A stretch of 64,000 bases of DNA, from contig LJHW01000022.1 in the NCBI GenBank assembly GCA_001295865.1, positions 1 through 64,000 on the forward strand, in the 5' to 3' direction. Positions within the stretch are counted from its first letter, which is position 1, and each line of letters begins with the position of its first letter. Made by a program: the position numbers and the translations under genes. Below the pieces are notes generated by a model. That model saw only the letters and a program-made list of their open reading frames with translations. It did not search any database and was not told the origin of the DNA. Positions 1 through 64,000 of this stretch are shown piece by piece. The stretch comes from a beta proteobacterium AAP65. Its GTDB lineage: Bacteria; Pseudomonadota; Gammaproteobacteria; Burkholderiales; Burkholderiaceae_C.

Positions 1-617
1 TGGTTCTCCGCCAGCCGCAGCCGCACCCCTTCGCGCACCATCTGTTGCGCGCGGCGCGCCGTGGCCGCGGTGACACACAGGTAGATGGCCGCCATGGCCG
101 CCAGGGCCATCGCGCCCGGGTCTTGCGAGCGCAGCGCCAGCAACAGCGCGGCGCTCACCGTGGGCAGTGAAAAAAACAAGGCCGTGCGCAGGTCGAAGGC
201 CGCGGTGGTGAGGGCGCCGGCGGTGACGATGCTCAGCGCAAACACCAGCAGGTCGAGCTCACGGCCGGGCAGCAGTTGCGCCGGCACCAGCACCACGCTC
301 ACCCAGGCCAGGCCGTGGGCCAGGAAAGCCAGGCGGTGGCGCCGCGCCCAGCGGCTTTGTTGCTCTGTGGCCGGTGTGGCCGGTGTGGTCGTTGCTGCGG
401 CCGTGTGCGCTCGTACGGTGGCCCAGCGCAGGCCCAGGGCCCCTGCCAGCGCCGCCAGCCACAGCAGCACGGCGCCGGGCCGGGCGCCGGGCCACAGGGC
501 GATGGCCAGCATCACGCCCATGCCGCTGCTGCCCAGCAAAGAGCCGAGCAGCACACGCCCGTGCTGCGCCTGGCGTTCGGCCTGCAGGGCTCGTTCGATG
601 TCGGTGTCGGGCACCAT
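1..617 (-). CDS. Multi-pass membrane sensor/signalling protein, N-terminal part (cut by window edge)
   Basis: Reading from an ATG at 617 the frame stays open for about 205 codons to the window edge, so only the N-terminus is seen. It begins MVPDTDIERA and contains about six hydrophobic segments (near residues 24-41, 46-63, 96-112, 121-140, 146-161 and 169-185). They are followed by a basic amphipathic stretch, REGVRLRLAEN, of the kind that links a membrane sensory module to a histidine kinase or GGDEF domain. The effector domain lies outside the window, so the output activity is unknown. A GGAG lies 13 nt before the ATG. The gene is divergent from the MFS transporter. Reading it as a signalling protein is inference from topology only. 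Confidence 0.6.
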   Translation of the reverse strand, partial: MVPDTDIERALQAERQAQHGRVLLGSLLGSSGMGVMLAIALWPGARPGAVLLWLAALAGALGLRWATVRAHTAAATTTPATPATEQQSRWARRHRLAFLAHGLAWVSVVLVPAQLLPGRELDLLVFALSIVTAGALTTAAFDLRTALFFSLPTVSAALLLALRSQDPGAMALAAMAAIYLCVTAATARRAQQMVREGVRLRLAEN

Positions 618-797
618 CGGGGCGGTGAATCTCCAGGTCCGGCGGGTCTGGCAAGGATGGACAGGGGCGTGGGCGCCGGCCACACGCTCCAAAGAACGGC
701 CCGATGGTCGCGGCCCGTGCACAGCGCCGCATTATTCATTTCCAGCCCCCGCCCGCTGCATCGGGGCTCTGCGGCCGCGGTGCGACACTGCCGGCCG

Positions 798-1979
798 ATG
801 AAACCCGCGGCTGTCGTGCTGGCGCTGGGCACGGCGCAGACGCTGGCTTGGGCTTCCAGCTTTTACCTGCCGGCCATGCTGGCCGCGCCCATGGCGGCCG
901 AACTCGGTCTGGCGCCGGCCACCGTCTACGCCCTTTTGTCGATGGCGCTGGTGATCTCGGCGCTGCTCGGCCCGTTGGCCGGCCGGGCCATCGACCGCCA
1001 CGGCGGCCGACCTGTGCTGATGGTGTGCAGCGCGGTCTTCGCCGCGGCGCTGGCGCTGATGGCCGCCGCTCCCAGCGCAGCGGTGCTGGTGCTGGCCTGG
1101 GCCGCGCTGGGTGTGGCCATGGGTTTCGGCCTCTACGACGCGGCCTTCGCCGCGCTGGTGCGCCTGTATGGCGGCGGTGCGCGCGGGGCCATCACCGGCA
1201 TCACCCTGCTGGCGGGGTTTGCCAGCAGGGTGGGCTGGCCGCTCACGGCCTGGTTCGAGGCCGCCTGGGGCTGGCGCGGCGCCTGCGCGGCCTGGGCGGT
1301 GCTGCACCTGCTGCTGGGGCTGCCGCTGAACGGCCTGCTGCCGCGTGCTGGCCCGGCCGCCCCAGCCGTGCCGCCGCCGGCCGCAGGGGCCACAGTGGCA
1401 CCGGCCGAGAACAGCCCCGCGCTGGCGCCGCAGCGTGCACGCCGCCTGGGTTTGCTGCTGGCCGCGGTGTTTGCGGCCATGAGCGTGGTGAGCGCCGGCA
1501 TCGCCACCCACCTGCCGGCGCTGCTGCAGGCCAGCGGCGCCAGCCTGCCGGCGGCCGTGGCCACGGCCGCGCTGATGGGCCCGGCCCAGGTGGCCGCGCG
1601 CCTGCTGGAACTGGGCTGGCTGCGCCACCGGCCGCCGCTGCTGGCCGCGCGCGCCGCGGCGCTGGCCCACCCGGTGGCGGCGGGGCTGCTGTTGACGCTG
1701 GGGCCGGTGGCGGCCTTGCCTTTCACGCTGGTGCACGGCCTGGGCAACGGGCTCGTCACCATCGTGCGTGGCACCTTGCCGCTGGCGGTGTTCGGCAGCG
1801 CCGGCTACGGCGCGCGCCAGGGCTGGCTCACGCTGCCGGCGCGCGTGTTGGGGGCGCTGTCGCCCTGGCTCTTCGGGCTGGCGCTGGCGCGCTGGGGGCT
1901 GGGTGCGGTGGGGCTCACAGCGGCCGTGGCGCTGGCCGGGGCCGCCGGGCTGTGGGCCTTGCGCCTGCCGGCGCGCTGA
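798..1979 (+). CDS. MFS transporter
   Basis: A 393-residue major facilitator superfamily permease of the inner membrane, close to the usual 12-TM length of about 400. The MFS motif A is visible in the loop after TM2 as GPLAGRAIDRHGGRPV. Hydrophobic helices continue to the C-terminus with an Ala/Pro-rich central loop near residues 180-210. ATG 798 is chosen because the MKPAAVVLALGTAQTLAWAS N-terminus gives the first helix directly; the frame is open upstream but reads as low-complexity shadow sequence. Substrate unknown. It is convergent with the IclR-type regulator gene and shares a palindrome with it across both stop codons. Confidence 0.85.
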   Translation: MKPAAVVLALGTAQTLAWASSFYLPAMLAAPMAAELGLAPATVYALLSMALVISALLGPLAGRAIDRHGGRPVLMVCSAVFAAALALMAAAPSAAVLVLAWAALGVAMGFGLYDAAFAALVRLYGGGARGAITGITLLAGFASRVGWPLTAWFEAAWGWRGACAAWAVLHLLLGLPLNGLLPRAGPAAPAVPPPAAGATVAPAENSPALAPQRARRLGLLLAAVFAAMSVVSAGIATHLPALLQASGASLPAAVATAALMGPAQVAARLLELGWLRHRPPLLAARAAALAHPVAAGLLLTLGPVAALPFTLVHGLGNGLVTIVRGTLPLAVFGSAGYGARQGWLTLPARVLGALSPWLFGLALARWGLGAVGLTAAVALAGAAGLWALRLPAR

Positions 1980-1999
1980 AACGCAGGCGCTGTTTCAGC
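1975..1999. terminator. Perfect inverted repeat spanning both convergent stop codons
   Basis: GCTGAAAC (1975-1982) and GTTTCAGC (1992-1999) form a perfect 8-bp stem with a 9-nt loop. The TGA of the MFS gene (1977-1979) and the stop codon of the IclR gene (1995-1997) both lie inside the arms. There is no long T-run, so it is at best a weak bidirectional terminator or mRNA 3'-end stabiliser. Confidence 0.45.
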
Positions 2000-2801
2000 C
2001 GGCCTGCGCGCGCCAGCCCAGGCGCAGCGACAAGCCCTCGGCCGCCGCCTTCACGCGCTGCACCAGCGCACTGCCCGGGCGGCTGTCGAACACCGCCGTG
2101 GGGCCGATGGCGGTGAGGCTGAGCACCAGCGCCCCGCCGCCCTCGAACACCGGCGCGGCCAGCGCGCTGATGCCGGGCAGGTAGACGTCCTGCACGCGGC
2201 TGATGCCCTCGTCGCGCACGGCCTGCAGCGCGGTGCGCAGTTCGGCGTCGAGCGCGGCGCCGCGGCGGCCGCTGGCCTGGTGCTCGTCACGCAGCACCGG
2301 CTGCACCACGGCCGGCGGCAGCAGCGCCGCAAAGAGGCGGCCGCTGGCCGTGGCGCGCAGGCTCATCACGGTGCCGTGGCGCATGCCAACGAACACCGCC
2401 GTGGGCGGCTGTGCCACGCGCACGATGGTGGCGCCGCGGTCGCCCCACACGGCCACGGCCATGGTGTGGCCGCACTCGGCGGCCAGCTCTTCGATCAGGG
2501 GCGTGGCCAGGGCCAGCGGGTCGAGCTGCTGCAGGCTGATCAAACCCAGCTGCATGGCCAACGGGCCCAGGCCGTAGCGCCCGCTGGCGTCTTGCGCCAC
2601 CAGCCCCAGCTTGCCGAAGCTCACGAGATAAGGGTGGGCCTTGGCCGGCGCCATGCCGGCGCTGGCGGCGAGCTCTTTGAGCGGCAGCGGTCGGCCGTGG
2701 TGGGCCAGCGCGCGCAGCAGGGCGCCGCCGACTTCGATGCTCTGGATGCCACGCTGTGCCGCGGGGGCGGCAGGGGGTTCGGCACGGACGGGGCGGGGCA
2801 T
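1995..2801 (-). CDS. IclR family transcriptional regulator
   Basis: A 268-residue IclR-type regulator. The N-terminal winged helix (about residues 20-85) contains LLRALAHHGRPLPLKELAAS and a recognition segment GMAPAKAHPYL. The C-terminal ligand-binding domain (about 95-260) has the typical RHGTVMSLRATASGRLFAAL region and an EGISRVQDVYLPGISALAAP core. ATG 2801 (MPRPVRAEPP) is preferred over an ATG 20 codons upstream, which would run into the intergenic operator region. It is divergent from the homogentisate operon and probably controls it, by analogy with HmgR, an IclR-type repressor of hmg genes in Pseudomonas. The regulatory link is inference. Confidence 0.88.
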   Translation of the reverse strand: MPRPVRAEPPAAPAAQRGIQSIEVGGALLRALAHHGRPLPLKELAASAGMAPAKAHPYLVSFGKLGLVAQDASGRYGLGPLAMQLGLISLQQLDPLALATPLIEELAAECGHTMAVAVWGDRGATIVRVAQPPTAVFVGMRHGTVMSLRATASGRLFAALLPPAVVQPVLRDEHQASGRRGAALDAELRTALQAVRDEGISRVQDVYLPGISALAAPVFEGGGALVLSLTAIGPTAVFDSRPGSALVQRVKAAAEGLSLRLGWRAQAG

Positions 2802-2827
2802 GGTCAATGTTCGTTGATGGATAACGC

Positions 2828-2844
2828 GTTCGACAATACAGAAC
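2828..2844. promoter_or_regulatory. Candidate IclR-type operator, 17-bp inverted repeat
   Basis: GTTCGACAATACAGAAC sits in the 88-bp gap between the divergent IclR gene and the homogentisate operon. The 4-bp arms GTTC and GAAC flank an AT-richer 9-bp centre. Its size and position fit the 17-bp palindromic operator that I recall for HmgR in Pseudomonas putida; binding here is inferred. Confidence 0.4.
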
Positions 2845-2889
2845 TCGTGCGCTAGCATCAAGCGCCATGTTCTTCAGCGGGTGCGCGTG

Positions 2890-3849
2890 ATGACTTCGAC
2901 CAAGACCTTTGCCAGCCAGGCCGACTTGCAGGAGAAGCAGGTCAGCTTCACCCGCCTGAGCGAGAACGCCTACGCCTACACGGCCGAAGGCGACCCCAAC
3001 ACCGGCATCATCATTGGCGACGATGCCGTGCTGGTGCTGGACACGCAGGCCACGCCGGTGATGGCGCAAGACGTGATCCGCCGCATCCGCGAGGTGACGG
3101 ACAAGCCCATCCGCTACGTGCTGCTCACGCATTACCACGCGGTGCGTGTGCTGGGGGCTTCGGCCTACGGGGCCGAGCACATCATCGCCAGCGAAGACAC
3201 GCTCGACCTCATCAAGGAGCGCGGCGAGCAGGACAAGGCCAGCGAGATCGGCCGCTTCCCGCGCCTCTTCCGCAACGTCGAGAGCGTGCCGCCGGGGCTG
3301 ACGTGGCCGACGATGACCTTCACCGGCAAGATGACGTTGTGGCTGGGCAGCCTGGAAGTGCAGCTGCTGCAGCTGGGCCGCGGCCACACCAAGGGCGACA
3401 CGGTGGCCTGGCTGCCGCAGCAGAAGATCCTCTTCAGTGGCGACCTGGTCGAGTTCGACGCCACGCCCTACGCCGGCGACGCCTACTTCACCGACTGGCC
3501 GCAGACGCTGGACAACATCGCCGCGCTGCAGCCGCAGCAGCTGGTGCCAGGCCGCGGGCCGGCGCTCACCACGCCCGAGGCCGTGGCCGCGGGCCTGGCC
3601 GGCACCCGCAGCTTCATCGCCGACGTGCGCGCCAGTGTCGAAGCCGGCGTGAAGGCGGGGCTGGACCTCAACGCCACCTACAAGGCGACGATGGAGAAGC
3701 TGGCGCCGACCTACGGCCACTGGGTCATCTTCCAGCACTGCATGCCCTTCGACGTGACACGCTGTTATGACGAGATGAGCGGCCACACCCACCCGCGCAT
3801 CTGGACCGCCGAGCGCGACATCGAGATGTGGAAGGCTTTGGAGAGCTGA
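2890..3849 (+). CDS. MBL-fold hydrolase-like protein with altered metal motif
   Basis: A 319-residue metallo-beta-lactamase-fold protein, first gene of the homogentisate operon. The usual THxHxDH motif reads THYHAVRVLGA: the first two His are kept, but the Asp and third His are replaced by Val and Arg. Later landmarks remain: GRGHTKGDTVAWLP (third-strand His) and SGDLVEFDATPY (bridging Asp). One metal site may thus be lost or rebuilt. ATG 2890 is preferred; an in-frame GTG nine bases upstream is an alternative. A gene of this type accompanies hmgA clusters in other Burkholderiales as far as I recall, so it likely serves the pathway, perhaps as a thioesterase or lactonase; the reaction is unknown. 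Confidence 0.8.
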   Translation: MTSTKTFASQADLQEKQVSFTRLSENAYAYTAEGDPNTGIIIGDDAVLVLDTQATPVMAQDVIRRIREVTDKPIRYVLLTHYHAVRVLGASAYGAEHIIASEDTLDLIKERGEQDKASEIGRFPRLFRNVESVPPGLTWPTMTFTGKMTLWLGSLEVQLLQLGRGHTKGDTVAWLPQQKILFSGDLVEFDATPYAGDAYFTDWPQTLDNIAALQPQQLVPGRGPALTTPEAVAAGLAGTRSFIADVRASVEAGVKAGLDLNATYKATMEKLAPTYGHWVIFQHCMPFDVTRCYDEMSGHTHPRIWTAERDIEMWKALES

Positions 3850-3858
3850 GGCGCCGCC

Positions 3859-5541
3859 GTGCTGAGCACCTACACTTGGCCCCACTACGCCGCGGGCGCG
3901 GCGCCCGAGGTGGGTGCGGCGCAGACGCGGCGCGTGCCGCTGGTGGTGCTGGGCGCCGGCCCGGTGGGCTTGACTGCCGCCATCGACGCTGCGCAGCGCG
4001 GCCTGCCGGTGATCTTGCTCGACGATGACGACACCGTCTCGGTGGGCTCGCGCGGGCTGTGCTATGCCAAACGCACGCTGGAGATCTTCGACCGCCTGGG
4101 CCTGGGCCAGCGCGTGGTGGACAAGGGCGTCACCTGGAACGTGGGCCGCACCTTCCTGGGCGAGCGCGAGGTCTTCAGCTTCAACCTGCTGCCCGAGCCC
4201 GGCCACCAGCGCCCGGGCATGGTGAACCTGCAGCAGTACCACCTGGAGCAGTTCCTCGTGGAGCGTGCGGCCGAACTGCCGGGGCTGGATCTGCGCTGGC
4301 GCCACCGCGTGGTCCAGGTCACGCCCTTGGCCGATGGCGCACTGCTGCAGGTCGATTCGCCGACTGGCCGCTACACGCTGCAGGCCGACTGGCTGGTGGT
4401 GGCAGATGGCGCGCGCAGCCCCACGCGCCGCGCCTTGGGCCTGGACATCGACGGCCAGGTCTTTCAAGACCGCTTTCTCATCGCAGACGTGCTGCTCGAC
4501 GGCGAGCCCTTCCCGCTGGAACGCACCGAGCGCCGCTTCTGGTTCAAGCCCAGCTTCTTCGACGGCGAAAGTGCGCTGCTGCACCGCGAGGCCGATGGCG
4601 TCTGGCGCATCGATTTCCAGCTCGGCTGGCAGGCCGACCCCGAGGCCGAAAAACAGCCCGAGCGTGTGGCCCCGCGCATCCGCCGCCTGCTCGACCAGCA
4701 GGGTTACAGCCACATCGGCTTCACGCTGGAATGGGTGAGCGTCTACACCTTCCAGTGCCGCAGCATGGCGAAGTTCCGCCACGGCCGGCTGCTGTTCGCC
4801 GGCGACAGCGCGCACCAGGTTTCGCCCTTCGGCGCACGCGGCGCGAATTCGGGGGTGCAGGACGCCGACAACCTGGTGTGGAAGCTGCAGCAGGTGATCG
4901 AGGGCCACGCGCCCGAAAGCCTGCTCGACAGCTACGACTTCGAGCGCGGCGCCGCCGCCGACGAGAACCTGCTCAACAGCACACGCAGCACCGAGTTCAT
5001 GACGCCGAAGAGCCCGGCCGCGCGCACGCTGCGCGACGCCGTGCTGGGCCTGGCCGGTGCCGTGCCCGGCGTGCGCGCCTTGGTCAACAGCGGGCGGCTC
5101 TCGGTGCCCAGCTGCTACCGCGGCAGCCCGCTGAACACGCCGGACGCCGAAGCCTTCGAAGGCCGTATGGAACCCGGCGCGCCGCTGGACGACGCGCCCG
5201 TGGCCGGCCCGCGGCCCTGGCTGCTGCAGCACCTGGGGCAGGGCGCCTTCACGCTCCTGCACTTTGGCGTGCCCGACGCTGCCACGGCCGCCGCGTTGCA
5301 GGAGCGCCCGGCCGGCGTGCAGGTCTTGTGCGTGCTGGCCGGTGATGAAGCCTGCGCGCTGCCGCACGTGGTGGACGTGCAAGGCCTGGCCGGGCGCCGC
5401 TGCGATGCCCGCCCCGGCACCGTCTACCTGCTGCGCCCCGACCAGCACGTGGCCGCGCGCTGGCGGGCCTTCAGCGCCGAGGCCGTGCACCGCGCCTGGC
5501 GCCGTGCGCTGGCTCTGGTACCCGCTCACGAGTGCGCGTGA
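3859..5541 (+). CDS. FAD-dependent aromatic hydroxylase, MhaA/MhpA-like
   Basis: A 560-residue flavoprotein monooxygenase of the PheA/TfdB/MhpA group. The FAD-binding [13 protein letters not shown] motif is near residue 30. The second FAD motif, [19 protein letters not shown], is near 315, and a thioredoxin-like C-terminal domain fills the last 150 residues. GTG 3859 starts it 9 bases after the MBL gene stop. Its position just before a small protein gene and hmgA fits 3-hydroxyphenylacetate 6-hydroxylase (MhaA), which yields homogentisate; a 3-(3-hydroxyphenyl)propionate-type hydroxylase is the alternative. Class is certain, substrate inferred. The stop overlaps the next ATG by one base. Confidence 0.85.
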
Positions 5542-5792
5542 TGAACCCCGAACACCTGATCACCGCCCCGAACTTCGGCCTGCCCGGCGAGCGCCACCGC
5601 CATGCCTACGAGCCCGGCGATACCTTCTTCAACCAGCTGGTGCAAACCCACCAGGGCCTGAGCGCAGCGCAGAGCGAGCAGCTCAACGCCCGCCTCGTGC
5701 TGCTGCTGGCCAACCACATCGGCGATCTGCGCGTGCTGGGCGAAGCCCTGGCGCTGGCGCGCGAGAGCCTCGCTTCTGGAGATCCCGCATGA
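5541..5792 (+). CDS. DUF2783 small protein, possible hydroxylase coupling component (MhaB-like)
   Basis: An 83-residue soluble protein, [14 protein letters not shown] to the C-terminus, with the conserved stretch [19 protein letters not shown] typical of DUF2783. It is wedged between the flavin hydroxylase (1-base overlap) and hmgA (ATGA overlap), so the three are translationally coupled. In Pseudomonas putida 3-hydroxyphenylacetate hydroxylase consists of a flavoprotein plus a small coupling protein (MhaA, MhaB). Gene order suggests this is the equivalent; sequence relationship to MhaB is not checked. ATG 5541 is chosen over an in-frame GTG at 5532. Confidence 0.75.
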
Positions 5793-7087
5793 CCCGCACT
5801 TACCTCAGCGGCTACGGCAACCACTTCGCCACCGAGGCCGTGCCCGGCACGCTGCCCGTGGGCCGCAACAGCCCGCAGCGCGTGGCCCACGGCCTCTACG
5901 CCGAGCTCATCAGCGGCACCGCCTTCACCGCGCCGCGCGTGGAGAACCGCCGCACCTGGGTCTACCGCCGCCAGCCCGCGGTGGTGGTGGGTGGCTACAC
6001 GCCCTATGCGCAGCCGCTGTGGAAAACCGGCCTGGCCGAAGGCGTGAACGCGCCGCCCGACCCGCTGCGCTGGCACCCGGTGCCGGTGCCCGAAGACGCC
6101 GCGCTCGATTTCATCGACGGCGTGCGCACCGTGGTCGTCAACGGCGATGCCGAGGCGCAGAACGGCATGGCGGCGCACCTGGTGCTGGTCAACCGTTCGA
6201 TGCTGCGCGATGGCACGCGGCGCTGTTTCATCAACAACGACGGCGAGCTGCTGCTGGTGCCGCAGCAGGGCCCGCTGACGATCACCACCGAACTCGGCGT
6301 GCTCGACGTGGCCCCCGGCGAGGTGGCCTTGCTGCCGCGCGGCCTGGCCTTCAGCGTGGATGTGCAGGGCCCGAGCCGCGTCTACGTGTGCGAGAACTAC
6401 GGCGCGCCTTTCCGCCTGCCCGAGCTTGGGCCTATCGGCAGCAACGGGCTGGCCAACCCGCGTGATTTCCAGGCGCCGGTGGCGGCGTTTGAGGCGACCA
6501 CCGCACCGGTGCAACTCATCAAGAAGGCCGGCGGCCAGCTCTGGCAGGCCACGCAAGACCACAGCCCTTACGACGTGGTGGCCTGGCACGGCAACCTCTG
6601 CCCGCTGAAGTACGACACAGCACACTTCAACACGATCGGCAGCATCAGCTTCGACCACCCCGACCCGAGCATCTCCACCGTGCTCACCAGCCCCAGCGAC
6701 ACGCCGGGCGTGGCCAACGTCGATTTCGTGATCTTTCCGCCGCGCTGGCTGGTGGCCGAAGACAGCTTCCGCCCGCCCTGGTACCACCGCAACGTGATGA
6801 GCGAGTTCATGGGCCTGGTGCTGGGCCAGTACGACGCCAAGCCCGAGGGCTTCCGCCCCGGTGGCATGAGCCTGCACAACAGCCACGTGCCGCACGGCCC
6901 CGACACCGAGGCTTTCGGCAAGGCCAGCAACGCCGCACTGGCGCCGCAGAAGCTGGACGACACGCTGGCCTTCATGTTCGAAAGCCGCTGGCGCATGCGC
7001 CCCACCGCGTGGGCCTTGCAGCCGGCTTTGCTGGACAGCGCCTACGCACAATGCTGGGCCGGCCTGGCCGACCACTTTCAGCCCTGA
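5789..7087 (+). CDS. hmgA: Homogentisate 1,2-dioxygenase
   Basis: A 432-residue enzyme, the normal length for HmgA, that opens the ring of homogentisate to maleylacetoacetate using Fe(II) and O2. The N-terminus, [20 protein letters not shown], is the family signature. The iron ligands are readable as His333 in [14 protein letters not shown], Glu339 in the same stretch and His369 in NSHVPHGPD. The start ATG overlaps the stop of the DUF2783 gene. Together with the next gene it forms the tyrosine/phenylacetate-type central pathway; maleylacetoacetate isomerase is absent from the window. Confidence 0.97.
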
Positions 7088-7093
7088 ACCTGG

Positions 7094-7115
7094 ATGGCGC
7101 CGACGCGGGCGCCAT
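7094..7115. other. Intercistronic hairpin between hmgA and fahA
   Basis: ATGGCGCC (7094-7101) and GGCGCCAT (7108-7115) form a perfect 8-bp stem around a 6-nt loop, filling most of the 37-bp gap between hmgA and the fumarylacetoacetase gene. With no T-run it is unlikely to stop transcription; an mRNA stability or processing element is a possibility. Confidence 0.4.
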
Positions 7116-7124
7116 GATCTGCCC

Positions 7125-8468
7125 ATGCACCAGAACAACACCCCGCTCACCGACGCCACGCACGCCCCCACGCTGCGCAGCTGGGTGGCCAGCGCCAACG
7201 AGCCCGGCACCGACTTCCCCATCCAGAACCTGCCGCTGGGCCGTTTCCGCCTCGGGGAACAAGAGGCCGAACGTGCCGGCGACCACGCCTTGCGCGTGGG
7301 CGTGGCCATCGGCGACCAGGTGCTCGATCTCAAGCTCGCGGCGCAGCTCTGCCCCTGGGCCGACGACATCCACCCGCTGCTGGTGCCGCTGGCCGAAGGC
7401 GACCTGCCGGCCTTCATGGCGATGGGCCGGCCGGCCTGGCGCACGCTGCGTGCTGCGCTCTCGGCCGCGCTCGCCGAAGGCAGCGAGCAGGGGCCCTTCC
7501 TGGAGGTCTGCCTTCATCCGCAGAACGCCATTCGCATGGCCATGCCCTGCACCGTGCGCGACTACACCGATTTCTACGTCGGTATCCACCACGCCACCAA
7601 TATCGGCCGCCTGCTGCGGCCCGACAACCCGCTGCTGCCCAACTACAAGTGGGTGCCCATCGGCTACCACGGCCGGGCGTCTTCGGTGGGCCTGGGCGGC
7701 CCCGTGCGCCGGCCGCAGGGCCAGCAGCGCCTGCAGCCCGAGGGCGCGCCGGTCTATGGCCCGAGCCGCCGGCTCGACCACGAGATGGAGCTCGCGCTCT
7801 GGGTCGGCGTGGGCAATGAACTGGGCCAGCCCGTGCCCATCGCGAAGGCCGAGCAGCACCTCTTTGGCGTCTCGCTGCTCAACGACTGGTCGGCGCGTGA
7901 CCTTCAGGCCTGGGAGTACCAGCCGCTCGGGCCCTTCCTGGCCAAGAGCTTCGCGACCTCGGTGTCGCCCTGGATCGTGAGCTTCGAGGCGTTGGCGCCT
8001 TTCCGCCGCCCGCTGCAGCGCCCGGCCGACGACCCCGCACCGCTGCCCTACCTGTTGGACGCCCACGACCAGCAGCACGGCGCGCTCTCGCTCACGCTCG
8101 AGGTCTGGCTGCACACCGCCGCCATGCGCGCGGCCGGGCAGAACCCGGTGCGCCTGTCGCAAGCCAACGCCGCCGAGGCCGCCTACTGGAGCCCGGCGCA
8201 ACTGCTGGCCCACCACAGCAGCAACGGCTGCAACCTCGCCACGGGCGATCTTTTCGGCACCGGCACGCTCTCGGGCCCCGGGGCGGGGCAGGGCGGCAGC
8301 CTGATGGAACTCAGCCGCGCCGGGCGCGAGCCGCTCACGCTGCCCAATGGCGAGCAGCGCAGCTTTCTGGAAGACGGTGACACCGTGCTGATGCGCGCCT
8401 ATGCCGAAGCGCCGGGCGCGGTGCGCATCGGTCTGGGCACGCTCAGCGGCACGGTGCTGCCCGCCTGA
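7125..8468 (+). CDS. fahA: Fumarylacetoacetase
   Basis: A 447-residue fumarylacetoacetate hydrolase, giving fumarate and acetoacetate as the last step of the homogentisate pathway. Family features: an N-terminal SH3-like domain (WVASANEPGTDFPIQNLPLG), then the catalytic domain with DYTDFYVGIHHATNIG, GYHGRASSVG, the metal-binding EMELALWVG, LNDWSARDLQAWEYQPLGPF, and a C-terminal FLEDGDTVLMRAY. All these are intact, so it should be active. It is the last gene of the operon; the next gene is convergent. Confidence 0.96.
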   Translation: MHQNNTPLTDATHAPTLRSWVASANEPGTDFPIQNLPLGRFRLGEQEAERAGDHALRVGVAIGDQVLDLKLAAQLCPWADDIHPLLVPLAEGDLPAFMAMGRPAWRTLRAALSAALAEGSEQGPFLEVCLHPQNAIRMAMPCTVRDYTDFYVGIHHATNIGRLLRPDNPLLPNYKWVPIGYHGRASSVGLGGPVRRPQGQQRLQPEGAPVYGPSRRLDHEMELALWVGVGNELGQPVPIAKAEQHLFGVSLLNDWSARDLQAWEYQPLGPFLAKSFATSVSPWIVSFEALAPFRRPLQRPADDPAPLPYLLDAHDQQHGALSLTLEVWLHTAAMRAAGQNPVRLSQANAAEAAYWSPAQLLAHHSSNGCNLATGDLFGTGTLSGPGAGQGGSLMELSRAGREPLTLPNGEQRSFLEDGDTVLMRAYAEAPGAVRIGLGTLSGTVLPA

Positions 8469-8509
8469 GCACCGCGCCGGGCCGCCTGGTGGGGCCCGTG
8501 AAGAACCGG

Positions 8510-11500
8510 TCAGACCGGGTCGGGCGCGCACACCTCGGCGTGCAGCGGGTGCCGTTCGCGGAAGTGGCGCCGTGTGTCGGGGTCGGGCAGCACCGCGGCG
8601 TCGACCCAGGCGCGTGCGCGGCTGCGGGCCCGCTGCACCAGCGCCGCGTCTGTGGCCTGGGGGGAGCGCTTGGCCTCGGCGCCCGTCTGGGCCCTGGGCG
8701 CCAGCGCGCAGGCCACGGTCCACCACGCCTCTGAGGGCAGCACCGCGGGATGCAGGCCCTGTTCCTGCAGCGCCGCAACCTGGCGTGCGCGGGCTGCGAC
8801 GTCGGGCGCGGCCTCGCGCAGCGCGATCTGCAGCGCGGCCAGCGCCAGCCCGGCGGCCAGCCCGGCAGCGCCGGCGGCGGCCTGTTGTTCGACCATGGTG
8901 TCCAGGCGCACGAGCGCCGTGGCGGGCAGGTCGTAGTGGGCCCAGATCCGGTAGAAATGGGGGTCTTCGCGCAGCGCCGGCACAGCCTCACCCAGGGTCT
9001 GCAGGGCGGCGCGTTCCGCACGGTCGTCGGCACCCGCCGCGGTACACCAGCGCAACCGCGTGAACAGGCCCGTCACACGCACCAGCGGCGGCGCTTCGTC
9101 GTCCAGCGGCGGCAGCAGCGGCGCGGCCCGCTCGGGCCGGCCCAGCCACAGCTGCACATTGGCCAGCACGTTGCGCAGGTTGCGTCGCAGCGGGTCGGCG
9201 CCGTCGGCACCGGCCAGCAGCGGCTGCGCGGTGGCCAGGGCTTGGTCGAAGCGGCCGTGGTGAGCGGCAGCGATGGTGTGCACGCTGGCGCACATCAGGC
9301 GGTTCACGTGTTCGACGCCCATGGCCTCGAAGGCCTGCAGGGCCTGCGACGACGAAGCCAGCGCGCCGGCTGCATCGCCCACCAGCAGCGCGTAGACGGC
9401 ATGGTTGGAGGCGGCCAGCGCGATCTCGAAGCGGTCGCCCAGCCGCCGCGCCAGTGTCAGCAGCAGCTGTTGGGCACGCCAGCTGTCCATGCGGCGGCCG
9501 GCGGCCACCAGCACGTCGGCCAGGGTGTCCTGCGCGCGCAGGCGGCGGCGCAGGTCGCCTTCGGCGTCGGCGCGCTCGCAGGCGGCGTGCAGCAGCGTGA
9601 TGCCGGCGTCGGGCTGGCCCGTCCAGGCCAGGGTGCGGCCGCGCATGAGCGTGGCGTCGTCGAGCAGCGCGGGGTCGGTGTCGCCGCTGTCCAGCGGCTG
9701 CGCGCCGGGCGTCGCGGTGTCGTCGCACAGGGCCAGCGCCTCGGCGGCCGCGGCGTCGGCCTGCGGCGCGCGCATGCGGCCCAGTTCGGCGTCGGCCAGC
9801 AACAACAGCAGCCTGGCCCGCGGCGCCGGTGCGTGCACCTCGGCCAGCAGGCCCTGCAGCTGCTGCGCCACGGCCTCGGGGCCTTCGCGCAGCAGCCGCG
9901 TGGGCTGGGCAGCGCTGTGCGCGGCCACCACGAGGGCTGTGTCGCCGCTGGTCTCGGCGGCCTGGCGGGCGCGCTCGAACAGCACCTGGGCCTCGGCCAG
10001 CCGCCCCGTGCGCACGGCCATGGCCGCCGCCTGCATCCACGCGGTGGCAGCCTCGGGCCAGGCGCCGGCCTGCTGCCACAGCGGCGCCAGGCGCGCGGGG
10101 TCGGCCTGCGGCAGCACGGCCAGCGCCTGGGCCAGGGCCAGGTGCAGCGCCTGGCGCGCCGGGGCCGGCAGTGCCGCCAGCACCGCTGCGCGCACGAGGT
10201 CGTGGGCGAGGCCGTCGTCGTGCACCAGCTGGGCCTCGGCCAGGGCCTGCCAGTCGGCGGCCAGGTCGAGCAGCGGGCGCTGCAGCACCACCGCGGCCGT
10301 GGGCAGCGGCAGCGTGCCGGCGGCCACGGCCAGCAGCTGCAACAGGCGCCGCGCGGGCTCGGGCAGGCGGGCGACACGGCGTTCGACCATGGCCTCCACG
10401 GCCGGGGCTGGCGCCGGTGCTGCGCCCGCGGCGTGGGCCAGCAGCAGCGTCTTCAGCGTCTCCAGCACGAAGAAGGGCTGGCCGCCGGTCTGGCGCAGCA
10501 GCCGGTCCGGCAGCGCGCTGTCGCCCTGCAGCGCCGCGGGCAGGCCCAGGGTGGGCAGCAGGGCCTGCAGGTCGGCGGCCGTCCATGGCGCCAGTTTGAG
10601 GGGCTGCACGCGCAAGGAGTCGCCCAGCCAGGCGGGCAGGGCGGCGTCCGACGGTGTGCCCTCGTCCGGGCGCGCCGCAAACACCTGGCGCAGCGCGGCC
10701 AGCGCCGGCTCGGCCAGCAGCGCGTGCAGCAGCTCCAGCGTGGCGGCGTCGGCCCAGTGCAGGTCGTCCCAGGCCAGCGCCTGCAGGCCAGCCTCGGCAC
10801 AGGCTTGCCAGGCCTGGGCCACCGCCGTAAAAAGCCGCGCCGGCTGCGCCGGCCCGCCCGGCACCGGGCCGAGGCGGGGCACCAGGCGCGCGAGCTCGTC
10901 CCGCGTGGGCGCCGGCAGCGCCGGCGCAAACCGCGTGAGGGCGTCGTCCAGCGCCCGGGCCAGTGTGGTGTACGGCCGGGCGGCGTCACCGGGGCGGCCG
11001 CGCAGGCGCAGCACGCCGGCACGGCCGGCGAGGAAGGTGTCGAGCAGCCGGCTCTTGCCCATGCCCCCCGGGGCCACCAGCAGGGCTGCGCGGCCTTCTT
11101 CCCAGGTGCGGGCCAAGGCCTGCAGCGCGGCCTCGCGGCCCACCAGGGTGGGCGGGTGCAGCAGGGCCGGGGGCAGCCCTGGGGCAGGGCCGGTATTGCC
11201 GGCCGTTGCGCCGGGGCCCGGGGCGGCGCTGGCCGGCGTCGCCTCGGCCTGCTCGATCGTGGCCAGCAGAGCCACCGTTTCGTGCGAGGGCCGCAGGCCC
11301 CACTCGCGGCACACCTGGTGCTCGAAGCGCTCGAAGGCGGCGATGGCGGCGGCGCGGTCGGCGCGCTGCCAGTGCAGGCGCATCAGCCGGCGCCAGGCGT
11401 GTTCGCTGGCCGGCCAGCGCGCCACGATGCCTTCGGTGCAGCTGATGGCCTCGGCCAGCGCGCCGGCTTCTTCCAGCCGCGCGGCGCGCCCGGCCAGGGT

Positions 11501-11938
11501 GTCGGCCTGGCGCTGGCCGATCGCCTCGCGCGCGGCGGCCAGCCACTGCTCGAAGGCCTCGAAGGCGCTGTAGTCGGTGCCGGCCAGCAACAGGCCCTCG
11601 GTGGGCAGGGGCTGGGCGTGCAAGTCGACCAGCACACCATCGGCCAGCGAGAGCATCAGCGCCGATTCCACCAGCGGGTGGTTGCACTCGCGGCGCAGCC
11701 GGAACAGGCGCTGCCGCAGGCTCAGGTTGGCGCGCGCCTGGCTGCGCGCCTCGGGCCACAGCCAGGCGGCGATGCGGTCGCGGGCCACGTGGCCGTCCAC
11801 CGCCAGCAGGGCCAGCAGGGCGGCGTCGCGCGGGGCCAGCGGGCCGCCGGCGCCGGCATGCTGCCAGTGCGGTGCCCCCAGCAGCCGCAGTTGCAGGGGG
11901 CTGGGGGCGGCAGGCGCTTCGGCGAAGGTCCCGGGCAT
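8510..11938 (-). CDS. SARP/AfsR-like ATPase transcriptional regulator
   Basis: A 1142-residue multidomain regulator. Residues about 15-105 form an OmpR-type winged helix (LQLRLLGAPHW, then DRIAAWLWPEARSQARANLS). Residues about 110-235 are a bacterial transcriptional activator (BTAD) helical domain ending CREWGLRPSHET. From about 262 follows an AAA/STAND-type ATPase with HPPTLVGREAAL and Walker A APGGMGKSRLL near 289-299. The rest, to residue 1142, is Ala-rich helical repeat sequence of the TPR kind. This layout is that of AfsR-like and MalT-like signal-transducing activators. The ligand is unknown. The adjacent upstream gene on the same strand encodes a PEP-CTERM protein with 11-bp-phased repeats in its promoter, a plausible target. 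A 13-bp palindrome at 8506-8518 overlaps the stop. Confidence 0.85.
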   Translation of the reverse strand: MPGTFAEAPAAPSPLQLRLLGAPHWQHAGAGGPLAPRDAALLALLAVDGHVARDRIAAWLWPEARSQARANLSLRQRLFRLRRECNHPLVESALMLSLADGVLVDLHAQPLPTEGLLLAGTDYSAFEAFEQWLAAAREAIGQRQADTLAGRAARLEEAGALAEAISCTEGIVARWPASEHAWRRLMRLHWQRADRAAAIAAFERFEHQVCREWGLRPSHETVALLATIEQAEATPASAAPGPGATAGNTGPAPGLPPALLHPPTLVGREAALQALARTWEEGRAALLVAPGGMGKSRLLDTFLAGRAGVLRLRGRPGDAARPYTTLARALDDALTRFAPALPAPTRDELARLVPRLGPVPGGPAQPARLFTAVAQAWQACAEAGLQALAWDDLHWADAATLELLHALLAEPALAALRQVFAARPDEGTPSDAALPAWLGDSLRVQPLKLAPWTAADLQALLPTLGLPAALQGDSALPDRLLRQTGGQPFFVLETLKTLLLAHAAGAAPAPAPAVEAMVERRVARLPEPARRLLQLLAVAAGTLPLPTAAVVLQRPLLDLAADWQALAEAQLVHDDGLAHDLVRAAVLAALPAPARQALHLALAQALAVLPQADPARLAPLWQQAGAWPEAATAWMQAAAMAVRTGRLAEAQVLFERARQAAETSGDTALVVAAHSAAQPTRLLREGPEAVAQQLQGLLAEVHAPAPRARLLLLLADAELGRMRAPQADAAAAEALALCDDTATPGAQPLDSGDTDPALLDDATLMRGRTLAWTGQPDAGITLLHAACERADAEGDLRRRLRAQDTLADVLVAAGRRMDSWRAQQLLLTLARRLGDRFEIALAASNHAVYALLVGDAAGALASSSQALQAFEAMGVEHVNRLMCASVHTIAAAHHGRFDQALATAQPLLAGADGADPLRRNLRNVLANVQLWLGRPERAAPLLPPLDDEAPPLVRVTGLFTRLRWCTAAGADDRAERAALQTLGEAVPALREDPHFYRIWAHYDLPATALVRLDTMVEQQAAAGAAGLAAGLALAALQIALREAAPDVAARARQVAALQEQGLHPAVLPSEAWWTVACALAPRAQTGAEAKRSPQATDAALVQRARSRARAWVDAAVLPDPDTRRHFRERHPLHAEVCAPDPV

Positions 11939-12044
11939 GCCGGGATGATCCCACGCAGGGGGCCCGTCACGCCCGTGCCGGGTCGGCCGTTGCGGTTTTT
12001 GCCCTGCTGACCGCGAGCCGCCAGCGGCGCGTGCAGCGGCGGGC

Positions 12045-12872
12045 TCAGGCCTGCGCTTGAAACCGGCGGCGGCTGCGCCAGGCTATGGCCAGCAGACCCG
12101 CGCTCAGCATGGCCAGCGACGAGGCTTCGGGCACGGCCAGCGCGGTGTCGTGGAAGGTCAGGCTGTAGGTCCAGCCGTAGTCCCAGTTGGCCTCGGGGCT
12201 GTTCTGCAGCAAGTGGAAGTTGCGCAAGCGGTAGGTGCCGGCCTCCAGCGTGCCGCTGAAGGTCTCGGGGATGTTGCCTTCGCCGACGAAGGTGCCGGTG
12301 TTGTCCTGGCGCGCCAGCTGCACCGGCATGTAGCCGCCGTACCAGCTGCCGCTGTAGCTGATCAGCGTGGGCACGTCGAGCGTGAACACCAATGTCTGCA
12401 GGTTGTGCACGGTGACCAGACGCGTGCCTTCGGTGCCCGGCAGGATGGCGGGCCCGAACACTTCGGAGCTGAACTGAGACTGGTGCTGGCCGCCACCGCT
12501 GAGCACGAGGTCGGCGCCGCTGGTGGCCCAGCCGTACCGTTGCCAGCTCGACCAGCCCAGGCTGATCGTGGCCGCCCAGAGAAAGTCTTCCGCGTAGGCC
12601 GTGCCTTCGCCCGCGATGGCCAGCGTGCCGGGGGCCACGTCCGTCAACACGGTGTCGAAGCTGCCCAGACTGCCGCTGTAGTTGCAGGTTTCGACCGTGT
12701 CGGGGAACTCGAGGTTGGCGCAGGGCAGGTTGGCGTCGGCCACGCCGACACCGGCGTAGGCGCGCACGGCGAGGATGGCGGTGCTGTCGGTGAGCTGCAG
12801 CGTGCCGGCCGCCAGCGCCGGTGCGGTGGCCAGCGGCAGCAGCAGGGCGGCCAGGGTGTGCGATGGCTTCAT
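12045..12872 (-). CDS. PEP-CTERM sorting domain-containing exported protein
   Basis: A 275-residue exported protein. Residues 1-22 are a signal peptide (MKPSHTLAALLLPLATAPALA). The body is Gly/Ser/Thr-rich beta-strand sequence with two Cys pairs' worth of Cys near residues 50-63. The C-terminus is a PEP-CTERM signal: VPEASSLAMLSAGLLAIAWR, then RRRFQ. Such proteins are processed by exosortase EpsH/XrtA and displayed or released with exopolysaccharide. No exosortase gene is in this window, so it must act in trans. The body matches no family I recognise. It lies upstream of the SARP-like regulator gene in the same orientation. Confidence 0.85.
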   Translation of the reverse strand: MKPSHTLAALLLPLATAPALAAGTLQLTDSTAILAVRAYAGVGVADANLPCANLEFPDTVETCNYSGSLGSFDTVLTDVAPGTLAIAGEGTAYAEDFLWAATISLGWSSWQRYGWATSGADLVLSGGGQHQSQFSSEVFGPAILPGTEGTRLVTVHNLQTLVFTLDVPTLISYSGSWYGGYMPVQLARQDNTGTFVGEGNIPETFSGTLEAGTYRLRNFHLLQNSPEANWDYGWTYSLTFHDTALAVPEASSLAMLSAGLLAIAWRSRRRFQAQA

Positions 12873-12907
12873 GGCTTGGGACCTGTTCAGAGGTGAAGGG
12901 GTGCCGG

Positions 12908-12952
12908 TTTGTAGGCGGCAGCCCGTTAGAACCCCGTTAGAAGGCGGTTAAG
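12908..12952 (-). promoter_or_regulatory. Three 11-bp-phased repeats and a -10-like box upstream of the PEP-CTERM gene
   Basis: On the minus strand the triplet TAA recurs at exact 11-bp steps in the contexts CTTAACCGC, TTCTAACGG and TTCTAACGG (plus-strand TTA at 12926, 12937 and 12948). Nine bases downstream of the last repeat is TACAAA (12913-12908), a fair -10 box, 36 nt before the start codon. Direct heptamers phased by 11 bp about 8 bp from the -10 box are the known architecture of SARP-regulated promoters, and a SARP-like regulator gene is adjacent. Confidence 0.45.
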
Positions 12953-13090
12953 CGCCTGGCCGGGCCGCCGCGGCCGCGCCGCTGGAGGCGACCGGCTGGC
13001 GTTGGCGCCTTAAGCCTGGAACTGGCCTGCCGGGGCAGCGCTTATGCGCGCTTGGCGCGTGCACGGCGCTGCCGAGAATCGGGGTTCATC

Positions 13091-14752
13091 ATGGATCACT
13101 TGCGTCTGTCTGCCGTGGTTACGCGTGTGGTGGCGTGGCACAACCGCCACCCGCTGGCGCGCCGCATTGGCGCGGCGCAGGTGCATGGCGTGGGTTATGT
13201 CGCGCTGCCCTTCACGGCCCCGGCGCCGCAGCCCAGCGCGCCCAGTGCCGCGCAGGCAGCGGCCGAGGCCATCGCCGCCGCGGCCGCAGCGTCGCTGCCG
13301 GTGCTGACCGAAACTGCCGAGCCCGCCGCTGCGCTGGCCGCGGGCGAGGGCGGGGCCGAGATCGCCACCGCCCCCCACCACGCGCCCCAGGCGCCTGCCA
13401 CCGCCGACGCCGGCCACCACGAGCGCAGCCGCCTGCGTGAACGTGTGCTGGCGCGGGCGCGTGAACTGGCCGCGTTGCCGCCCGAAACGCAGGCGCAGCT
13501 GCTGGCCGAAGAGCAGGCTGCCGCCGTGCTGGCCACCTTGGCGCCGGCCCTGCTGAAGGCCGACTTCAGCGAAGACTTCATCGACCCGCTGACACCGCGC
13601 CAGGTGGCGCGCTTCGCGCTCAAACACGGCAGCGTGCTGGCCCGCCTGCCGGTGGACGGCCCGGTGCGCCTGGTGCAGGCCGACAGCCTGCTGCCCGGCC
13701 ACAAGCCCACGCCGGGCCGCGTGCTGGCGCGGGTGCTGCTGCTCACCGCGGTGGTGGAAACCGACACCCGCAAGAGCCGCGTGCTGCTGGGCGGCGGCCT
13801 GCAGCCCGAAGTGCTGGGTCGGCGCATCCACAGCACGCCGCGGCGCGCCGCGGTGGTGGCGCTGGGTGCGGGCCTGGTGGGTGTGCCGCTGTGGATCTGG
13901 CGGCCCGCGGCCCCGGCGCTGCCGGCTGGCGCCGCGGTGGTCTTGCCGGTGTCGGCGTCTGCCTCCGCATCTGCATCTGCGCCCATGCCGGCCATGGCCG
14001 CCTCGGTGGTGGTGGCCGCATCGGCACCGCCTGCCGTGGCGCCTGACCTGCCTGCCACTGCCGAGGTCTTCAGCGCGGCCAGCGCTGCTGCGCCGGCCGC
14101 CCCGCCCAGCGCCCATGCCGTGCCCATCGCCCCGGCGCCTGAAGCCGCCGCGGCCGAAGGTGGCAGCGCCGGCCGCTCCGCGCGGGTGTCCATCGTGCCG
14201 CCGCTGACCGAAGAAGACAAAGCCCGCGCCCGTGAGGCGCGCGCCGCGTTGCGCCCGCCTGCCGCGGCGGCTTCGGCCCCGTTGCCCCCCACCGCGGTGC
14301 CCGCGGCCAGCCCGGTGGCGGCGCCCGCAGCCCCCGAGCCCATGGCCCCGGCGGCCGGCCCCGGTGCTGCGCAGCCCCCCCGCGTGTGGCGGGCCGGCCC
14401 CACCCCCAGGCGCCAGCCTGGCGGCGCGGCCGAAGCCGAGGCGGCGGCCGCCGGCCCGGCCCAGGCGGCCGTGGCAGCCCCCGCGCCCGTGCGCGCCGCG
14501 CCACCGGCGGCTGGCCCGGTGTTCGCCATCACCACACGCCCGCTGCGCACGCGCTCGGAGGCCGACCAGGTGCGTGTGGCCATGGTCTCGCTGCTGCGCA
14601 CCCTGGGCCACGACCAGCTGCAGGTGGAGGTGCTGCCCCAGGGCGAAGACTGGCGCGTGGTGGCACTGCCGTTTTCGCGCCGCGCCGAGGCCGACCGGGG
14701 CCGCACGCTGCTGGTTTCGCGCGGCATGCGCGTCGAGGTGGTCGACTTCTGA
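13091..14752 (+). CDS. Ala/Pro-rich single-pass membrane protein with SPOR-like C-terminus
   Basis: A 553-residue protein I cannot assign. Residues 1-40 (MDHLRLSAVVTRVVAWHNRH onward) are ordinary globular sequence. Residues 42-105 are low-complexity Ala/Pro. A charged helical segment follows at 108-250. One transmembrane helix lies at about 253-270 (AAVVALGAGLVGVPLWIW). A long Ala/Pro linker precedes a C-terminal domain of about 80 residues (FAITTRPLRTRSEADQVRVA, then GEDWRVVALPFSRRAEADR), which resembles a SPOR peptidoglycan-binding fold in length and pattern. ATG 13091 is chosen over a start 13 codons upstream because that extension is non-conserved-looking basic sequence. A role in the cell envelope is a guess. 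Confidence 0.65.
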   Translation: MDHLRLSAVVTRVVAWHNRHPLARRIGAAQVHGVGYVALPFTAPAPQPSAPSAAQAAAEAIAAAAAASLPVLTETAEPAAALAAGEGGAEIATAPHHAPQAPATADAGHHERSRLRERVLARARELAALPPETQAQLLAEEQAAAVLATLAPALLKADFSEDFIDPLTPRQVARFALKHGSVLARLPVDGPVRLVQADSLLPGHKPTPGRVLARVLLLTAVVETDTRKSRVLLGGGLQPEVLGRRIHSTPRRAAVVALGAGLVGVPLWIWRPAAPALPAGAAVVLPVSASASASASAPMPAMAASVVVAASAPPAVAPDLPATAEVFSAASAAAPAAPPSAHAVPIAPAPEAAAAEGGSAGRSARVSIVPPLTEEDKARAREARAALRPPAAAASAPLPPTAVPAASPVAAPAAPEPMAPAAGPGAAQPPRVWRAGPTPRRQPGGAAEAEAAAAGPAQAAVAAPAPVRAAPPAAGPVFAITTRPLRTRSEADQVRVAMVSLLRTLGHDQLQVEVLPQGEDWRVVALPFSRRAEADRGRTLLVSRGMRVEVVDF

Positions 14753-14764
14753 GCCCGCCGCGCT

Positions 14765-15328
14765 TCAGCGCGGCGCCACCACCCGGATCACCACGGCCTG
14801 CTCGGCCACGCGCCCCTTGTCGTCGGCCACCAACACGAAGAGCCGGTGCGTGCCCTGCGGCACCTGCGCCTGCTCCACCACCACCCCGCTTTCACTGAGC
14901 CGCGCGTGGCGCTGCAGGCGTTCGGTGACGTCGAGCTTGAGCAGGCCGTAGAGGATGCGGAAGCTGCCCGGCACGATGCGCGCGTCCGCCGGCGGAAAAA
15001 AAGCCACCTGCAGCCGCAGCGGTGAAGCCACGGCCCGGCCGTCGGCGGCCGGGGCCAGCACCTCGATGCCCGGCGCCTGGCGCGGTGGCAGCGGGCCTGA
15101 AGCCGGCACCGGCAGGCTGCGCGACGGTGTGGGCAGCACCGGCGCCGGCCCGGCCACGGCTTCGCGCCGGGCTTCTGCTTCGGTGATCAGGACGGGTGGC
15201 GCGCCTGGCGCGCCCGCGGCCTGCGCCAGCGCCGCGAGCGGCAGCAGGCAGCAGCCCGCCAACACCAGGGCCGGAACCTGCGCGGCCAGGCCGGCGCCAG
15301 GCCTGAAGGGGCGGCTGTTGACACGCAT
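14765..15328 (-). CDS. Secreted protein of unknown function
   Basis: A 187-residue exported protein. ATG 15328 is chosen because GGAG lies 6 nt upstream and it gives a clean signal peptide (MRVNSRPFRPGAGL, then VLAGCCLLPLAALAQA). An alternative ATG at 15370 overlaps the stop of the acyltransferase gene (ATGA) and would lengthen the N-terminus by 14 residues. A Pro-rich linker (to about residue 85) precedes an immunoglobulin-like stretch (SPLRLQVAFFPPADARIVPG, then VPQGTHRLFVLVADDKGR). That suggests a beta-sandwich domain. Translationally coupled, or nearly so, to plsC-like; role unknown. Confidence 0.7.
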   Translation of the reverse strand: MRVNSRPFRPGAGLAAQVPALVLAGCCLLPLAALAQAAGAPGAPPVLITEAEARREAVAGPAPVLPTPSRSLPVPASGPLPPRQAPGIEVLAPAADGRAVASPLRLQVAFFPPADARIVPGSFRILYGLLKLDVTERLQRHARLSESGVVVEQAQVPQGTHRLFVLVADDKGRVAEQAVVIRVVAPR

Positions 15329-15366
15329 GCACAACTCCAGCGTCGGTCGCGGTGCGCGGCCAGGGC

Positions 15367-15987
15367 TCATTCTGAGGTGAACAGGTCGGCGCGTTTGCCG
15401 CGGATGGGCGCGTAGAAACGTTTGATCGCGGCCATGTCGGCTTCCACGTCGCCGGTGGGCGTGAAGATGGGGCCGAGGCCGCTGCGTTTGTCGTGGTAGT
15501 CCATGTAGGCCAGCACGATGGGCACCCGCGCTTCGAGAGCGATGAAGTAGAAGCCGGTTTTCCAGTGCCGCGTCTTGCCACGGGTGCCCTCGGGCGGCAC
15601 CACCAGTTGCACCGGGCCGTCGGCGCGCACCAGGGCTTCGGCCGAGGCCTGCACGAGGTTGTTGGTCTTGCTGCGGTCCACCGCGATGCCGCCCAGCCAG
15701 CGCATCACCGGGCCGAAGGGAAAGCGGAAGATGCTGGCCTTGCCCATCCAGTAGATGTTCAGGCGCAGGCTGAAGGCCACCATCAGCGTGTAGGGCAGGT
15801 CCCAGTTGCTGGTGTGCGGCGCGGCGATGAGCACTGCCTTGGCCGCGCCAGGGGGCAGTTCGCCCTCGATGCGCCAGCCTGTGGCGCGCAGGAAGCCGCG
15901 TGAGGCGGCGCGCAGGCAGGTGTTGACCACCGGTGTGCTGAAGATCGTGCGGTGCATGCGGAAGCGGGAAATCGGTGGCCTCGGCAT
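15367..15987 (-). CDS. PlsC-type 1-acyl-sn-glycerol-3-phosphate acyltransferase family protein
   Basis: A 206-residue acyltransferase of the PlsC family, which acylates lysophosphatidate or another lipid acceptor at the inner membrane. The catalytic HX4D motif is APHTSNWD near residue 57. The substrate-binding motif PEGTR is present near 132 in VVPPEGTRGKTRHWKTGFY. The GKTRHWKTGFYFIA form is typical of the short PlsC-like subgroup rather than housekeeping PlsC, so the acceptor is uncertain. An internal ATG ten codons in (MHRTIFSTPV) is an alternative start. It is divergent from the alpha/beta hydrolase gene. Confidence 0.85.
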   Translation of the reverse strand: MPRPPISRFRMHRTIFSTPVVNTCLRAASRGFLRATGWRIEGELPPGAAKAVLIAAPHTSNWDLPYTLMVAFSLRLNIYWMGKASIFRFPFGPVMRWLGGIAVDRSKTNNLVQASAEALVRADGPVQLVVPPEGTRGKTRHWKTGFYFIALEARVPIVLAYMDYHDKRSGLGPIFTPTGDVEADMAAIKRFYAPIRGKRADLFTSE

Positions 15988-16058
15988 TGTCTGCGAGGGG
16001 GCGGCCCCGCTGCCCCCGGGGCTGCCCGGGGCTCGGCGTGAACCCGTAGCATCGGGCG

Positions 16059-16955
16059 ATGCAATCCGCGCTGGTTCCGGCCGTCTCCGGTGAACGTATC
16101 GAGCGCAACGGCCTGAGCTGTTACGTGGCCGGCGAGGGCCCGCCGCTGCTGCTGCTGCACAGCGTCAACGCCGCCGCCTCGGCCGCCGAGGTGCGGCCGC
16201 TGTTCGAGCACTGGCGCGCCACGCGCACGGTCTTCGCGCCCGACCTGCCGGGCTACGGCTGCAGCGATCGCAGCGACCGTGCCTACTCCCCACGCCTGAT
16301 GACGGACGCGCTGCACGCCGTGGCCGCGCTGGCGCGTGAGCGCTGCGGGCCGCAGCCGCTGGACGCGCTGGCGGTCTCGCTGGGCTGCGAGTTCCTGGCC
16401 CGCGCCGCGGCCGAGCAGCCGGCGCACTGGGGCCGGCTGGCGCTCGTCAGCCCCACCGGCTTCATGGGCCGGCGCGCCTGGCGCCAACCGCCCGGCACCA
16501 CGCGCGGCCTGCCCTGGCTGCACCGCGTGCTGGCGAACCCGCGCTGGGCGCAGGCGCTGTTCAACGGCCTCACCAAGCCGGCCGTGGTGCGCTACTTCCT
16601 GCGCCGCACCTGGGGCGGGCCGAACATCGACACCACGATGGCCGATTACGCCATCCTCACCGCACGCCAGCCCGGCGCGCGCCACGCGCCGCTGCACTTC
16701 CTGAGCGCCGGTCTGTTCAGCGCCGACATCCACACCGTGTATGACGCGCTGGCGCAGCCCGTGTGGGTGAGCCACGGCGTGCGCGGCGATTTCACCGACT
16801 ACCGCGGCCTCGAAGCCTGGCGCGCGCGGCCGAACTGGCGTTTCACCGTCTACCCCACCGGGGCGCTGCCCTACTTCGAGCGTGAGGCCGAGTTCAACGC
16901 CGAGCTGGCCCACTTTCTCGCGCAGCCGCTGGCCAAAGGGCCTGCGGCGGCTTGA
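16059..16955 (+). CDS. Alpha/beta hydrolase-fold protein lacking the usual catalytic His
   Basis: A 298-residue alpha/beta hydrolase. The oxyanion segment LLLLHSVNAAASA is near residue 37, and DLPGYGCSDRSD follows. The nucleophile elbow is AVSLGCEF, with Ser kept and the first Gly replaced by Ala. Near the C-terminus, where the catalytic His normally sits in a GHxPxxE pattern, the sequence is TGALPYFERE, so His is replaced by Ala. The protein may use another His (VSHGVRGDF) or be non-catalytic. It is divergent from plsC-like and 55 bp upstream of the pseudokinase gene. Function unknown. Confidence 0.78.
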   Translation: MQSALVPAVSGERIERNGLSCYVAGEGPPLLLLHSVNAAASAAEVRPLFEHWRATRTVFAPDLPGYGCSDRSDRAYSPRLMTDALHAVAALARERCGPQPLDALAVSLGCEFLARAAAEQPAHWGRLALVSPTGFMGRRAWRQPPGTTRGLPWLHRVLANPRWAQALFNGLTKPAVVRYFLRRTWGGPNIDTTMADYAILTARQPGARHAPLHFLSAGLFSADIHTVYDALAQPVWVSHGVRGDFTDYRGLEAWRARPNWRFTVYPTGALPYFEREAEFNAELAHFLAQPLAKGPAAA

Positions 16956-17010
16956 GGCATATTCCGCAGCAGACCTGCCGCTCCTTGCCAGGCCGCCGCC
17001 TGTGCCCGCC

Positions 17011-18543
17011 ATGCAGCTTTCAGCCACCGAAGTCCGCGTCCTCAGCCGCCTGATCGAGCGCACTTTGGCGCTGCCGCCCGAGCAGCGCGAGGCCTACCTC
17101 GCCGGCCTGCCCGGCCCGCAGCAGGCGTTGGTGCCGCGCATCCGCGAACGCCTGGCACAGCTGGCCGAAACCGCCGCCGAGGCCGAGGCCGCTGTAGCCC
17201 CGCCGCCGCCCCGCCCGGCCAAGCCCGACGTGCGCGTGGGCCCCTACCGCCTGCTCGAACCGCTGGGCGCCGACGCGCAAGCGCGTGTATGGGCCGCAGA
17301 ACGCGCCGAAGGCGGCGCGCGCCAGCGCTTCGTGCTGCGCCTGCCCGACGTGCCGCCGGCCGGTGCCGATGCATCCCCGCCCAGCCCAGAAGAGGTGCGC
17401 CGCCAGGCCGCCGAACGCCAGGTCGTGCTGCTGCCAGAGCACACCGACATCGTGCGCCTCATCGACGCCGGCATCGACACCGACGGCCGCTTCTACCGCG
17501 TGCTGCCGCACATAGAAGGCCCGGGCCTGATCGAACATGCCCAGCGCCGCGGCCTGGGCCTGCACGGGCGCGTGGCGCTGCTGCGCCAGGTGTGCAGGCT
17601 GGTGGCGCATGTGCACGACGAAGAGGTGGCCTGCACGGCCCTGGGCCCGGCCAGCCTGCGCGTGGACGACGAAGGCCGCGTGCGCCTGCTCGACTGGGGC
17701 CGCGGCCGCAGCCTGCGCCCCGACACGCGGGCCGAAGACCTGGCCGCCCTGGGCCAGCTGCTGCAGGCATTGCTGGAAGCCGGCGGGCCGGGGCCCGGGC
17801 CCGATGTGGCGCAGATCCTGCGGCGTGCGCTGCGCCAGGAAGGGGCCGCGCCCTACAAAAACGTGCAGGCGCTGATCGACGAGCTCAACCTCGTGCTGGA
17901 CTGGCAGCCGGTGCCGGGCGCCGGCGGCGGCACACTTTACCTGGCGCGTTTGTGGCTGCGGCGCCACCGCCTGCGGCTGGCGCTGGGCGCGGTGGCAGCG
18001 CTGCTGCTGGGCGCCGCGGCCTGGGCGGGTTGGCAGACCTGGCAGCGCGGCCAGGGGCAGGCGCAGCGCAGCGATGCCGCGCGCCTGTTTCTGCAAGAGC
18101 ACCTGCCCGAGGCGCTGCCGGCGGCGCCCGGCACGTCGGCTTCGGCCGCTGACGCCAGCCTGCCGGTCGATCTCGCCATCGAAGGCCCGCGGGTGCAGGC
18201 GGCGCTGGAGCGTGCGCGCGCTGGTTTTGCCGGCCAGCCGGTGCTGCGCGGCGAGGTGCTCACGGCGCTGGCCCTGCGCTTCCGCGTGCTGGGCCAGCCC
18301 GAGCAGGCCCAGGGCGTGCTGCAGGAGGCCGTGAACCTGCTGCAGACCACCGCCCGCCCCGACGAGCCCGCGCTGGGCGCGGCGCGGGCCGAGCTGGCGC
18401 AGCAGTGGCTGCTGGAAGGCAGCGCCGCCGGCCGCGAGCGCGCTGCCGCGCTGGCGCGCGAGGTGCTGCAGCACTGCAGCGGCACCGCCTGCGCGGCGCC
18501 GCGCCTGCAGGCGCAGCGCGTGCAGCAGCAGCTGCAGCGCTGA
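17011..18543 (+). CDS. Membrane-anchored protein-kinase-like protein (predicted pseudokinase)
   Basis: A 510-residue paralogue of the convergent kinase. The N-terminal helical segment shares LALPPEQR with it. The kinase-like domain (about 75-300) is degenerate: the Gly loop is GADAQARV instead of GxGxxGxV, and the VAIK Lys is Arg (FVLRLP). The HRDLKPGN loop reads TALGPASL, losing the catalytic Asp, Lys and Asn; only a DWG in place of DFG is left. One TM helix lies at about 322-342 after a basic RRHR. The periplasmic or C-terminal part is Ala-rich helical repeats. ATG 17011 gives the conserved N-terminus. Likely a non-catalytic scaffold or regulator; this is inferred from lost residues. Confidence 0.78.
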   Translation: MQLSATEVRVLSRLIERTLALPPEQREAYLAGLPGPQQALVPRIRERLAQLAETAAEAEAAVAPPPPRPAKPDVRVGPYRLLEPLGADAQARVWAAERAEGGARQRFVLRLPDVPPAGADASPPSPEEVRRQAAERQVVLLPEHTDIVRLIDAGIDTDGRFYRVLPHIEGPGLIEHAQRRGLGLHGRVALLRQVCRLVAHVHDEEVACTALGPASLRVDDEGRVRLLDWGRGRSLRPDTRAEDLAALGQLLQALLEAGGPGPGPDVAQILRRALRQEGAAPYKNVQALIDELNLVLDWQPVPGAGGGTLYLARLWLRRHRLRLALGAVAALLLGAAAWAGWQTWQRGQGQAQRSDAARLFLQEHLPEALPAAPGTSASAADASLPVDLAIEGPRVQAALERARAGFAGQPVLRGEVLTALALRFRVLGQPEQAQGVLQEAVNLLQTTARPDEPALGAARAELAQQWLLEGSAAGRERAAALAREVLQHCSGTACAAPRLQAQRVQQQLQR

Positions 18544-18613
18544 GCGGCCGGCGGGCCCACCGGGCCTGCCGGGCTCGCCAGCGCCGCCAGCGCCGCCTGC
18601 CCCGTCTTCCCCG

Positions 18614-21439
18614 TTAGGCCGGCAGAGCCGCCAAGGCCTGCAACGTGGCTGCCTGGCGCGCGGCGAGTGAACGCGGCAACGGCTCGCCCGCGGCTGTCAG
18701 CGTGGCCAGGTGGTCCACCGAGGCCTGCAGCCGCTGCCGGGCCGTGGTGTTGTCCCCTTGTTGCGCCCAGGCCGCGCCGGCCACGGCCTCGGCCTGCGCC
18801 TGCAGCACCTGCGCCACCTGGGGCATGGCCTGCAGCGCGGGTGTGTGGCGCAGGCGTTGCAGCGCGCGCTCCACCAGCGCCAGTGCGGTGGCGGGGTCGG
18901 CCGCGGCTTCGAGCTCGGCGCGCGCGCGCAGCACCTCGGCTTCGGCCACCCAGCGCGTGAGGTAGGCGTCGCTCTCCAGGCCGGTGGCGGCGGCCAGCAC
19001 ACCGTGGGCCTCGCGCAGCAGCGGCAGCGCGGCGCTGCTGCGGCCACCGTCCACCAGCAGGCGGGCCTGGCCGGTGAGCATCAAGGCGTGGTCGCGGTGG
19101 CGCACGGCGTCGGCGGCGTCGGCCGCGCGTGCGGCTTCGTTGCGCGCCAGGGCTTCCTGGTTCAGTGCCACGGCTTCGTCCAGCCGGCCGGCGCCGGCCA
19201 GGGCTGCGGCCAGGTGGGTGCGCATCGTCGTGGCCATGGTGCTGTAGACGGCCACCTCGGGCGCCGCCGCCGCGGCGGCTTCGATCTGCACCATGCCTTC
19301 TTCGATGTAGGCCAGCGCCCGTGCCGGGTCGCCGGCCAGCCGGTGCCAGCTGGCCAGACCCACCAGCGCCCAGGCGTGCTGGCGCCGGCCTTCGGCGTCG
19401 TGACCGCGGCCGGCGCTGTAGCGCTGCATGTGCGCGACCGAGGCTTCGAGGTGGGCGCGCGCCTCGCGCCAGCGGCCCAGGTTGACGTCGATGGCATTGC
19501 CCAGCAGGCGCCCGATGCGGCCTTCGAAGGTGCCCAGCAGCTCGTGCAGGTGGCGGTGGCCGGGCGCGCCGGCCTGGGCGCGTTCGGTGAGGCGGCGCGC
19601 GTGCTGCAGGCCACTCAGCGCGTCGCGGCCGGCCGCCGCGGGTGCGCCGCCGGCCGCGGGCGCCAGGCGGCCCTGGCGCTGGTCGAACTCGGCGGCGTCG
19701 GCCACGATGCTGGCGCACTCCAGCAGCACGTCGGGGTCGCGCTGCGCCGGGCCGGCGGCCACGGCCACCAGGCGCAGCGCGCGGGCGAAGCTGGCTTCGG
19801 CGCGGTCGGTCTGCTCCAGGCCTTCGCTGTAGGTCGAGCCTTCCAGCAACGCCAGGCGGTGCGCCATGCGCGCCAGCTCGTAGGCGCCGCGCGGGTCTTG
19901 CGCGGCGGCGTCTTCGATCTCCTGCAGGTAGTCGGCCGCATCGGCCAGCATGGCCTGGCGGATGGCGGTGGCGCCCTGCAGGTGGCGGATGCCGTCGTGG
20001 TACTCGAAGACCACGCGGCTGGCCAGCTTGCGCAGCCCGCGCACGTGGCGCTCGGCCCGCGCCCGCGCGCGCTCGGCGCGGCTGGCCTGCCACAGCGCCA
20101 GCGCCAGGCCTGCGCCGCCGGCGACCAGGCCCAGCGCGGCCAGCGCGCGGCCCTGCAGCAGCAGCGCCGCCAGCGTGGTGGCCAGGCCCAGGCCGCCCAG
20201 CGCGGCGGCGGCCACGGCCCAGCGGTGGCGGCGCACGAACTTCAGCGCCAGGTAGGCCAGCGTGGCGCGCTGCGCCGCCACGGGGCGGCCTTCGAGGTGC
20301 GCGCGCAGGTCGGCGGCCAGGGCCAGCACGCTGGCGTAACGGCGCTCGGGGTCCTTGTCCAGCGCCTTGAGCACGATGTGGTCGAGGTCGCCCACCAGCT
20401 GCGGGCGCAGCTGCGGCCACATCGGTTCGGTGGCGATGGCGCCGTCCAGCGCGCTCGGCCGCAGCGGCTGTTCTTCGAGCACGGCCTTGAGCACGGCTGC
20501 GGGTGTGCGCGCCTCGCGCCCCACCGGGCGCACGCCGCTGAGCAGCTGGTAGAGCAGCACGCCCAGCGAGTACACGTCGGTGCTCGGGGCCAGCGGCTCG
20601 CCGCGCACCTGCTCGGGGCTGGCGTAGTGCGGCGTGAACGGGCGTTCGCCGGCCAGCGTGCCGCTGCCGTCGCCCGATTCGAGCGGGTCCAGCGCCTTGG
20701 CGATGCCGAAATCGAGCAGCTTGACCTGGCCCTCGCTGCTGACGAGCACGTTGCCGGGTTTGAGGTCGCGGTGCAGCAGCAGCTTGCCGTGCGCGTGTGC
20801 CACGGCGTCGGCCAGCTGCAGAAACAGCGCCAGCCGCTGCGCCAGTGGCAGCCCGGCCACGGCCTGGTGCAGCGGCACGCCTTCCACGTGCTCCATCACG
20901 AAATAGGGCCGGCCTTCGGGCGTGGCGCCGGCGTCCAGCAGGCGCGCGATGTGCGGGTGGTTCAGCCGCGCCAGGGCCTGGCGTTCCTGGGCAAAACGCG
21001 CCAGCACGTGGCGTGAATCCAGGCCCGGATGCAGCAGCTTGACGGCGGCGCGGCCCTGGAACTGGCCGTCGGCACGTTCGGCCAGCCAGACTTCGCCCAT
21101 GCCGCCCTGGCCCAGGCAGGACACCAGCGCCCAAGGCCCCAGGCGTTGGCCGCTGTGGCCGGCCAGGGCCACGCGCGTGCCCGCCGTGTTGCCGGCGCCG
21201 CCGGTGCCACCCCCGCTTCCGCTGCCACTGAGCGTGAGCTTCGGGGCCTGCGCCAGAAACACCCCGCCCCCGGCTTCTTCGGCCTCGTGCTGTGCCAGCA
21301 ACTGCTGCACCTCTTGCGCCAGCGCCGGCGCAGCAGCGGCCAGCCGGGCGGCCCGCTGTTCGGGGGGCAGCGCGAGTGCGGCGTCGAAGAGCTCGCGCAC
21401 CTCGTGCCAGGGGGCGGCCCCTGTGGTCGTGCCGTGCAT
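18614..21439 (-). CDS. Transmembrane Ser/Thr protein kinase with C-terminal helical repeats
   Basis: A 941-residue Hanks-type kinase. The N-terminal segment (1-60) carries the ALALPPEQRAARL motif seen in the convergent paralogue, then a Gly/Ser linker. The kinase domain (about 100-385) is intact: GQGGMGEV 110-117, Lys134 in AAVKLL, HRDLKPGN 223-230, DFG 243-245 and SPEQVRGE in the activation segment. Two hydrophobic segments lie at 407-430 and 432-450. A roughly 490-residue Ala-rich TPR-like region follows. It ends 70 bp from the end of the pseudokinase gene. Substrates unknown; kinase activity is well supported. Confidence 0.9.
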   Translation of the reverse strand: MHGTTTGAAPWHEVRELFDAALALPPEQRAARLAAAAPALAQEVQQLLAQHEAEEAGGGVFLAQAPKLTLSGSGSGGGTGGAGNTAGTRVALAGHSGQRLGPWALVSCLGQGGMGEVWLAERADGQFQGRAAVKLLHPGLDSRHVLARFAQERQALARLNHPHIARLLDAGATPEGRPYFVMEHVEGVPLHQAVAGLPLAQRLALFLQLADAVAHAHGKLLLHRDLKPGNVLVSSEGQVKLLDFGIAKALDPLESGDGSGTLAGERPFTPHYASPEQVRGEPLAPSTDVYSLGVLLYQLLSGVRPVGREARTPAAVLKAVLEEQPLRPSALDGAIATEPMWPQLRPQLVGDLDHIVLKALDKDPERRYASVLALAADLRAHLEGRPVAAQRATLAYLALKFVRRHRWAVAAAALGGLGLATTLAALLLQGRALAALGLVAGGAGLALALWQASRAERARARAERHVRGLRKLASRVVFEYHDGIRHLQGATAIRQAMLADAADYLQEIEDAAAQDPRGAYELARMAHRLALLEGSTYSEGLEQTDRAEASFARALRLVAVAAGPAQRDPDVLLECASIVADAAEFDQRQGRLAPAAGGAPAAAGRDALSGLQHARRLTERAQAGAPGHRHLHELLGTFEGRIGRLLGNAIDVNLGRWREARAHLEASVAHMQRYSAGRGHDAEGRRQHAWALVGLASWHRLAGDPARALAYIEEGMVQIEAAAAAAPEVAVYSTMATTMRTHLAAALAGAGRLDEAVALNQEALARNEAARAADAADAVRHRDHALMLTGQARLLVDGGRSSAALPLLREAHGVLAAATGLESDAYLTRWVAEAEVLRARAELEAAADPATALALVERALQRLRHTPALQAMPQVAQVLQAQAEAVAGAAWAQQGDNTTARQRLQASVDHLATLTAAGEPLPRSLAARQAATLQALAALPA

Positions 21440-21448
21440 GGGCGCGGC

Positions 21449-24121
21449 CTACAGCGCCTTGCGCGCGATGCGGAAATCCGGGTCTTCGGGGAAAGGCGCC
21501 ACCGTGAAGCCCAGGCTGCCCATGAGCTTGAGCATGGGCGCGTTGTTGGTGAGGATCAGGCCCATCACCTCTTCCAGCCCCATGCGGCGCGCCGCTTCGA
21601 TGATGGACAGCATCAGGCGCGTGCCCAGGCCGCGGCCCGCAAAGTCGTCGGCCACCAGCAGCGCGAACTCGCAGCTCGTGCCATCGGGGTTGGTGACGAT
21701 GCGGCTCACGCCGACGATGCGCTCGGTCTCGCTGCTGCTGCCGTCGGCTGCGGTGTGGCTGTCTTTCACCACGGCCACCAGCGCCATCTCGCGGTCGTAG
21801 TCGATGAGCGTGAAGCGCGCCAGCATGCGCAGCGGCAACTCGGGCAGCGTGCTGGCAAAACGGAAGTAGCGGCTCTCGGGCGAGAGGCCGCGCACCAGGG
21901 CCTGCAGCATCTCGGCGTCGTCGGGGTGGATGGGGCGGATGGTGTACACGCCGCCCGGCGCCGTGGCCGCGTTCTCGCCCGGCGCCGGCTTGGCGCGCCA
22001 CGGCCATTCACGCTCTTGGCCGTTGGGGTAGGGCACGATGGCCAGGTGCGCGAAGCTGCCCGGGTGGCTGGCCGCGTCGTCCACCACCACGCGGGCGTCC
22101 ACGGCCACCGCGCCGTGTTCGTCGACGATGATGGGGTTGATGTCCATCTCGCGCAGCTGTGGCAGCGCGCACACCATCTCGCTCACGCGCAGCAGCACGG
22201 CCTCCAGCGCCGCCAGGTTCGCGGGCGCCGCGCCGCGCCAGGCGCCCAGCATCTCGGCCACACGGGCGCGGTCGATCAGGCGCGCGGCCAGAAACTGGTT
22301 CAGCGGCGGCAGCTCCATCGCGCGGTCGGCGATCAGCTCCACCATCGTGCCGCCGGCGCCGAAGGTGATGACGGGGCCGAAGGCCTCGTCGGTGGTCAGG
22401 CCCACGAAGACCTCGCGCCCGCGGCCCTGGCCCGGGCCCTGGCCGCCGCGCCGGCTGGCCATGGGCTGCACCGTCACGCCGTTGATGCGCGCGCCGGGCT
22501 GCGCGTGGGCCACTGCCTGCAGCATCTCGTGGTAGCGGTCGCGCACCTGGGTGGCGTTGTGCACGTTGAGCACCACGCCTTGCACGTCGCTCTTGTGCGT
22601 GATGTCGGGCGAATCGATCTTCAGTGCCACCGGGTAGCCCAGCTGGCTGGCGATCAGCATGGCCTCGTTGGCGCTGCGCGCGAGCATGGTGCGCGTGACG
22701 GGGATGTGGAAGGCCGCCAGCAGCGCCTTGCTCTCCATCTCGGTCAGCACCTGCCGGCGCTCGGCAAGCACGCCTTCGATGAGCAGGCGCGCACCTTCGG
22801 TGTCGGGCTGCGCGCCATCGCCCAGCGGCGGCGGCGTCTGCTGCAGCAGCTGCTGGTTGCGGTAGAAACTGGCGATGCTGTGGAAGGCGTCCACCGCCGC
22901 TTCGGGCGTGCGGAACACCGGCATGCTGCGCGCGGCCAGCAGCTCGCGCGCGGCGCGCACGCGGCTCTCGCCCATCCAGCAACCCAGCACGGGTTTGCTG
23001 GCCGGCGTGAAGGCCGCGGCGATGTCGCGCGTGAGGGCGTCGACGTCGACCCCGGCCTTTGGGGCGTGGATGAGCAGCACGCCGTCGATGTCGCGGCTGT
23101 CGACGCAGGTCTTCAGCGCCTGCACATAGGCCGGTCCGTCGGCGTCTTCGCCGAGGTCGTGCACGGCGCCCACCTGCAGGCCCAGCGTGCCGGCCCAGTC
23201 GGCGGCCAGCACCGCGGGCCCGCCGCCGTTGGTGATGAGCGCCAGCGTCTGCCCCACCGGCCGGAAGCGCGAGGCCAGGCACTGCGCGGCGCTGAAGAGC
23301 TGCGTGAACTGCCGCACCCGCACCACGCCGGCGCGGCGCAGCGCGGCGTCGAACACATCGTCGGCGCCGACGATGGCCGCGCTGTGCGTCAGCGCCACCT
23401 TGCTGCCGGCGGCCTGGCGGCCGGCCTTCATCACCACCACGGGCTTCGAGTAGGCCGCGGCGCGCAGCGCGCTCATGAAACGCCGCGCGTGGCGGATGCC
23501 TTCCATGTAGACCAGGATGCTCTGCGTGCTGCTGTCGCTTGTCAGGTAGTCGAGCACCTGCGGCAGCTCCACCGCGGTGTTGGGGCCGAGCGAGATGACG
23601 GTGGAGAAGCCCACGCCTTGCGTGCGCGCCCAGTCGAGCATGGCCGAGGTGAGCGCGCCCGATTGCGACACCAGCGCCAGCGGCCCCTTGGCGGCCAGCG
23701 GGCCCAGGCTGCTGGCGTTCAGGCCGATGGCCGGGCGCTGCAGGCCCAGGCTGTTGGGGCCGAGCAGGTTCACGCCGTGCTGCTTGGCGATCTGGTGCAG
23801 CTGCGTGCACAGCGCCGCCTCCAGGCCCGTGGTCAGCACCAGCGCGGCGCGGCAGCGGATGCGGCCGGCCACCTCCAGCGCTGCCACGCACTGCGCGGCG
23901 GGCAGTGCGATGAGGGCCAGGTCGGCACGGCTTTGCGCCAGGTCGCCCAGCGTGCCGGTGGTGTTGATATCCAGCCAGGTCACGGGCCCCTGGTAGCCGC
24001 CTTCGGCCAAGGCGCCGCGCAGCGCGCGGGCCTCGCGCGTGGGCGCCTCGGCGTCGGGGTCGCCGGCAAAGACGATCAGCGAACGCGGCTGGAACAGCGG
24101 GGTCAGGAAGTGGCGGTCCAC
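21449..24121 (-). CDS. PatZ-like protein lysine acetyltransferase / acyl-CoA synthetase (NDP-forming) fusion
   Basis: An 890-residue fusion. A CoA-binding and succinyl-CoA-ligase-like region is at about 1-460 (LLGPNSLGLQRP, SQSGALTSAMLDWA, ITNGGGPAVLAAD). An ATP-grasp region follows at about 480-710 (YPVALKIDSPDITHKSDVQG, GAGGTMVELIADRA). A GNAT acetyltransferase is at about 735-890 (LLVADDFAGRGLGTRLM). This is the layout of PatZ/YfiQ, which acetylates lysines of acetyl-CoA synthetase and other proteins. GTG 24121 (VDRHFLTPLFQPRSL) is chosen because GAGG lies 9 nt upstream and the extended frame beyond it is shadow sequence; ATG 24193 is an alternative. Divergent from a cNMP-binding protein. 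Whether the ligase half is active was not determined. Confidence 0.88.
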   Translation of the reverse strand: MDRHFLTPLFQPRSLIVFAGDPDAEAPTREARALRGALAEGGYQGPVTWLDINTTGTLGDLAQSRADLALIALPAAQCVAALEVAGRIRCRAALVLTTGLEAALCTQLHQIAKQHGVNLLGPNSLGLQRPAIGLNASSLGPLAAKGPLALVSQSGALTSAMLDWARTQGVGFSTVISLGPNTAVELPQVLDYLTSDSSTQSILVYMEGIRHARRFMSALRAAAYSKPVVVMKAGRQAAGSKVALTHSAAIVGADDVFDAALRRAGVVRVRQFTQLFSAAQCLASRFRPVGQTLALITNGGGPAVLAADWAGTLGLQVGAVHDLGEDADGPAYVQALKTCVDSRDIDGVLLIHAPKAGVDVDALTRDIAAAFTPASKPVLGCWMGESRVRAARELLAARSMPVFRTPEAAVDAFHSIASFYRNQQLLQQTPPPLGDGAQPDTEGARLLIEGVLAERRQVLTEMESKALLAAFHIPVTRTMLARSANEAMLIASQLGYPVALKIDSPDITHKSDVQGVVLNVHNATQVRDRYHEMLQAVAHAQPGARINGVTVQPMASRRGGQGPGQGRGREVFVGLTTDEAFGPVITFGAGGTMVELIADRAMELPPLNQFLAARLIDRARVAEMLGAWRGAAPANLAALEAVLLRVSEMVCALPQLREMDINPIIVDEHGAVAVDARVVVDDAASHPGSFAHLAIVPYPNGQEREWPWRAKPAPGENAATAPGGVYTIRPIHPDDAEMLQALVRGLSPESRYFRFASTLPELPLRMLARFTLIDYDREMALVAVVKDSHTAADGSSSETERIVGVSRIVTNPDGTSCEFALLVADDFAGRGLGTRLMLSIIEAARRMGLEEVMGLILTNNAPMLKLMGSLGFTVAPFPEDPDFRIARKAL

Positions 24122-24197
24122 GGGGCAGGGTCCTCGCGCAGGGTTAGAGGATCGGGCGGCCGGCGGTTCGGCGCAGGGGGCATGACGCAGCATAGGG

Positions 24198-24219
24198 CAG
24201 CCCAGGTGTCGCTGGGCTG
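24198..24219. promoter_or_regulatory. Perfect inverted repeat between divergent pat-like and cNMP-binding genes
   Basis: CAGCCCAG (24198-24205) and CTGGGCTG (24212-24219) form a perfect 8-bp inverted repeat with a 6-bp spacer. It lies 23 bp before the cNMP-binding protein gene and about 77 bp before the acetyltransferase start. It could be an operator shared by both promoters or a hairpin in the longer acetyltransferase leader. Confidence 0.35.
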
Positions 24220-24242
24220 ACGCCGCATGGCACGATAGCGTG

Positions 24243-24953
24243 ATGCCCGTTGCCGATCTGTACGCCTTCGCCCAACAGCAGCTCATGCAGGCGCTGGCCG
24301 ACCCGGTGCAGCTGGTGGCGCTGGTCTCGGCGGCGGTGGCCGGGGCGCTGGTGATCGTCAGCGCCTTCGTGCGCACCATGATCCCGCTGCGCTGGCTGGC
24401 CGTGGGCAGCAACCTGGGTTTCATCGTCTACGGCCTGGTGCACCCCAGCTGGCTGATGGTGGCGCTGCACGCGGTGCTGCTGCCAGTGAACCTGTTCCGC
24501 GTGGTGCAGATGCTGCGCCTGAGCCGCCGCGTGGCCGCCGCCACCGCCGACCCGCGCCAGCTGGCCGTGTGGATGCGCCCCTACATGCGCAGCCGGCGTT
24601 ACGCCGCCGGGCGCGTGATCTTCGAGCTCGGCCAGCGCGCCGAGCGCCTGTACTTCCTGGCCGAAGGCGAGGTGGAGCTGCCCGAGGTGGGCCGGCGCCT
24701 GCAGCCGGGGCAAATGTTCGGCGAGATCGCGTTTTTTGCCCCCGGTCGGCAGCGCAGCAGCAGCGCCCGCTGCGTCACGGCCAGCACCGTGCTGAGCATC
24801 GACGAGGCCACCTTCCGCCAGCTCGTTTACCAGAACCCGGCTTTCGGCCTGGAAATCGTGGGCCTGATCGCCGGCCGCCTGAGCCAGGACGTGCAACGCC
24901 TGCAGGCCGCCGAAACAGGGGCCGCGGCGGCGCGGGAAAACAGGTCGACCTGA
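24243..24953 (+). CDS. Cyclic-nucleotide-binding-domain membrane protein
   Basis: A 236-residue protein with about three transmembrane helices in residues 20-100 (VQLVALVSAAVAGALVIVSA, WLAVGSNLGFIVYGLV and the following HAVLLPVNLFRV). A cytoplasmic CNMP-binding beta-barrel follows at about 115-205: ERLYFLAEGEVELPEVGRRL, GQMFGEIAFFAPGRQRSSSA and VLSIDEATFRQLV. The phosphate-binding cassette GEIAF with a downstream RSSSAR is recognisable, so nucleotide binding is plausible. ATG 24243 follows an in-frame GTG at 24240. Output domain absent. Its divergent neighbour is a PatZ-like acetyltransferase. Confidence 0.82.
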   Translation: MPVADLYAFAQQQLMQALADPVQLVALVSAAVAGALVIVSAFVRTMIPLRWLAVGSNLGFIVYGLVHPSWLMVALHAVLLPVNLFRVVQMLRLSRRVAAATADPRQLAVWMRPYMRSRRYAAGRVIFELGQRAERLYFLAEGEVELPEVGRRLQPGQMFGEIAFFAPGRQRSSSARCVTASTVLSIDEATFRQLVYQNPAFGLEIVGLIAGRLSQDVQRLQAAETGAAAARENRST

Positions 24954-25012
24954 TTACACTGCGGCCGCTGGCGCCGGCTGCGCCATGACCTCCACATCTG
25001 CACAGGTATGCC

Positions 25013-25444
25013 ATGAAGAAACTCGCCCTGATCGCCACCCTGCTCTCGACCCTGACGCTGGCAACCGGGGCCCTGGCCGCCGACCCCAAGGTCAAGATGA
25101 CCCTGGTCGATCACTCCAACGGCAACCTGATCAGCCCCGATGACGCCAAGGCCGTGATGGGCGACACCCTGCCGGCGTCTGTGTGGAAGATCCACCCCGC
25201 CAGCCGCTACGCCTTCATCAGCCAGGTCGAAGGCGGCATGAAGGGTGGGACCTGCGTGGTGGCCGCCCGCGTAATGCTGGTGCCGCTGACGGCCACCGCC
25301 AAGGCCGTGCTCTTCCGCCCGCTGAAAACCGCCACCGCCTACGACGCCCTGCCCAACAGCAGCACCGACGCCTGCAAGGCCCTGGCCAAGGACAAGCTGA
25401 AAGAAGCCACCGGCGCGGTGGCTTCCAGCATCGTCAAGAGCTGA
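25013..25444 (+). CDS. Small periplasmic protein of unknown function
   Basis: A 143-residue exported protein. Residues 1-22 are a signal peptide (MKKLALIATLLSTLTLATGA, cleavage at ALA-AD). The mature part (PKVKMTLVDHSNGNLISPDD, then GGTCVVAARVMLVPLTA) holds two Cys, which may form a disulfide, and ends in a charged helix. I recognise no family. It is monocistronic: 59 bp from the previous gene and convergent with the reductase gene downstream. Confidence 0.75.
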   Translation: MKKLALIATLLSTLTLATGALAADPKVKMTLVDHSNGNLISPDDAKAVMGDTLPASVWKIHPASRYAFISQVEGGMKGGTCVVAARVMLVPLTATAKAVLFRPLKTATAYDALPNSSTDACKALAKDKLKEATGAVASSIVKS

Positions 25445-25454
25445 GCCCGGACGT

Positions 25455-25474
25455 GCCAGGCCGGAAGGCCTGGC
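25455..25474. terminator. Stem-loop after the small periplasmic protein gene
   Basis: GCCAGGCC (25455-25462), a GGAA tetraloop, and GGCCTGGC (25467-25474) form a perfect 8-bp hairpin 11 bp after the stop codon, between convergent genes. No T-run follows, so termination efficiency is uncertain. Confidence 0.45.
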
Positions 25475-25501
25475 GCGCCTGGCGAAGGCCCGAGCGCGAT
25501 T

Positions 25502-26518
25502 TCACGCGTGAGGGCTGAGCGCCGCGGGGTAGAGCCCCCGCTGCCGCGCCATCAGCCGCACGAGGCCGAAGAGCGCGTCGATGTGGGGCGTGGCCTGGCC
25601 CAGGTGGGTGCCGATCTCGCGCACCGCGCCGAGCAGCGCGTCCAGCTCCAGCGGGCGGCCGGCTTCGGCGTCTTGCAGCATCGAGGTCTTGAAGCTGCCG
25701 AGCTTGCGCGTCACCGCGTGCCGCGCTTCGGGTGCCTGCTCGATGGGGATGCCGAAGGCCGCGCCCAGGGACTGCGCTTCCAGCATCACCGCGCTGCAGA
25801 AACCGCGCACGAGTGGATCGTCGAGGATGCGGTCGCAAGGCGCGCCGGTCAGCGCCGAAACCGGGTTCATGGTCATGTTGCCCCAGAGCTTGAACCAGGT
25901 CTCGCGCTGAACCTGCGCTGACACTGTGACGTCGAAGCCGGCGCGGCCGAGCAGCTCGCCCACGGCCTGCACCGAAGGGCCTTCGCCTGTGGCCTTGCCC
26001 GCCTGGCCGATCACCAGCCCCTGGCCCATCACCGGCCGCACCTCGCCGGGCCCTGGTGCCGTCGCGCTGGCGTGAACCACGCAGCCCAGCACGCGCGCAG
26101 CGGGCAGCAGCGCGCGCACGGCACCACCGGCGTCCACGCTCTCCAGCACCAGCCCGCGGCAGGGGCCGGGCAGGTCTTCGAAGAACCACCAGGGCACGCC
26201 GTTCATCGCCGCCAGCACGCGCGTGTGCGGGCCGCACAGCGCGGCCACGGCCGGCGCCACCGCGGGCAGCGCCGGGCCCTTGACGGCCAGGATGACGAGG
26301 TCTTGCACGCCGAGGGCGGCCGGGTCGTCGCTGGCGTGCAGCGGCACGGCGGTGAGGCCCTCAGGCCCGTGCACGCGCAGCCCATGCTGGCGCACCGCGG
26401 CCAGCGTGGCGCCGCGCGCCAGCGCCGAGAGCGTGACGTCGCCCGGCGGCAGGCGCTGGCCCAGCCGGGCTGCAAACAGGCCGCCGATGGCGCCCAGGCC
26501 GACGATGCAGATCTTCAT
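25502..26518 (-). CDS. Ketopantoate reductase (PanE/ApbA) family oxidoreductase
   Basis: A 338-residue NAD(P)-dependent reductase. The N-terminal Rossmann motif is MKICIVGLGAIGGLFAARLG. The central LVILAVKGPAL and AAMNGVPWWFF follow; canonical PanE usually reads QNG here. The C-terminal helical domain has RETWFKLWGNMTMNPVSALT, with the family Lys and Asn. The MNGVPWWFF variant suggests a relative acting on another 2-oxo acid rather than the pantothenate enzyme. Its ATG overlaps the stop of the LysR gene (26515-26518), so the two genes are co-translated. Confidence 0.85.
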   Translation of the reverse strand: MKICIVGLGAIGGLFAARLGQRLPPGDVTLSALARGATLAAVRQHGLRVHGPEGLTAVPLHASDDPAALGVQDLVILAVKGPALPAVAPAVAALCGPHTRVLAAMNGVPWWFFEDLPGPCRGLVLESVDAGGAVRALLPAARVLGCVVHASATAPGPGEVRPVMGQGLVIGQAGKATGEGPSVQAVGELLGRAGFDVTVSAQVQRETWFKLWGNMTMNPVSALTGAPCDRILDDPLVRGFCSAVMLEAQSLGAAFGIPIEQAPEARHAVTRKLGSFKTSMLQDAEAGRPLELDALLGAVREIGTHLGQATPHIDALFGLVRLMARQRGLYPAALSPHA

Positions 26519-27420
26519 GCGGGCAGGTCTTTCTCAGGGTGCAGAACCGTGCGCGCGGCATCGGCCACGGCGCGGGTCAGCGGTTGCAGCAGGCGGTCCG
26601 CGGCGCGCAGCGTCTGCCAGTGCAGCGGCACGTCCACCGGCGTGGCGCCGGGCAGGTCGACCAGCGCGCCGCGCGCCAGCAGGTCTAAGACCAGCGGTTC
26701 GGGGTTCAGGCCCCAGCCCAGGCCGGCCAGTGCCGCATCGACAAAAGCCTGCGGCGAAGGCAGCCAGTGGCGCGGCACCGCCAGCGGCCGGCCGAGCCGG
26801 GCTTCGACCCAGCGTGCCTGCATGCGGTCTTGCCGGTTGAAGACGAGGCAGGGCGCGCTGGCCAGCGTGGTGGCGTTCACACCTGCAGCGAAATGGCGCG
26901 CCACAAAAGCCGGGCTGGCCGTGGCGCGGTAGCGCAGCGCGCCCAAGGCCAGGCTGCGGCAGCCGCGCTGCGGTGTGGCCAGCGCCGTCACGGCCGCCAG
27001 CACCTCGCCTCGCGCCAGCTGTTCGGCGGTGTGGTCCTGGTCTTCCAGGCGCAGGTCGAAGAGCCAGCCGCGTTCGGGCCCCAGGCGCGCCAGCGCGGGC
27101 AGGAACCAGGTGGCCAGGCTGTCGGCGTTGACGGCCAGCGGCAGCGTGGGGGCGCTGGCATCGCCCAGACCGGGCAGTTGTTCGGCCAGATCGGCCTCGA
27201 GCAGACGCAGGGCTTCGGCATGGCGCGCCAGCGCGGCACCGGCCGCGGTGGCGCTGCACGGCCCGCCGCGTACCACCAGCGGCTGGCCCAGGCGCTCTTC
27301 GAGCAGCTTCACGCGCTGCGAAACGGCCGAAGGCGTGAGGTGCAGCGCCTCGGCGGCGCGCTCGAAACTGCCTTCGCGCAGCACGGCGGCCACCGCGGCG
27401 ACGAGCGGGTAGTCGAGCAT
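26515..27420 (-). CDS. argP: ArgP/IciA-type LysR family regulator
   Basis: A 301-residue LysR regulator. The N-terminal helix-turn-helix is GSFERAAEALHLTPSAVSQRVKLLEE. The effector domain contains ALRYRATASPAF and PCLVFNRQDRMQ, both seen in the ArgP group. ArgP activates the arginine/lysine exporter gene argO; here the divergent gene 85 bp away encodes a LysE/ArgO exporter, which supports the call. An inverted repeat in the intergenic gap is a candidate binding site. It is transcribed with the PanE-like reductase gene. Confidence 0.88.
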   Translation of the reverse strand: MLDYPLVAAVAAVLREGSFERAAEALHLTPSAVSQRVKLLEERLGQPLVVRGGPCSATAAGAALARHAEALRLLEADLAEQLPGLGDASAPTLPLAVNADSLATWFLPALARLGPERGWLFDLRLEDQDHTAEQLARGEVLAAVTALATPQRGCRSLALGALRYRATASPAFVARHFAAGVNATTLASAPCLVFNRQDRMQARWVEARLGRPLAVPRHWLPSPQAFVDAALAGLGWGLNPEPLVLDLLARGALVDLPGATPVDVPLHWQTLRAADRLLQPLTRAVADAARTVLHPEKDLPA

Positions 27421-27432
27421 TCGGGGGGCTGC

Positions 27433-27462
27433 TGCTTCAGCAGTGTTGATGCGGCTGAAGCA
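27433..27462. promoter_or_regulatory. Candidate ArgP operator, 9-bp inverted repeat
   Basis: TGCTTCAGC (27433-27441) and GCTGAAGCA (27454-27462) form a perfect 9-bp inverted repeat with a 12-bp spacer in the argP-argO gap. LysR-type sites are interrupted palindromes of this size, so ArgP binding and control of both genes is plausible. Confidence 0.45.
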
Positions 27463-27505
27463 AGTCTAAGCCGCGGTCATGGGCGCACCGGGCATGCTGC
27501 GCACC

Positions 27506-28141
27506 ATGTCAACACCGCTCTGGTCTGCCGCTGTTTCGGGCTTCGTGCTCGGCCTGTCCCTCATCGTCGCCATCGGCGCGCAGAACGCCTTCGTGCTGCG
27601 CCAGGGGCTGCGGCGCGAACACGTCGGGCCCATCGTGGCGCTGTGCGCAGGCTGCGATGCCGTGCTGATGGCCGCCGGCGTGGCCGGCCTCGCCCAGCTG
27701 CTGGGCGCGCGGCCCGGTCTGGCCACGGTGCTGACGCTGGGGGGCATGGTCTTTCTCGCGGCCTACGGGCTGATGGCCCTGAAGCGCGCGCTCCGGCCCG
27801 GTGTACTGCAGGCCGCCGCGGCCAGCGCGGCACCCAACCCGCTGCGCACCGTGCTGCTGCAGGCGCTGGGCTTCACGCTCTTGAACCCGCACGTCTACCT
27901 CGACACCGTGCTGCTGCTGGGCAGCCTGGGCGCGCAGCAGCCGGGGGCGGCGAAGGGCGCCTTCGTGGCCGCGGCGGCCACGGCCAGCCTGCTGTGGTTC
28001 ACAGCGCTGGGCTACGGTGCGCGCTGGCTGGCGCCGGTGTTCGCGCGGCCACGCGCCTGGCAGGTGCTGGACGTGCTGATCGGCCTGACCATGCTGGCCC
28101 TGGCGGCGGGCCTGGGCTGGCGGCTCTGGAGCAGCCCCTAG
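27506..28141 (+). CDS. argO: LysE/ArgO amino acid exporter
   Basis: A 211-residue inner-membrane exporter of basic amino acids. It has the family N-terminal motif LSLIVAIGAQNAFVLRQGL, CAGCDAVLMAAGVAGLA, and the mid-protein QALGFTLLNPHVYLDTVLLL. About six TM helices are visible. ATG 27506 (MSTPLWSAAVSG) matches the usual LysE N-terminus; in-frame ATGs at 27479 and 27494 would add 5-9 residues. It is divergent from the ArgP-type regulator that probably activates it when arginine is high. Confidence 0.9.
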   Translation: MSTPLWSAAVSGFVLGLSLIVAIGAQNAFVLRQGLRREHVGPIVALCAGCDAVLMAAGVAGLAQLLGARPGLATVLTLGGMVFLAAYGLMALKRALRPGVLQAAAASAAPNPLRTVLLQALGFTLLNPHVYLDTVLLLGSLGAQQPGAAKGAFVAAAATASLLWFTALGYGARWLAPVFARPRAWQVLDVLIGLTMLALAAGLGWRLWSSP

Positions 28142-28163
28142 CCGCAGGCTTCTTCGTGCAGGC

Positions 28164-30125
28164 TCAGGCCGGCGATGACAGGCTCTCGTCCGCGGCGTGG
28201 CGCCAGGCCACGCTGCCGCTGTCTTGCTGGTAGAGGCGCTTGGGCGTGGGCGACATCTCGCGCAGCTTCATGCCGAAGTTGTTGCCGGAAACGCCCGTGA
28301 AGTGCGCCACGCCCAGTGCGGTGGCCACCTTCTCCACGCAGGTTTCGCCGACCACCTCGCGGATCGTGCATCCACGTCCGGCGGCCAAGGCGCTCTGGGT
28401 TTGCCGGAAATGGCTGATCTCGTCTTGCTTGGCCTGCAGTGCTTGCTGAAGGGCCTGCTTTTCCTTGGCGAACCTCTCCATGGCCTTGAGCCCGCCCACA
28501 TGCCGGTTCTGCATCTGGCGGAAGTTGCTCTCCTGCACCGGCGACAGCGCCAGCCTGCCTGTACGCACCATGTCGGTCAGTGCCAACAGCTTGCTGAAAT
28601 CAGGGTCTGCTGCCAGCTTCTTGACCTCCGCGGACACGGCCTCGATCTTCTGCTCGATGTCGGCCACGGCCGACCACAGCGCCGTCAGTTTGCGCCGCCC
28701 CTCGGTGATGTCTGGCACCAGCACGGACACCAGGGTGGGCTTGCCGCGGCGCATGTCGGAGGTCTGGATCTCTACCGACTGGGCCACCAGGGTGCAGCCC
28801 TGGGCCACCCCCACCCGCAGGCTGTTGGCGATGACTTCGCAATTGATGGCGTGACCGATGACCACCACATCGCCGATGAGCGTCGAGTTCTCGGCGTAAT
28901 GCACATCGATGCTGCCGCCCACAGCCTCGACACCGGCGTTCAAGGCGCGGTTCTTGATGTGGATGCTGCCGCCTGCGCTCGTGGCCCGGCCGCCACTCAG
29001 GCTGTCGGCCAGCTCGATGTGCCCGGCCTTGGAGACCAGCGACCCGTAGACCGTGGAGGTGAACTTCATGTGCTTGCCCTCCACCACGCGGCCTTCCTGC
29101 ACCTCGCCGTGTTCGACAAACTCGTGGACCGACAGCGTCAGATCGCCGGTGGTCTTGGCATTGATGCCGCTCTTGTTCTCGATCTTCTCGGTGACCGAGA
29201 TCTGGTTGGAGTCCACATCGATCGAAATGAACCCGCTGGCCTGCGCGCTGATGAACTGGCCGTCGGGGCCGTTCTCGATCTTCGTTCCCGGCCCGGCCAG
29301 GGCCTCCAGGCTGAGGTCCTTGGGCAGTTCGGGCTCGATGAGGGCGCCCGTGACGCGAAAGCCCGGCTTGCCCAGTTGTCGGGGCACCTTCTTCATCATC
29401 CGCGTGCCTTGGGCGATTTGCGGAAACCGGTTCTTGAAGCGCCTCAAATCGGCCCGGCCCGCCGTGATCAAGGGCGAGTTGTCGCGGTGCAGGCCTTCGA
29501 ACTGCTCCAGCAGTTCGGCATCGCGCCCGGGTTGGGGCGGGAGTTCCAGGGCCACGGCCAAGCGGTCTGTCTTGTTGGCGGCGATGGCGTCCTGCACCGT
29601 CTGCACCTGGAGGCCAAAGCGCACCCCCTTGCACCACATGACGCAGATGAATTCGTCGATGTCCAGGCGGGTGGGCTCGAGGCGGCTCCGCTCTCGGGCG
29701 CCGACGACAGTCGTCTGGCCGCTGGCGTCGGCCGGGCCATGCACGGGTTCGGGCTCGTTCACTTCCAGAAAAACGGGCTCGAACAGGTACTCGGCCCGTG
29801 CGCCTTCTTCGAGCACCCGAACCTCCTTGTAGAGCGAGCGGCGCTCCGGCGCCAAGCGCATGATGCCGGCCGCCAGCCGTATCTCGCGGGCACGGCCGCG
29901 CATCGATTCCGGCTGGTACAGCAGCGCCTGGAAGCTGGCGTGGTCGAGTTCGGTGAAGTACGCGCCTTGCGCAAAGAGCCGGTCGACAAAGACCAGAAAG
30001 CTGTCGTCCACCGGCATCTGGGCCACATCGAGCACGACACCGCCAGCGGTCTTGCGTATGAAGCTCGGCAATGACGACAAGTCGTGGCTGGGCGCCACGA
30101 CCTCAGCGTGATCTGTCTGCTCCAT
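28164..30125 (-). CDS. FapA-like (DUF342) polymer-forming protein
   Basis: A 653-residue protein of the FapA (DUF342) family. The N-terminal half holds a DUF342 core with the signature VTGALIEPELPKDLSLEALA and NGPDGQFISAQASGFISID. A repetitive right-handed beta-helix-like stretch follows (about 320-470: SGGRATSAGGSIHIKNRALN, GGSIDVHYAENSTLIGDVVV). A coiled-coil segment occupies about 500-600. GAGG lies 7 nt before ATG 30125; ATG 30128 directly precedes it. Homologues act in flagellar or polar localisation in some Vibrio and are otherwise uncharacterised. No flagellar gene is nearby. Longer N-terminal region than many DUF342 proteins. Confidence 0.82.
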   Translation of the reverse strand: MEQTDHAEVVAPSHDLSSLPSFIRKTAGGVVLDVAQMPVDDSFLVFVDRLFAQGAYFTELDHASFQALLYQPESMRGRAREIRLAAGIMRLAPERRSLYKEVRVLEEGARAEYLFEPVFLEVNEPEPVHGPADASGQTTVVGARERSRLEPTRLDIDEFICVMWCKGVRFGLQVQTVQDAIAANKTDRLAVALELPPQPGRDAELLEQFEGLHRDNSPLITAGRADLRRFKNRFPQIAQGTRMMKKVPRQLGKPGFRVTGALIEPELPKDLSLEALAGPGTKIENGPDGQFISAQASGFISIDVDSNQISVTEKIENKSGINAKTTGDLTLSVHEFVEHGEVQEGRVVEGKHMKFTSTVYGSLVSKAGHIELADSLSGGRATSAGGSIHIKNRALNAGVEAVGGSIDVHYAENSTLIGDVVVIGHAINCEVIANSLRVGVAQGCTLVAQSVEIQTSDMRRGKPTLVSVLVPDITEGRRKLTALWSAVADIEQKIEAVSAEVKKLAADPDFSKLLALTDMVRTGRLALSPVQESNFRQMQNRHVGGLKAMERFAKEKQALQQALQAKQDEISHFRQTQSALAAGRGCTIREVVGETCVEKVATALGVAHFTGVSGNNFGMKLREMSPTPKRLYQQDSGSVAWRHAADESLSSPA

Positions 30126-30128
30126 CAT

Positions 30129-30334
30129 GTCGCCTCAGCGTGCCCATCGTGAACATCCATCGAGCGCGGCTCGGTTCTCGGTCGGTGCCGGCACGCCCCG
30201 GTTGTCACGGCGGCGCCAGGCAAGCCCGGCTGCTGGGGCTGCCAACAGGGGTGTTGTGCGCCGGCACGGGCATCTGCCGTGGTTTTCGGCCAGCCGGCGC
30301 GCCTTTTCAGGTCCAGCGGGCCCGCTGCGCTCGC
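30129..30334. other. Intergenic gap with no supported gene
   Basis: These 206 bases lie between the FapA-like gene and the end of the DUF1415 gene. Both neighbours are on the minus strand, so this should hold the FapA-like promoter, but I see no convincing -35/-10 pair, operator or terminator, and no small ORF with a ribosome-binding site. Confidence 0.4.
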
Positions 30335-30949
30335 TCAAGCGTGACCGAGGTCGCCAGATTTCTCGTTTTGTCCGAACCGGTCGCCGAAAACGGCGCGGCC
30401 TTGGGCGGGCGTCAGCGCTTCCAGCGTCTCGATGTTGCGCTCGAAGATGGCCTCGGCCTCGGGGAAGGCTTCCACAGCGCGCTCGACGCTGTCTTCGCGC
30501 AGCAGGTGCAGCGTGGGAAAAGGCGCGCGGTTGCTGAGGTTGCCGGCGTCGCCGGGCTCGGTGCCCTCGAACTGGAACTGCGGGTGGAAGCTGGCGATCT
30601 GCAGGTCGCCGTCCAGGCCCAGGTCTTCCAGCGCGCCTTCGGCGACGTCGAGGAAGTCGTTGAAGTCGAGGAAATCCGGCAGGGCCTGCGGGCAGACGAG
30701 CACGGTCGTGTCGGTGGTCTCGGCCGGCGTGGCGTGCAGGTGTTTCAGCTCGGCCACCAGGTCGGCCAGCAGTTCGCGCGGCTGCGTGGCGCTGCTTTCC
30801 ACCCAGCGGATCTGGCCCTTGCTGTGCACGGCTTTCGCGAAGGGACAGAGGTTCAGGCCGATGACGGCCAGTTCCAGCCAGGCTTGTGTGTCCTGCAGCG
30901 CAGGGGAGGGAGTGGTCGAGATCAAGGCGGTGCCCGCAAAAGGGTTCAC
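30335..30949 (-). CDS. DUF1415 family protein
   Basis: A 204-residue protein of the DUF1415 family. The hallmark N-terminal segment WLELAVIGLNLCPFAKAVHS is present near residue 28. It is followed by the conserved FNDFLDVAEGALEDLG and FHPQFQFEG. The start is taken as GTG 30949, which overlaps the soxA stop (GTGA), because the sequence upstream of it reads as a soxA shadow. No biochemical role is established for the family to my knowledge. It is the last gene of the iorAB-soxXYZA operon. Confidence 0.85.
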   Translation of the reverse strand: MNPFAGTALISTTPSPALQDTQAWLELAVIGLNLCPFAKAVHSKGQIRWVESSATQPRELLADLVAELKHLHATPAETTDTTVLVCPQALPDFLDFNDFLDVAEGALEDLGLDGDLQIASFHPQFQFEGTEPGDAGNLSNRAPFPTLHLLREDSVERAVEAFPEAEAIFERNIETLEALTPAQGRAVFGDRFGQNEKSGDLGHA

Positions 30950-31713
30950 GGCCGCACGGCAGGGCTTTCCATCGCCATGCCGGCAGCGCGCTGTTTCAGG
31001 TAGAGCTCGATCATCGTGTATTCGTCGCTGCCGTAGGCATAGGGCTCGGCGCGCACGCCCGTCATGCAGTTGCGCAGGCGGCGCTGCAGCGAGCCCAGGC
31101 CCTGCCATTCCAGCCGGTACAACGGGTAGCCGGTGGGGTGGGCCTGCGGAATCAGCGCGCTGGCCAGGCGGCGGCCGGCGTGGTCGTCGTGGCATTGCGC
31201 GCAAGAAAAATCGAGCTGGCCGATGCGGCGGCGGTAGAGCGCCTCACCCTGGGCCACGAAAGGCTGCAGCGCCGGCGTGCGGTCAGGAGCGGTGGGCAGG
31301 CCGCGCGACTGCAGCGCGACAAACGCTTCCAGCGCGAGCAGGCCTTCGCTCTCGGGCGCCAGCGGCGGTGCTTTCACGTGGCGCACGCGGCACTGGTTGA
31401 TGCGGCCGGCCAGCGTGAGCGGCTTGCCGAGCGTGGTGTCCCAGGCCGGGTGGCGGGCGGCGGCCCCGCGCAGGCTCATGGCCGGCGCGCTGCCGCTGCC
31501 GTGGCAGCCCGCGCAATCGGCTTGGAAACGCTGCTCGCCGTCTTGCACCCACAGCATGGCGGGGTTGAGGGTGTCGTCGCGCTGCAGGGCCTGCGTGCTG
31601 GGCGCCATGTCGGCAAAACCCGAGCGGCGCAGGTCGGCAGCGCCGGCGCTGGCGCTCACCAGCCCGGTCAGCAGCGCTGCCAGCGCCAGGCTGGCGCGCT
31701 GGGCGGGCTTCAT
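30946..31713 (-). CDS. soxA: SoxA diheme c-type cytochrome
   Basis: A 255-residue periplasmic cytochrome of the SoxAX type. It has a signal peptide (ending SASAGAA-D), two haem motifs CAGCH (67-71) and CAQCH (171-175), and the modified active-site Cys216 in LRNCMTGVRAEPY. The partner is SoxX. SoxAX attaches the sulfur substrate to the SoxY Cys with release of electrons. Both haem motifs are intact, so it is a diheme form. The ATG overlaps the soxZ stop (31710-31713). The operon lacks soxB and soxCD, so a full thiosulfate-oxidising cycle cannot be made from this locus alone. Confidence 0.9.
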   Translation of the reverse strand: MKPAQRASLALAALLTGLVSASAGAADLRRSGFADMAPSTQALQRDDTLNPAMLWVQDGEQRFQADCAGCHGSGSAPAMSLRGAAARHPAWDTTLGKPLTLAGRINQCRVRHVKAPPLAPESEGLLALEAFVALQSRGLPTAPDRTPALQPFVAQGEALYRRRIGQLDFSCAQCHDDHAGRRLASALIPQAHPTGYPLYRLEWQGLGSLQRRLRNCMTGVRAEPYAYGSDEYTMIELYLKQRAAGMAMESPAVRP

Positions 31714-32036
31714 GCCACCGTGAGCGTGGCGGTTTCGCGCTGAGAGACGCCGCTGTCGCCCTCGATGCTGACCACCAGCGTGCCGCTGCGTGTGGCGCGC
31801 AGGGGGAAGGCGAGGAAGGGATTGGCGGTGATGGCCGGGAAAAGATCGGCCGCGAACACCAGCTCGCCCTCGAAGCGCGCCTCGATGCGGCGCAGGATGT
31901 TGCGCGGCACCGTGCGCCCGCTGGCATCGGGACGGAAGCCGGTTTCCATGGGGTGCTGCATCAAGAGCCGCACCTCCACCACCTCACCCGGGCGGGCCGT
32001 GGTCGGCAGGCGCAGCAGCGCGCGGATGGTGCTCAT
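31710..32036 (-). CDS. soxZ: SoxZ carrier-complex subunit
   Basis: A 108-residue protein of SoxZ type: RALLRLPTTARPGEVVEVRL, LMQHPMETGFRPDASG and the C-terminal immunoglobulin-like strands (ITANPFLAFPLRATRSGTLV, SIEGDSG). SoxZ has no signal peptide and is exported as a complex with the Tat-signal-bearing SoxY. The gene overlaps soxY by ATGA and soxA by ATGA, so stoichiometric coupled translation is likely. Confidence 0.92.
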   Translation of the reverse strand: MSTIRALLRLPTTARPGEVVEVRLLMQHPMETGFRPDASGRTVPRNILRRIEARFEGELVFAADLFPAITANPFLAFPLRATRSGTLVVSIEGDSGVSQRETATLTVA

Positions 32037-32491
32037 TCGCCCTCCAGGCAGGCGGCCAGGGCCACGCTCACGGCCACGCGGTGTTGCCAGCAGCTGCCGT
32101 CGTTCATGCGTGCGATGGCAATGACGTTCTGGCTGGTGGCCATGCGCAGGCGTGTGCCCACCATCGCGCGGCCGCTGGCCGGGCCGAGGTGGAACACGGC
32201 CACCTCGGGCTGCGGGTTCAGCTCGGTGAAGAGGGCGATGCGCTGCACGTGCTGTTCGGCCGTCATCGGGCTCTGCACGCTCACGCTCACGGGCACGGTG
32301 TTGCCGTTCTCCACCACGGCATCCACGGCCAGCGTGACGCGGCCGGTCTGCAGTGGCACGCCGCCGGTGAAACCTTCGATGGCGGCTTGCAGCGCTGGCG
32401 AAGCGGCCGCATGCACGGACCAGGGCCGCAGCAACACGGTCAGCGCGCCAGCGCCGCCAGCGGCCAGCACCGTTCGTCGTTCGACTTTCAT
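32033..32491 (-). CDS. SoxY-related carrier protein with AACLE arm
   Basis: A 152-residue SoxY homologue. It begins with a Tat-like signal (MKVERRTVLAAGGAGALTVL), consistent with export of the folded SoxYZ pair. The immunoglobulin-like body is typical (NTVPVSVSVQSPMTAEQHVQ, RIALFTELNPQPEVAVFHLG). The C-terminal swinging arm, normally GGCGG, reads VALAACLEGE, with Cys148 kept but its Gly neighbours replaced. This matches the SoxY-related AACIE-arm class rather than true thiosulfate SoxY. The carried group may differ from thiosulfate. ATG overlaps the soxX stop. Confidence 0.88.
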   Translation of the reverse strand: MKVERRTVLAAGGAGALTVLLRPWSVHAAASPALQAAIEGFTGGVPLQTGRVTLAVDAVVENGNTVPVSVSVQSPMTAEQHVQRIALFTELNPQPEVAVFHLGPASGRAMVGTRLRMATSQNVIAIARMNDGSCWQHRVAVSVALAACLEGE

Positions 32492-32916
32492 TTCAGCGTT
32501 TCCAGAAAAGCCACCACGTCTTCCACCTGCTGCGCGCTCAGCACCGGCTTGCCCTGCCACGCTGCGCCTACCCGCTGCTCGGCCGTGGCCGGCGGCAGGC
32601 GGTGGAAGCTGGGCATCACGCTGGCCGGGTTCAGGTGCTTGGCATCGGCCACACGCAGGCGCAGTTGCGCAGCGCTGTAGCGGCTGCCCACGCCGGCCAG
32701 GTTCGTCGACAGGTTGCCCTGCGCGCGCTCGGCCGGCGTGCGGTCGAAAGGCCCGCTGTGGCACAGCAGGCACAGGCCCTGGGTGCGGTCGACCACGAGG
32801 GCGCGGCCGGCCGCCGCGTTGCCGGGCGTGGCGGTCAGTGGCTGCGGGATGCCATCGCCCACCACGGTGAAGGTGATGGCCGCCCCCGCCAGCGCCAACA
32901 CGGCCATGCCCGGCAT
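32488..32916 (-). CDS. soxX: SoxX monohaem c-type cytochrome
   Basis: A 142-residue cytochrome c with an N-terminal signal or anchor helix (MPGMAVLALAGAAITFTV). It has one haem site CLLCH (49-53) and the distal Met in SVMPSFHRL. GNLSTNLAGVGSRYSAAQLR and the C-terminal LSAQQVEDVVAFLETLK are typical of SoxX. ATG 32916 is preferred to the adjacent in-frame GTG. It begins only 15 bases after the molybdenum-hydroxylase large subunit gene, so electrons from either SoxA or the Mo enzyme could pass to it; the second option is inference. Confidence 0.9.
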   Translation of the reverse strand: MPGMAVLALAGAAITFTVVGDGIPQPLTATPGNAAAGRALVVDRTQGLCLLCHSGPFDRTPAERAQGNLSTNLAGVGSRYSAAQLRLRVADAKHLNPASVMPSFHRLPPATAEQRVGAAWQGKPVLSAQQVEDVVAFLETLK

Positions 32917-32931
32917 CACGCGCGCCGTGCC

Positions 32932-35133
32932 TCAGGCCTGCTGCAGCTGCTGTTTGATCGGCAGCTCGCGGATGCGCTTGCCGGTGGCCGCGAAGATGGC
33001 ATTCAGCACCGCCGGTGCCGCCACGGCGATGGTGGGCTCGCCCACGCCGCCCCAGAAGCCGCCCGAAGGCATGACGATGGTCTCGACCTTGGGCATCTCG
33101 GCGATGCGCATCGACGGGTAGGTGTCGAAGTTGCGCTGCTCGATGCGGCCGTCCTTCACCGTGCACTCTTCGTAGAGCATCGCGCTCAGGCCGTAGACGA
33201 AGCTGCCTTCCACCTGGGCCTCGATCTGCTGCGGGTTCACCGCATAGCCGCAGTCGGTGGCCGCCACGATGCGGTGGATCTTCAGCTGCCCCTTCGCGCC
33301 CACCGAGATCTCGGCGCAGGCCGCCACATAACTGCCGAAGCCGTGCGTCACGCACAGGCCGCGGTGCACCTTCTGGCCGTCGATGTCGGCCGCGGGCTTC
33401 TCCCAGCCCACCCGAGCGGCCACCGCGTTCAGCACCGCCAGGTGCTTCGGGTGTTGGGCCATCAGCTTGCGGCGCAGGGCCAGCGGGTCTTGCTGCGTGG
33501 CGTGCGCGATCTCGTCGATGAAACACTCCAGGTAGACCGCGTTCTGGTTCAGGTTCACACCGCGCCAGAAGCCCGGTGGCACGTGCGGGTTGCGCATCGC
33601 ATGGTCGACCAGCAGGGCCGGGAAGCTGTAGCCGATCATGGCCTCGCCGCCGCCGTTGTTCAGGCCCTGGAACATCACCGGGTCGCGCCCGTCGCGGATG
33701 GCCTGCGGCGCCACGCCGGCCAGGATGCTCTGGCCGCTGATGCGCATGTGCAGGCCGGTGATGTTGCCTTGCGCGTCCAGCCCGGCCGTCATCTTGGCCT
33801 GGGTGATGGGGTGGTAGCGCCCCTGGGTCATGTCTTCTTCGCGCGACCACAGCAGCTTCACAGGGGTGCCGGGCATCTGCTTGGCGATGAGCACGGCCTG
33901 GGTGATCCAGTCTTGCACCGCGCCGCGGCGGCCGAAACCACCGCCGAGGTCGATCTTGTAGACCTCGCACTGCGCTGCCGGCAGGCCCGCGGCCTGTGCC
34001 GCGGCAGCCAACGAGGCCTCGCCGTTCTGCGTGGGCGTCCAGACCTCGCAGCGCTCGGCCGTCCACTTGGCCGTGGCGTTCATCGGCTCCATCGTCGCGT
34101 GGTTCTGGCGTGGGTAGGCGTACACCGCCTCCACCTTGCGCACCGCACCGGCCAGCGCGGCCTTCACGTCGCCGTTGCTGTTGCCCACCACGGCCTGCGG
34201 CGCGTCAAGACCGGCCTTCAGCACGGCGTTGAAGTCGGCCTGCTGCACGTTGGCGTGCGCGCCGAAATCCCATTGCACGGGCAGTGCGTCGAGCGCCTTT
34301 TTGGCGCGCCACCAGGTGTCGGCCACCACGGCCACGGCGTTGTCGCCCACGGCCAGCACCTTCTTCACGCCGGGCATCTTTTCCACCGCGGCGGCGTCGT
34401 AGCTCTTGAGCTTGCCGCCGAACACCGGGCAGGCGTTGATGGCGGCGTTCAGCATGCCGGGCAGTTGCAGGTCGGCACCGAAGACCTTCTTGCCGTTGAC
34501 CTTGTCGGCCGTGTCCAGGCGCGCCATGCGCTGGCCGATCAGCTTCCAGTCCTTCGGGTCTTTCAGCGGGATGTCGGCGGCGGCCGGCGGCGTCAGCTTC
34601 GCGGCCGCGGCGGCCACCTGGCCGTAGCTCGCCTTGCGGCGGCTGGCAGCGTGGGTGATGACGCCCTTGCTCACGGTGCATTCGGCGGCCGGCACCTGCC
34701 ATGTCTCGGCGGCGGCCTGCACCAGCATCAGCCGGGCGCTGGCGCCGCCCTTGCGCACGTAGTCGTGGCTGGCACGGATGCCGCGGCTGCCGCCCGTGCC
34801 GAAGTCGCCCCAGGGGCGCTTGCGCGCCAGGCTCTGGCCCGGCGTGGGGTACTCGGTGGTCACCTTCGCCCAGTCGCATTCCAGCTCTTCGGCCACCATC
34901 TGCGCCAGGCCGGTGAGCGTGCCCTGGCCCATCTCGCTGCGCGCGATGCGGATGATCACCTGGTCATCGGGCTGGATCACGACCCAGGCGTTGACCTCGG
35001 GCACCTGCCCCTGCGCCGCGGCGCTGGTGGGAAAGCCGAAGACGAAGCCCCCGGTCACGGCGGTGGAGACGGCGGCCGTGGCGGCCGCGCCGGTGCCGAT
35101 GAACTGGCGGCGGTTCAGCGTGGGGGCCTTCAT
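32932..35133 (-). CDS. Isoquinoline 1-oxidoreductase-type molybdenum hydroxylase, large subunit (IorB-like)
   Basis: A 733-residue periplasmic Mo-cofactor hydroxylase large subunit. The N-terminus is a Tat signal with [20 protein letters not shown]. Cofactor-binding landmarks follow: [58 protein letters not shown] and the terminal [20 protein letters not shown] with the catalytic Glu. Length and domain order match IorB proteins, which hydroxylate N-heteroaromatics or oxidise aldehydes. The ATG overlaps the small-subunit stop (35130-35133). No dedicated cytochrome subunit follows; instead soxX begins 15 bp downstream. Confidence 0.9.
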
Positions 35134-35627
35134 GCGGCGCTCCGGGTGACGTGCACGATGTCCAGGCCCGCGGTCTTCGTGACCCCGGCAGCTTCCTTGA
35201 TGGCCGCGCGCACGCGGTTGAAGGTGCCGCAGCGGCAGATGTTGGTGATCTCCGCGTCGATATCGGCGTCGGTGGGTTTGGGCTTCTTCTTCAGCAGGGC
35301 CGCGGCAGCCATCAGCATGCCGCTCTGGCAGTAGCCGCACTGCGGTACGTCGTTGTTGACCCAGGCCTTCTGCAGCGCGTTCAGGCCCTTGGGCGACAGA
35401 CCCTCGATGGTGATCACCTTCTGGCTGGGCTGCACCGCCGAGACCGGCATCACGCAGCTGCGCACCGGGTTGCCGTCGATGTGCACCGTGCAAGAGCCGC
35501 ACTGCGCCACGCCGCAGCCGTACTTCGTGCCCGTCAGGCCCAGGTGTTCACGCAGCACCCACAGCAGCGGGGTGTCGGGCTCGGCGGGATGCTGTCGCAC
35601 CTGGCCATTGACGTTCAGACGCGTCAT
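35130..35627 (-). CDS. (2Fe-2S)-binding small subunit of molybdenum hydroxylase (IorA-like)
   Basis: A 165-residue iron-sulfur subunit. The plant-type [2Fe-2S] cluster is bound by [20 protein letters not shown] plus Cys58 (VRSCVMP). The second cluster is bound by [11 protein letters not shown] and [11 protein letters not shown], all intact. It has no signal of its own and is co-exported with the Tat-signal large subunit. AGGAG lies before the ATG. It is first in the operon iorA-iorB-soxX-soxY-soxZ-soxA-DUF1415. Confidence 0.93.
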
Positions 35628-35707
35628 CGGGGTCTCCTGGCGGTTGCTGTTAGAGACGCCGATGATGGCCCGTGTGAACCACCCCCGCCTTCAGTCGGGT
35701 TTGCGGT

Positions 35708-36019
35708 TCAGTGCAGCTTGTCTTTGCCGTCCTTGCCGTTCTTGCGCTCATGGAAACGGTCGGGCCTGTAAACGTTGCCTTCGCGTTCCACCTGCGCAGC
35801 CCGCCGGGCGCGCTCGATGAGGGCTTCGGCCGCCTCGCGGGCCTGCCGCGGGTCGGGCTGTCGGGGCGGCGCTGGCGCGCGCCGGGCGGCGCTGGTCCGC
35901 CGCCACCAGGCCGAGGCGCGCTGGCGCAAACCCTGGGTTCGCGCCGGGCCGAGCAGCATGCTGCCCCACACGAGCGCGCAGAACACCAACCCCAATACCG
36001 CGAAAACCTGGTCAGCCAT
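35708..36019 (-). CDS. Small single-TM protein of unknown function
   Basis: A 103-residue protein with one N-terminal transmembrane helix (VFAVLGLVFCALVWGSMLLG), then a basic amphipathic helix (ARREAAEALIERARR-like) and a Lys/Asp-rich tail (ERKNGKDGKDKLH). It resembles no family I recognise. It is divergent from the caspase-fold protein gene and separate from the sox operon. The reading frame and codon choice look coding (strong G/C at third positions), so I treat it as real. Confidence 0.6.
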   Translation of the reverse strand: MADQVFAVLGLVFCALVWGSMLLGPARTQGLRQRASAWWRRTSAARRAPAPPRQPDPRQAREAAEALIERARRAAQVEREGNVYRPDRFHERKNGKDGKDKLH

Positions 36020-36203
36020 GGCCGGAATCTAGCGCGCTTGCGGCCGCGATGGGCCGGGCCGGGGCAGCAAATCTGCGCCGCATCTGGCACCGGCCCGCTC
36101 TTGGAGGGATGGCACCCGGCCCCCGCCTTCCGCTATGGTGCGGGCTTCGCGCGCGCGAAACGGGGCCGGCCCGGCACCCGGCGCTGCGCCGGCTGCCGCC
36201 ACC

Positions 36204-37283
36204 ATGCCTCTGCACCTGCCTGCCACCGCACGTCTGCTGCCCGCCCGGCTATGGCTGGGCGCCTGCGCCTTGATGTTGCTCATCGCGGCCGAGCCCGCCG
36301 ACGCCGCCCGCCTGGCACTGCTGGTGGGCAACGACCGCTACCAGCACGTCACCCCGCTGCGCAACGCGCGCAATGACGCGCAATCGCTGGCCAAGGAACT
36401 GCAGGCCGCCGGCTTCCAGGTCACCACCGTGCTCGACGGCACCCGCGAGCAGATGCACGACCAGATCGACGGCTTTCTGCGCCGCATCGAAAAGGGCGAC
36501 GAGGTGGTGTTCTTCTTCAGCGGCCACGGCTCGCAACCGCCGCAGCTGGGGCCTTACCTGCTGCCGGTGGACATCAAGGTCACGGGCGAACGCGCCATCC
36601 AGCGCGACGGTCTCTCGCTGGAGCAGCTGGTGGACGACCTCAACCAGCGCGCGCGCTTTTCGCTGGTGATCGTCGACGCCTGCCGCGACGACCCCTTCCG
36701 CGCCACCACGGCCGGGCGCTCGCTGCCGCCCGGGTCTTCACTCTCGCGCATCGAGCCGCCCAAGGGCTCGATGATCATCATGGCCGCCTCCAAAGGCCAG
36801 CAGGCGCTCGACCGCCTCGGCGACAACGACCCGGTGCCCAACGGCCTGTTCACGCGCGAGCTGATCAAGCAGATGCGCAACGTGGGCCTGTCGGCCGCCG
36901 AAATGCTCAAGCGTGTGCGCAGCAGCGTCGAGACCAAGGCTTCGGCCGTGAACCACCAGCAGCGGCCTTCGCTGGTGGACGAAAGCTCCACCGACTTTTT
37001 CTTCTACCCGCCCAAACCCGGCAGCGCCGTGGCCACCCCGGGCCCGGTGCTGCCGGCCACCGTGCCCGCGGCGCTCGCCCCGGCCGCGCAGCCGGCGCCG
37101 CGCCAGGGCGGCACGCCCGAGCCGGCCGCCGTCTCGCCGGCCAATGCCTTGCAGGCGGAGTTCGAAGCCTGGGACCGCGCTGCCAACAGCAAACGCCGTG
37201 AAGACTACGAGGCCTACCTGCGCGCCTATCCCAAAGGCCGCTACGTCGAACGTGTGCGCGAGGCGCTGAAGCAGTTGCCCTGA
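36204..37283 (+). CDS. Exported caspase-family (C14) protease with repeat-type C-terminus
   Basis: A 359-residue protein. Residues 1-34 form a signal peptide (LWLGACALMLLIAAEPADAA). The caspase p20-like domain (about 36-245) starts RLALLVGNDRYQHVTPLRNA and carries the catalytic His108 in FFSGHGSQ and Cys160 in IVDACRDDPF. A Pro/Ala linker (about 275-315) leads to a short C-terminal helical repeat (EFEAWDRAANSKRREDYEAY, then YPKGRYVERVREAL). This is the pattern of bacterial metacaspase-like proteins found in the periplasm. Substrate and role unknown. ATG 36204 directly precedes the signal sequence; the frame is open upstream from 36135. Confidence 0.85.
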   Translation: MPLHLPATARLLPARLWLGACALMLLIAAEPADAARLALLVGNDRYQHVTPLRNARNDAQSLAKELQAAGFQVTTVLDGTREQMHDQIDGFLRRIEKGDEVVFFFSGHGSQPPQLGPYLLPVDIKVTGERAIQRDGLSLEQLVDDLNQRARFSLVIVDACRDDPFRATTAGRSLPPGSSLSRIEPPKGSMIIMAASKGQQALDRLGDNDPVPNGLFTRELIKQMRNVGLSAAEMLKRVRSSVETKASAVNHQQRPSLVDESSTDFFFYPPKPGSAVATPGPVLPATVPAALAPAAQPAPRQGGTPEPAAVSPANALQAEFEAWDRAANSKRREDYEAYLRAYPKGRYVERVREALKQLP

Positions 37284-37308
37284 GGCCGCCGGCCGGGCGC
37301 CGTGGCGC

Positions 37309-38241
37309 TCAGGCCAGGTGCTCGGTCAGCAGGGTCGACAGCATCGGCAACGCCTGCTCCAGCAGCGGCCCGCGAGGACGCTGCGCCGACGTGGCCAGCC
37401 ACAGCGTGGCGGCCAGCTCGCTGGCCACGGCCCCCCGGCGCGCGGGCAGTTGCACCGGTCGGGCGCGCAGTTCGTTTTCACGCCCGCTGGCCCGGATGGC
37501 GTTGAGCGACAGCACGGCGTGCAGCGGGTGGCGCTGCACGAGGTCGAGGATGGCCGGCACGCTCTCGATCTCCAGCCCCACGCGCGGCTTGAGGCCGGCC
37601 TCGGCCATCACCGTCTCCAGGCGCATGCGGATGGCGTGCGGCCGGCTCGGCATGGCGAGTTCGCGCGTGGCCAGCGTGGCCAGGTCCAGCGGGCGCGCCA
37701 CGAGCGCGGCGCCGGCTTCGCGCGGCGTGCGCGCCGAAACCAGGTAAAGCGGCTCTTCCAGCACCGGCAGCAGCTCGAAGGCCGCCGCGGGCGTGGCGTT
37801 GTAGACCACGGCGCAGTCGATGCGGCCCTGGGCCAGCCACTCCAGCGTGTAGGTGGTCAGGCCCTCCACCACGGTGAGCGTGGCGCGCGGAAAACGCTCG
37901 CGGAACAGCTCCACCAGCGGCGCCGTGAGCGTGCGGCTCACGCTGGGCGGCAGGCCGATGCTGAGCAGGCCGGCGGCCATGCCGCGGTGTTCTTCCAGGT
38001 CTTGGCGCGCGCGCTCCAGCTGCTGCAGGATGCCGCGGCCGTGGCCCAGCAGGCGTGTGCCGGCCGGGGTGAGCGTGACACCGCGGCCGTTGCGTTCGAA
38101 CAGCGCCTGGCGAAGCTCGACCTCCAGCGCGCGCACCTGGCGGCTGAGCGCCGGCTGTGCCACGCGCAGCACGCTGGCCGCACGCGTGAAGCTGCCCAGC
38201 TCGGCCACCTGCACGAAGGTCTGCAGCTGCTTGAAATCCAT
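37309..38241 (-). CDS. LysR family regulator of the protocatechuate 4,5-cleavage operon
   Basis: A 310-residue LysR regulator. The helix-turn-helix is SFTRAASVLRVAQPALSRQVRALEVEL. The inducer-binding domain has GLLSIGLPPSVSRTLTAPLV and LEWLAQGRIDCAVVYN. It is divergent from the lig-type operon, and LysR proteins (LigR, PmdR) control such operons in Sphingobium and Comamonas, so the same job is inferred here. Palindromes at 38244-38258 and 38266-38276 lie directly upstream of its ATG. Confidence 0.88.
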   Translation of the reverse strand: MDFKQLQTFVQVAELGSFTRAASVLRVAQPALSRQVRALEVELRQALFERNGRGVTLTPAGTRLLGHGRGILQQLERARQDLEEHRGMAAGLLSIGLPPSVSRTLTAPLVELFRERFPRATLTVVEGLTTYTLEWLAQGRIDCAVVYNATPAAAFELLPVLEEPLYLVSARTPREAGAALVARPLDLATLATRELAMPSRPHAIRMRLETVMAEAGLKPRVGLEIESVPAILDLVQRHPLHAVLSLNAIRASGRENELRARPVQLPARRGAVASELAATLWLATSAQRPRGPLLEQALPMLSTLLTEHLA

Positions 38242-38243
38242 GC

Positions 38244-38276
38244 CGGCATGGTATGCCGAAACGGTCTAGCAGCTAG
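38244..38276. promoter_or_regulatory. Two palindromes upstream of the lig regulator, candidate LysR operator
   Basis: CGGCATGGTATGCCG (38244-38258, perfect 6-bp arms, 3-bp centre) and CTAGCAGCTAG (38266-38276, perfect 5-bp arms) follow one another between the LysR start codon and the binding-protein gene. LysR regulators bind interrupted palindromes in this position and often autoregulate; binding is inferred. Confidence 0.4.
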
Positions 38277-38356
38277 TGTGGCCATGCGGTTGCAACATGG
38301 GCGGGCCGATCGAAGAATCCAGGGCTTCCGCGGCCTTGCTTTCTGCCCACCTCCGC

Positions 38357-39049
38357 ATGAACACCCCGGCCTCCGCGCTCACTGGCATTTCGTCCATGGC
38401 CACGCGCCACCTGCTGGCCGAACTGGCCGAGCGTTGCGCGCTGGCGGGCGGCCCGCGCGTGGCTTTTGAGAGCGTGGGCGGCGTAGATGCCGCACGCCGT
38501 GTGGCCGCCGGTGAGCAGTTCGATCTGGTCGTGCTGGCGTCCGACGCCATCGACGCCCTGCTCGCCGCCGGCCACGTGCAGGGCCCGCGTGTGGACCTGG
38601 TGCGTTCGGCCATGGTGGTGGCCGTGCCGGCCGGCGCGCCGCACCCGTCGCTGCACGACGAAGCCGCGCTGCGCGATGCCGTGGCCGCCGCGCCCAGCAT
38701 CGGCTACAGCACCGGGCCCAGCGGCAAGCACCTGCTGGCACTGGTGGCGCGCTGGGGCCTGCAAGACGCGCTGGCCGGCCGCCTGGTGCTGGCCCCGCCC
38801 GGCGTGCCCGTGGCCACGCTGGTGGCCCGCGGCCAGGCGGCCCTGGGCTTCCAGCAACTGCCCGAGTTCGCCGGCCAGCCCGGCATCGATGTGGTGGGCG
38901 AGTTGCCCGCCGCGGCCGCACAGACCACCACTTTCAGCGCGGCCCTGGGCCTGCAAGCCGCGCCGGGTGCTGCGGCGGTGCTGGCGCAGTTCCGCGGCCC
39001 CGACAACGCCGAGACGCACCGCCGCCACGGCCTGGCCCCCGCGGCCTGA
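38357..39049 (+). CDS. ModA-like substrate-binding-domain protein
   Basis: A 230-residue protein with a type-2 periplasmic-binding fold: NTPASALTGISSMATRHLLA, FDLVVLASDAIDALLAAGHV, SIGYSTGPSGKHLLALVARW and GQAALGFQQLPEFAGQPGID. The pattern is that of molybdate-binding ModA-like proteins. No signal peptide is evident, so it may be cytoplasmic, and no transporter genes accompany it. ATG 38357 is chosen; upstream in-frame ATGs extend into the promoter region. It is the first gene of the lig operon; role in it unknown. Confidence 0.75.
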   Translation: MNTPASALTGISSMATRHLLAELAERCALAGGPRVAFESVGGVDAARRVAAGEQFDLVVLASDAIDALLAAGHVQGPRVDLVRSAMVVAVPAGAPHPSLHDEAALRDAVAAAPSIGYSTGPSGKHLLALVARWGLQDALAGRLVLAPPGVPVATLVARGQAALGFQQLPEFAGQPGIDVVGELPAAAAQTTTFSAALGLQAAPGAAAVLAQFRGPDNAETHRRHGLAPAA

Positions 39050-39071
39050 ACAACAGACGGAGACCCTGCCC

Positions 39072-40100
39072 ATGATCATCGACATCCACGGCCACTACAC
39101 CACCGCGCCCAAGGCGCTGGAGACCTGGCGCAACGCGCAGATCGCCGGCATCAAGGATCCGGCTTCCATGCCGCGTGTGGCCGACCTGAAGATCATCGAC
39201 GACGAACTGCGCGAGACCATCGAGCTCAACCAGCTGGCCAAGATGCGCGAGCGCGGCAGCGACCTCACCATCTTCAGCCCGCGCGCCAGTTTCATGGCCC
39301 ACCACATCGGCGATTTCCAGGTCAGCAGCACCTGGGCCGCCATCTGCAACGAGCTCTGCTACCGCGTCAGCCAGCTCTTCCCGCAGCACTTCATCCCTGC
39401 GGCCATGCTGCCGCAGAGCCCGGGCGTGGACCCGGCCACCTGCATCCCCGAGCTGGTGAAGTGCGTTGAGCAGTACGGCAACGTGGCGCTGAACCTGAAC
39501 CCCGACCCGAGCGGCGGCCACTGGACCAGCCCGCCCCTGACCGACCGCCACTGGTACCCCATCTACGAAAAGATGGTGGAGTACGGCATCCCGGCCATGG
39601 TGCATGTCAGCACCAGCTGCAACGCGTGTTTCCACACCACCGGCGCGCACTACATCAACGCCGACACCACGGCCTTCATGCAGCTGCTGCAGGGCGACTT
39701 GTTCAAGGATTTCCCGACGCTGAAGTTCATCATCCCGCACGGCGGGGGTGCCGCGCCTTACCACTGGGGCCGTTACCGCGGCCTGGCGCAAGAGCTGAAG
39801 AAGCCGCTGCTCACCGAGCACCTGCTGAACAACGTGTTCTTCGACACCTGCGTCTACCACCAGCCGGGCATCGACCTGCTGACCAAGGTGATCCCGGTGG
39901 CGAACATCCTTTTCGCCAGCGAAATGATCGGCGCGGTGCGCGGCATCGACCCCGAGACCGGCTTCAACTACGACGACACCAAGCGCTACATCGAGGCCAG
40001 CACGCAGCTGAGCACGGCCGAGAAACACGCCATCTACGAAGGCAATGCGCGCCGTGTCTACCCGCGGCTGGATGCCGCCCTGAAAGCCCAAGGACTCTGA
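39072..40100 (+). CDS. ligJ: 4-Oxalomesaconate hydratase
   Basis: A 342-residue amidohydrolase-fold hydratase that adds water to 4-oxalomesaconate to give 4-carboxy-4-hydroxy-2-oxoadipate. The metal-binding IDIHGHYTT opens the protein. [39 protein letters not shown] and [19 protein letters not shown] are characteristic of LigJ and its Comamonas equivalent PmdF. Length equals that of LigJ. It lies between the binding-protein gene and ligK, with gaps of 22 and 2 bases. Confidence 0.92.
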
Positions 40101-40102
40101 CC

Positions 40103-40786
40103 ATGTACGAACTCGGCGTCGTCTACCGCAACATCACGCGCACCCCGGCGCACATCGCCGACCAGCTGGCGCACTTCGGCAGCGCCACGGTGCACGAGGC
40201 CATGGGCCGCGTGGGCCTGCTGCACACCGGCATGCGGCCCATCTACAGCGGCGCGCAGGTCAGCGGCACCGCCGTCACCGTGCTGCTGCACCCGGGTGAC
40301 AACTGGATGATGCATGTGGTGGCCGAGCAGATACAGCCGGGCGACATCGTCATCGCAGCCATCACCGCGCCTTGCACCGACGGCTATTTCGGCGATCTGC
40401 TGGCCACGTCTTTCCAGGCCCGCGGCGCACGTGCGCTGGTCATCGACGCCGGCGTGCGCGACGTGAAGACGCTCACCGAGATGCGCTTCCCGGTGTGGAG
40501 CAAGGCCATCAGCGCCAAGGGCACGATCAAGGCCACCTTGGGCAGCGTGAACATCCCCGTGGTGTGCGCCGGCGCGCTGGCGCACCCGGGCGACGTGGTG
40601 GTGGCCGACGACGACGGCGTGGTCTGCGTGCCGCGCGCCATGGCCGAAGCCACGCTGGCCGCCGCCACGAAGCGCGAGGCCAACGAAGGCGAGAAACGCG
40701 CCCGGCTGGCGGCCGGCGTGCTGGGCCTGGACATGTACAAGATGCGCGAGCCGCTGGCCCAGGCCGGCCTGCGCTACATCGACTGA
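40103..40786 (+). CDS. ligK: 4-Carboxy-4-hydroxy-2-oxoadipate aldolase
   Basis: A 227-residue class II aldolase of the LigK/HMG family, cutting 4-carboxy-4-hydroxy-2-oxoadipate to pyruvate and oxaloacetate, the last step of the pathway. The RraA-like fold is shown by [16 protein letters not shown], the phosphate/pyruvate-binding [18 protein letters not shown] and [29 protein letters not shown] is the C-terminal family signature. It starts two bases after ligJ and is followed ten bases later by the dehydrogenase-like gene. Confidence 0.93.
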
Positions 40787-40796
40787 AGGCGCGACT

Positions 40797-41729
40797 GTGC
40801 GCATCGCCCTCATCGGCTATGGCGAGGTTGGCCGCATCCTGGCCGAAGACCTGGGTGCCGCCGGCCACCGCGTGCAGGCCCACGATCTGAAGCTGGCCGG
40901 CCCCAGCGCTGCCCCGCTGCGTGCCCATGCGGCAGCGCACGGCGTGGTGCTGTCAGACACGCAGGCCGATGCCGTGCGCGGTGCCGAGCTCGTGGTGAGC
41001 GCGGTCACGGCCAGCCAGGCCGTTGCTGTGGCCGAAGCCTGCGCCGCGGGCCTGGCCCCTGGCGCGGTTTTCCTCGACTTCAACAGCGCCAGCCCCGGCG
41101 CCAAGATCCAGGCCTCGCAGTGGGTCAATGCGGCCGGCGGCCGGTATGTGGAAGGCGCGGTGATGACCAGCGTGCCGCCCTACCGGCTGAAGGTGCCGCT
41201 GCTGCTGGGCGGGCCCGACGCAGCGGCGCTGAAGCCGCTGCTGGACACCTTGGGTTTTGCCGCCAAGGTGCACAGCGAACAGCTCGGCGTGGCCAGCGCC
41301 ACCAAGATGTGCCGCAGCGTGATGATCAAGGGCCTGGAGGCCATGGTCATCGAGAGCTTCACCGCCGCGCGCCACCACGGCGTGGAAGACGCGGTCATCG
41401 CTTCGCTGCAGGAAACCTTTCCCGGCATCGACTGGGAGAAGCAGGCCAGCTACTTCTTCCAGCGTGTCATCGAACACGGCCGCCGCCGCAGCGAAGAGGT
41501 GCGCGAGGTGGCCGTCACCGTGCGTGAAGCCGGGCTCGTGCCGCACAGCGCGGCGGGCACGGCCGAGCGCCAGGCGCACATCGCCGATCTTGCCGACGCG
41601 GGCGTGTTCGGCACCCGCGGTGAACCGGGTTTTGCACGCAGCGCCGACTGGCGCGTGGAAGCCGACCGCATCCTGACGGCTGCGGGAGCGGACCGCCTGC
41701 TGGCGGCCGTCAACAAGGACAAGACATGA
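40797..41729 (+). CDS. NAD(P)-dependent 6-phosphogluconate-dehydrogenase-like oxidoreductase (DUF1932)
   Basis: A 310-residue beta-hydroxyacid dehydrogenase-like protein. The N-terminal Rossmann motif is MRIALIGYGEVGRILAEDLG. LDFNSASPGAKIQASQWVNA and the conserved Lys in GVASATKMCRSVMIKGLEAM mark the catalytic region. The C-terminal part matches DUF1932. It uses a GTG start at 40797 and its stop overlaps pobA by one ATGA. Substrate is not evident; 4-oxalomesaconate tautomerase is missing from the cluster, but this fold would not replace an isomerase in an obvious way. Confidence 0.8.
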   Translation: MRIALIGYGEVGRILAEDLGAAGHRVQAHDLKLAGPSAAPLRAHAAAHGVVLSDTQADAVRGAELVVSAVTASQAVAVAEACAAGLAPGAVFLDFNSASPGAKIQASQWVNAAGGRYVEGAVMTSVPPYRLKVPLLLGGPDAAALKPLLDTLGFAAKVHSEQLGVASATKMCRSVMIKGLEAMVIESFTAARHHGVEDAVIASLQETFPGIDWEKQASYFFQRVIEHGRRRSEEVREVAVTVREAGLVPHSAAGTAERQAHIADLADAGVFGTRGEPGFARSADWRVEADRILTAAGADRLLAAVNKDKT

Positions 41730-42916
41730 AGACCCAGGTTGTCATCATCGGCAGCGGCCCCGCGGGCCTCTTGCTTTCTGAAATCCTGCACCGCCACGGC
41801 ATCGAGAGCCTGGTGCTGGAGCGCCAGACGCGCGAGTACGTGCTCTCGCGCATTCGCGCCGGTGTGCTGGAAAGCACCACGGTGGACGTGCTGCGCGCCA
41901 ACGGCCTGAGCGAACGCATGGACCGCGAAGGCCACCCGCACGACGGCATGCGCATCGCCTGGGCCGGGCGTGACAGCTTCCTGGTGGACACCGCCAGCAC
42001 GCTGGGCCGGCGCTTCATGGTCTACGGCCAGACGGCCATCCAGGAAGACCTCTACGCCGCCGCCGACCGCCGCGGCCAGACCGTGCTGACCGAAGTGCAG
42101 GACGTGGTGCTGCACGAATTCGACGGCCGCCCCGGTGCCAAGCCTTACGTCACCTACACGCGCCATGGCGAAGCCGGGCGCGTGGACTGCGAGTTCATCG
42201 CCGGCTGCGATGGCTTCCATGGCGTCAGCCGCCGCAGCATCCCCGAGAGCGTGCGCAAGGAGTACGAGAAGGTCTACCCCTTCGGCTGGCTGGGCGTGAT
42301 GGCGCGCGTGAAACCGCTGCCCGACATCACCTACGTCAACCACCCGCAAGGTTTTGCGCTGGCGAGTTATCGCAACAGCCAGCTCTCGCGCTACTACATC
42401 CAGGTGCCGGTGGACGACAAGGTGGAGGCCTGGTCCGACGACCGTTTCTGGAGCGAGCTGACCGCGCGTTTCCCGGCCGAGATGGCCGCGATGATTGAGA
42501 CCGGCCCCACCATCGAAAAGAGCATCGCGCCACTGCGCAGCTTCGTCAGCGAGCCCATGCGTTATGGCGCGCTCTACCTGTGCGGCGATGCCGCGCACAT
42601 CGTGCCGCCCACGGGCGCCAAGGGCCTGAACCTGGCGGTGAGCGATGTGTTCTACCTGTCGCGGGCGTTGGCCAGCTGGTACGGCCAGGGCAGCGATGAA
42701 CTGCTCAACAGCTACAGCGCGATGGCGCTGCGCCGCGTGTGGAGCAGCGTGCGCACGAGCTGGTACCTCACGACGCTGCTGCACCGCTTTCCGCACTTCA
42801 GCGAGTTCGACCAGAAGGCGCAGGAGCACGAGCTCGATTACCTGAAGAGCTCGCGGTTTGCACAAGCTGCGCTGGCCGAGCAATACGCCGGCCTGCCTTT
42901 CGAGATGGTGAGCTGA
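41726..42916 (+). CDS. pobA: 4-Hydroxybenzoate 3-monooxygenase
   Basis: A 396-residue single-component FAD monooxygenase converting 4-hydroxybenzoate and NADPH to protocatechuate. FAD motif IIGSGPAGLLLSEILHRHG at the N-terminus, RQTREYVLSRIRAGVLE (substrate and NADPH-binding region), and the second FAD motif LCGDAAHIVPPTGAKGLNLA near residue 290. Length matches PobA. Located inside the protocatechuate operon, it feeds it directly; usual pobR-type regulator not seen next to it. Confidence 0.95.
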   Translation: MKTQVVIIGSGPAGLLLSEILHRHGIESLVLERQTREYVLSRIRAGVLESTTVDVLRANGLSERMDREGHPHDGMRIAWAGRDSFLVDTASTLGRRFMVYGQTAIQEDLYAAADRRGQTVLTEVQDVVLHEFDGRPGAKPYVTYTRHGEAGRVDCEFIAGCDGFHGVSRRSIPESVRKEYEKVYPFGWLGVMARVKPLPDITYVNHPQGFALASYRNSQLSRYYIQVPVDDKVEAWSDDRFWSELTARFPAEMAAMIETGPTIEKSIAPLRSFVSEPMRYGALYLCGDAAHIVPPTGAKGLNLAVSDVFYLSRALASWYGQGSDELLNSYSAMALRRVWSSVRTSWYLTTLLHRFPHFSEFDQKAQEHELDYLKSSRFAQAALAEQYAGLPFEMVS

Positions 42917-42920
42917 GACC

Positions 42921-43843
42921 ATGAGCCACACCGCCTTCGAGAAGACCCCCGGCTGGCTGGATTGGTACGCCGGCCCATCGAAGCCCCGCTTCCAGCTACC
43001 CCCCGGCAGCGTCGACGCGCACTGTCACGTCTTCGGCCCTGGCGCCGAATTCCCCTACGCGTCCGAACGCAAGTACACGCCTTGTGATGCCAGCAAGGCG
43101 CAGCTGTTCGCGCTGCGCGACCATCTGGGTTTTGCGCGCAACGTCATCGTGCAGGCCACCTGCCACGGCGCCGACAACCGCGCCATGGCCGATGCCTGCG
43201 CCAGCAGTGGCGGCAAGGCGCGCGGCGTGGCCACGGTCAAGCGCAGCGTGACGGACCAGGAGCTCGAAGCCCTGCACAACGACGGCGTGCGCGGCGTGCG
43301 CTTCAACTTCGTCAAGCGCCTGGTCGACTTCACGCCCAAGGACGAGCTGATGGAGATCGCCGGGCGCATCAAGTCTTTGGGCTGGCACGTCGTCATCTAC
43401 TTCGAGGCGGTGGACCTGCCCGAGCTGTGGGACTTCTTCACCGCGTTGCCCACCACCGTGGTGGTGGACCACATGGGCCGGCCCGATGTGAGCCTGCCGG
43501 TGGACGGCCCGCAGTTCGCGCTGTTCCAGCGGTTCATGCGTGAGCGTGAAAACGTCTGGAGCAAGGTCAGCTGCCCTGAGCGTCTGAGCGTGGCTGGCCC
43601 GCGCGCCTTGAATGGCGAGCAGGCCGCCTACCGTGACGTGGTGCCCTACGCCCGCCGCATCGTCGAGAGCTTCCCCGACCGCGTGCTCTGGGGCACCGAC
43701 TGGCCGCACCCCAACCTGAAGGACCACATGCCCGACGACGGTTTGCTGGTCGACTTCATCCCGCACATCGCCGTGACGGCAGAACTGCAGCAGAAGCTGC
43801 TCGTCGCCAACCCGATGCGCCTCTATTGGCCGGAGGAGACCGC

Positions 43844-43847
<4 letters not shown>
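42921..43847 (+). CDS. ligI: 2-Pyrone-4,6-dicarboxylate hydrolase
   Basis: A 308-residue amidohydrolase-superfamily lactonase opening 2-pyrone-4,6-dicarboxylate to 4-oxalomesaconate. Family marks: SVDAHCHVFGPGAEFPYASE, GVRGVRFNFVKRLVDFTP, VVVDHMGRPDVSLPVDG and VLWGTDWPHPNLKDHMPDDG with the catalytic Asp. LigI is metal-independent. It overlaps ligA by four bases (ATGA), so expression is coupled with the dioxygenase. Confidence 0.94.
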
Positions 43848-46012
<2,165 letters not shown>

Positions 46013-46022
46013 GGACCCACGC

Positions 46023-47033
46023 ATGAAGACCCGCCGCATCGGCCCTTTCGAGGTGGCCGAGATCGGCCTGGGCTGCATGAACCTCAGCCACGCCTACGGC
46101 ACGCCGCCCGAACCTGCGGCCGCTGAGGCCCTGCTGCTGCAGGCGTTGGACGCCGGCGTCACGCTCTTCGACACCGCAGCGCTTTACGGCTTCGGCGCGA
46201 ACGAGACGCTGGTGGGCCGCGTGTTGAAAGCGCACCGCAGCCGCATCGTGCTGTGCAGCAAGGGCGGCATGACGGGCCAACCGGTGGGCGCTGGTGGCGC
46301 GCTGCAGCGCGTGATCGACGGCCGGCCGGCTTCCGTCCAGCGTGATTGCGAAGACAGCCTGCGCCGGTTGGGCACAGACGTCATCGACCTCTACTACCTG
46401 CACCGCTGGGACAAGACGGTGCCCATCGAGGACAGCGTGGGCGCGATGGCGCGGCTGGTGGAGCAGGGCAAGGTGCGCGCCTTGGGCCTGAGCGAGGTGA
46501 GTGCGGCCACGCTGAATCGCGCGCAGGCCGTGCACCCCATTGCGGCGCTGCAGACCGAGTACTCGCTGTGGACGCGCAACCCCGAGATCGCCGTGCTGCA
46601 GGCCTGCGCCGACAGCGGCACCGCCTTCGTCGCCTTCAGCCCCGTCGGGCGCGGCTTCTTGTGCGGCGCGCCGCTGGATGCGGCCGGCTTTGCGCCCAAG
46701 GACATCCGCCGTGCAATGCCGCGTTTCGAGCCGGCGCATGCCACGGCCAATGCCGCGCTGCTGCCGGGCCTGGCCGACCTGGCCGCACAGGCTGGCTGCA
46801 CAGCGGCGCAGCTGGCGCTCGCCTGGCTGCTGGCGCAGGGCAAACACATCGTCCCCATTCCCGGCACCACGCAGCCCGCTCACCTGCAAGAGAACCTGGG
46901 CGCGGCGGCCGTCACCGTGCCACCCGCGCTGATGGCGGCGCTGGACGCGCTGTTCGCGCCTGCCCGCATCAGCGGTGCGCGCTACAACGCGCAGAATCAA
47001 TCGGAAGTCGACACCGAGCAGTTTGCCGCCTGA
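46023..47033 (+). CDS. Aldo/keto reductase
   Basis: A 336-residue AKR of the AKR13/AldQ-like type. MKTRRIGPFEVAEIGLGCMN at the N-terminus; catalytic set Asp in LFDTAALYGF, Tyr in the same motif, Lys in VLCSKGGM and His in YYLHRWD. The C-terminal NADPH-binding PIPGTTQPAHLQENLGA is present. It is the last gene of the lig operon, ten bases after ligC. The substrate is unknown; aromatic aldehydes are a guess from context. Confidence 0.88.
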   Translation: MKTRRIGPFEVAEIGLGCMNLSHAYGTPPEPAAAEALLLQALDAGVTLFDTAALYGFGANETLVGRVLKAHRSRIVLCSKGGMTGQPVGAGGALQRVIDGRPASVQRDCEDSLRRLGTDVIDLYYLHRWDKTVPIEDSVGAMARLVEQGKVRALGLSEVSAATLNRAQAVHPIAALQTEYSLWTRNPEIAVLQACADSGTAFVAFSPVGRGFLCGAPLDAAGFAPKDIRRAMPRFEPAHATANAALLPGLADLAAQAGCTAAQLALAWLLAQGKHIVPIPGTTQPAHLQENLGAAAVTVPPALMAALDALFAPARISGARYNAQNQSEVDTEQFAA

Positions 47034-47121
47034 TCACGCGCGGCGCGGCAACAGGCCCGCGCGGCCTTAGAGTCGAAGGGCACTGTTTCTGTGTGCTCTT
47101 CGGCTTCATGCCTGCCCGCCC

Positions 47122-48501
47122 ATGCCGCCAGCCCGCAACGCCCCTGCCGCGCACCGCATCGTCATCGTCGGCGGTGGTGCCGGCGGCTTGGAACTGGCCA
47201 CGCGCCTGGGTGACACCCTGGGCCGCCGTGGGCAGGCGCACATCACGCTGATCGAGAAGAACCGCACCCACGTCTGGAAGCCCAAGCTGCACGAGATCGC
47301 CGCTGGCAGCATGGACATGGCCGACCACGAGGTGGGCTACCTCGCGCAGAGCCACTGGCACCACTTCACCTACCGCGTGGGCGAGATGACGGGGCTCGAT
47401 CGTGAGCAACGCCTGGTGAAGGTGGCGCCTTACTTCGACGACGAGGGCGTTGAAGTGGCCCCGGCGCGCGACGTGGCCTACGACACCCTGGTCATCTCGG
47501 TGGGCAGCCAGAGCAACGACTTCGGCACCCCTGGCGTGCGGGAACACGCCATGCGCCTGGAATCGGCGGCCGACGCGCAACGTTTCCACCAGCGCATGGT
47601 CAACGCCTGCATCCGCGCGCACTCGCAGAGCGAGCCGCTGCGGCCCGAGCAGCTGCACGTGGCCATCATTGGTGCCGGCGCCACGGGCGTGGAGCTGGCG
47701 GCCGAACTGCACCGCACCACGCGCGAGGTGGTGGCCTATGGTCTGGACCGTGTGGACGCCGACAAGGACATCCAGCTCGCCGTGGTGGAAGCCGCGCCGC
47801 GCGTGCTGCCCGCGCTGCCCGAACGCCTGAGCGCGGCCACCGAGAAGCTGCTGAAAGACCTGGGCGTGGCCGTGCACACCAGCGCCAAGGTGGCCGCGGT
47901 GTCGGCCGGTGCCGTGCACCTGGCCGATGGGCGTGTGCTGCCGGCCGAGCTGATTGTCTGGGCCGCGGGCGTGAAGGCGCCCGATTTCCTCAAGGACATC
48001 GGCGGCCTGGAGACCAACCGCGTCAACCAGATCGTCGTGCGCGACACGCTGCAGAGCACACGCGACGAGGCCATCTTCGCCATCGGCGATTGCGCGGCCT
48101 GCGAGTGGAAGGACGTGCAGCAGGACCGCGGCGCGCGCGACCACGGCACCGGCGTGAAGATCGTGCCGCCGCGCGCACAAGCCGCGCACCAGCAGGCCAA
48201 GCACCTGCTGAAGCAGCTGAAGCGACGTGTGCAGGGCCAGCCGCTCCAGCCCTGGCAGTACCGCGATTTCGGCTCGCTCGTGAGCCTCGGCGAGTTCAGC
48301 ACCGTCGGCAGCATGATGGGCGGCCTGGTCAGCGGCATGAAGGGCGGCAGCCTGATGGTGGAGGGCTACTTCGCCAAGCTCATGTACCTGAGCCTGTACA
48401 AGATGCACGAGCTGGCCCTGCACGGCTGGGTGAAGGTGGGCCTGGACACGCTGGCCCGGCTCATCGTGCGGCGCACCGAGCCGCACGTGAAGCTGCACTG
48501 A
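47122..48501 (+). CDS. NADH dehydrogenase type II-like NAD(P)/FAD oxidoreductase
   Basis: A 459-residue flavoprotein. The FAD motif is IVIVGGGAGGLELATRLG near residue 13, the NAD motif is VAIIGAGATGVELAAELHRT near residue 180, and the second FAD motif is IFAIGDCAACEW near 315. A C-terminal amphipathic membrane-binding segment follows (SMMGGLVSGMKGGSLMVEGY, then YKMHELALHGW). This matches NDH-2 proteins, which pass electrons from NADH to quinone without pumping protons. It is separated from the lig operon by 88 bases and has its own transcription signals, not clearly recognisable. Confidence 0.87.
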   Translation: MPPARNAPAAHRIVIVGGGAGGLELATRLGDTLGRRGQAHITLIEKNRTHVWKPKLHEIAAGSMDMADHEVGYLAQSHWHHFTYRVGEMTGLDREQRLVKVAPYFDDEGVEVAPARDVAYDTLVISVGSQSNDFGTPGVREHAMRLESAADAQRFHQRMVNACIRAHSQSEPLRPEQLHVAIIGAGATGVELAAELHRTTREVVAYGLDRVDADKDIQLAVVEAAPRVLPALPERLSAATEKLLKDLGVAVHTSAKVAAVSAGAVHLADGRVLPAELIVWAAGVKAPDFLKDIGGLETNRVNQIVVRDTLQSTRDEAIFAIGDCAACEWKDVQQDRGARDHGTGVKIVPPRAQAAHQQAKHLLKQLKRRVQGQPLQPWQYRDFGSLVSLGEFSTVGSMMGGLVSGMKGGSLMVEGYFAKLMYLSLYKMHELALHGWVKVGLDTLARLIVRRTEPHVKLH

Positions 48502-48508
48502 CGGCGCT

Positions 48509-49333
48509 TCAGCGCCCGAGGGAGGGCCAGGCCGCGCTGTCCACCTCGGCCAGCGCGCGGAAGGCCGGGCGCGCGAACAGGTAACCCTGCATCAGGCGCA
48601 CGCCTTCGTCAGCGAGGAAGTCGCGTTCGGCCGGGGTCTCGATGCCCTCGGCAATGACCTGGATGCCAAGGTCGCGGCACACCTGCATCAGCGCGCGCAC
48701 GATGCTCTGGCGCGGCCGGCGGGTGTCGATGTCGCGCACCAGGTCCATGTCGATCTTGATGAGGTCGGGCTGGAAGTCAGCCAGCAGCTTCAAGCCCGCG
48801 TAGCCGGCACCGAAATCGTCGATGGCCGTCTTGAAGCCGCAGCGTTTGTACTCGCGCAGGATCTGCGCGAACCACGGGCCGTCCTGCACCCTTTCGCCTT
48901 CGGTCACTTCGAAGACGATGTGGTCGAGCGGAAAACCCGCGGCACGCGCCGCTTCCAGCGTGGTGCGGATGCACACCTCGGGTTTGTAGACCGCGTTGGG
49001 CAGGAAGTTGATGGACAGCAACTGCTGCATGCCCAGCGCCTGCGCGCCCTTGATGGCCTTCACACGGCAGGCCTGGTCGAAGCGGTAGCGGTTGCTCTCG
49101 GTCACCTGCGCCAGCACACTGGGTGCGGGCTGGCCTTCGGGCCCGCGCACCAGGGCCTCGTGCGCGAACACCTGCCGGGTGGCGATGTCGACGATGGGCT
49201 GGTAGGCGTAGTCGAACAGGAAGCCCAGGCGTTCGGGGGCGTCGCAGCCTTCGCAACGCACGGGCCCGCCGTCAGCGGGCAGGGCCTCCAGCGGCACGAA
49301 GGCCGAGGCAGCAGCGGGCGGCAAGGGGCGCAT
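48509..49333 (-). CDS. EAL-domain c-di-GMP phosphodiesterase-like protein
   Basis: A 274-residue protein that is almost only an EAL domain. Catalytic residues are visible: EALVRG (the EAL motif), a metal-binding N in INFLPNAV, EVTEGER (Glu), IDDFGAGYAGLKLL (the two Asp), KIDMDLVRD and AEGIETPAERD. The Asn/EVTEGE pattern departs slightly from the usual NxS/ExTE, but metal and substrate residues look complete. So c-di-GMP hydrolysis is likely. The N-terminus contains CEGCDAPERL, possibly a small metal-binding part. The start is taken at the second of two adjacent ATGs (49336 and 49333). Confidence 0.87.
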   Translation of the reverse strand: MRPLPPAAASAFVPLEALPADGGPVRCEGCDAPERLGFLFDYAYQPIVDIATRQVFAHEALVRGPEGQPAPSVLAQVTESNRYRFDQACRVKAIKGAQALGMQQLLSINFLPNAVYKPEVCIRTTLEAARAAGFPLDHIVFEVTEGERVQDGPWFAQILREYKRCGFKTAIDDFGAGYAGLKLLADFQPDLIKIDMDLVRDIDTRRPRQSIVRALMQVCRDLGIQVIAEGIETPAERDFLADEGVRLMQGYLFARPAFRALAEVDSAAWPSLGR

Positions 49334-49453
49334 CATCGCTGCACGATACGCGGCCCACGGCGGTGCCAAGCGCACAGAAGCCGGGTCGCCGGGGTGCTTC
49401 TTCGGGCGCCCGATGGCACGGGAACGGGGCGCCGGCCCCCCGCGCCTGGATTT

Positions 49454-50227
49454 TTATTGCTCGACGAAAGCCCGCTCGATGACGAAATCACCGGGCTTCG
49501 TGGTGTTGCCTTCCTTGAACTGGCGCTCTTCGAGCAGGCGCTTGAGGTCGCGCAGCATGGCGGGGCTGCCGCAGATCATCACGCGGTCCACCGCAGGGTC
49601 CAGCGGCGGCACGCCGAGGTCGGTGAAGAGCTTGCCGTTCTCGATGAGATCGGTCATGCGGCCCTGGTTGCGGAAGGGCTCGCGCGTGACGGTGGGGTAG
49701 TACTTCAGCTTGCCGGCCACCACCTCGCCCAGCAACTCGTCTTTGGCGAGGTCTTCGTTCAGCAGCTGGTGGTAGGCCAGCTCGGCCACCTCGCGTACAC
49801 CGTGCACCACCACCACCTCTTCGAACTTCTCGTAGGTCTCGGGGTCGCGCACCACGCTCAGAAACGGCGCCAGGCCGGTGCCCGTGCCCAGCAGGTAAAG
49901 GCGTTTGCCGGGCAGCAGGTAGTCGATGAGCAGCGTGCCGGTCGGCTTCTTGCCGACGATGATGGTGTCGCCCACCTGGATGTGCTGCAGCCGGCTGGTG
50001 AGCGGGCCGTCGGGCACCTTGATGCTCAGGAACTCGAGGTGCTCTTCGTAGTTCGCGCTGACGATGCTGTAAGCGCGCAGCAGGGGCTTGCCGTCCACGC
50101 GCAGGCCGATCATCGTGAAGTGGCCGTTCGAGAAACGCAGCGCCGGGTCGCGCGTGGTGGTGAAGCTGAACAGGCGGTCGGTCCAGTGGTGGACGCTCAG
50201 GACACGTTCTTCGAGAAAGGCGCTCAT
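49454..50227 (-). CDS. fpr: Ferredoxin--NADP reductase
   Basis: A 257-residue FAD flavoprotein of the bacterial Fpr type. FAD-binding residues occur in LLRAYSIVSANYEEHLEFLS, the pyrophosphate region in GPLTSRLQHIQVGDTIIVG, the NADP-binding LLGTGTGLAPFLSVVRDPE and MICGSPAMLRDLK. The C-terminal GDFVIERAFVEQ is the usual end for subclass I bacterial reductases. It transfers electrons between NADPH and ferredoxin or flavodoxin. Monocistronic, 114 bases from the DUF2834-like gene. Confidence 0.94.
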   Translation of the reverse strand: MSAFLEERVLSVHHWTDRLFSFTTTRDPALRFSNGHFTMIGLRVDGKPLLRAYSIVSANYEEHLEFLSIKVPDGPLTSRLQHIQVGDTIIVGKKPTGTLLIDYLLPGKRLYLLGTGTGLAPFLSVVRDPETYEKFEEVVVVHGVREVAELAYHQLLNEDLAKDELLGEVVAGKLKYYPTVTREPFRNQGRMTDLIENGKLFTDLGVPPLDPAVDRVMICGSPAMLRDLKRLLEERQFKEGNTTKPGDFVIERAFVEQ

Positions 50228-50341
50228 GGGGGCGGGCCGGGCTGCGCGGCTTCAAGGAAAACCCTGAATTTTAGCGGGCCGACCCTGCACCGGCGCTGAC
50301 AGGGCCACCCCGCCCCGGCGGGCGCTGCGAGCCGGGCCGCC

Positions 50342-50632
50342 TCAAGCCTTGCGGCGCGGCCACAGCAGGTAGGCCAGCGGGCCCAGCGAGCCGACGGCCA
50401 GTGTCAGCAGCGCCCAAGGCCACCAGGGCCGGCCGCGGGCGCGGCAGTCGCGGGCGATGAAGCCCACCAGCAAGGTGCAGGCGATGATGAGGTCGAAGGT
50501 GATCTGCATGGCCCCGAGATTGGCGAAGCCGCCCTGCCAGATGCCGATGAAACCCAGCTGCCACAGCACCCAGGTGGAGAATGCAGCGAAGGCGAGCGTG
50601 AGGGGCCAGAGCAGGGCTTGGTGGGTGGGCAT
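50342..50632 (-). CDS. Small integral membrane protein, DUF2834-like
   Basis: A 96-residue protein with about three hydrophobic helices (ALLWPLTLAFAAFSTWVLWQ, LGAMQITFDLIIACTLLVGF and PWALLTLAVGSLGPLAYLLW) and a short basic C-terminus (PRRKA). The middle FGGFANLGAMQITFDLIIA pattern resembles DUF2834; the assignment is tentative. A strong GGAGGA ribosome-binding site precedes ATG 50632. Divergent from the XRE regulator gene, 121 bases apart, so that regulator may control it. Confidence 0.7.
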   Translation of the reverse strand: MPTHQALLWPLTLAFAAFSTWVLWQLGFIGIWQGGFANLGAMQITFDLIIACTLLVGFIARDCRARGRPWWPWALLTLAVGSLGPLAYLLWPRRKA

Positions 50633-50753
50633 GGTGGGGTTCCTCCAGAAGGGTTGGCGTTGAAGAGGCGGCCAGTCTCGGCCGGGCCGCGTCATCGCCG
50701 CAACGACCTCGCAGGTCATCGCGCGGCCGTAGGGCCCGCCCTATGCTCGGGCC

Positions 50754-51503
50754 ATGCACCCCCTTGCCGAACTGCGCCGCCAGCGGCGCATCAGCCAGCT
50801 GGAACTGGGCCTGAAGGCTGGCGTCTCGCAGCGCCACCTGAGCTGCATCGAAACCGGCCGCGCCCGCCCCACGCGCCCCACGCTGCTGGCCTTGCTCGAT
50901 GCCTTGGAAGCCCCGCTCCCCGAACGCAACGGCGTGCTGCTGGCTGCCGGCCTGGCCCCGGCCTACACCGAGCTGGCGCTGGACGCGCCCGCGCTGCAGC
51001 CCGCGCGGCAGGCGCTGGAGCAGCTGCTGCATGCCCCCGGCAGCCCGCCCGCGCTGGTGATCGACGCCGAGTGGAACCTCGTGATGGCCAACGCCGCCGT
51101 GCTGCGCCTGCTGGCGCTGCTGGGCCAGCCCGCGCCCACCGGGCCCGTCAACCTGCTCGACTGGCTGCTGGCGCCCGGGGGCCTGCGCAGCTGCATGCTC
51201 AACGAGGCCGAGGTCTGCGCCGACGTGCTGCACCGCGCGCGGCGCGAGGCGCCGCAGGTGCCGGCGCTGGCCGCGCGCCTGCAGCACCTGGCGGCCGAGC
51301 TGCCGGCCTGGCCCGCGCCGGCCGTGGCCACGCCGCTGCTGCTGACGCGGCTGCGTTCGCAGGCGGGTGAGCTGCGGCTGTTCTCGATGTTCAGCAGCTT
51401 CGGCGCGCCCATGGACGTGACGCTGGCCTCGCTGCGCATCGAACACCTCTTCGCTGCCGATGCCGAAACGGCGCGCGCGTTGGCCGAGGCCCGAGCGGGC
51501 TGA
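50754..51503 (+). CDS. XRE family regulator with MmyB-like ligand-binding domain
   Basis: A 249-residue transcription factor. The N-terminal helix-turn-helix is LRRQRRISQLELGLKAGVSQ, then RHLSCIETGRARPTRPTLLA. The C-terminal part (about residues 95-240) has PALVIDAEWNLVMANAAVLR, the PAS-like MmyB ligand-binding fold, and LFSMFSSFGAPMDVTLASLR. Ligand unknown. It is divergent from the small membrane protein gene and 35 bases before the M16 peptidase gene. Confidence 0.88.
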   Translation: MHPLAELRRQRRISQLELGLKAGVSQRHLSCIETGRARPTRPTLLALLDALEAPLPERNGVLLAAGLAPAYTELALDAPALQPARQALEQLLHAPGSPPALVIDAEWNLVMANAAVLRLLALLGQPAPTGPVNLLDWLLAPGGLRSCMLNEAEVCADVLHRARREAPQVPALAARLQHLAAELPAWPAPAVATPLLLTRLRSQAGELRLFSMFSSFGAPMDVTLASLRIEHLFAADAETARALAEARAG

Positions 51504-51538
51504 GCGCGCGGCTGCGCCGTGGCATGCTCGGCGGCTGC

Positions 51539-52843
51539 ATGCAGAACACCGCCCCCGACCCCTTCCTCCACACCCTGCCCAACGGCGTGCGCTGCCTCGT
51601 GCTGCACCAGCCCTGGCGGCAGGCCGTCAATCTCAGCGTCTTCGTGCGCGCTGGCAGCCAGCACGAGGCGCGGCGCTTCAACGGCATCAGCCACGTCGTG
51701 GAGCACATGGCCTTCAAGGGCACGGCCACGCGCAGCTGCCAGCAGATCAACCTGGCCGCCGAAGCCCTGGGTGCCGAGGTCAACGCGCACACCGACAAGG
51801 ACCACACGGCCTTCCACATCGACGGCATGGCCGCCGACCTGCCGGCGTTCGTGGCGCTGCTGGCCGAGATCGTGCAGCACAGCACCTTCCCCGAAGAAGA
51901 GCTGGAGCGCGAGCGGCAGGTGATCCTGCACGAGTACACCGAGTTCGACGAAGACCCGGTGAGCATGGCCTTCCGCCTCTTCGACCGCGCCTGCTACGGC
52001 CTGCATCCGGCCGGGCAGCCCGTCATCGGCAGCCGCGCGAACCTGGAACGTTTCACGCGCGCCGATTTGCAGGCCCACGTGGCGCGCCTGTACACCGGGC
52101 CCAACGTGGTGGTGGCCGTGGCCGGCCCGGTGGACGCGCCTTCCTTTGCGCGGCAGGTGGAAGCAGCTTTCGGCGCCATGCCCGGCGGCACGCCCAACAC
52201 GGTGGATGCGCCCACCTGGCAAGGCGGCGTGAAACTGCGCCGCATGGCCGGCAGCGCGCAATGCCAGCTGGTGCTGGGCCACGGCATGCCGCCTTTGGCC
52301 GATGCCAAACACACGGCCTGGGTGATGGCCGCGGCCCTGTTGGGCGAAGGCATGAGCTCGCCGCTGCTGGACGAGATCCGCGAGCGGCGCGGCCTGGCTT
52401 ACCACGTGGGCTGTTCGGCCGACGTGGGCGCGCTGGCCGCGCAGTTCGTCATCGACGCCGCCACCGCGCCCGAGCAGGCGGACGAGCTGCTGCAGGCCGT
52501 GGCCGTGCTGCTGCAGCGCCATGCCGAGAAGACCGACAGCGTGGCCCTGGCCCGCGCGCGCAAGCAGCTGGCCGTGCGTGCGCTGCGCACGCTGGAGCAG
52601 CCCGTGCGCCGGCTGGAAGCGGCGGTGCAGGACATCTACACCTTCGGCCGCGTGCGTTGCACCGAAGAACAGCTGCAGGCCCTGCGGGACGTGACGCCGG
52701 CCCAGGTGCGCCGCGTTTTCACCACCCTCGCCACGCGCCCGGCGGCCATCGGCCTGGCCGGCAGCGTGACGGCGCGGGCGCGCGAGCAGGCCGAAGCCTT
52801 GTTCGTGGCCGAAGGCCGGTCGGCCAGCACAATCGGCGCGTGA
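51539..52843 (+). CDS. M16 family zinc metallopeptidase
   Basis: A 434-residue insulinase/PqqL-type peptidase. The inverted zinc motif HVVEH lies at residues 52-56 in NGISHVVEHMAFKG, and the third ligand is in the RERQVILHEYTEFDEDP helix, so the N-terminal half is catalytic. The C-terminal half has AALLGEGMSSPLLDEIRERR and GLAYHVGCSADVG, the substrate-binding fold. No signal peptide, so it is cytoplasmic. ATG 51539 is chosen; an in-frame ATG at 51524 would add five residues. Confidence 0.86.
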   Translation: MQNTAPDPFLHTLPNGVRCLVLHQPWRQAVNLSVFVRAGSQHEARRFNGISHVVEHMAFKGTATRSCQQINLAAEALGAEVNAHTDKDHTAFHIDGMAADLPAFVALLAEIVQHSTFPEEELERERQVILHEYTEFDEDPVSMAFRLFDRACYGLHPAGQPVIGSRANLERFTRADLQAHVARLYTGPNVVVAVAGPVDAPSFARQVEAAFGAMPGGTPNTVDAPTWQGGVKLRRMAGSAQCQLVLGHGMPPLADAKHTAWVMAAALLGEGMSSPLLDEIRERRGLAYHVGCSADVGALAAQFVIDAATAPEQADELLQAVAVLLQRHAEKTDSVALARARKQLAVRALRTLEQPVRRLEAAVQDIYTFGRVRCTEEQLQALRDVTPAQVRRVFTTLATRPAAIGLAGSVTARAREQAEALFVAEGRSASTIGA

Positions 52844-52868
52844 TTTCTACAAGGCAGGGCGGTGCGGC

Positions 52869-54518
52869 ATGGCAGGCAAAGTGAACAGGCGCGCTTGGAT
52901 GGCGGGGGCCGGTGCGGCTGTCGGGGCGGCGGCCTTGCCGGCTGAAGCGGCCACCTCGGCCAAGGCCACCGCCAGCGTGAAGCCGGCGATCAAGGACAGC
53001 AAGCTCGACGCCATGGACGTCACCGCGCTGCAGGCCGAAATGGCCGGCGGCCGGCTGACATCGCAGGCCCTGGTGCGCCACTGCCTGCAGCGCATCCAGG
53101 CCATCGACCAGCGCGGCCCGCGCCTGAACGCCGTCATCCAGCTCAACCCCGAAGCGCAGGCCCAGGCCCAGGCGCTGGATGCCGAACGGCGCGGCACGCG
53201 CAACGCGCCCGGCCGCGTGCGCGGGCCGCTGCACGGCATCCCGGTGCTGCTGAAGGACAACATCGCCACCGCCGATGCCATGTCCACCACCGCCGGCTCG
53301 CTGGCGCTGGCGGGTTTGCGTGCGCAGGCCGACGCGCCCATCGTCACGCGGCTGCGCGAGGCCGGGGCCGTGATCCTGGGCAAGACCAACCTCAGCGAGT
53401 GGGCCAACATGCGCAGCACGCGCAGCAGCAGCGGCTGGAGCAGCCGCGGCGGCCAGACGCGCAACCCGCATGTGCTCAACCGCAGCCCCAGCGGCAGCAG
53501 TTCGGGCTCGGGCGCCGCGGCCGCCGCCGGCCTGGCGCCGCTGACCCTCGGCACCGAGACCGACGGCTCCATCTGCAGCCCGGCCAACGTCAACGGCGTG
53601 GTGGGCTTCAAGCCGACGGTGGGCCTGGTCAGCCGCAGCGGCATCATCCCCATCTCGGCCAGCCAGGACACCGCCGGCCCCATGGTGCGCCACGTGCGCG
53701 ACGCCGCGCTGCTGCTGCAGGCCCTGGCCGGGCCCGATGCGCGCGACACCGCCACCGCCGCGCAGCCGGCTTCGCTGCCCGATTTCACCGCCGCGCTGAA
53801 GCCCGGCGCGCTGCAGGGCGCACGCATCGGCGTCGTGCGCCACGCCGTGCCCACGCAGCCGCAGGTGGCCGCGCTCTTCGAAGAAGCGCTCACCGTGCTG
53901 CGCGCGCAGGGCGCAGTGCTGGTGGACCCGGTGGAGATCCCCAACCGCGACAAGCTGCGCAGCCCCGAATTCGCCGTGCTGCTGCACGAGCTGAAGCCGG
54001 GCCTGGCCGATTACCTGAAGGCCTACCAGCCCGACGCGCCGGTGAAGACGCTCGCGGACATCATCGCGTGGAACAAGGCCAACGCGCCGCGCGCGATGCC
54101 GCACTTCGCGCAGGAGCTCTTCGACATGTCGGAAGCTACCGCCGGGCTTGACGCCACCGTCTACACCGAGGCGCTGGCCACGTGCCGGCGCTACTCACGC
54201 GCCGAAGGCCTGGACGCGCTCTTCGCCCAGCACCAGCTTGATGCCGTGGTAGGCCCCACCGGCGCCGTGGCTTGGCCCATCGACCATCTGCTGGGCGACC
54301 GCTCCGGCGGCGGCGGCTTCGGCAGCGTCTTCGCGGTGGCGGGCTACCCGCACCTCACCGTGCCCATGGGCGTGGTGGCCAGCTTGCCCACGGGCCTGAG
54401 CTTCGGCGGCCTGGCCTGGCAAGACGCGCGCGTGCTGGCGCTGGGCCACGCCTACGAGCAGGCCAGCCGCCGCCGTGTGGCGCCGGGCTACCTTCGCGAA
54501 ACCGGAATCCAAGGATGA
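52869..54518 (+). CDS. Amidase-signature family protein, Tat-exported
   Basis: A 549-residue amidase. The N-terminus is a Tat signal (NRRAWMAGAGAAVGAAALPA). The catalytic Ser-Ser-Lys triad is present: Lys in GIPVLLKDNIATADAMSTTA, cis-Ser in SPSGSSSGSGAA and nucleophile Ser in GTETDGSICSPANVNGVVG. PTVGLVSRSGIIPISASQDT completes the signature. Substrate unknown; aryl or aliphatic amides in the periplasm are likely. Its stop overlaps the RIO kinase start by four bases (ATGA). Confidence 0.9.
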   Translation: MAGKVNRRAWMAGAGAAVGAAALPAEAATSAKATASVKPAIKDSKLDAMDVTALQAEMAGGRLTSQALVRHCLQRIQAIDQRGPRLNAVIQLNPEAQAQAQALDAERRGTRNAPGRVRGPLHGIPVLLKDNIATADAMSTTAGSLALAGLRAQADAPIVTRLREAGAVILGKTNLSEWANMRSTRSSSGWSSRGGQTRNPHVLNRSPSGSSSGSGAAAAAGLAPLTLGTETDGSICSPANVNGVVGFKPTVGLVSRSGIIPISASQDTAGPMVRHVRDAALLLQALAGPDARDTATAAQPASLPDFTAALKPGALQGARIGVVRHAVPTQPQVAALFEEALTVLRAQGAVLVDPVEIPNRDKLRSPEFAVLLHELKPGLADYLKAYQPDAPVKTLADIIAWNKANAPRAMPHFAQELFDMSEATAGLDATVYTEALATCRRYSRAEGLDALFAQHQLDAVVGPTGAVAWPIDHLLGDRSGGGGFGSVFAVAGYPHLTVPMGVVASLPTGLSFGGLAWQDARVLALGHAYEQASRRRVAPGYLRETGIQG

Positions 54519-55366
54519 AAGCCCCGCCGCGCCTGCAGGCGCTGGTGGACGAAGGGCTGATCGACGCCGTGCTGCGCCAGCTGATGAGCGGCAAGGAGGC
54601 CGAGGTCTACGTGGTGCGCCGCGGTGAAGAGGTGATCTGCGCCAAGGTCTACAAGGAAGCCACGCACCGCAGCTTCCGCCAGGCGGTGGACTACACCGAG
54701 AACCGCAAGGTCAAGAACAGCCGCCAGGCGCGCGCCATGGCCAAGGGCACGAAATACGGGCGTGAATCGCAGGAAGCCGCCTGGCAGAGCGCCGAGGTCG
54801 ACGCGCTCTACCGCCTGGCCGCCGCCGGCGTGCGTGTCCCCCGCCCGCACAACTTCTTCGAAGGTGTGCTGCTGATGGACCTGGTCACCACGGCCGAGGG
54901 TGACGCCGCGCCGCGCCTGAACGACGTGCAGTTCACCGTCGAGGATGCCACCCGCCACCACGCCACGCTGCTGCGCGAGGTGTTGCGCATGCTGTGCGCG
55001 GGCGTGGTGCACGGCGACCTGTCGGAGTTCAACATCCTGCTGGCCGAAGACGGCCCGGTCATCATCGACCTGCCCCAGGCCGTGGACGCCGCCGGCAACA
55101 ACCACGCCCGGCGCATGCTGCTGCGCGACGTGGACAACCTGCGCGACTTTTTCGGCCGCTACAACCCGGCGCTGCTGCCCACGCAGTACGGGCCGGAGAT
55201 CTGGGCGCTGTACGAGAAGGGCCTGCTGCGGCCCGACACGGTGCTCAGCGGCCTGTTCGAGGCGCCGAAGACGCCGGTGGATCTGGCCGGCGTGGTGCGC
55301 GAGATCGACGACGCCCGCGCTGAAGACGCTGCGCGCCGTCTGCGGATGGGCCAGCCGCCCGGCTGA
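54515..55366 (+). CDS. RIO1-type Ser/Thr protein kinase
   Basis: A 283-residue atypical kinase of the bacterial RIO family. The N-terminal VVRRGEEVICAKVYKEATHR has the nucleotide-binding Lys. The flexible loop is ENRKVKNSRQARAMAKGTKY. The catalytic loop VVHGDLSEFNILLAE and the metal-binding VIIDLPQAVDAA complete the set. Bacterial RIO proteins are linked to ribosome or stress functions, though target and role are unclear. Start ATG 54515 overlaps the amidase stop; an extended frame upstream is a shadow. Confidence 0.92.
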   Translation: MKAPPRLQALVDEGLIDAVLRQLMSGKEAEVYVVRRGEEVICAKVYKEATHRSFRQAVDYTENRKVKNSRQARAMAKGTKYGRESQEAAWQSAEVDALYRLAAAGVRVPRPHNFFEGVLLMDLVTTAEGDAAPRLNDVQFTVEDATRHHATLLREVLRMLCAGVVHGDLSEFNILLAEDGPVIIDLPQAVDAAGNNHARRMLLRDVDNLRDFFGRYNPALLPTQYGPEIWALYEKGLLRPDTVLSGLFEAPKTPVDLAGVVREIDDARAEDAARRLRMGQPPG

Positions 55367-55381
55367 GACCCCAGCCCGGCT

Positions 55382-55409
55382 CTTGATATCCGCCAGCGCA
55401 CCCCCAAAG
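55382..55409 (+). promoter_or_regulatory. Sigma-32-type heat-shock promoter of htpG
   Basis: CTTGATA (55382-55388) and CCCCAAAG (55402-55409) are separated by 13 bases, close to the sigma-32 consensus CTTGAAA-N13/15-CCCCATNT. The gene served is htpG, a classic heat-shock gene 62 bases downstream. The -10 element lies in the loop of a perfect 9-bp inverted repeat (55393-55417). Confidence 0.65.
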
Positions 55410-55417
55410 TGCGCTGG
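55393..55417. other. Perfect 9-bp inverted repeat around the htpG -10 element
   Basis: CCAGCGCAC (55393-55401) and GTGCGCTGG (55409-55417) flank a 7-base centre that contains the -10 sequence CCCCAAA. It lies between the RIO kinase stop and htpG. It may terminate the upstream transcript, or act as a repressor site over the promoter. Confidence 0.5.
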
Positions 55418-55470
55418 CCGGGCGGGATCTCACCGCCCTCCCACATTCCAAACCGTCACTGCCCGCACCC

Positions 55471-57348
55471 ATGGACAAACAAACCCTGTCATTCCAGGCC
55501 GAGGTCAAGCAGATCCTGCACCTCGTCACCCACAGCCTCTACAGCAACAAGGAAATCTTCTTGCGTGAGCTGGTCAGCAACGCCAGCGACGCCTGCGACA
55601 AGCTGCGCTTCGAGGCGCTGGACAACGCGGCCCTGTTCGAGGAGCAGCCGAACCTGGAGATCCGTGTCTGGTTCGATGCCGAGAAGAAGACCCTCACCAT
55701 CCGCGACAACGGCATCGGCATGACGGCCGAAGAGGCCGTGGCCCACCTGGGCACCATCGCCAAGAGCGGCACGCGCGAGTTCATGGCCAAGCTGGAAGGC
55801 GACCAGAAGAAGGACGCCAACCTCATCGGCCAGTTCGGCGTGGGCTTCTACAGCGGCTTCATCGTCGCCGAGCGCATGACGGTGGAAACCCGCCGCGCCG
55901 GCGCCGACGCCAGCCAGGGCGTGCGCTGGAGCAGCGAAGGTACGGGCGACTTCGAGGTCGAGACCATCGAGCGCGCGCAGCGCGGCACCGACGTCATCCT
56001 GCACTTGCGAGAAGGCGAAGAAGAGTTCCTCAGCACCTGGAAGCTGAAGTCCATCATCAGCAAGTACAGCGACCACATCAGCCTGCCGGTGCTGATGCGC
56101 AAGGAAAGCTGGGACGACGAGAAGAAGGAACAGGTCACCACCGACGAGTGGGAGCCCGTGAACAAGGCCGCTGCGCTGTGGACCCGCCCCAAGAGCGAGG
56201 TGACCGATGCGCAGTACCAAGAGTTCTACAAGCAGATCAGCTACGACCAGGAAGCGCCGCTGGCCTACACGCACAACCGCGTGGAAGGCCGCACCGAGTA
56301 CACGCAGCTGCTCTACGTGCCGGCCAAGGCGCCGTTTGACCTGTGGAACCGCGACAAGCGCGGCGGCGTGAAGCTGTACGTGAAGCGCGTCTTCATCATG
56401 GACGACGCCGAAGCGCTGATGCCGGTGTACCTGCGCTTCGTGAAGGGCGTGATCGACAGCGCCGACCTGCCGCTGAACGTGAGCCGCGAGCTGCTGCAGG
56501 AAAGCCGCGACGTGAAGGCCATCCGCGAGGGCAGCACGAAGAAGGTGCTCGGCATGCTGGAAGACGTGGCCGAGAACCAGAAAGAGAAGTACGCCGAGTT
56601 CTGGAAGCAGTTCGGCGCCGTGCTGAAGGAAGGCATCGGCGAAGACTTCCAGAACCAGGAACGCCTGGCCAAGCTGCTGCGTTTTGCCAGCACCACGGCT
56701 GACGAGGGCGTGAGCCTGCCCGACTACGTGGCGCGCATGAAAGAGGGCCAGGACGCCGTCTACTACATCACCGCCGACAGCCTGGCCGCCGCGAAGAACA
56801 GCCCGCAGCTGGAGATCTTCCGCAAGAAGGGCATCGAGGTGCTGCTGCTGGTGGACCGTGTCGACGAGTGGATGCTCAGCCACCTGTACGAGTTCGACGG
56901 CAAGCCGCTGCAGAGTGTGGCCAAGGGCGGTGTCGACCTCGGCAAGCTGCAGGACGAAGAAGAGAAGAAGGCCGCCGAGGCCACCGCCGAGGCGCTGAAG
57001 CCGCTGATCGATCGCCTCAAGGGCAGCCTGCAAGACCGCGCCAAGGACGTGCGCGTCACCACGCGCCTGGTCGATTCACCGGCCTGCATCGTGGTGGACG
57101 AAGGCGACATGAGCGGCCACCTGGCGCGCATGCTCAAGCAGGCCGGGCAGAACGCGCCGGCAAGCAAGCCCATCCTGGAGATCAACGCCGAGCACGCGCT
57201 GATCAAGCGCCTGGATTCGGCCGAAGGCAGCGAGCGTTTCGACGACCTCGCGCACATCGTCTTCGACCAGGCCGTGCTGGCCGAGGGCGGCCACCTGGAA
57301 GACCCGGCGGCCTATGTGCGCCGCGTGAACGCGCTGCTGACGGCCTGA
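55471..57348 (+). CDS. htpG: Chaperone protein HtpG (Hsp90)
   Basis: A 625-residue bacterial Hsp90, normal length. ATP-binding GHKL domain with [58 protein letters not shown] and [14 protein letters not shown]. The middle domain has [20 protein letters not shown] and the catalytic Arg loop [15 protein letters not shown]. The C-terminal dimerisation domain ends [15 protein letters not shown]. No Shine-Dalgarno is evident before ATG 55471, unusual for such a well expressed gene. A sigma-32-like promoter precedes it. Confidence 0.97.
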
Positions 57349-57367
57349 TGCCGTGATCGGCTGAGCT

Positions 57368-58465
57368 TCAGGCGAAACCGTCGCCGTCGAAGCTCACGTC
57401 TTCATCAACGCCCCCGCGGTGCCAGCGCGCCGCGGGGGCGTTGTCCATCAATGCGGCCGTCTCGGCCATGGCCTCGATCTGCTCGCGCAGTTGCGTGGTC
57501 TGCTGGTTCCAGTAGGCCGCGGTGCCGAAGAACGGAAAGTTCAGCGGGAAGGTGGGGTCGCTCCAGCGCTCGGCCAGCCAGGCGCTGTGGCGCAGCATGC
57601 GCAGCGTGCGCAGCGGCTCGATGAGGCGGCGTTCGCGCTCGTCGAAATCGCAGAACTGCTCGTAGCCTTCGAGCAGGGTGTTGAGCTGCTGCGCCATGGT
57701 CGCGTGGTCGCCCGAGACCAGCATCCACAGGTCTTGCACGGCCGGGCCTTGCATGGCGTCGTCGAGATCGACGATGTGCGGCGAGCCGTCGCGCCACAGC
57801 ACGTTGCCCAGGTGGCAATCGCCGTGCAGGCGCAGTGTCAACAAGGGCGCTTCGGGCGTGAAGGTGTCGAAGGCCGCGTTCACGGCGGCCAGGGCCTGCT
57901 CGCAGGCCTGCTGCCAGGGTGCACGCTCGGTGTCGGGCACGAAGCCACCCGCCAGCAGCAGGCGCAGCGCGCGTTCACCGTCTGCGCGCGGGTGCAGGTG
58001 GTGGCGGTGTTCGAACACCCGCTGCCGGCCCACCGCGTGCAGCCGGCCGATGAAACGGCCCAGCTGGCGCAGCGCCGCCGGGTCTTCGAGCTCGGGCTCG
58101 CGGCCCGCGCAGCGTGGCGACACGCCCCAGCGGTGGCCGAAACCGCAGGCCAGCGTGGGCGGCGTGCCCAGCAACTGCACCTCGGGCGTGGCCGAGGGCA
58201 GGGCCAGCGGCGGCACCACCGGCACTTCGGCTGCGGCCAGCTCCAGCGCGAAGGCGTGTTCTTCCAGGATCTGCGCGTCGCTCCAGCGCCCGGGCCGGTA
58301 GAACTTCGCCACCACCGCGCTGTGGCCCTGGTGCGGCTCTTCCAGGAAGACCTGGAAAACGCGGTTCTCGTAGCTGTTGAGTTGCAGCACGCGGCCGTCG
58401 CCGCGCAGGCCCACGGCGTCCAGCGCGTCCAGCACACGCTGGGGGTCGAGGTGGCTGTAGTCCAC
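57368..58465 (-). CDS. srkA: Stress response Ser/Thr kinase of the SrkA/YihE type
   Basis: A 365-residue YihE/RdoA-family kinase with the aminoglycoside-phosphotransferase fold. NSYENRVFQVFLEEPHQG and VVAKFYRPGRWSDAQILEEH hold the nucleotide-binding Lys. The catalytic loop is LRLHGDCHLGNVLWRDG and the metal-binding Asp is in HIVDLDDAMQGPAVQDLWML. In Escherichia coli the protein counters envelope-stress death. The start is taken as GTG 58465 (VDYSHLDPQRVLDALDAVG), because no ATG fits and the upstream frame is in the next gene. Convergent with htpG. Confidence 0.87.
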   Translation of the reverse strand: MDYSHLDPQRVLDALDAVGLRGDGRVLQLNSYENRVFQVFLEEPHQGHSAVVAKFYRPGRWSDAQILEEHAFALELAAAEVPVVPPLALPSATPEVQLLGTPPTLACGFGHRWGVSPRCAGREPELEDPAALRQLGRFIGRLHAVGRQRVFEHRHHLHPRADGERALRLLLAGGFVPDTERAPWQQACEQALAAVNAAFDTFTPEAPLLTLRLHGDCHLGNVLWRDGSPHIVDLDDAMQGPAVQDLWMLVSGDHATMAQQLNTLLEGYEQFCDFDERERRLIEPLRTLRMLRHSAWLAERWSDPTFPLNFPFFGTAAYWNQQTTQLREQIEAMAETAALMDNAPAARWHRGGVDEDVSFDGDGFA

Positions 58466-58473
58466 GCGCGCGT

Positions 58474-59235
58474 TCAGGGGCGCCGGGCCGGCGGCGCCGG
58501 ACCGTCGACGACCACACCGCCGCCCTCGGGTGGCTGCACGGGCGGGGATTCGGGCGCGGGCTGCAACGAGCTGTAGTGCGATTCCGCGAAGCTCGAATCG
58601 GCAAAGCGTGAGTCGGCAAAGGCCGAATCGGGCCACTGGCCCTGCTGCCGCTGTTGGCGGCGCGAGGCGACGGTGCTGGACAGGCGCTCACGCGATTGGT
58701 CCACGGGCGACAGGGGCATGGGCGCCGACACCGGCATCGCCGAATTCAGCACCGGCAGCGGCAGCAGCCCCTGCAAGGTGGCGACGGTCGGCAGCTCGCC
58801 GGGCGGGCAGCGCAGGTAACGCACGCGGCAGGTCTCCAGCACAGCGGCCTTGATCTGCCGGCTGCGGCGCGAGCTGCTGCGTTCGGTTTCGATGTCCACC
58901 GCGGCCAGCACGCGCCCGCTGGGGCTGCAGATGGCGAAGGCGACGTGGCTGCCGGCCAGCAGCTCGTACCAGTAGCGCACACGTTTCGGGTCCAGCGGCT
59001 GGCAGAAGCGCACCAGCGGCAGCTTGGCCAGGATCACGTGCTGGGGCAGGGCCTCGCGCAACTGGCGGTACAGCCGGCGCTCGTCAGAGGTGAACACGGG
59101 CCGAGGCGACAGGCCCCACTCCCGCGGCAGCGGTCCGCGTCCAGGCTTGCGCCGGGCCTGCATCAGCAGCAGCAGCGCCACCAGCAGCAGCACGGCGGCC
59201 ACGAGGGCAGGGATCCAGGCGAGCAGGGGCGGCAT
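58474..59235 (-). CDS. DUF2726 single-pass membrane protein
   Basis: A 253-residue protein. One N-terminal transmembrane helix (LLAWIPALVAAVLLLVALLL) is followed by a DUF2726 domain (about 47-155: TSDERRLYRQLREALPQHVI, VRFCQPLDPKRVRYWYELLA, CSPSGRVLAAVDIETERSSS, VLETCRVRYLRCPPGEL). DUF2726 is related to restriction-endonuclease-like folds and is of unknown function. The C-terminal 100 residues are disordered and contain a short 5-residue repeat (SAFAD, SRFAD, SSFAE). The gene ends 8 bases before the srkA GTG, so the two form an operon. Confidence 0.8.
   Translation of the reverse strand: MPPLLAWIPALVAAVLLLVALLLLMQARRKPGRGPLPREWGLSPRPVFTSDERRLYRQLREALPQHVILAKLPLVRFCQPLDPKRVRYWYELLAGSHVAFAICSPSGRVLAAVDIETERSSSRRSRQIKAAVLETCRVRYLRCPPGELPTVATLQGLLPLPVLNSAMPVSAPMPLSPVDQSRERLSSTVASRRQQRQQGQWPDSAFADSRFADSSFAESHYSSLQPAPESPPVQPPEGGGVVVDGPAPPARRP
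58583..58627 (-). repeat. Three tandem 15-bp repeats in the DUF2726 gene
   Basis: Three adjacent 15-base units of the form TCSGCRAARSYYGAR encode the 5-residue repeats SAFAD, SRFAD and SSFAE in the disordered C-terminal tail. They are near-identical but diverged, consistent with an old slippage expansion that kept frame. Confidence 0.6.
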
Positions 59236-59417
59236 GGCGGCGAGGGCGCCGGCGCTGGCGCAGCGCCCGGCGGGCCCTGCGGACACCAAGGCACCGGGGT
59301 GGCCCGGATTATTGCCGCCGCCCCTGCGGCGGTGCGTCAGTCGGATGGGGGTGAGCCCCCTGCGCCACGCCGGGCTGGGGCCGCACCCACCAAGTGGCCC
59401 GCACGCCCAACTCCGGC
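59236..59417. other. Gap upstream of the rplM promoter with no gene
   Basis: Bases between the divergent DUF2726 gene and the rplM promoter. I see no ORF with a ribosome-binding site, repeat or terminator. It should hold the DUF2726 promoter on the minus strand, but no clear -35/-10 pair stands out in this GC-rich sequence. Confidence 0.4.
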
Positions 59418-59423
59418 TATACT
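59395..59423 (+). promoter_or_regulatory. Sigma-70-type promoter of rplM-rpsI
   Basis: The -10 box TATACT (59418-59423) matches consensus TATAAT at five of six positions. The -35 candidate TGGCCC (59395-59400), 17 bases upstream, is weak. It would start a leader of about 170 bases before rplM. Confidence 0.55.
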
Positions 59424-59528
59424 CGCGGGCTTTCCCCGATTTCGGCCGGGAAAAGAACCGTCTGCAGCAAGATCGACCCGCGAGGCCGCCCCCCACAGAG
59501 CGGTACCAAAGGAAGATGGGCAGAAGGT

Positions 59529-59597
59529 CAGGGTGCAAGCCCTGGTGGCCGATGCAACGCGCGGTGCCTAGCAGCCCGCGCACTTTGAGAGACTCTC
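59529..59597 (+). promoter_or_regulatory. Structured 5' leader of rplM, possible L13 autoregulation site
   Basis: Between promoter and ATG lie three stem-loops by inspection: CAGGGTGCAAGCCCTG (59529-59544, 5-bp stem); GCGCGG (59559-59564) with CCGCGC (59576-59581); and the near-palindrome GAGAGACTCTC (59587-59597) that contains the GAGAG ribosome-binding site and abuts the ATG. Folding the last one would hide the ribosome-binding site. A regulatory role is inferred. Confidence 0.4.
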
Positions 59598-60026
59598 ATG
59601 AAGACCTTCAGCGCCAAGCCGGCCGAAGTGACGCACGAGTGGTTTGTGATTGACGCCACCGACAAGGTGCTCGGTCGTGTTGCCAGCGAAGCAGCACGCC
59701 GTTTGCGCGGCAAGCACAAGGCCATTTACACGCCTCACGTCGACACCGGTGATTTCATCATCGTCGTCAATGCCGACAAGCTCCGCGTGACCGGGGCCAA
59801 GGCCACCGACAAGATCTACTACCGTCACAGCGGCTACCCCGGCGGCATCACCGCCACGCCCTTCAAGGACATGCAGGCCAAGCACCCCGGCCGCGCCCTG
59901 GAGAAGGCCGTCAAGGGCATGCTGCCCAAGGGCCCGCTGGGCTACGCGATGGTCAAGAAGCTGAAGGTCTATGCCGGTGACACCCACCCGCACACCGCTC
60001 AGCAGCCCAAGCCGCTCGAGATCTGA
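59598..60026 (+). CDS. rplM: 50S ribosomal protein L13
   Basis: A 142-residue L13, full length. [60 protein letters not shown] and [20 protein letters not shown] are the family landmarks. It is followed ten bases later by rpsI, the standard bacterial pair. High expression is expected; its leader is long and structured. Confidence 0.98.
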
Positions 60027-60036
60027 GGACGAAGCG

Positions 60037-60429
60037 ATGATCGGAACCTGGAATTACGGCACCGGCCGCCGCAAGTCGAGCGTGGCACGCGTCTTCATCA
60101 AGAAGGGCAGCGGCCAGATCGTCATCAACGGCAAGCCCATTGACGCCTACTTCGGCCGTCAGACCTCCATCATGATCGTGCGCCAGCCGCTGCTGCTCAC
60201 GGGCAACAACGAGGCCTTCGACATCAAGATCAACGTGCACGGCGGCGGTGAATCCGGCCAGGCCGGCGCGGTGCGCCACGGCATCACCCGTGCGCTGATC
60301 GACTACGACACCGCGCTGAAGCCTGACCTCAGCCGTGCCGGCTTCGTGACGCGTGATGCACGTGAAGTCGAGCGTAAGAAGGTCGGTCTGCACGGCGCTC
60401 GCCGTCGCAAGCAGTTCAGCAAGCGCTGA
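60037..60429 (+). CDS. rpsI: 30S ribosomal protein S9
   Basis: A 130-residue S9. [20 protein letters not shown] at the N-terminus and the conserved C-terminal tail [14 protein letters not shown], whose last Arg reaches the P-site tRNA, are intact. Transcribed with rplM and followed by a strong intrinsic terminator. ATG 60037 is chosen over upstream in-frame codons inside rplM. Confidence 0.98.
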
Positions 60430-60476
60430 CCCTCCAGGTCGGCCACCCTGCTGCCAACGCGGGGAGCCTGCCTGCG

Positions 60477-60519
60477 AACCGCGGATCGTCGACAATCGAC
60501 ATCCGCGGTTTTGTTTTTT
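60477..60519 (+). terminator. Intrinsic terminator of rplM-rpsI
   Basis: CCGCGGAT (60479-60486) pairs with ATCCGCGG (60501-60508), extended by two A-T pairs at the base. Across one unpaired C, GTCGA (60488-60492) pairs with TCGAC (60496-60500) around a CAA loop. The run TTTTGTTTTTT follows at once. This is the clearest rho-independent terminator in the window. Confidence 0.92.
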
Positions 60520-60573
60520 GGGGCGCAGCCCCCAACTACCGTCTCTCGATTTCCGCTGCCACTGGAGCCCGCC

Positions 60574-60945
60574 ATGAACGCTGTCGCCGAACTGCCCGTC
60601 ACCACCGACGAAATGCCGCCCCCGCTGGTCTTCACCGACAGCGCTGCCGCCAAGGTGGCCGACCTCGTGGCCGAAGAAGGCAACCCCGAACTGAAACTGC
60701 GCGTCTTCGTGCAGGGCGGCGGCTGCTCGGGTTTCCAGTACGGCTTCACTTTCGACGAGGTGGTCAACGAAGACGACACGCAGATGTCGAAAAACGGCGT
60801 CACGCTGCTGATCGACGCGATGAGCCTGCAGTACCTCGGCGGTGCCGAGATCGACTACAAGGAAGATCTGCAGGGCGCGCAGTTCGTCATCAAGAACCCA
60901 AACGCCACCACCACCTGCGGTTGCGGGTCATCGTTCTCGGTTTGA
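60574..60945 (+). CDS. erpA: Iron-sulfur cluster insertion protein ErpA
   Basis: A 123-residue A-type carrier. The three cluster ligand Cys are in [11 protein letters not shown] and [27 protein letters not shown] and [20 protein letters not shown] match ErpA more than IscA. GGAG lies 9 nt before ATG 60574. It delivers [4Fe-4S]/[2Fe-2S] clusters to apoproteins. Order erpA-anmK-mepM-tyrS is common in Burkholderiales and Neisseria. Confidence 0.95.
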
Positions 60946-60953
60946 TGTCCGAC

Positions 60954-60979
60954 AAGCGCCGCCGTCTTGGCGGTGCTTT
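60954..60979. terminator. Bidirectional terminator between erpA and anmK
   Basis: AAGCGCCGCC (60954-60963) and GGCGGTGCTT (60969-60978) form a 10-bp stem with one G-T wobble around a 5-base loop. It sits between convergent genes. T residues follow on the plus side and the AA at the arm supplies Ts on the minus side. Confidence 0.65.
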
Positions 60980-60990
60980 GCGCGAACCGG

Positions 60991-62100
60991 TCAAGCCGGG
61001 TACAGCGCGCCCAGCACCCGGGGCCCGCGGGCCCCGGTGACGGCCGGCACGTTGCCCGCCTGCCGCGCCAGGCAAGCCTGGGCCAACCAGGCGAAAGCCA
61101 GCGCCTCCACCTGATCGGGCGCCACGCCCGCGGCGGCTGTGCTGGCCATGGCCACGCCGGGCAGCGCTGACTGCAGCAGGCCCATCAAGTGCGCGTTGGC
61201 GGCGCCACCGCCGCACACGTACAAGGCCTGGGTTTCGGGTGCGTACATCCGTACCGCCTGGGCGGCGCTGCGGGCCGTCAGGGCTGCCAGGGTCGCCATC
61301 ACGTCAGCAGGTGCGGCTTTGGGGGCGCCGGCCAGCCAGGCATGCAGCCAGCGCGCATCGAAGAGCTCGCGCCCGGTGCTTTTCGGGGGTGCCAGCGAGA
61401 AGTAGGGATCCGACAGCGCCTTCGCCAGCAAGGGCTCGTCGACACGCCCGCTGGCGGCCCATCGTCCGCCCTCGTCATAGGCTTGCCCGCGCTGCTGCTG
61501 GCACCAAGTGTCCATCAGCACATTGGCCGGGCCGGTGTCGAAGCCTTCGACCCGGCCGTCGGCGTGCAGCAGCGTCACGTTGGCGATGCCGCCGAGGTTC
61601 AGCACGGCCTGTGTTTTCCCCGGCCGCGCAAAGCTGGCGGCGTGGAAGGCCGGCACCAGCGGCGCCCCTTGCCCACCAGCGGCGACATCGCGGCTGCGGA
61701 AATCGCACACCACGTCGATGCCGGTCAGTTCGGCCAGCCGCGCGCCATTGAAGAGCTGAAGCGTATAGCCCGTGCCATCGTGCAGCCCGGGCTGGTGGCG
61801 CACGGTTTGCCCGTGGGCACCCAGGGCCGTCACAGCGGCGGCCGGCAGCCCCTGGGCGGACAACACTGCTTGCACCGCCTCGGCATAGACCGTCGCCAGG
61901 GCGTTAGCGGCCAATGCGGCGCGGTGGAGTTCGTTGGCGCCGCTGGTATTGAGCGCCAGCAGTTCGGCGCGCAGGGCCGCAGGAAAGGGCAGGTGGCGGT
62001 GCGCCCGCGATTGCAGCGGGCCAGAGGCGGAAGTTTCAGCCAGTACGGCATCGACGCCGTCCAGCGAGGTGCCCGACATCAGGCCGATGAACCAGGCCAT
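60991..62100 (-). CDS. anmK: Anhydro-N-acetylmuramic acid kinase
   Basis: A 369-residue kinase phosphorylating and opening 1,6-anhydro-MurNAc during peptidoglycan recycling. IGLMSGTSLDGVDAVLAETS at the N-terminus is the ATP-binding signature. GAHGQTVRHQPGLHDGTGYT, NLGGIANVTLLHADGRVEGF and CGGGAANAHLMGLL are characteristic. Length is normal. Transcribed from the mepM side, 44 bases after it. Confidence 0.95.
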   Translation of the reverse strand: MAWFIGLMSGTSLDGVDAVLAETSASGPLQSRAHRHLPFPAALRAELLALNTSGANELHRAALAANALATVYAEAVQAVLSAQGLPAAAVTALGAHGQTVRHQPGLHDGTGYTLQLFNGARLAELTGIDVVCDFRSRDVAAGGQGAPLVPAFHAASFARPGKTQAVLNLGGIANVTLLHADGRVEGFDTGPANVLMDTWCQQQRGQAYDEGGRWAASGRVDEPLLAKALSDPYFSLAPPKSTGRELFDARWLHAWLAGAPKAAPADVMATLAALTARSAAQAVRMYAPETQALYVCGGGAANAHLMGLLQSALPGVAMASTAAAGVAPDQVEALAFAWLAQACLARQAGNVPAVTGARGPRVLGALYPA

Positions 62101-62144
62101 GTATGGGCTAGCGGCGCAACCAGGCTTTCAAGCCCGGCGCGTGC

Positions 62145-63515
62145 TCACTCCATGCGGACGCGAGCGCCAGCCAGGGTTTCGGCGGCCTGCAGCTTCACCT
62201 GCACGGCGGCCACGCGCTCCTGGAACTGGGGGCGCAGCCCGGCTTCGAGGGGCCGGGACTCGGAGGCCTTGGCCACACGCAGCGGGTCTTGATGCAGGCC
62301 ATTGATGCGGAATTCGAAGTGCAGATGCGGCCCGGTCGCCCAGCCCGTGGCGCCCACGGCCCCGATGCGCTGGCCCTGGTCGACACGCTGGCCCTTCTTG
62401 ACGTCGATGCGGCTCAGATGGGCGTAGAGCGTGGTGCGGTTGTTCGGATGGCGCACTTCGACCACGTTGCCGTAGCCGTTCTGGCGGCCTGCGAAGTCGA
62501 CCACACCGTCGCCCACCACCCGCACCGGCGTGCCCGTGGGGGCGCCGTAGTCCACGCCACGGTGGGCGCGACGCGTCTGGAAGATGGGGTGGATGCGCAT
62601 CGCGAACCCGGAGGTCACGCGCGAGAACTCCATCGGGCTGGCCAGGAAGGCGCGACGCTTGCTGCTGCCATCGAGCCCGTAGTACGCGCCTTTGCCATCG
62701 GCGCCGGCAAACCACACGGCGTGGTGCTCGCGTCCGGCATTGACGAACTCGGCCGCCAGCACGCGGCCGGCGCCTTCGTTCCAGGCCACGGGTTCGCCAT
62801 CGGCCAGCAGCGCTTCGTAGACGACGCTGAAGGTGTCGCCCTTGCGCAGTTCGCGATGGAAGTCGATGTCGGTAGAAAAGATGTCGGCCAACTGCACGGC
62901 CACGGCGTCGGGCAGGCCCGATTCGTCGGTGGCGGCGAACAGCGAGCTGCGGATGCTGCCGCTGGACAGGCGCGATTGCGTGGTGAAGGGGGCTGTGTCC
63001 AGGCGCGCCAGCCAGCGCCCGTCGATGCGCGAGACCGTCAGGCGCGTGAAGTGCGTGCGGGCCAGCTCGCTGTTCTCGGCCGGGAAGCGGGCCACCAGTT
63101 CACGCAGGCTGCCGAAGCTGTCGGTGTCGGCGCGCACCATCTTGCCGCCACGCCCGGTGACAAGGCGTCGGGCCGTTGTGTCGCTGCGCAGGAAGCTGGC
63201 GGCTTCCGGGTCGCGCACGCCCAGGCGTGCCAGCAGGCTCTCGGCGGTGTCGGTGCCGCGCGTGATGTCGCTGCGGGTCAGCGTCAGGTCTTGCAGCGCC
63301 AACTCGGCGAGTTGGGCCTCAACGCCTTGCGGGGCCAGCGTTTCCGTGATGACCCGTTTGGGCAAGGCCGCTGCATCGGGCGCCAGGGGCGCAACGGCCA
63401 CTGCGGTGATGCCGAACCCCGCCAAGGCCGCCACCGCACCGGCCACGAGCGTGCGGCGGTGCTGGTGCGTAAAAGCCTGGAGGCCTTGCAAGACGCGGAG
63501 GGCAGCGGGTGTCAA
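62145..63515 (-). CDS. M23 peptidase, MepM/NlpD-like murein endopeptidase
   Basis: A 456-residue periplasmic M23 zinc endopeptidase that cuts peptidoglycan crosslinks. An N-terminal anchor helix lies at about 22-42. A middle domain contains a LysM-like/OapA-like stretch (DTAESLLARLGVRDPEAASF). The LytM domain has the zinc ligands His318 and Asp322 in RRAHRGVDYGAP, and His397/His399 in GPHLHFEF. All are present, so it is active. Adjacent to anmK in peptidoglycan metabolism. Confidence 0.9.
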   Translation of the reverse strand: MTPAALRVLQGLQAFTHQHRRTLVAGAVAALAGFGITAVAVAPLAPDAAALPKRVITETLAPQGVEAQLAELALQDLTLTRSDITRGTDTAESLLARLGVRDPEAASFLRSDTTARRLVTGRGGKMVRADTDSFGSLRELVARFPAENSELARTHFTRLTVSRIDGRWLARLDTAPFTTQSRLSSGSIRSSLFAATDESGLPDAVAVQLADIFSTDIDFHRELRKGDTFSVVYEALLADGEPVAWNEGAGRVLAAEFVNAGREHHAVWFAGADGKGAYYGLDGSSKRRAFLASPMEFSRVTSGFAMRIHPIFQTRRAHRGVDYGAPTGTPVRVVGDGVVDFAGRQNGYGNVVEVRHPNNRTTLYAHLSRIDVKKGQRVDQGQRIGAVGATGWATGPHLHFEFRINGLHQDPLRVAKASESRPLEAGLRPQFQERVAAVQVKLQAAETLAGARVRME

Positions 63516-63695
63516 GGGCGGCGGACGACGGCTGGACGCTGGTGACCCTGCAGTTGCAGCAGAGGCCCGGCGATGTTGATGGAGTGGCTTGTCGCAGCGG
63601 GCAATCGCCGGTGCTGCGTAGGCCGTCCTCTAGAATGGAAGGCTGTTCAGCACAGGGCTGAGCCGTGACATCCGTTCTCGGAACTAGCGATTAAG

Positions 63696-63701
63696 TATAA
63701 C
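63696..63701 (+). promoter_or_regulatory. Candidate -10 box of tyrS
   Basis: TATAAC at 63696-63701, 51 bases before the tyrS ATG, in an AT-richer stretch unlike its surroundings. The -35 region is weak (about TTCTCG, 15-bp spacer). A second possible -10 is TAGAAT at 63631-63636. This divergent gap (63516-63751) carries nothing else I can support. Confidence 0.3.
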
Positions 63702-63751
63702 GAAGGCACACCCATTCGGGCGAGTGCAAACACCCCAGCGAGTAAGCGTTC

Positions 63752-64000
63752 ATGACAGAGCCCAGCGCCACGCCGGCGACCGCGAGCAGCGTGCCCCCGG
63801 CCACCACCCCGCCCCTGAGCGAGGCGGTGCAGCATGCCCTGGCCGTCTCGCTGCGCGGCTGCGATGAACTGTTGCCGCAGGCCGATTGGGTGAAAAAGCT
63901 CCAGCGCGCCGAAGCCAGCGGCCAGCCGCTGCGCATCAAGCTGGGCCTGGACCCCACGGCGCCCGACATCCACATCGGCCACACCGTGGTGCTGAACAAG
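63752..64000 (+). CDS. tyrS: Tyrosine--tRNA ligase, N-terminal part (cut by window edge)
   Basis: The first 83 codons of a class Ic aminoacyl-tRNA synthetase of the long bacterial TyrS type. An acidic/Pro-rich N-terminal extension is followed by the start of the catalytic domain: [20 protein letters not shown], with the HIGH motif present as HIGH. The rest lies outside the window. Located upstream of, and divergent from, the M23 peptidase gene, a common order. Confidence 0.9.

Follow-up and report, generated by a model that had tools for sequence, protein, structure and literature searches.

A molybdenum hydroxylase gene pair is conserved beside soxXYZA genes encoding a modified SoxY carrier in proteobacteria

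Results

Organization of the Operon

The DNA analysed here, referred to as the window, is a stretch of 64,000 nucleotides from the beta proteobacterium AAP65 (contig LJHW01000022.1, positions 1 to 64,000). Seven genes, all on its minus strand, follow one another in the order iorA-iorB-soxX-soxY-soxZ-soxA-DUF1415, joined by five 4-base ATGA/GTGA overlaps and a single 12-base gap. The iorA gene (35130-35627; PF00111, PF01799) encodes the small subunit of a xanthine-oxidase-family Mo hydroxylase with two [2Fe-2S] clusters. The Mo-binding subunit is encoded by iorB (32932-35133; PF02738, PF20256), which has the twin-arginine start NRRQF and a catalytic GVGEP following SGGFWGG. With their MoCoBD_1/2 and Fer2/Fer2_2 matches, the two proteins contain the MoCoBD and two [2Fe-2S] domains and the catalytic GxGE of the xanthine-oxidase-family IorAB type.

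The Sox part begins with soxX (32488-32919), a mono-heme cytochrome c with the motif CLLCH (TIGR04485, 68.6 bits, cut-off 61). It is followed by soxY (32033-32491), which has an ATG start and encodes 152 amino acids, and by soxZ (31710-32036; TIGR04490, 81.4 bits, cut-off 76), the partner of the SoxY carrier. The soxA gene (30946-31713; TIGR04484, 187.2 bits, cut-off 110) encodes a di-heme cytochrome c with two CxxCH motifs and the Cys of RLRNC, and has the PDB relatives 1h31 and 2c1d. SoxX, SoxA and SoxZ all score above the curated cut-offs of the canonical models. The DUF1415 gene (30335-30949; PF07209) starts at a GTG that overlaps the soxA stop. The operon contains neither soxB nor soxCD, nor the flavocytochrome c genes fccAB.

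The gene order and head-to-tail overlaps of the original prediction are borne out by the coordinates, as is its placement of the carrier residue at Cys148 (codon 32048-32050). Its description of the two halves as fused holds for adjacency only, as no gene fusion is present. The iorB-soxX gap (32920-32931) is too short for a promoter or a terminator. A consensus scan of 30200-35900 gave no sigma-70-like site and two terminator-like sites, both on the plus strand, opposite to the operon; no signal separating the iorB and soxX halves was found.

SoxY Is a Paralogue with an Altered Arm

Against the model for true SoxY (TIGR04488) the window SoxY scores 95.8 bits, below the cut-off of 125, while it passes TIGR04487 with 185.4 bits (cut-off 172) and has the AAC-x-E arm of that family. 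The arm reads AACLEGE, its core AACLE standing where the thiosulfate carrier reads GGCGG. Judged by its TIGR04487 score and AACLE arm, this SoxY is a protein other than the thiosulfate carrier. Its membership in a named paralogue family goes beyond the original prediction.

Cys148 is invariant across the 26 sequences of one aligned set (A2). Among loci widened from a phylum-wide sample, iorAB accompanies 16 of 16 non-GGCGG arms and none of the four GGCGG arms, while soxB shows the reverse distribution (0/16 and 4/4); in the loci read, an AACxE-type arm never lies next to soxB. The arm change, which tracks iorAB, thus lends support to the proposed cooperation of the Mo enzyme with the SoxYZ carrier. 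All 126 loci retain the SoxY Cys together with an arm other than GGCGG. Part of this count follows from the selection itself, as the peptide patterns used to collect the 80 named loci (L060-L139) contained either the arm (VxV[TA]LA[AG]C[ILV]E) or the V[ED]NGN motif. The arm claim is therefore based on HMM-chosen sets (30/30 in one set, plus L140-L169). Homologues scoring just under the TIGR04487 cut-off (L155-L159, arms AACLI, AACVI and SACID) also have soxXYZA, and iorAB where the locus was widened. We considered co-variation between the IorB loop and the SoxY arm and set it aside, the few lineages concerned (the widened loci L176, L178 and L181 from SACTE-arm genomes; L107 and L135, which have no soxA) being too thin a basis.

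The Module Is Conserved across Proteobacterial Classes

Of 126 distinct proteobacterial loci, selected with no query that included iorAB, 109 contain the full six-gene core iorAB-soxXYZA and none contains soxB. At least 553 stretches encode a relative, and 80 of these were read. Twelve of the other 17 loci are cut off by contig ends and five are true exceptions: soxA is absent from L107, L135 and L216, where iorAB and soxYZ stay; L048 keeps iorAB and soxYZ, with no soxX and a remnant of soxA; and in L138 iorAB was not found within 5.2 kb upstream. Parts of the module can thus be lost. The coupling is nevertheless conserved far beyond AAP65, which refutes an adjacency unique to this strain.

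DUF1415 was rejected as a module member, because 8 of the 80 named loci carry it and, among the family's 19 wide loci, one does (L055, which is identical with L060). The core is iorAB-soxXYZA, and DUF1415 is a lineage-local rider. The gene set and its motifs are retained across several proteobacterial classes, and many soil and freshwater bacteria carry it. The module genes are under purifying selection, with omega between 0.01 and 0.45 in 63 of 66 gene-pair values, the remaining 3 not being computable.

Catalytic Motifs and Relatives of IorAB

IorA homologues have 8 or 9 Cys in 115/115 distinct sequences, GVGEP is found in all 120 IorBs, and two CxxCH motifs are present in 120 of 121 SoxA sequences. 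Among 120 Sox-linked IorBs, 113 have SGGFWGG ahead of the catalytic Glu; of the four IorB paralogues readable at that site, among the seven matches listed, none does. The next two IorBs of AAP65 are 38 and 35 percent identical to that of the operon. Within 10-kb stretches, no heme-motif ORF of at least 90 amino acids lies near these two closest IorAB paralogues; a neighbouring cytochrome is thus not a rule for IorAB, and we dropped the idea that the Sox cytochromes substitute for a cytochrome subunit of the IorAB operon. The best solved relative of IorB is the large subunit of an aldehyde dehydrogenase (8gy3_C, residues 3-727). XdhC is the usual cytoplasmic sulfuration factor. In L065 and L074 its gene and the end of soxA overlap, and in L182-L184 XdhC matches follow soxA within 0.5 kb in the same orientation.

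Neighbours of the Module

An observation outside the original prediction is that flavocytochrome c sulfide dehydrogenase (FCSD) goes with the module in many lineages. Its gene fccB is present in 50 of 126 loci and takes one of four positions: between iorB and soxX (34), after soxA (10), or ahead of iorA, either in the same orientation (1) or divergent from it (3), with 2 truncated cases. It was not found in the available stretch of the other 76. As GGCGG-type sox genes can likewise have fccB nearby (L169, L186, L189 and AAP65 contig C34), it is not module-specific. Four alphaproteobacterial loci (L065, L073, L074, L111) have an extra cytochrome c gene that is oriented like iorA and lies less than 1 kb upstream of it. 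In several alphaproteobacteria, L062 among them, a two-component system flanks the module, its histidine kinase and OmpR-type regulator genes lying next to soxA. Around the module loci we found no widely shared flanking gene that names a substrate. AMP-dependent ligases, near 11 of 126 loci, were rejected as a clue: they are 24-35 percent identical to the query (itself excluded), at varying distance and strand.

A Canonical sox Cluster Elsewhere in the Genome

The absence of SoxB and SoxCD, as originally predicted, is true of the operon; as implied for the organism, it is not. Contig C34 of the same genome carries soxB alongside soxC and the remainder of a canonical-looking cluster that is apparently complete, soxD being assigned by position and cytochrome domain only. 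The single FCSD match in the AAP65 genome adjoins this cluster. The SoxA, SoxY and SoxZ of the module are 28, 32 and 34 percent identical to the canonical copies. This cluster does not account for the operon, because the arm differs and because 11 of 43 and 4 of 19 genomes with the same SoxY type (together 15/62) have no SoxB over the cut-off. It follows that the module does not need SoxB. We saw iorAB in 14 of these 15 genomes, the locus of the remaining one (G600) not having been widened. In the sampled family SoxB is commoner with module-type SoxY (29/38) than overall (163/299; Fisher p 0.005), so ties to thiosulfate users exist.

Discussion

A Mo enzyme occupying the place of the usual sulfur-processing enzymes, beside a modified carrier, points to an uncharacterised sulfur-linked oxidation pathway. 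Our best explanation, to which we assign a probability of roughly 0.4, is a dedicated periplasmic pathway, separate from thiosulfate oxidation, in which the Mo hydroxylase would replace SoxB and SoxCD as the partner of SoxYZ. The homology of SoxXA and its intact heme and Cys motifs suggest that it could oxidatively couple a sulfur-containing substrate to Cys148 of the AACxE-type SoxYZ. From the switch in arm sequence and neighbours, SoxYZ would then present the bound compound to Tat-exported IorAB in place of SoxB and SoxCD. We know of no xanthine-oxidase-family enzyme whose substrate is bound to a carrier. The compound would most likely be organic, for example a thiol with a carbon that IorAB hydroxylates, and this step might leave a persulfide or sulfide for FCSD, an enzyme that in AAP65 might be drawn from the canonical cluster. 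IorA, SoxXA and FccAB would hand their electrons to cytochrome c; SoxX is the candidate acceptor for the Mo enzyme in the original prediction. The complete chain, in which SoxXA loads an organic thiol on the AACxE arm, the Mo hydroxylase oxidises the tethered carbon and flavocytochrome c clears the leftover sulfur, is the most far-reaching form of this reading and rather doubtful.

IorAB might instead be a periplasmic dehydrogenase of the ordinary kind, oxidising a free aldehyde or heterocycle, with SoxX and SoxA only its cytochrome c partners and SoxYZ handling released sulfur without meeting IorAB. The aldehyde dehydrogenase nearest to IorB among solved structures speaks for this and against the carrier pathway, and cytochromes are at hand: three c-type heme motifs in the operon, FccA in many lineages and the further cytochrome c gene in the four alphaproteobacterial loci. 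However, the SoxY Cys and non-GGCGG arm persist in 126/126 loci (partly by construction for the 80 named ones), iorAB and soxYZ remain where SoxA (L107, L135, L216) or SoxXA (L048) has been lost, and the two closest AAP65 paralogues lack a heme-motif neighbour, so we consider this rather unlikely. A distinctly unlikely arrangement has the Sox proteins working for the Mo enzyme: FCSD, SoxXA and SoxYZ would form a sulfur relay in the periplasm that restores or protects the labile sulfido ligand at Mo. The arm change and FCSD would fit, and SoxYZ-like proteins beside PQQ dehydrogenases offer a precedent (PMC12997753), but SoxXA with both heme motifs seems excessive for such a job, and the XdhC genes at or near the end of soxA in five loci make maturation look conventional there.

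That the module is a thiosulfate or polysulfide Sox variant, borrowing SoxB and SoxCD from a canonical cluster elsewhere in the genome, is in keeping with the cluster on C34 and with the enrichment of SoxB, a point against the carrier pathway. We find it quite improbable given the 15 of 62 genomes without SoxB over the cut-off, the AACxE-type arm never seen beside soxB and the low identity to the canonical copies. A silent duplicate without function was suggested for Starkeya novella, where a comparable second cluster gave very low transcript levels during growth on glucose, methanol and thiosulfate and its SoxAX and SoxYZ went undetected in the proteome samples described (PMC3797975). The low omega values and the retention of genes and motifs across several classes make this very hard to believe for the module. 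Also weighing against the carrier pathway are the losses in four loci and the distant or missing iorAB of L138, an fccB that is not seen in 76 of 126 loci and occurs near GGCGG-type genes as well, the detection of one SoxF2 subunit in S. novella while the module Sox proteins were not detected (PMC3797975), and the want of a shared flanking gene naming a substrate.

If the organic-thiol chain outlined above is correct, its Mo hydroxylase would act on a substrate tethered to a protein, and the SoxYZ swinging arm would serve a second catalytic cycle. Should the module carry its substrates on SoxYZ, this pair would be a periplasmic carrier of wider use, much like acyl carrier protein; equating soxXYZA genes with thiosulfate oxidation would misjudge many heterotrophs, and part of the organic sulfur cycle would become testable. 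The group concerned is large, under purifying selection and present in SoxB-less genomes.

Several known systems resemble the operon in part. It shares with the canonical thiosulfate pathway (SoxXA, SoxYZ, SoxB, SoxCD) a SoxX, SoxA and SoxZ that pass its models, and differs in lacking SoxB and SoxCD and in its AACLE arm. TIGR04487, the NCBIfam "SoxY-related AACIE arm protein", includes the window SoxY above its cut-off, but its name states the arm and neither partner nor function, and homologues just short of the cut-off (L155-L159) keep soxXYZA too. In Bradyrhizobium diazoefficiens, which also has a soxY2, soxY1 alone is reported to be essential for thiosulfate oxidation (PMC5748708). A SoxY family survey deleted sequences without the GGC motif as poor quality (PMC11237559), a filter which, as described there, would remove the AACxE-type group. 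The periplasmic IorAB/aldehyde dehydrogenase type represented by 8gy3 has a large subunit similar to IorB over its full length and reads NTEKPTG where Sox-linked IorBs have SGGFWGG. In the fused SoxYZ-like proteins tied to PQQ alcohol dehydrogenases (TIGR04557), for which the part of PMC12997753 drawn on here suggests maturation, cofactor-stabilising or protective roles, a SoxYZ-type carrier is likewise linked to a periplasmic carbon dehydrogenase. In the window operon, however, SoxY and SoxZ are separate, SoxXA is present, the enzyme contains Mo rather than PQQ, and the proteins reach 61 and 45.9 bits against a TIGR04557 cut-off of 140.

Closest is the second cluster of S. novella (Snov_1975-1982), the one earlier published example found, which combines soxX2Y2Z2A2F2 with a Mo enzyme of the xanthine-oxidase family and was described in 2013 (PMC3797975). 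It has the same set, a Mo hydroxylase with SoxX, Y, Z and A and no SoxB or SoxCD, as the window operon, which fits this iorAB-sox module. Its gene numbers are compatible with the iorAB-fccAB-soxXYZA order of the alphaproteobacterial loci, whereas the window operon lacks fccAB; the paper covers one genome. Its authors suggested that the cluster is functionally insignificant or else plays a part in conditions different from theirs. The low transcripts and undetected proteins reported there suggest another inducer, and the conservation and purifying selection seen here argue against a module without functional significance.

The operon and its conservation

In the window, the original prediction of an iorA-iorB-soxX-soxY-soxZ-soxA-DUF1415 operon holds. 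On the minus strand, iorA (35130-35627), iorB (32932-35133), soxX (32488-32919), soxY (32033-32491), soxZ (31710-32036), soxA (30946-31713) and the DUF1415 gene (30335-30949) overlap by 4 bases at five junctions (iorA/iorB, soxX/soxY, soxY/soxZ, soxZ/soxA and soxA/DUF1415). All the gene names are backed by Pfam and NCBIfam models, with one important revision, that of SoxY, which is assigned by TIGR04487. Nothing was seen that would split iorB from soxX: their spacing is 12 bases, and a consensus scan of 30200-35900 gave no sigma-70-like promoter and two terminator-like sites, both on the plus strand. Immediately upstream of iorA is a gene for a 103-aa protein without a Pfam match (35708-36019, minus strand), with relatives in the homologous loci L055, L061 and L088. 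Divergent from the operon is a gene for a caspase-domain protein (36135-37283, plus strand; PF00656), whose relatives adjoin the module in L055, L066, L079, L087 and L088. Downstream, 28164-30128 (minus strand) encodes a protein of 654 aa that carries a FapA N-terminal domain (PF20250).

The iorAB-soxXYZA adjacency is not specific to this strain. TIGR04487 exceeded its cut-off in 38 of 299 genomes of the window's family. All 30 short loci from this search contained soxZ, and iorB, soxX and soxA were each present in 29, the soxA count including fragments. Among named genome contigs, at least 553 stretches encode a relative; the best 80 of these include Bosea, Ancylobacter, Azospirillum, Methylobacterium, Duganella, Polaromonas and Steroidobacter, which we take, by genus name, to be Alpha-, Beta- and Gammaproteobacteria. 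Pooling 133 loci (19 + 80 + 16 + 5 + 13, the 80 being the best of at least 553) and removing 7 duplicates left 126, of which 109 have all six genes and none has soxB. Twelve incomplete loci end at contig edges, as read from match positions, leaving five true exceptions (L048, L107, L135, L216 and L138). DUF1415 is a local rider, since it follows soxA in only 8 of the 80 named loci (again the best of at least 553).

Among the exceptions, soxA is absent from L107, L135 and L216. L107 and L135, both Methylobacterium, have SGGFIGG rather than SGGFWGG in the IorB loop before the catalytic Glu, a natural variant that may reveal which parts of the module depend on each other. In L048 (7300-9250), from the one-contig genome G197, where no SoxB exceeds the cut-off, iorAB and soxYZ persist, soxX is gone and only a remnant of soxA is left. 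L138 (5050-7165; the same locus as L217) has AACxE-type soxXYZA with no iorAB within 5.2 kb upstream, and an adjacent frame is recJ-like as judged by eye.

The catalytic-Glu motif GVGEP is present in 120/120 IorBs, a twin-arginine pattern in 111/120, and two CxxCH motifs in 120/121 SoxA proteins. Residues 3-727 of the window IorB align with PDB 8gy3 chain C, an aldehyde dehydrogenase large subunit. SGGFWGG immediately precedes the catalytic Glu in 113/120 Sox-linked IorBs and in none of the four IorB paralogue matches readable at that site (seven listed). Pairwise omega was 0.01-0.45 in 63 values (11 pairs, six genes); three values, all in one saturated pair, were not computable.

SoxY arm type and SoxB

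The window SoxY scores 185.4 bits against TIGR04487 ("SoxY-related AACIE arm protein"; cut-off 172) and 95.8 bits against the true-SoxY model (cut-off 125). Around the carrier Cys148 it reads AACLEGE where canonical SoxY has the GGCGG arm; in the predicted structure (mean pLDDT 83.4) the final strand stops at residue 144, placing Cys148 on a low-confidence tail. An [AG]C[ILV]E tail is found in 30/30 SoxYs of the short family loci. Arm type and partner genes go together. In a 398-genome phylum sample, 30 SoxY loci taken by HMM score, the window's own included, comprised 10 GGCGG and 20 [APS]AC-x-[EDI] arms. When 16 of the latter and 4 of the former were widened, iorA and iorB were present in 16/16 loci with [APS]AC-x-[EDI] arms and 0/4 with GGCGG arms, and soxB in 0/16 and 4/4, respectively. 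In four genomes that belong to a single family the arm is AACLI or AACVI and the score lies slightly under the TIGR04487 cut-off; the three widened have the same operon.

The module does not need SoxB. Among 43 family genomes with the paralogue SoxY type (38 over the TIGR04487 cut-off and 5 slightly below), SoxB exceeded its cut-off in 31, one (G291) had a partial match, and 11, including G197 and the four-contig G212, had none above it, their other matches reaching at most 101 bits against a cut-off of 550. Four of 19 further genomes with the paralogue type had no SoxB match. In 14 of these 15 genomes without SoxB over the cut-off iorAB adjoins soxYZ, the exception, G600, being a genome whose locus was not widened. 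SoxB is nevertheless commoner with the paralogue (29/38 versus 163/299 in the whole family sample; Fisher p = 0.005, genomes with versus without it).

The predicted absence of SoxB and SoxCD stands for the operon but not for the genome. Another contig, C34, carries SoxB (878 bits, cut-off 550), SoxC (589 bits, cut-off 420), and true SoxY, SoxA and SoxX, each above its own cut-off, with a SoxZ match between soxY and soxA; a cytochrome c protein with no model over cut-off adjoins soxC and would be SoxD by place only. Because identity to the C34 proteins is only 28 (SoxA), 32 (SoxY) and 34 (SoxZ) percent, the module is an ancient set of paralogues rather than a recent duplicate.

Neighbouring genes and possible function

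Flavocytochrome c sulfide dehydrogenase genes, assigned by PF21706 and PF09242 on one representative, occur in 50 of the 126 loci: between iorB and soxX (34), after soxA (10), upstream of iorA in the same orientation (1), divergent from iorA (3) and in truncated loci (2). The divergent cases are three genomes of one genus, all without SoxB over the cut-off. Occurrence at four distinct places suggests that the genes have repeatedly become linked to a single function; this should not be over-read, since flavocytochrome c genes are found near GGCGG-type sox genes as well (L169, L186, L189 and the C34 set). In alphaproteobacterial loci such as L062 (11534-13767), a histidine kinase/OmpR-type response regulator pair lies beside soxA on the opposite strand, and its recurrence offers a handle on the inducer.

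For the observed gene set, arm switch and SoxB-free genomes, the most likely scheme is one whose loading, docking, substrate and electron route we infer. SoxXA would couple a sulfur compound to Cys148 of SoxY; the changed arm would no longer serve SoxB/SoxCD and would deliver the bound compound to IorAB, and flavocytochrome c would handle the leftover sulfur. Thiosulfate is probably not the substrate; our preferred candidates are an organic thiol and a thiol-aldehyde adduct, because the enzyme class of IorAB hydroxylates carbon. A rival explanation makes IorAB a dehydrogenase of a free substrate, with the Sox cytochromes as its electron acceptors. Alternatively, the Sox parts could form a sulfur relay for the Mo site. 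This second rival is made less likely by genes for XdhC, a factor that sulfurates Mo hydroxylases: in L065 and L074 such a gene overlaps soxA at its end, and in L182-L184 XdhC matches of 33-34 percent identity lie downstream of soxA on its strand, within 0.5 kb.

Comparison with known systems

An open-library search found no literature on the conserved module beyond the case of Starkeya novella, whose second sox cluster, in the available text of the report (PMC3797975), shares the module's make-up and includes soxF2. Its transcripts are described there as very low, its SoxAX and SoxYZ as undetected in the proteome samples and one SoxF2 subunit as detected at a low level; the authors suggested that the cluster is without functional significance or is relevant under other conditions. 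A SoxY family survey, as far as its accessible text goes, treated SoxYs that lack GGC as low-quality entries and deleted them (PMC11237559). The nearest functional parallel is the group of fused SoxYZ-like proteins that adjoin PQQ alcohol dehydrogenases, for which the accessible part of the source offers hypotheses only as to role (PMC12997753).
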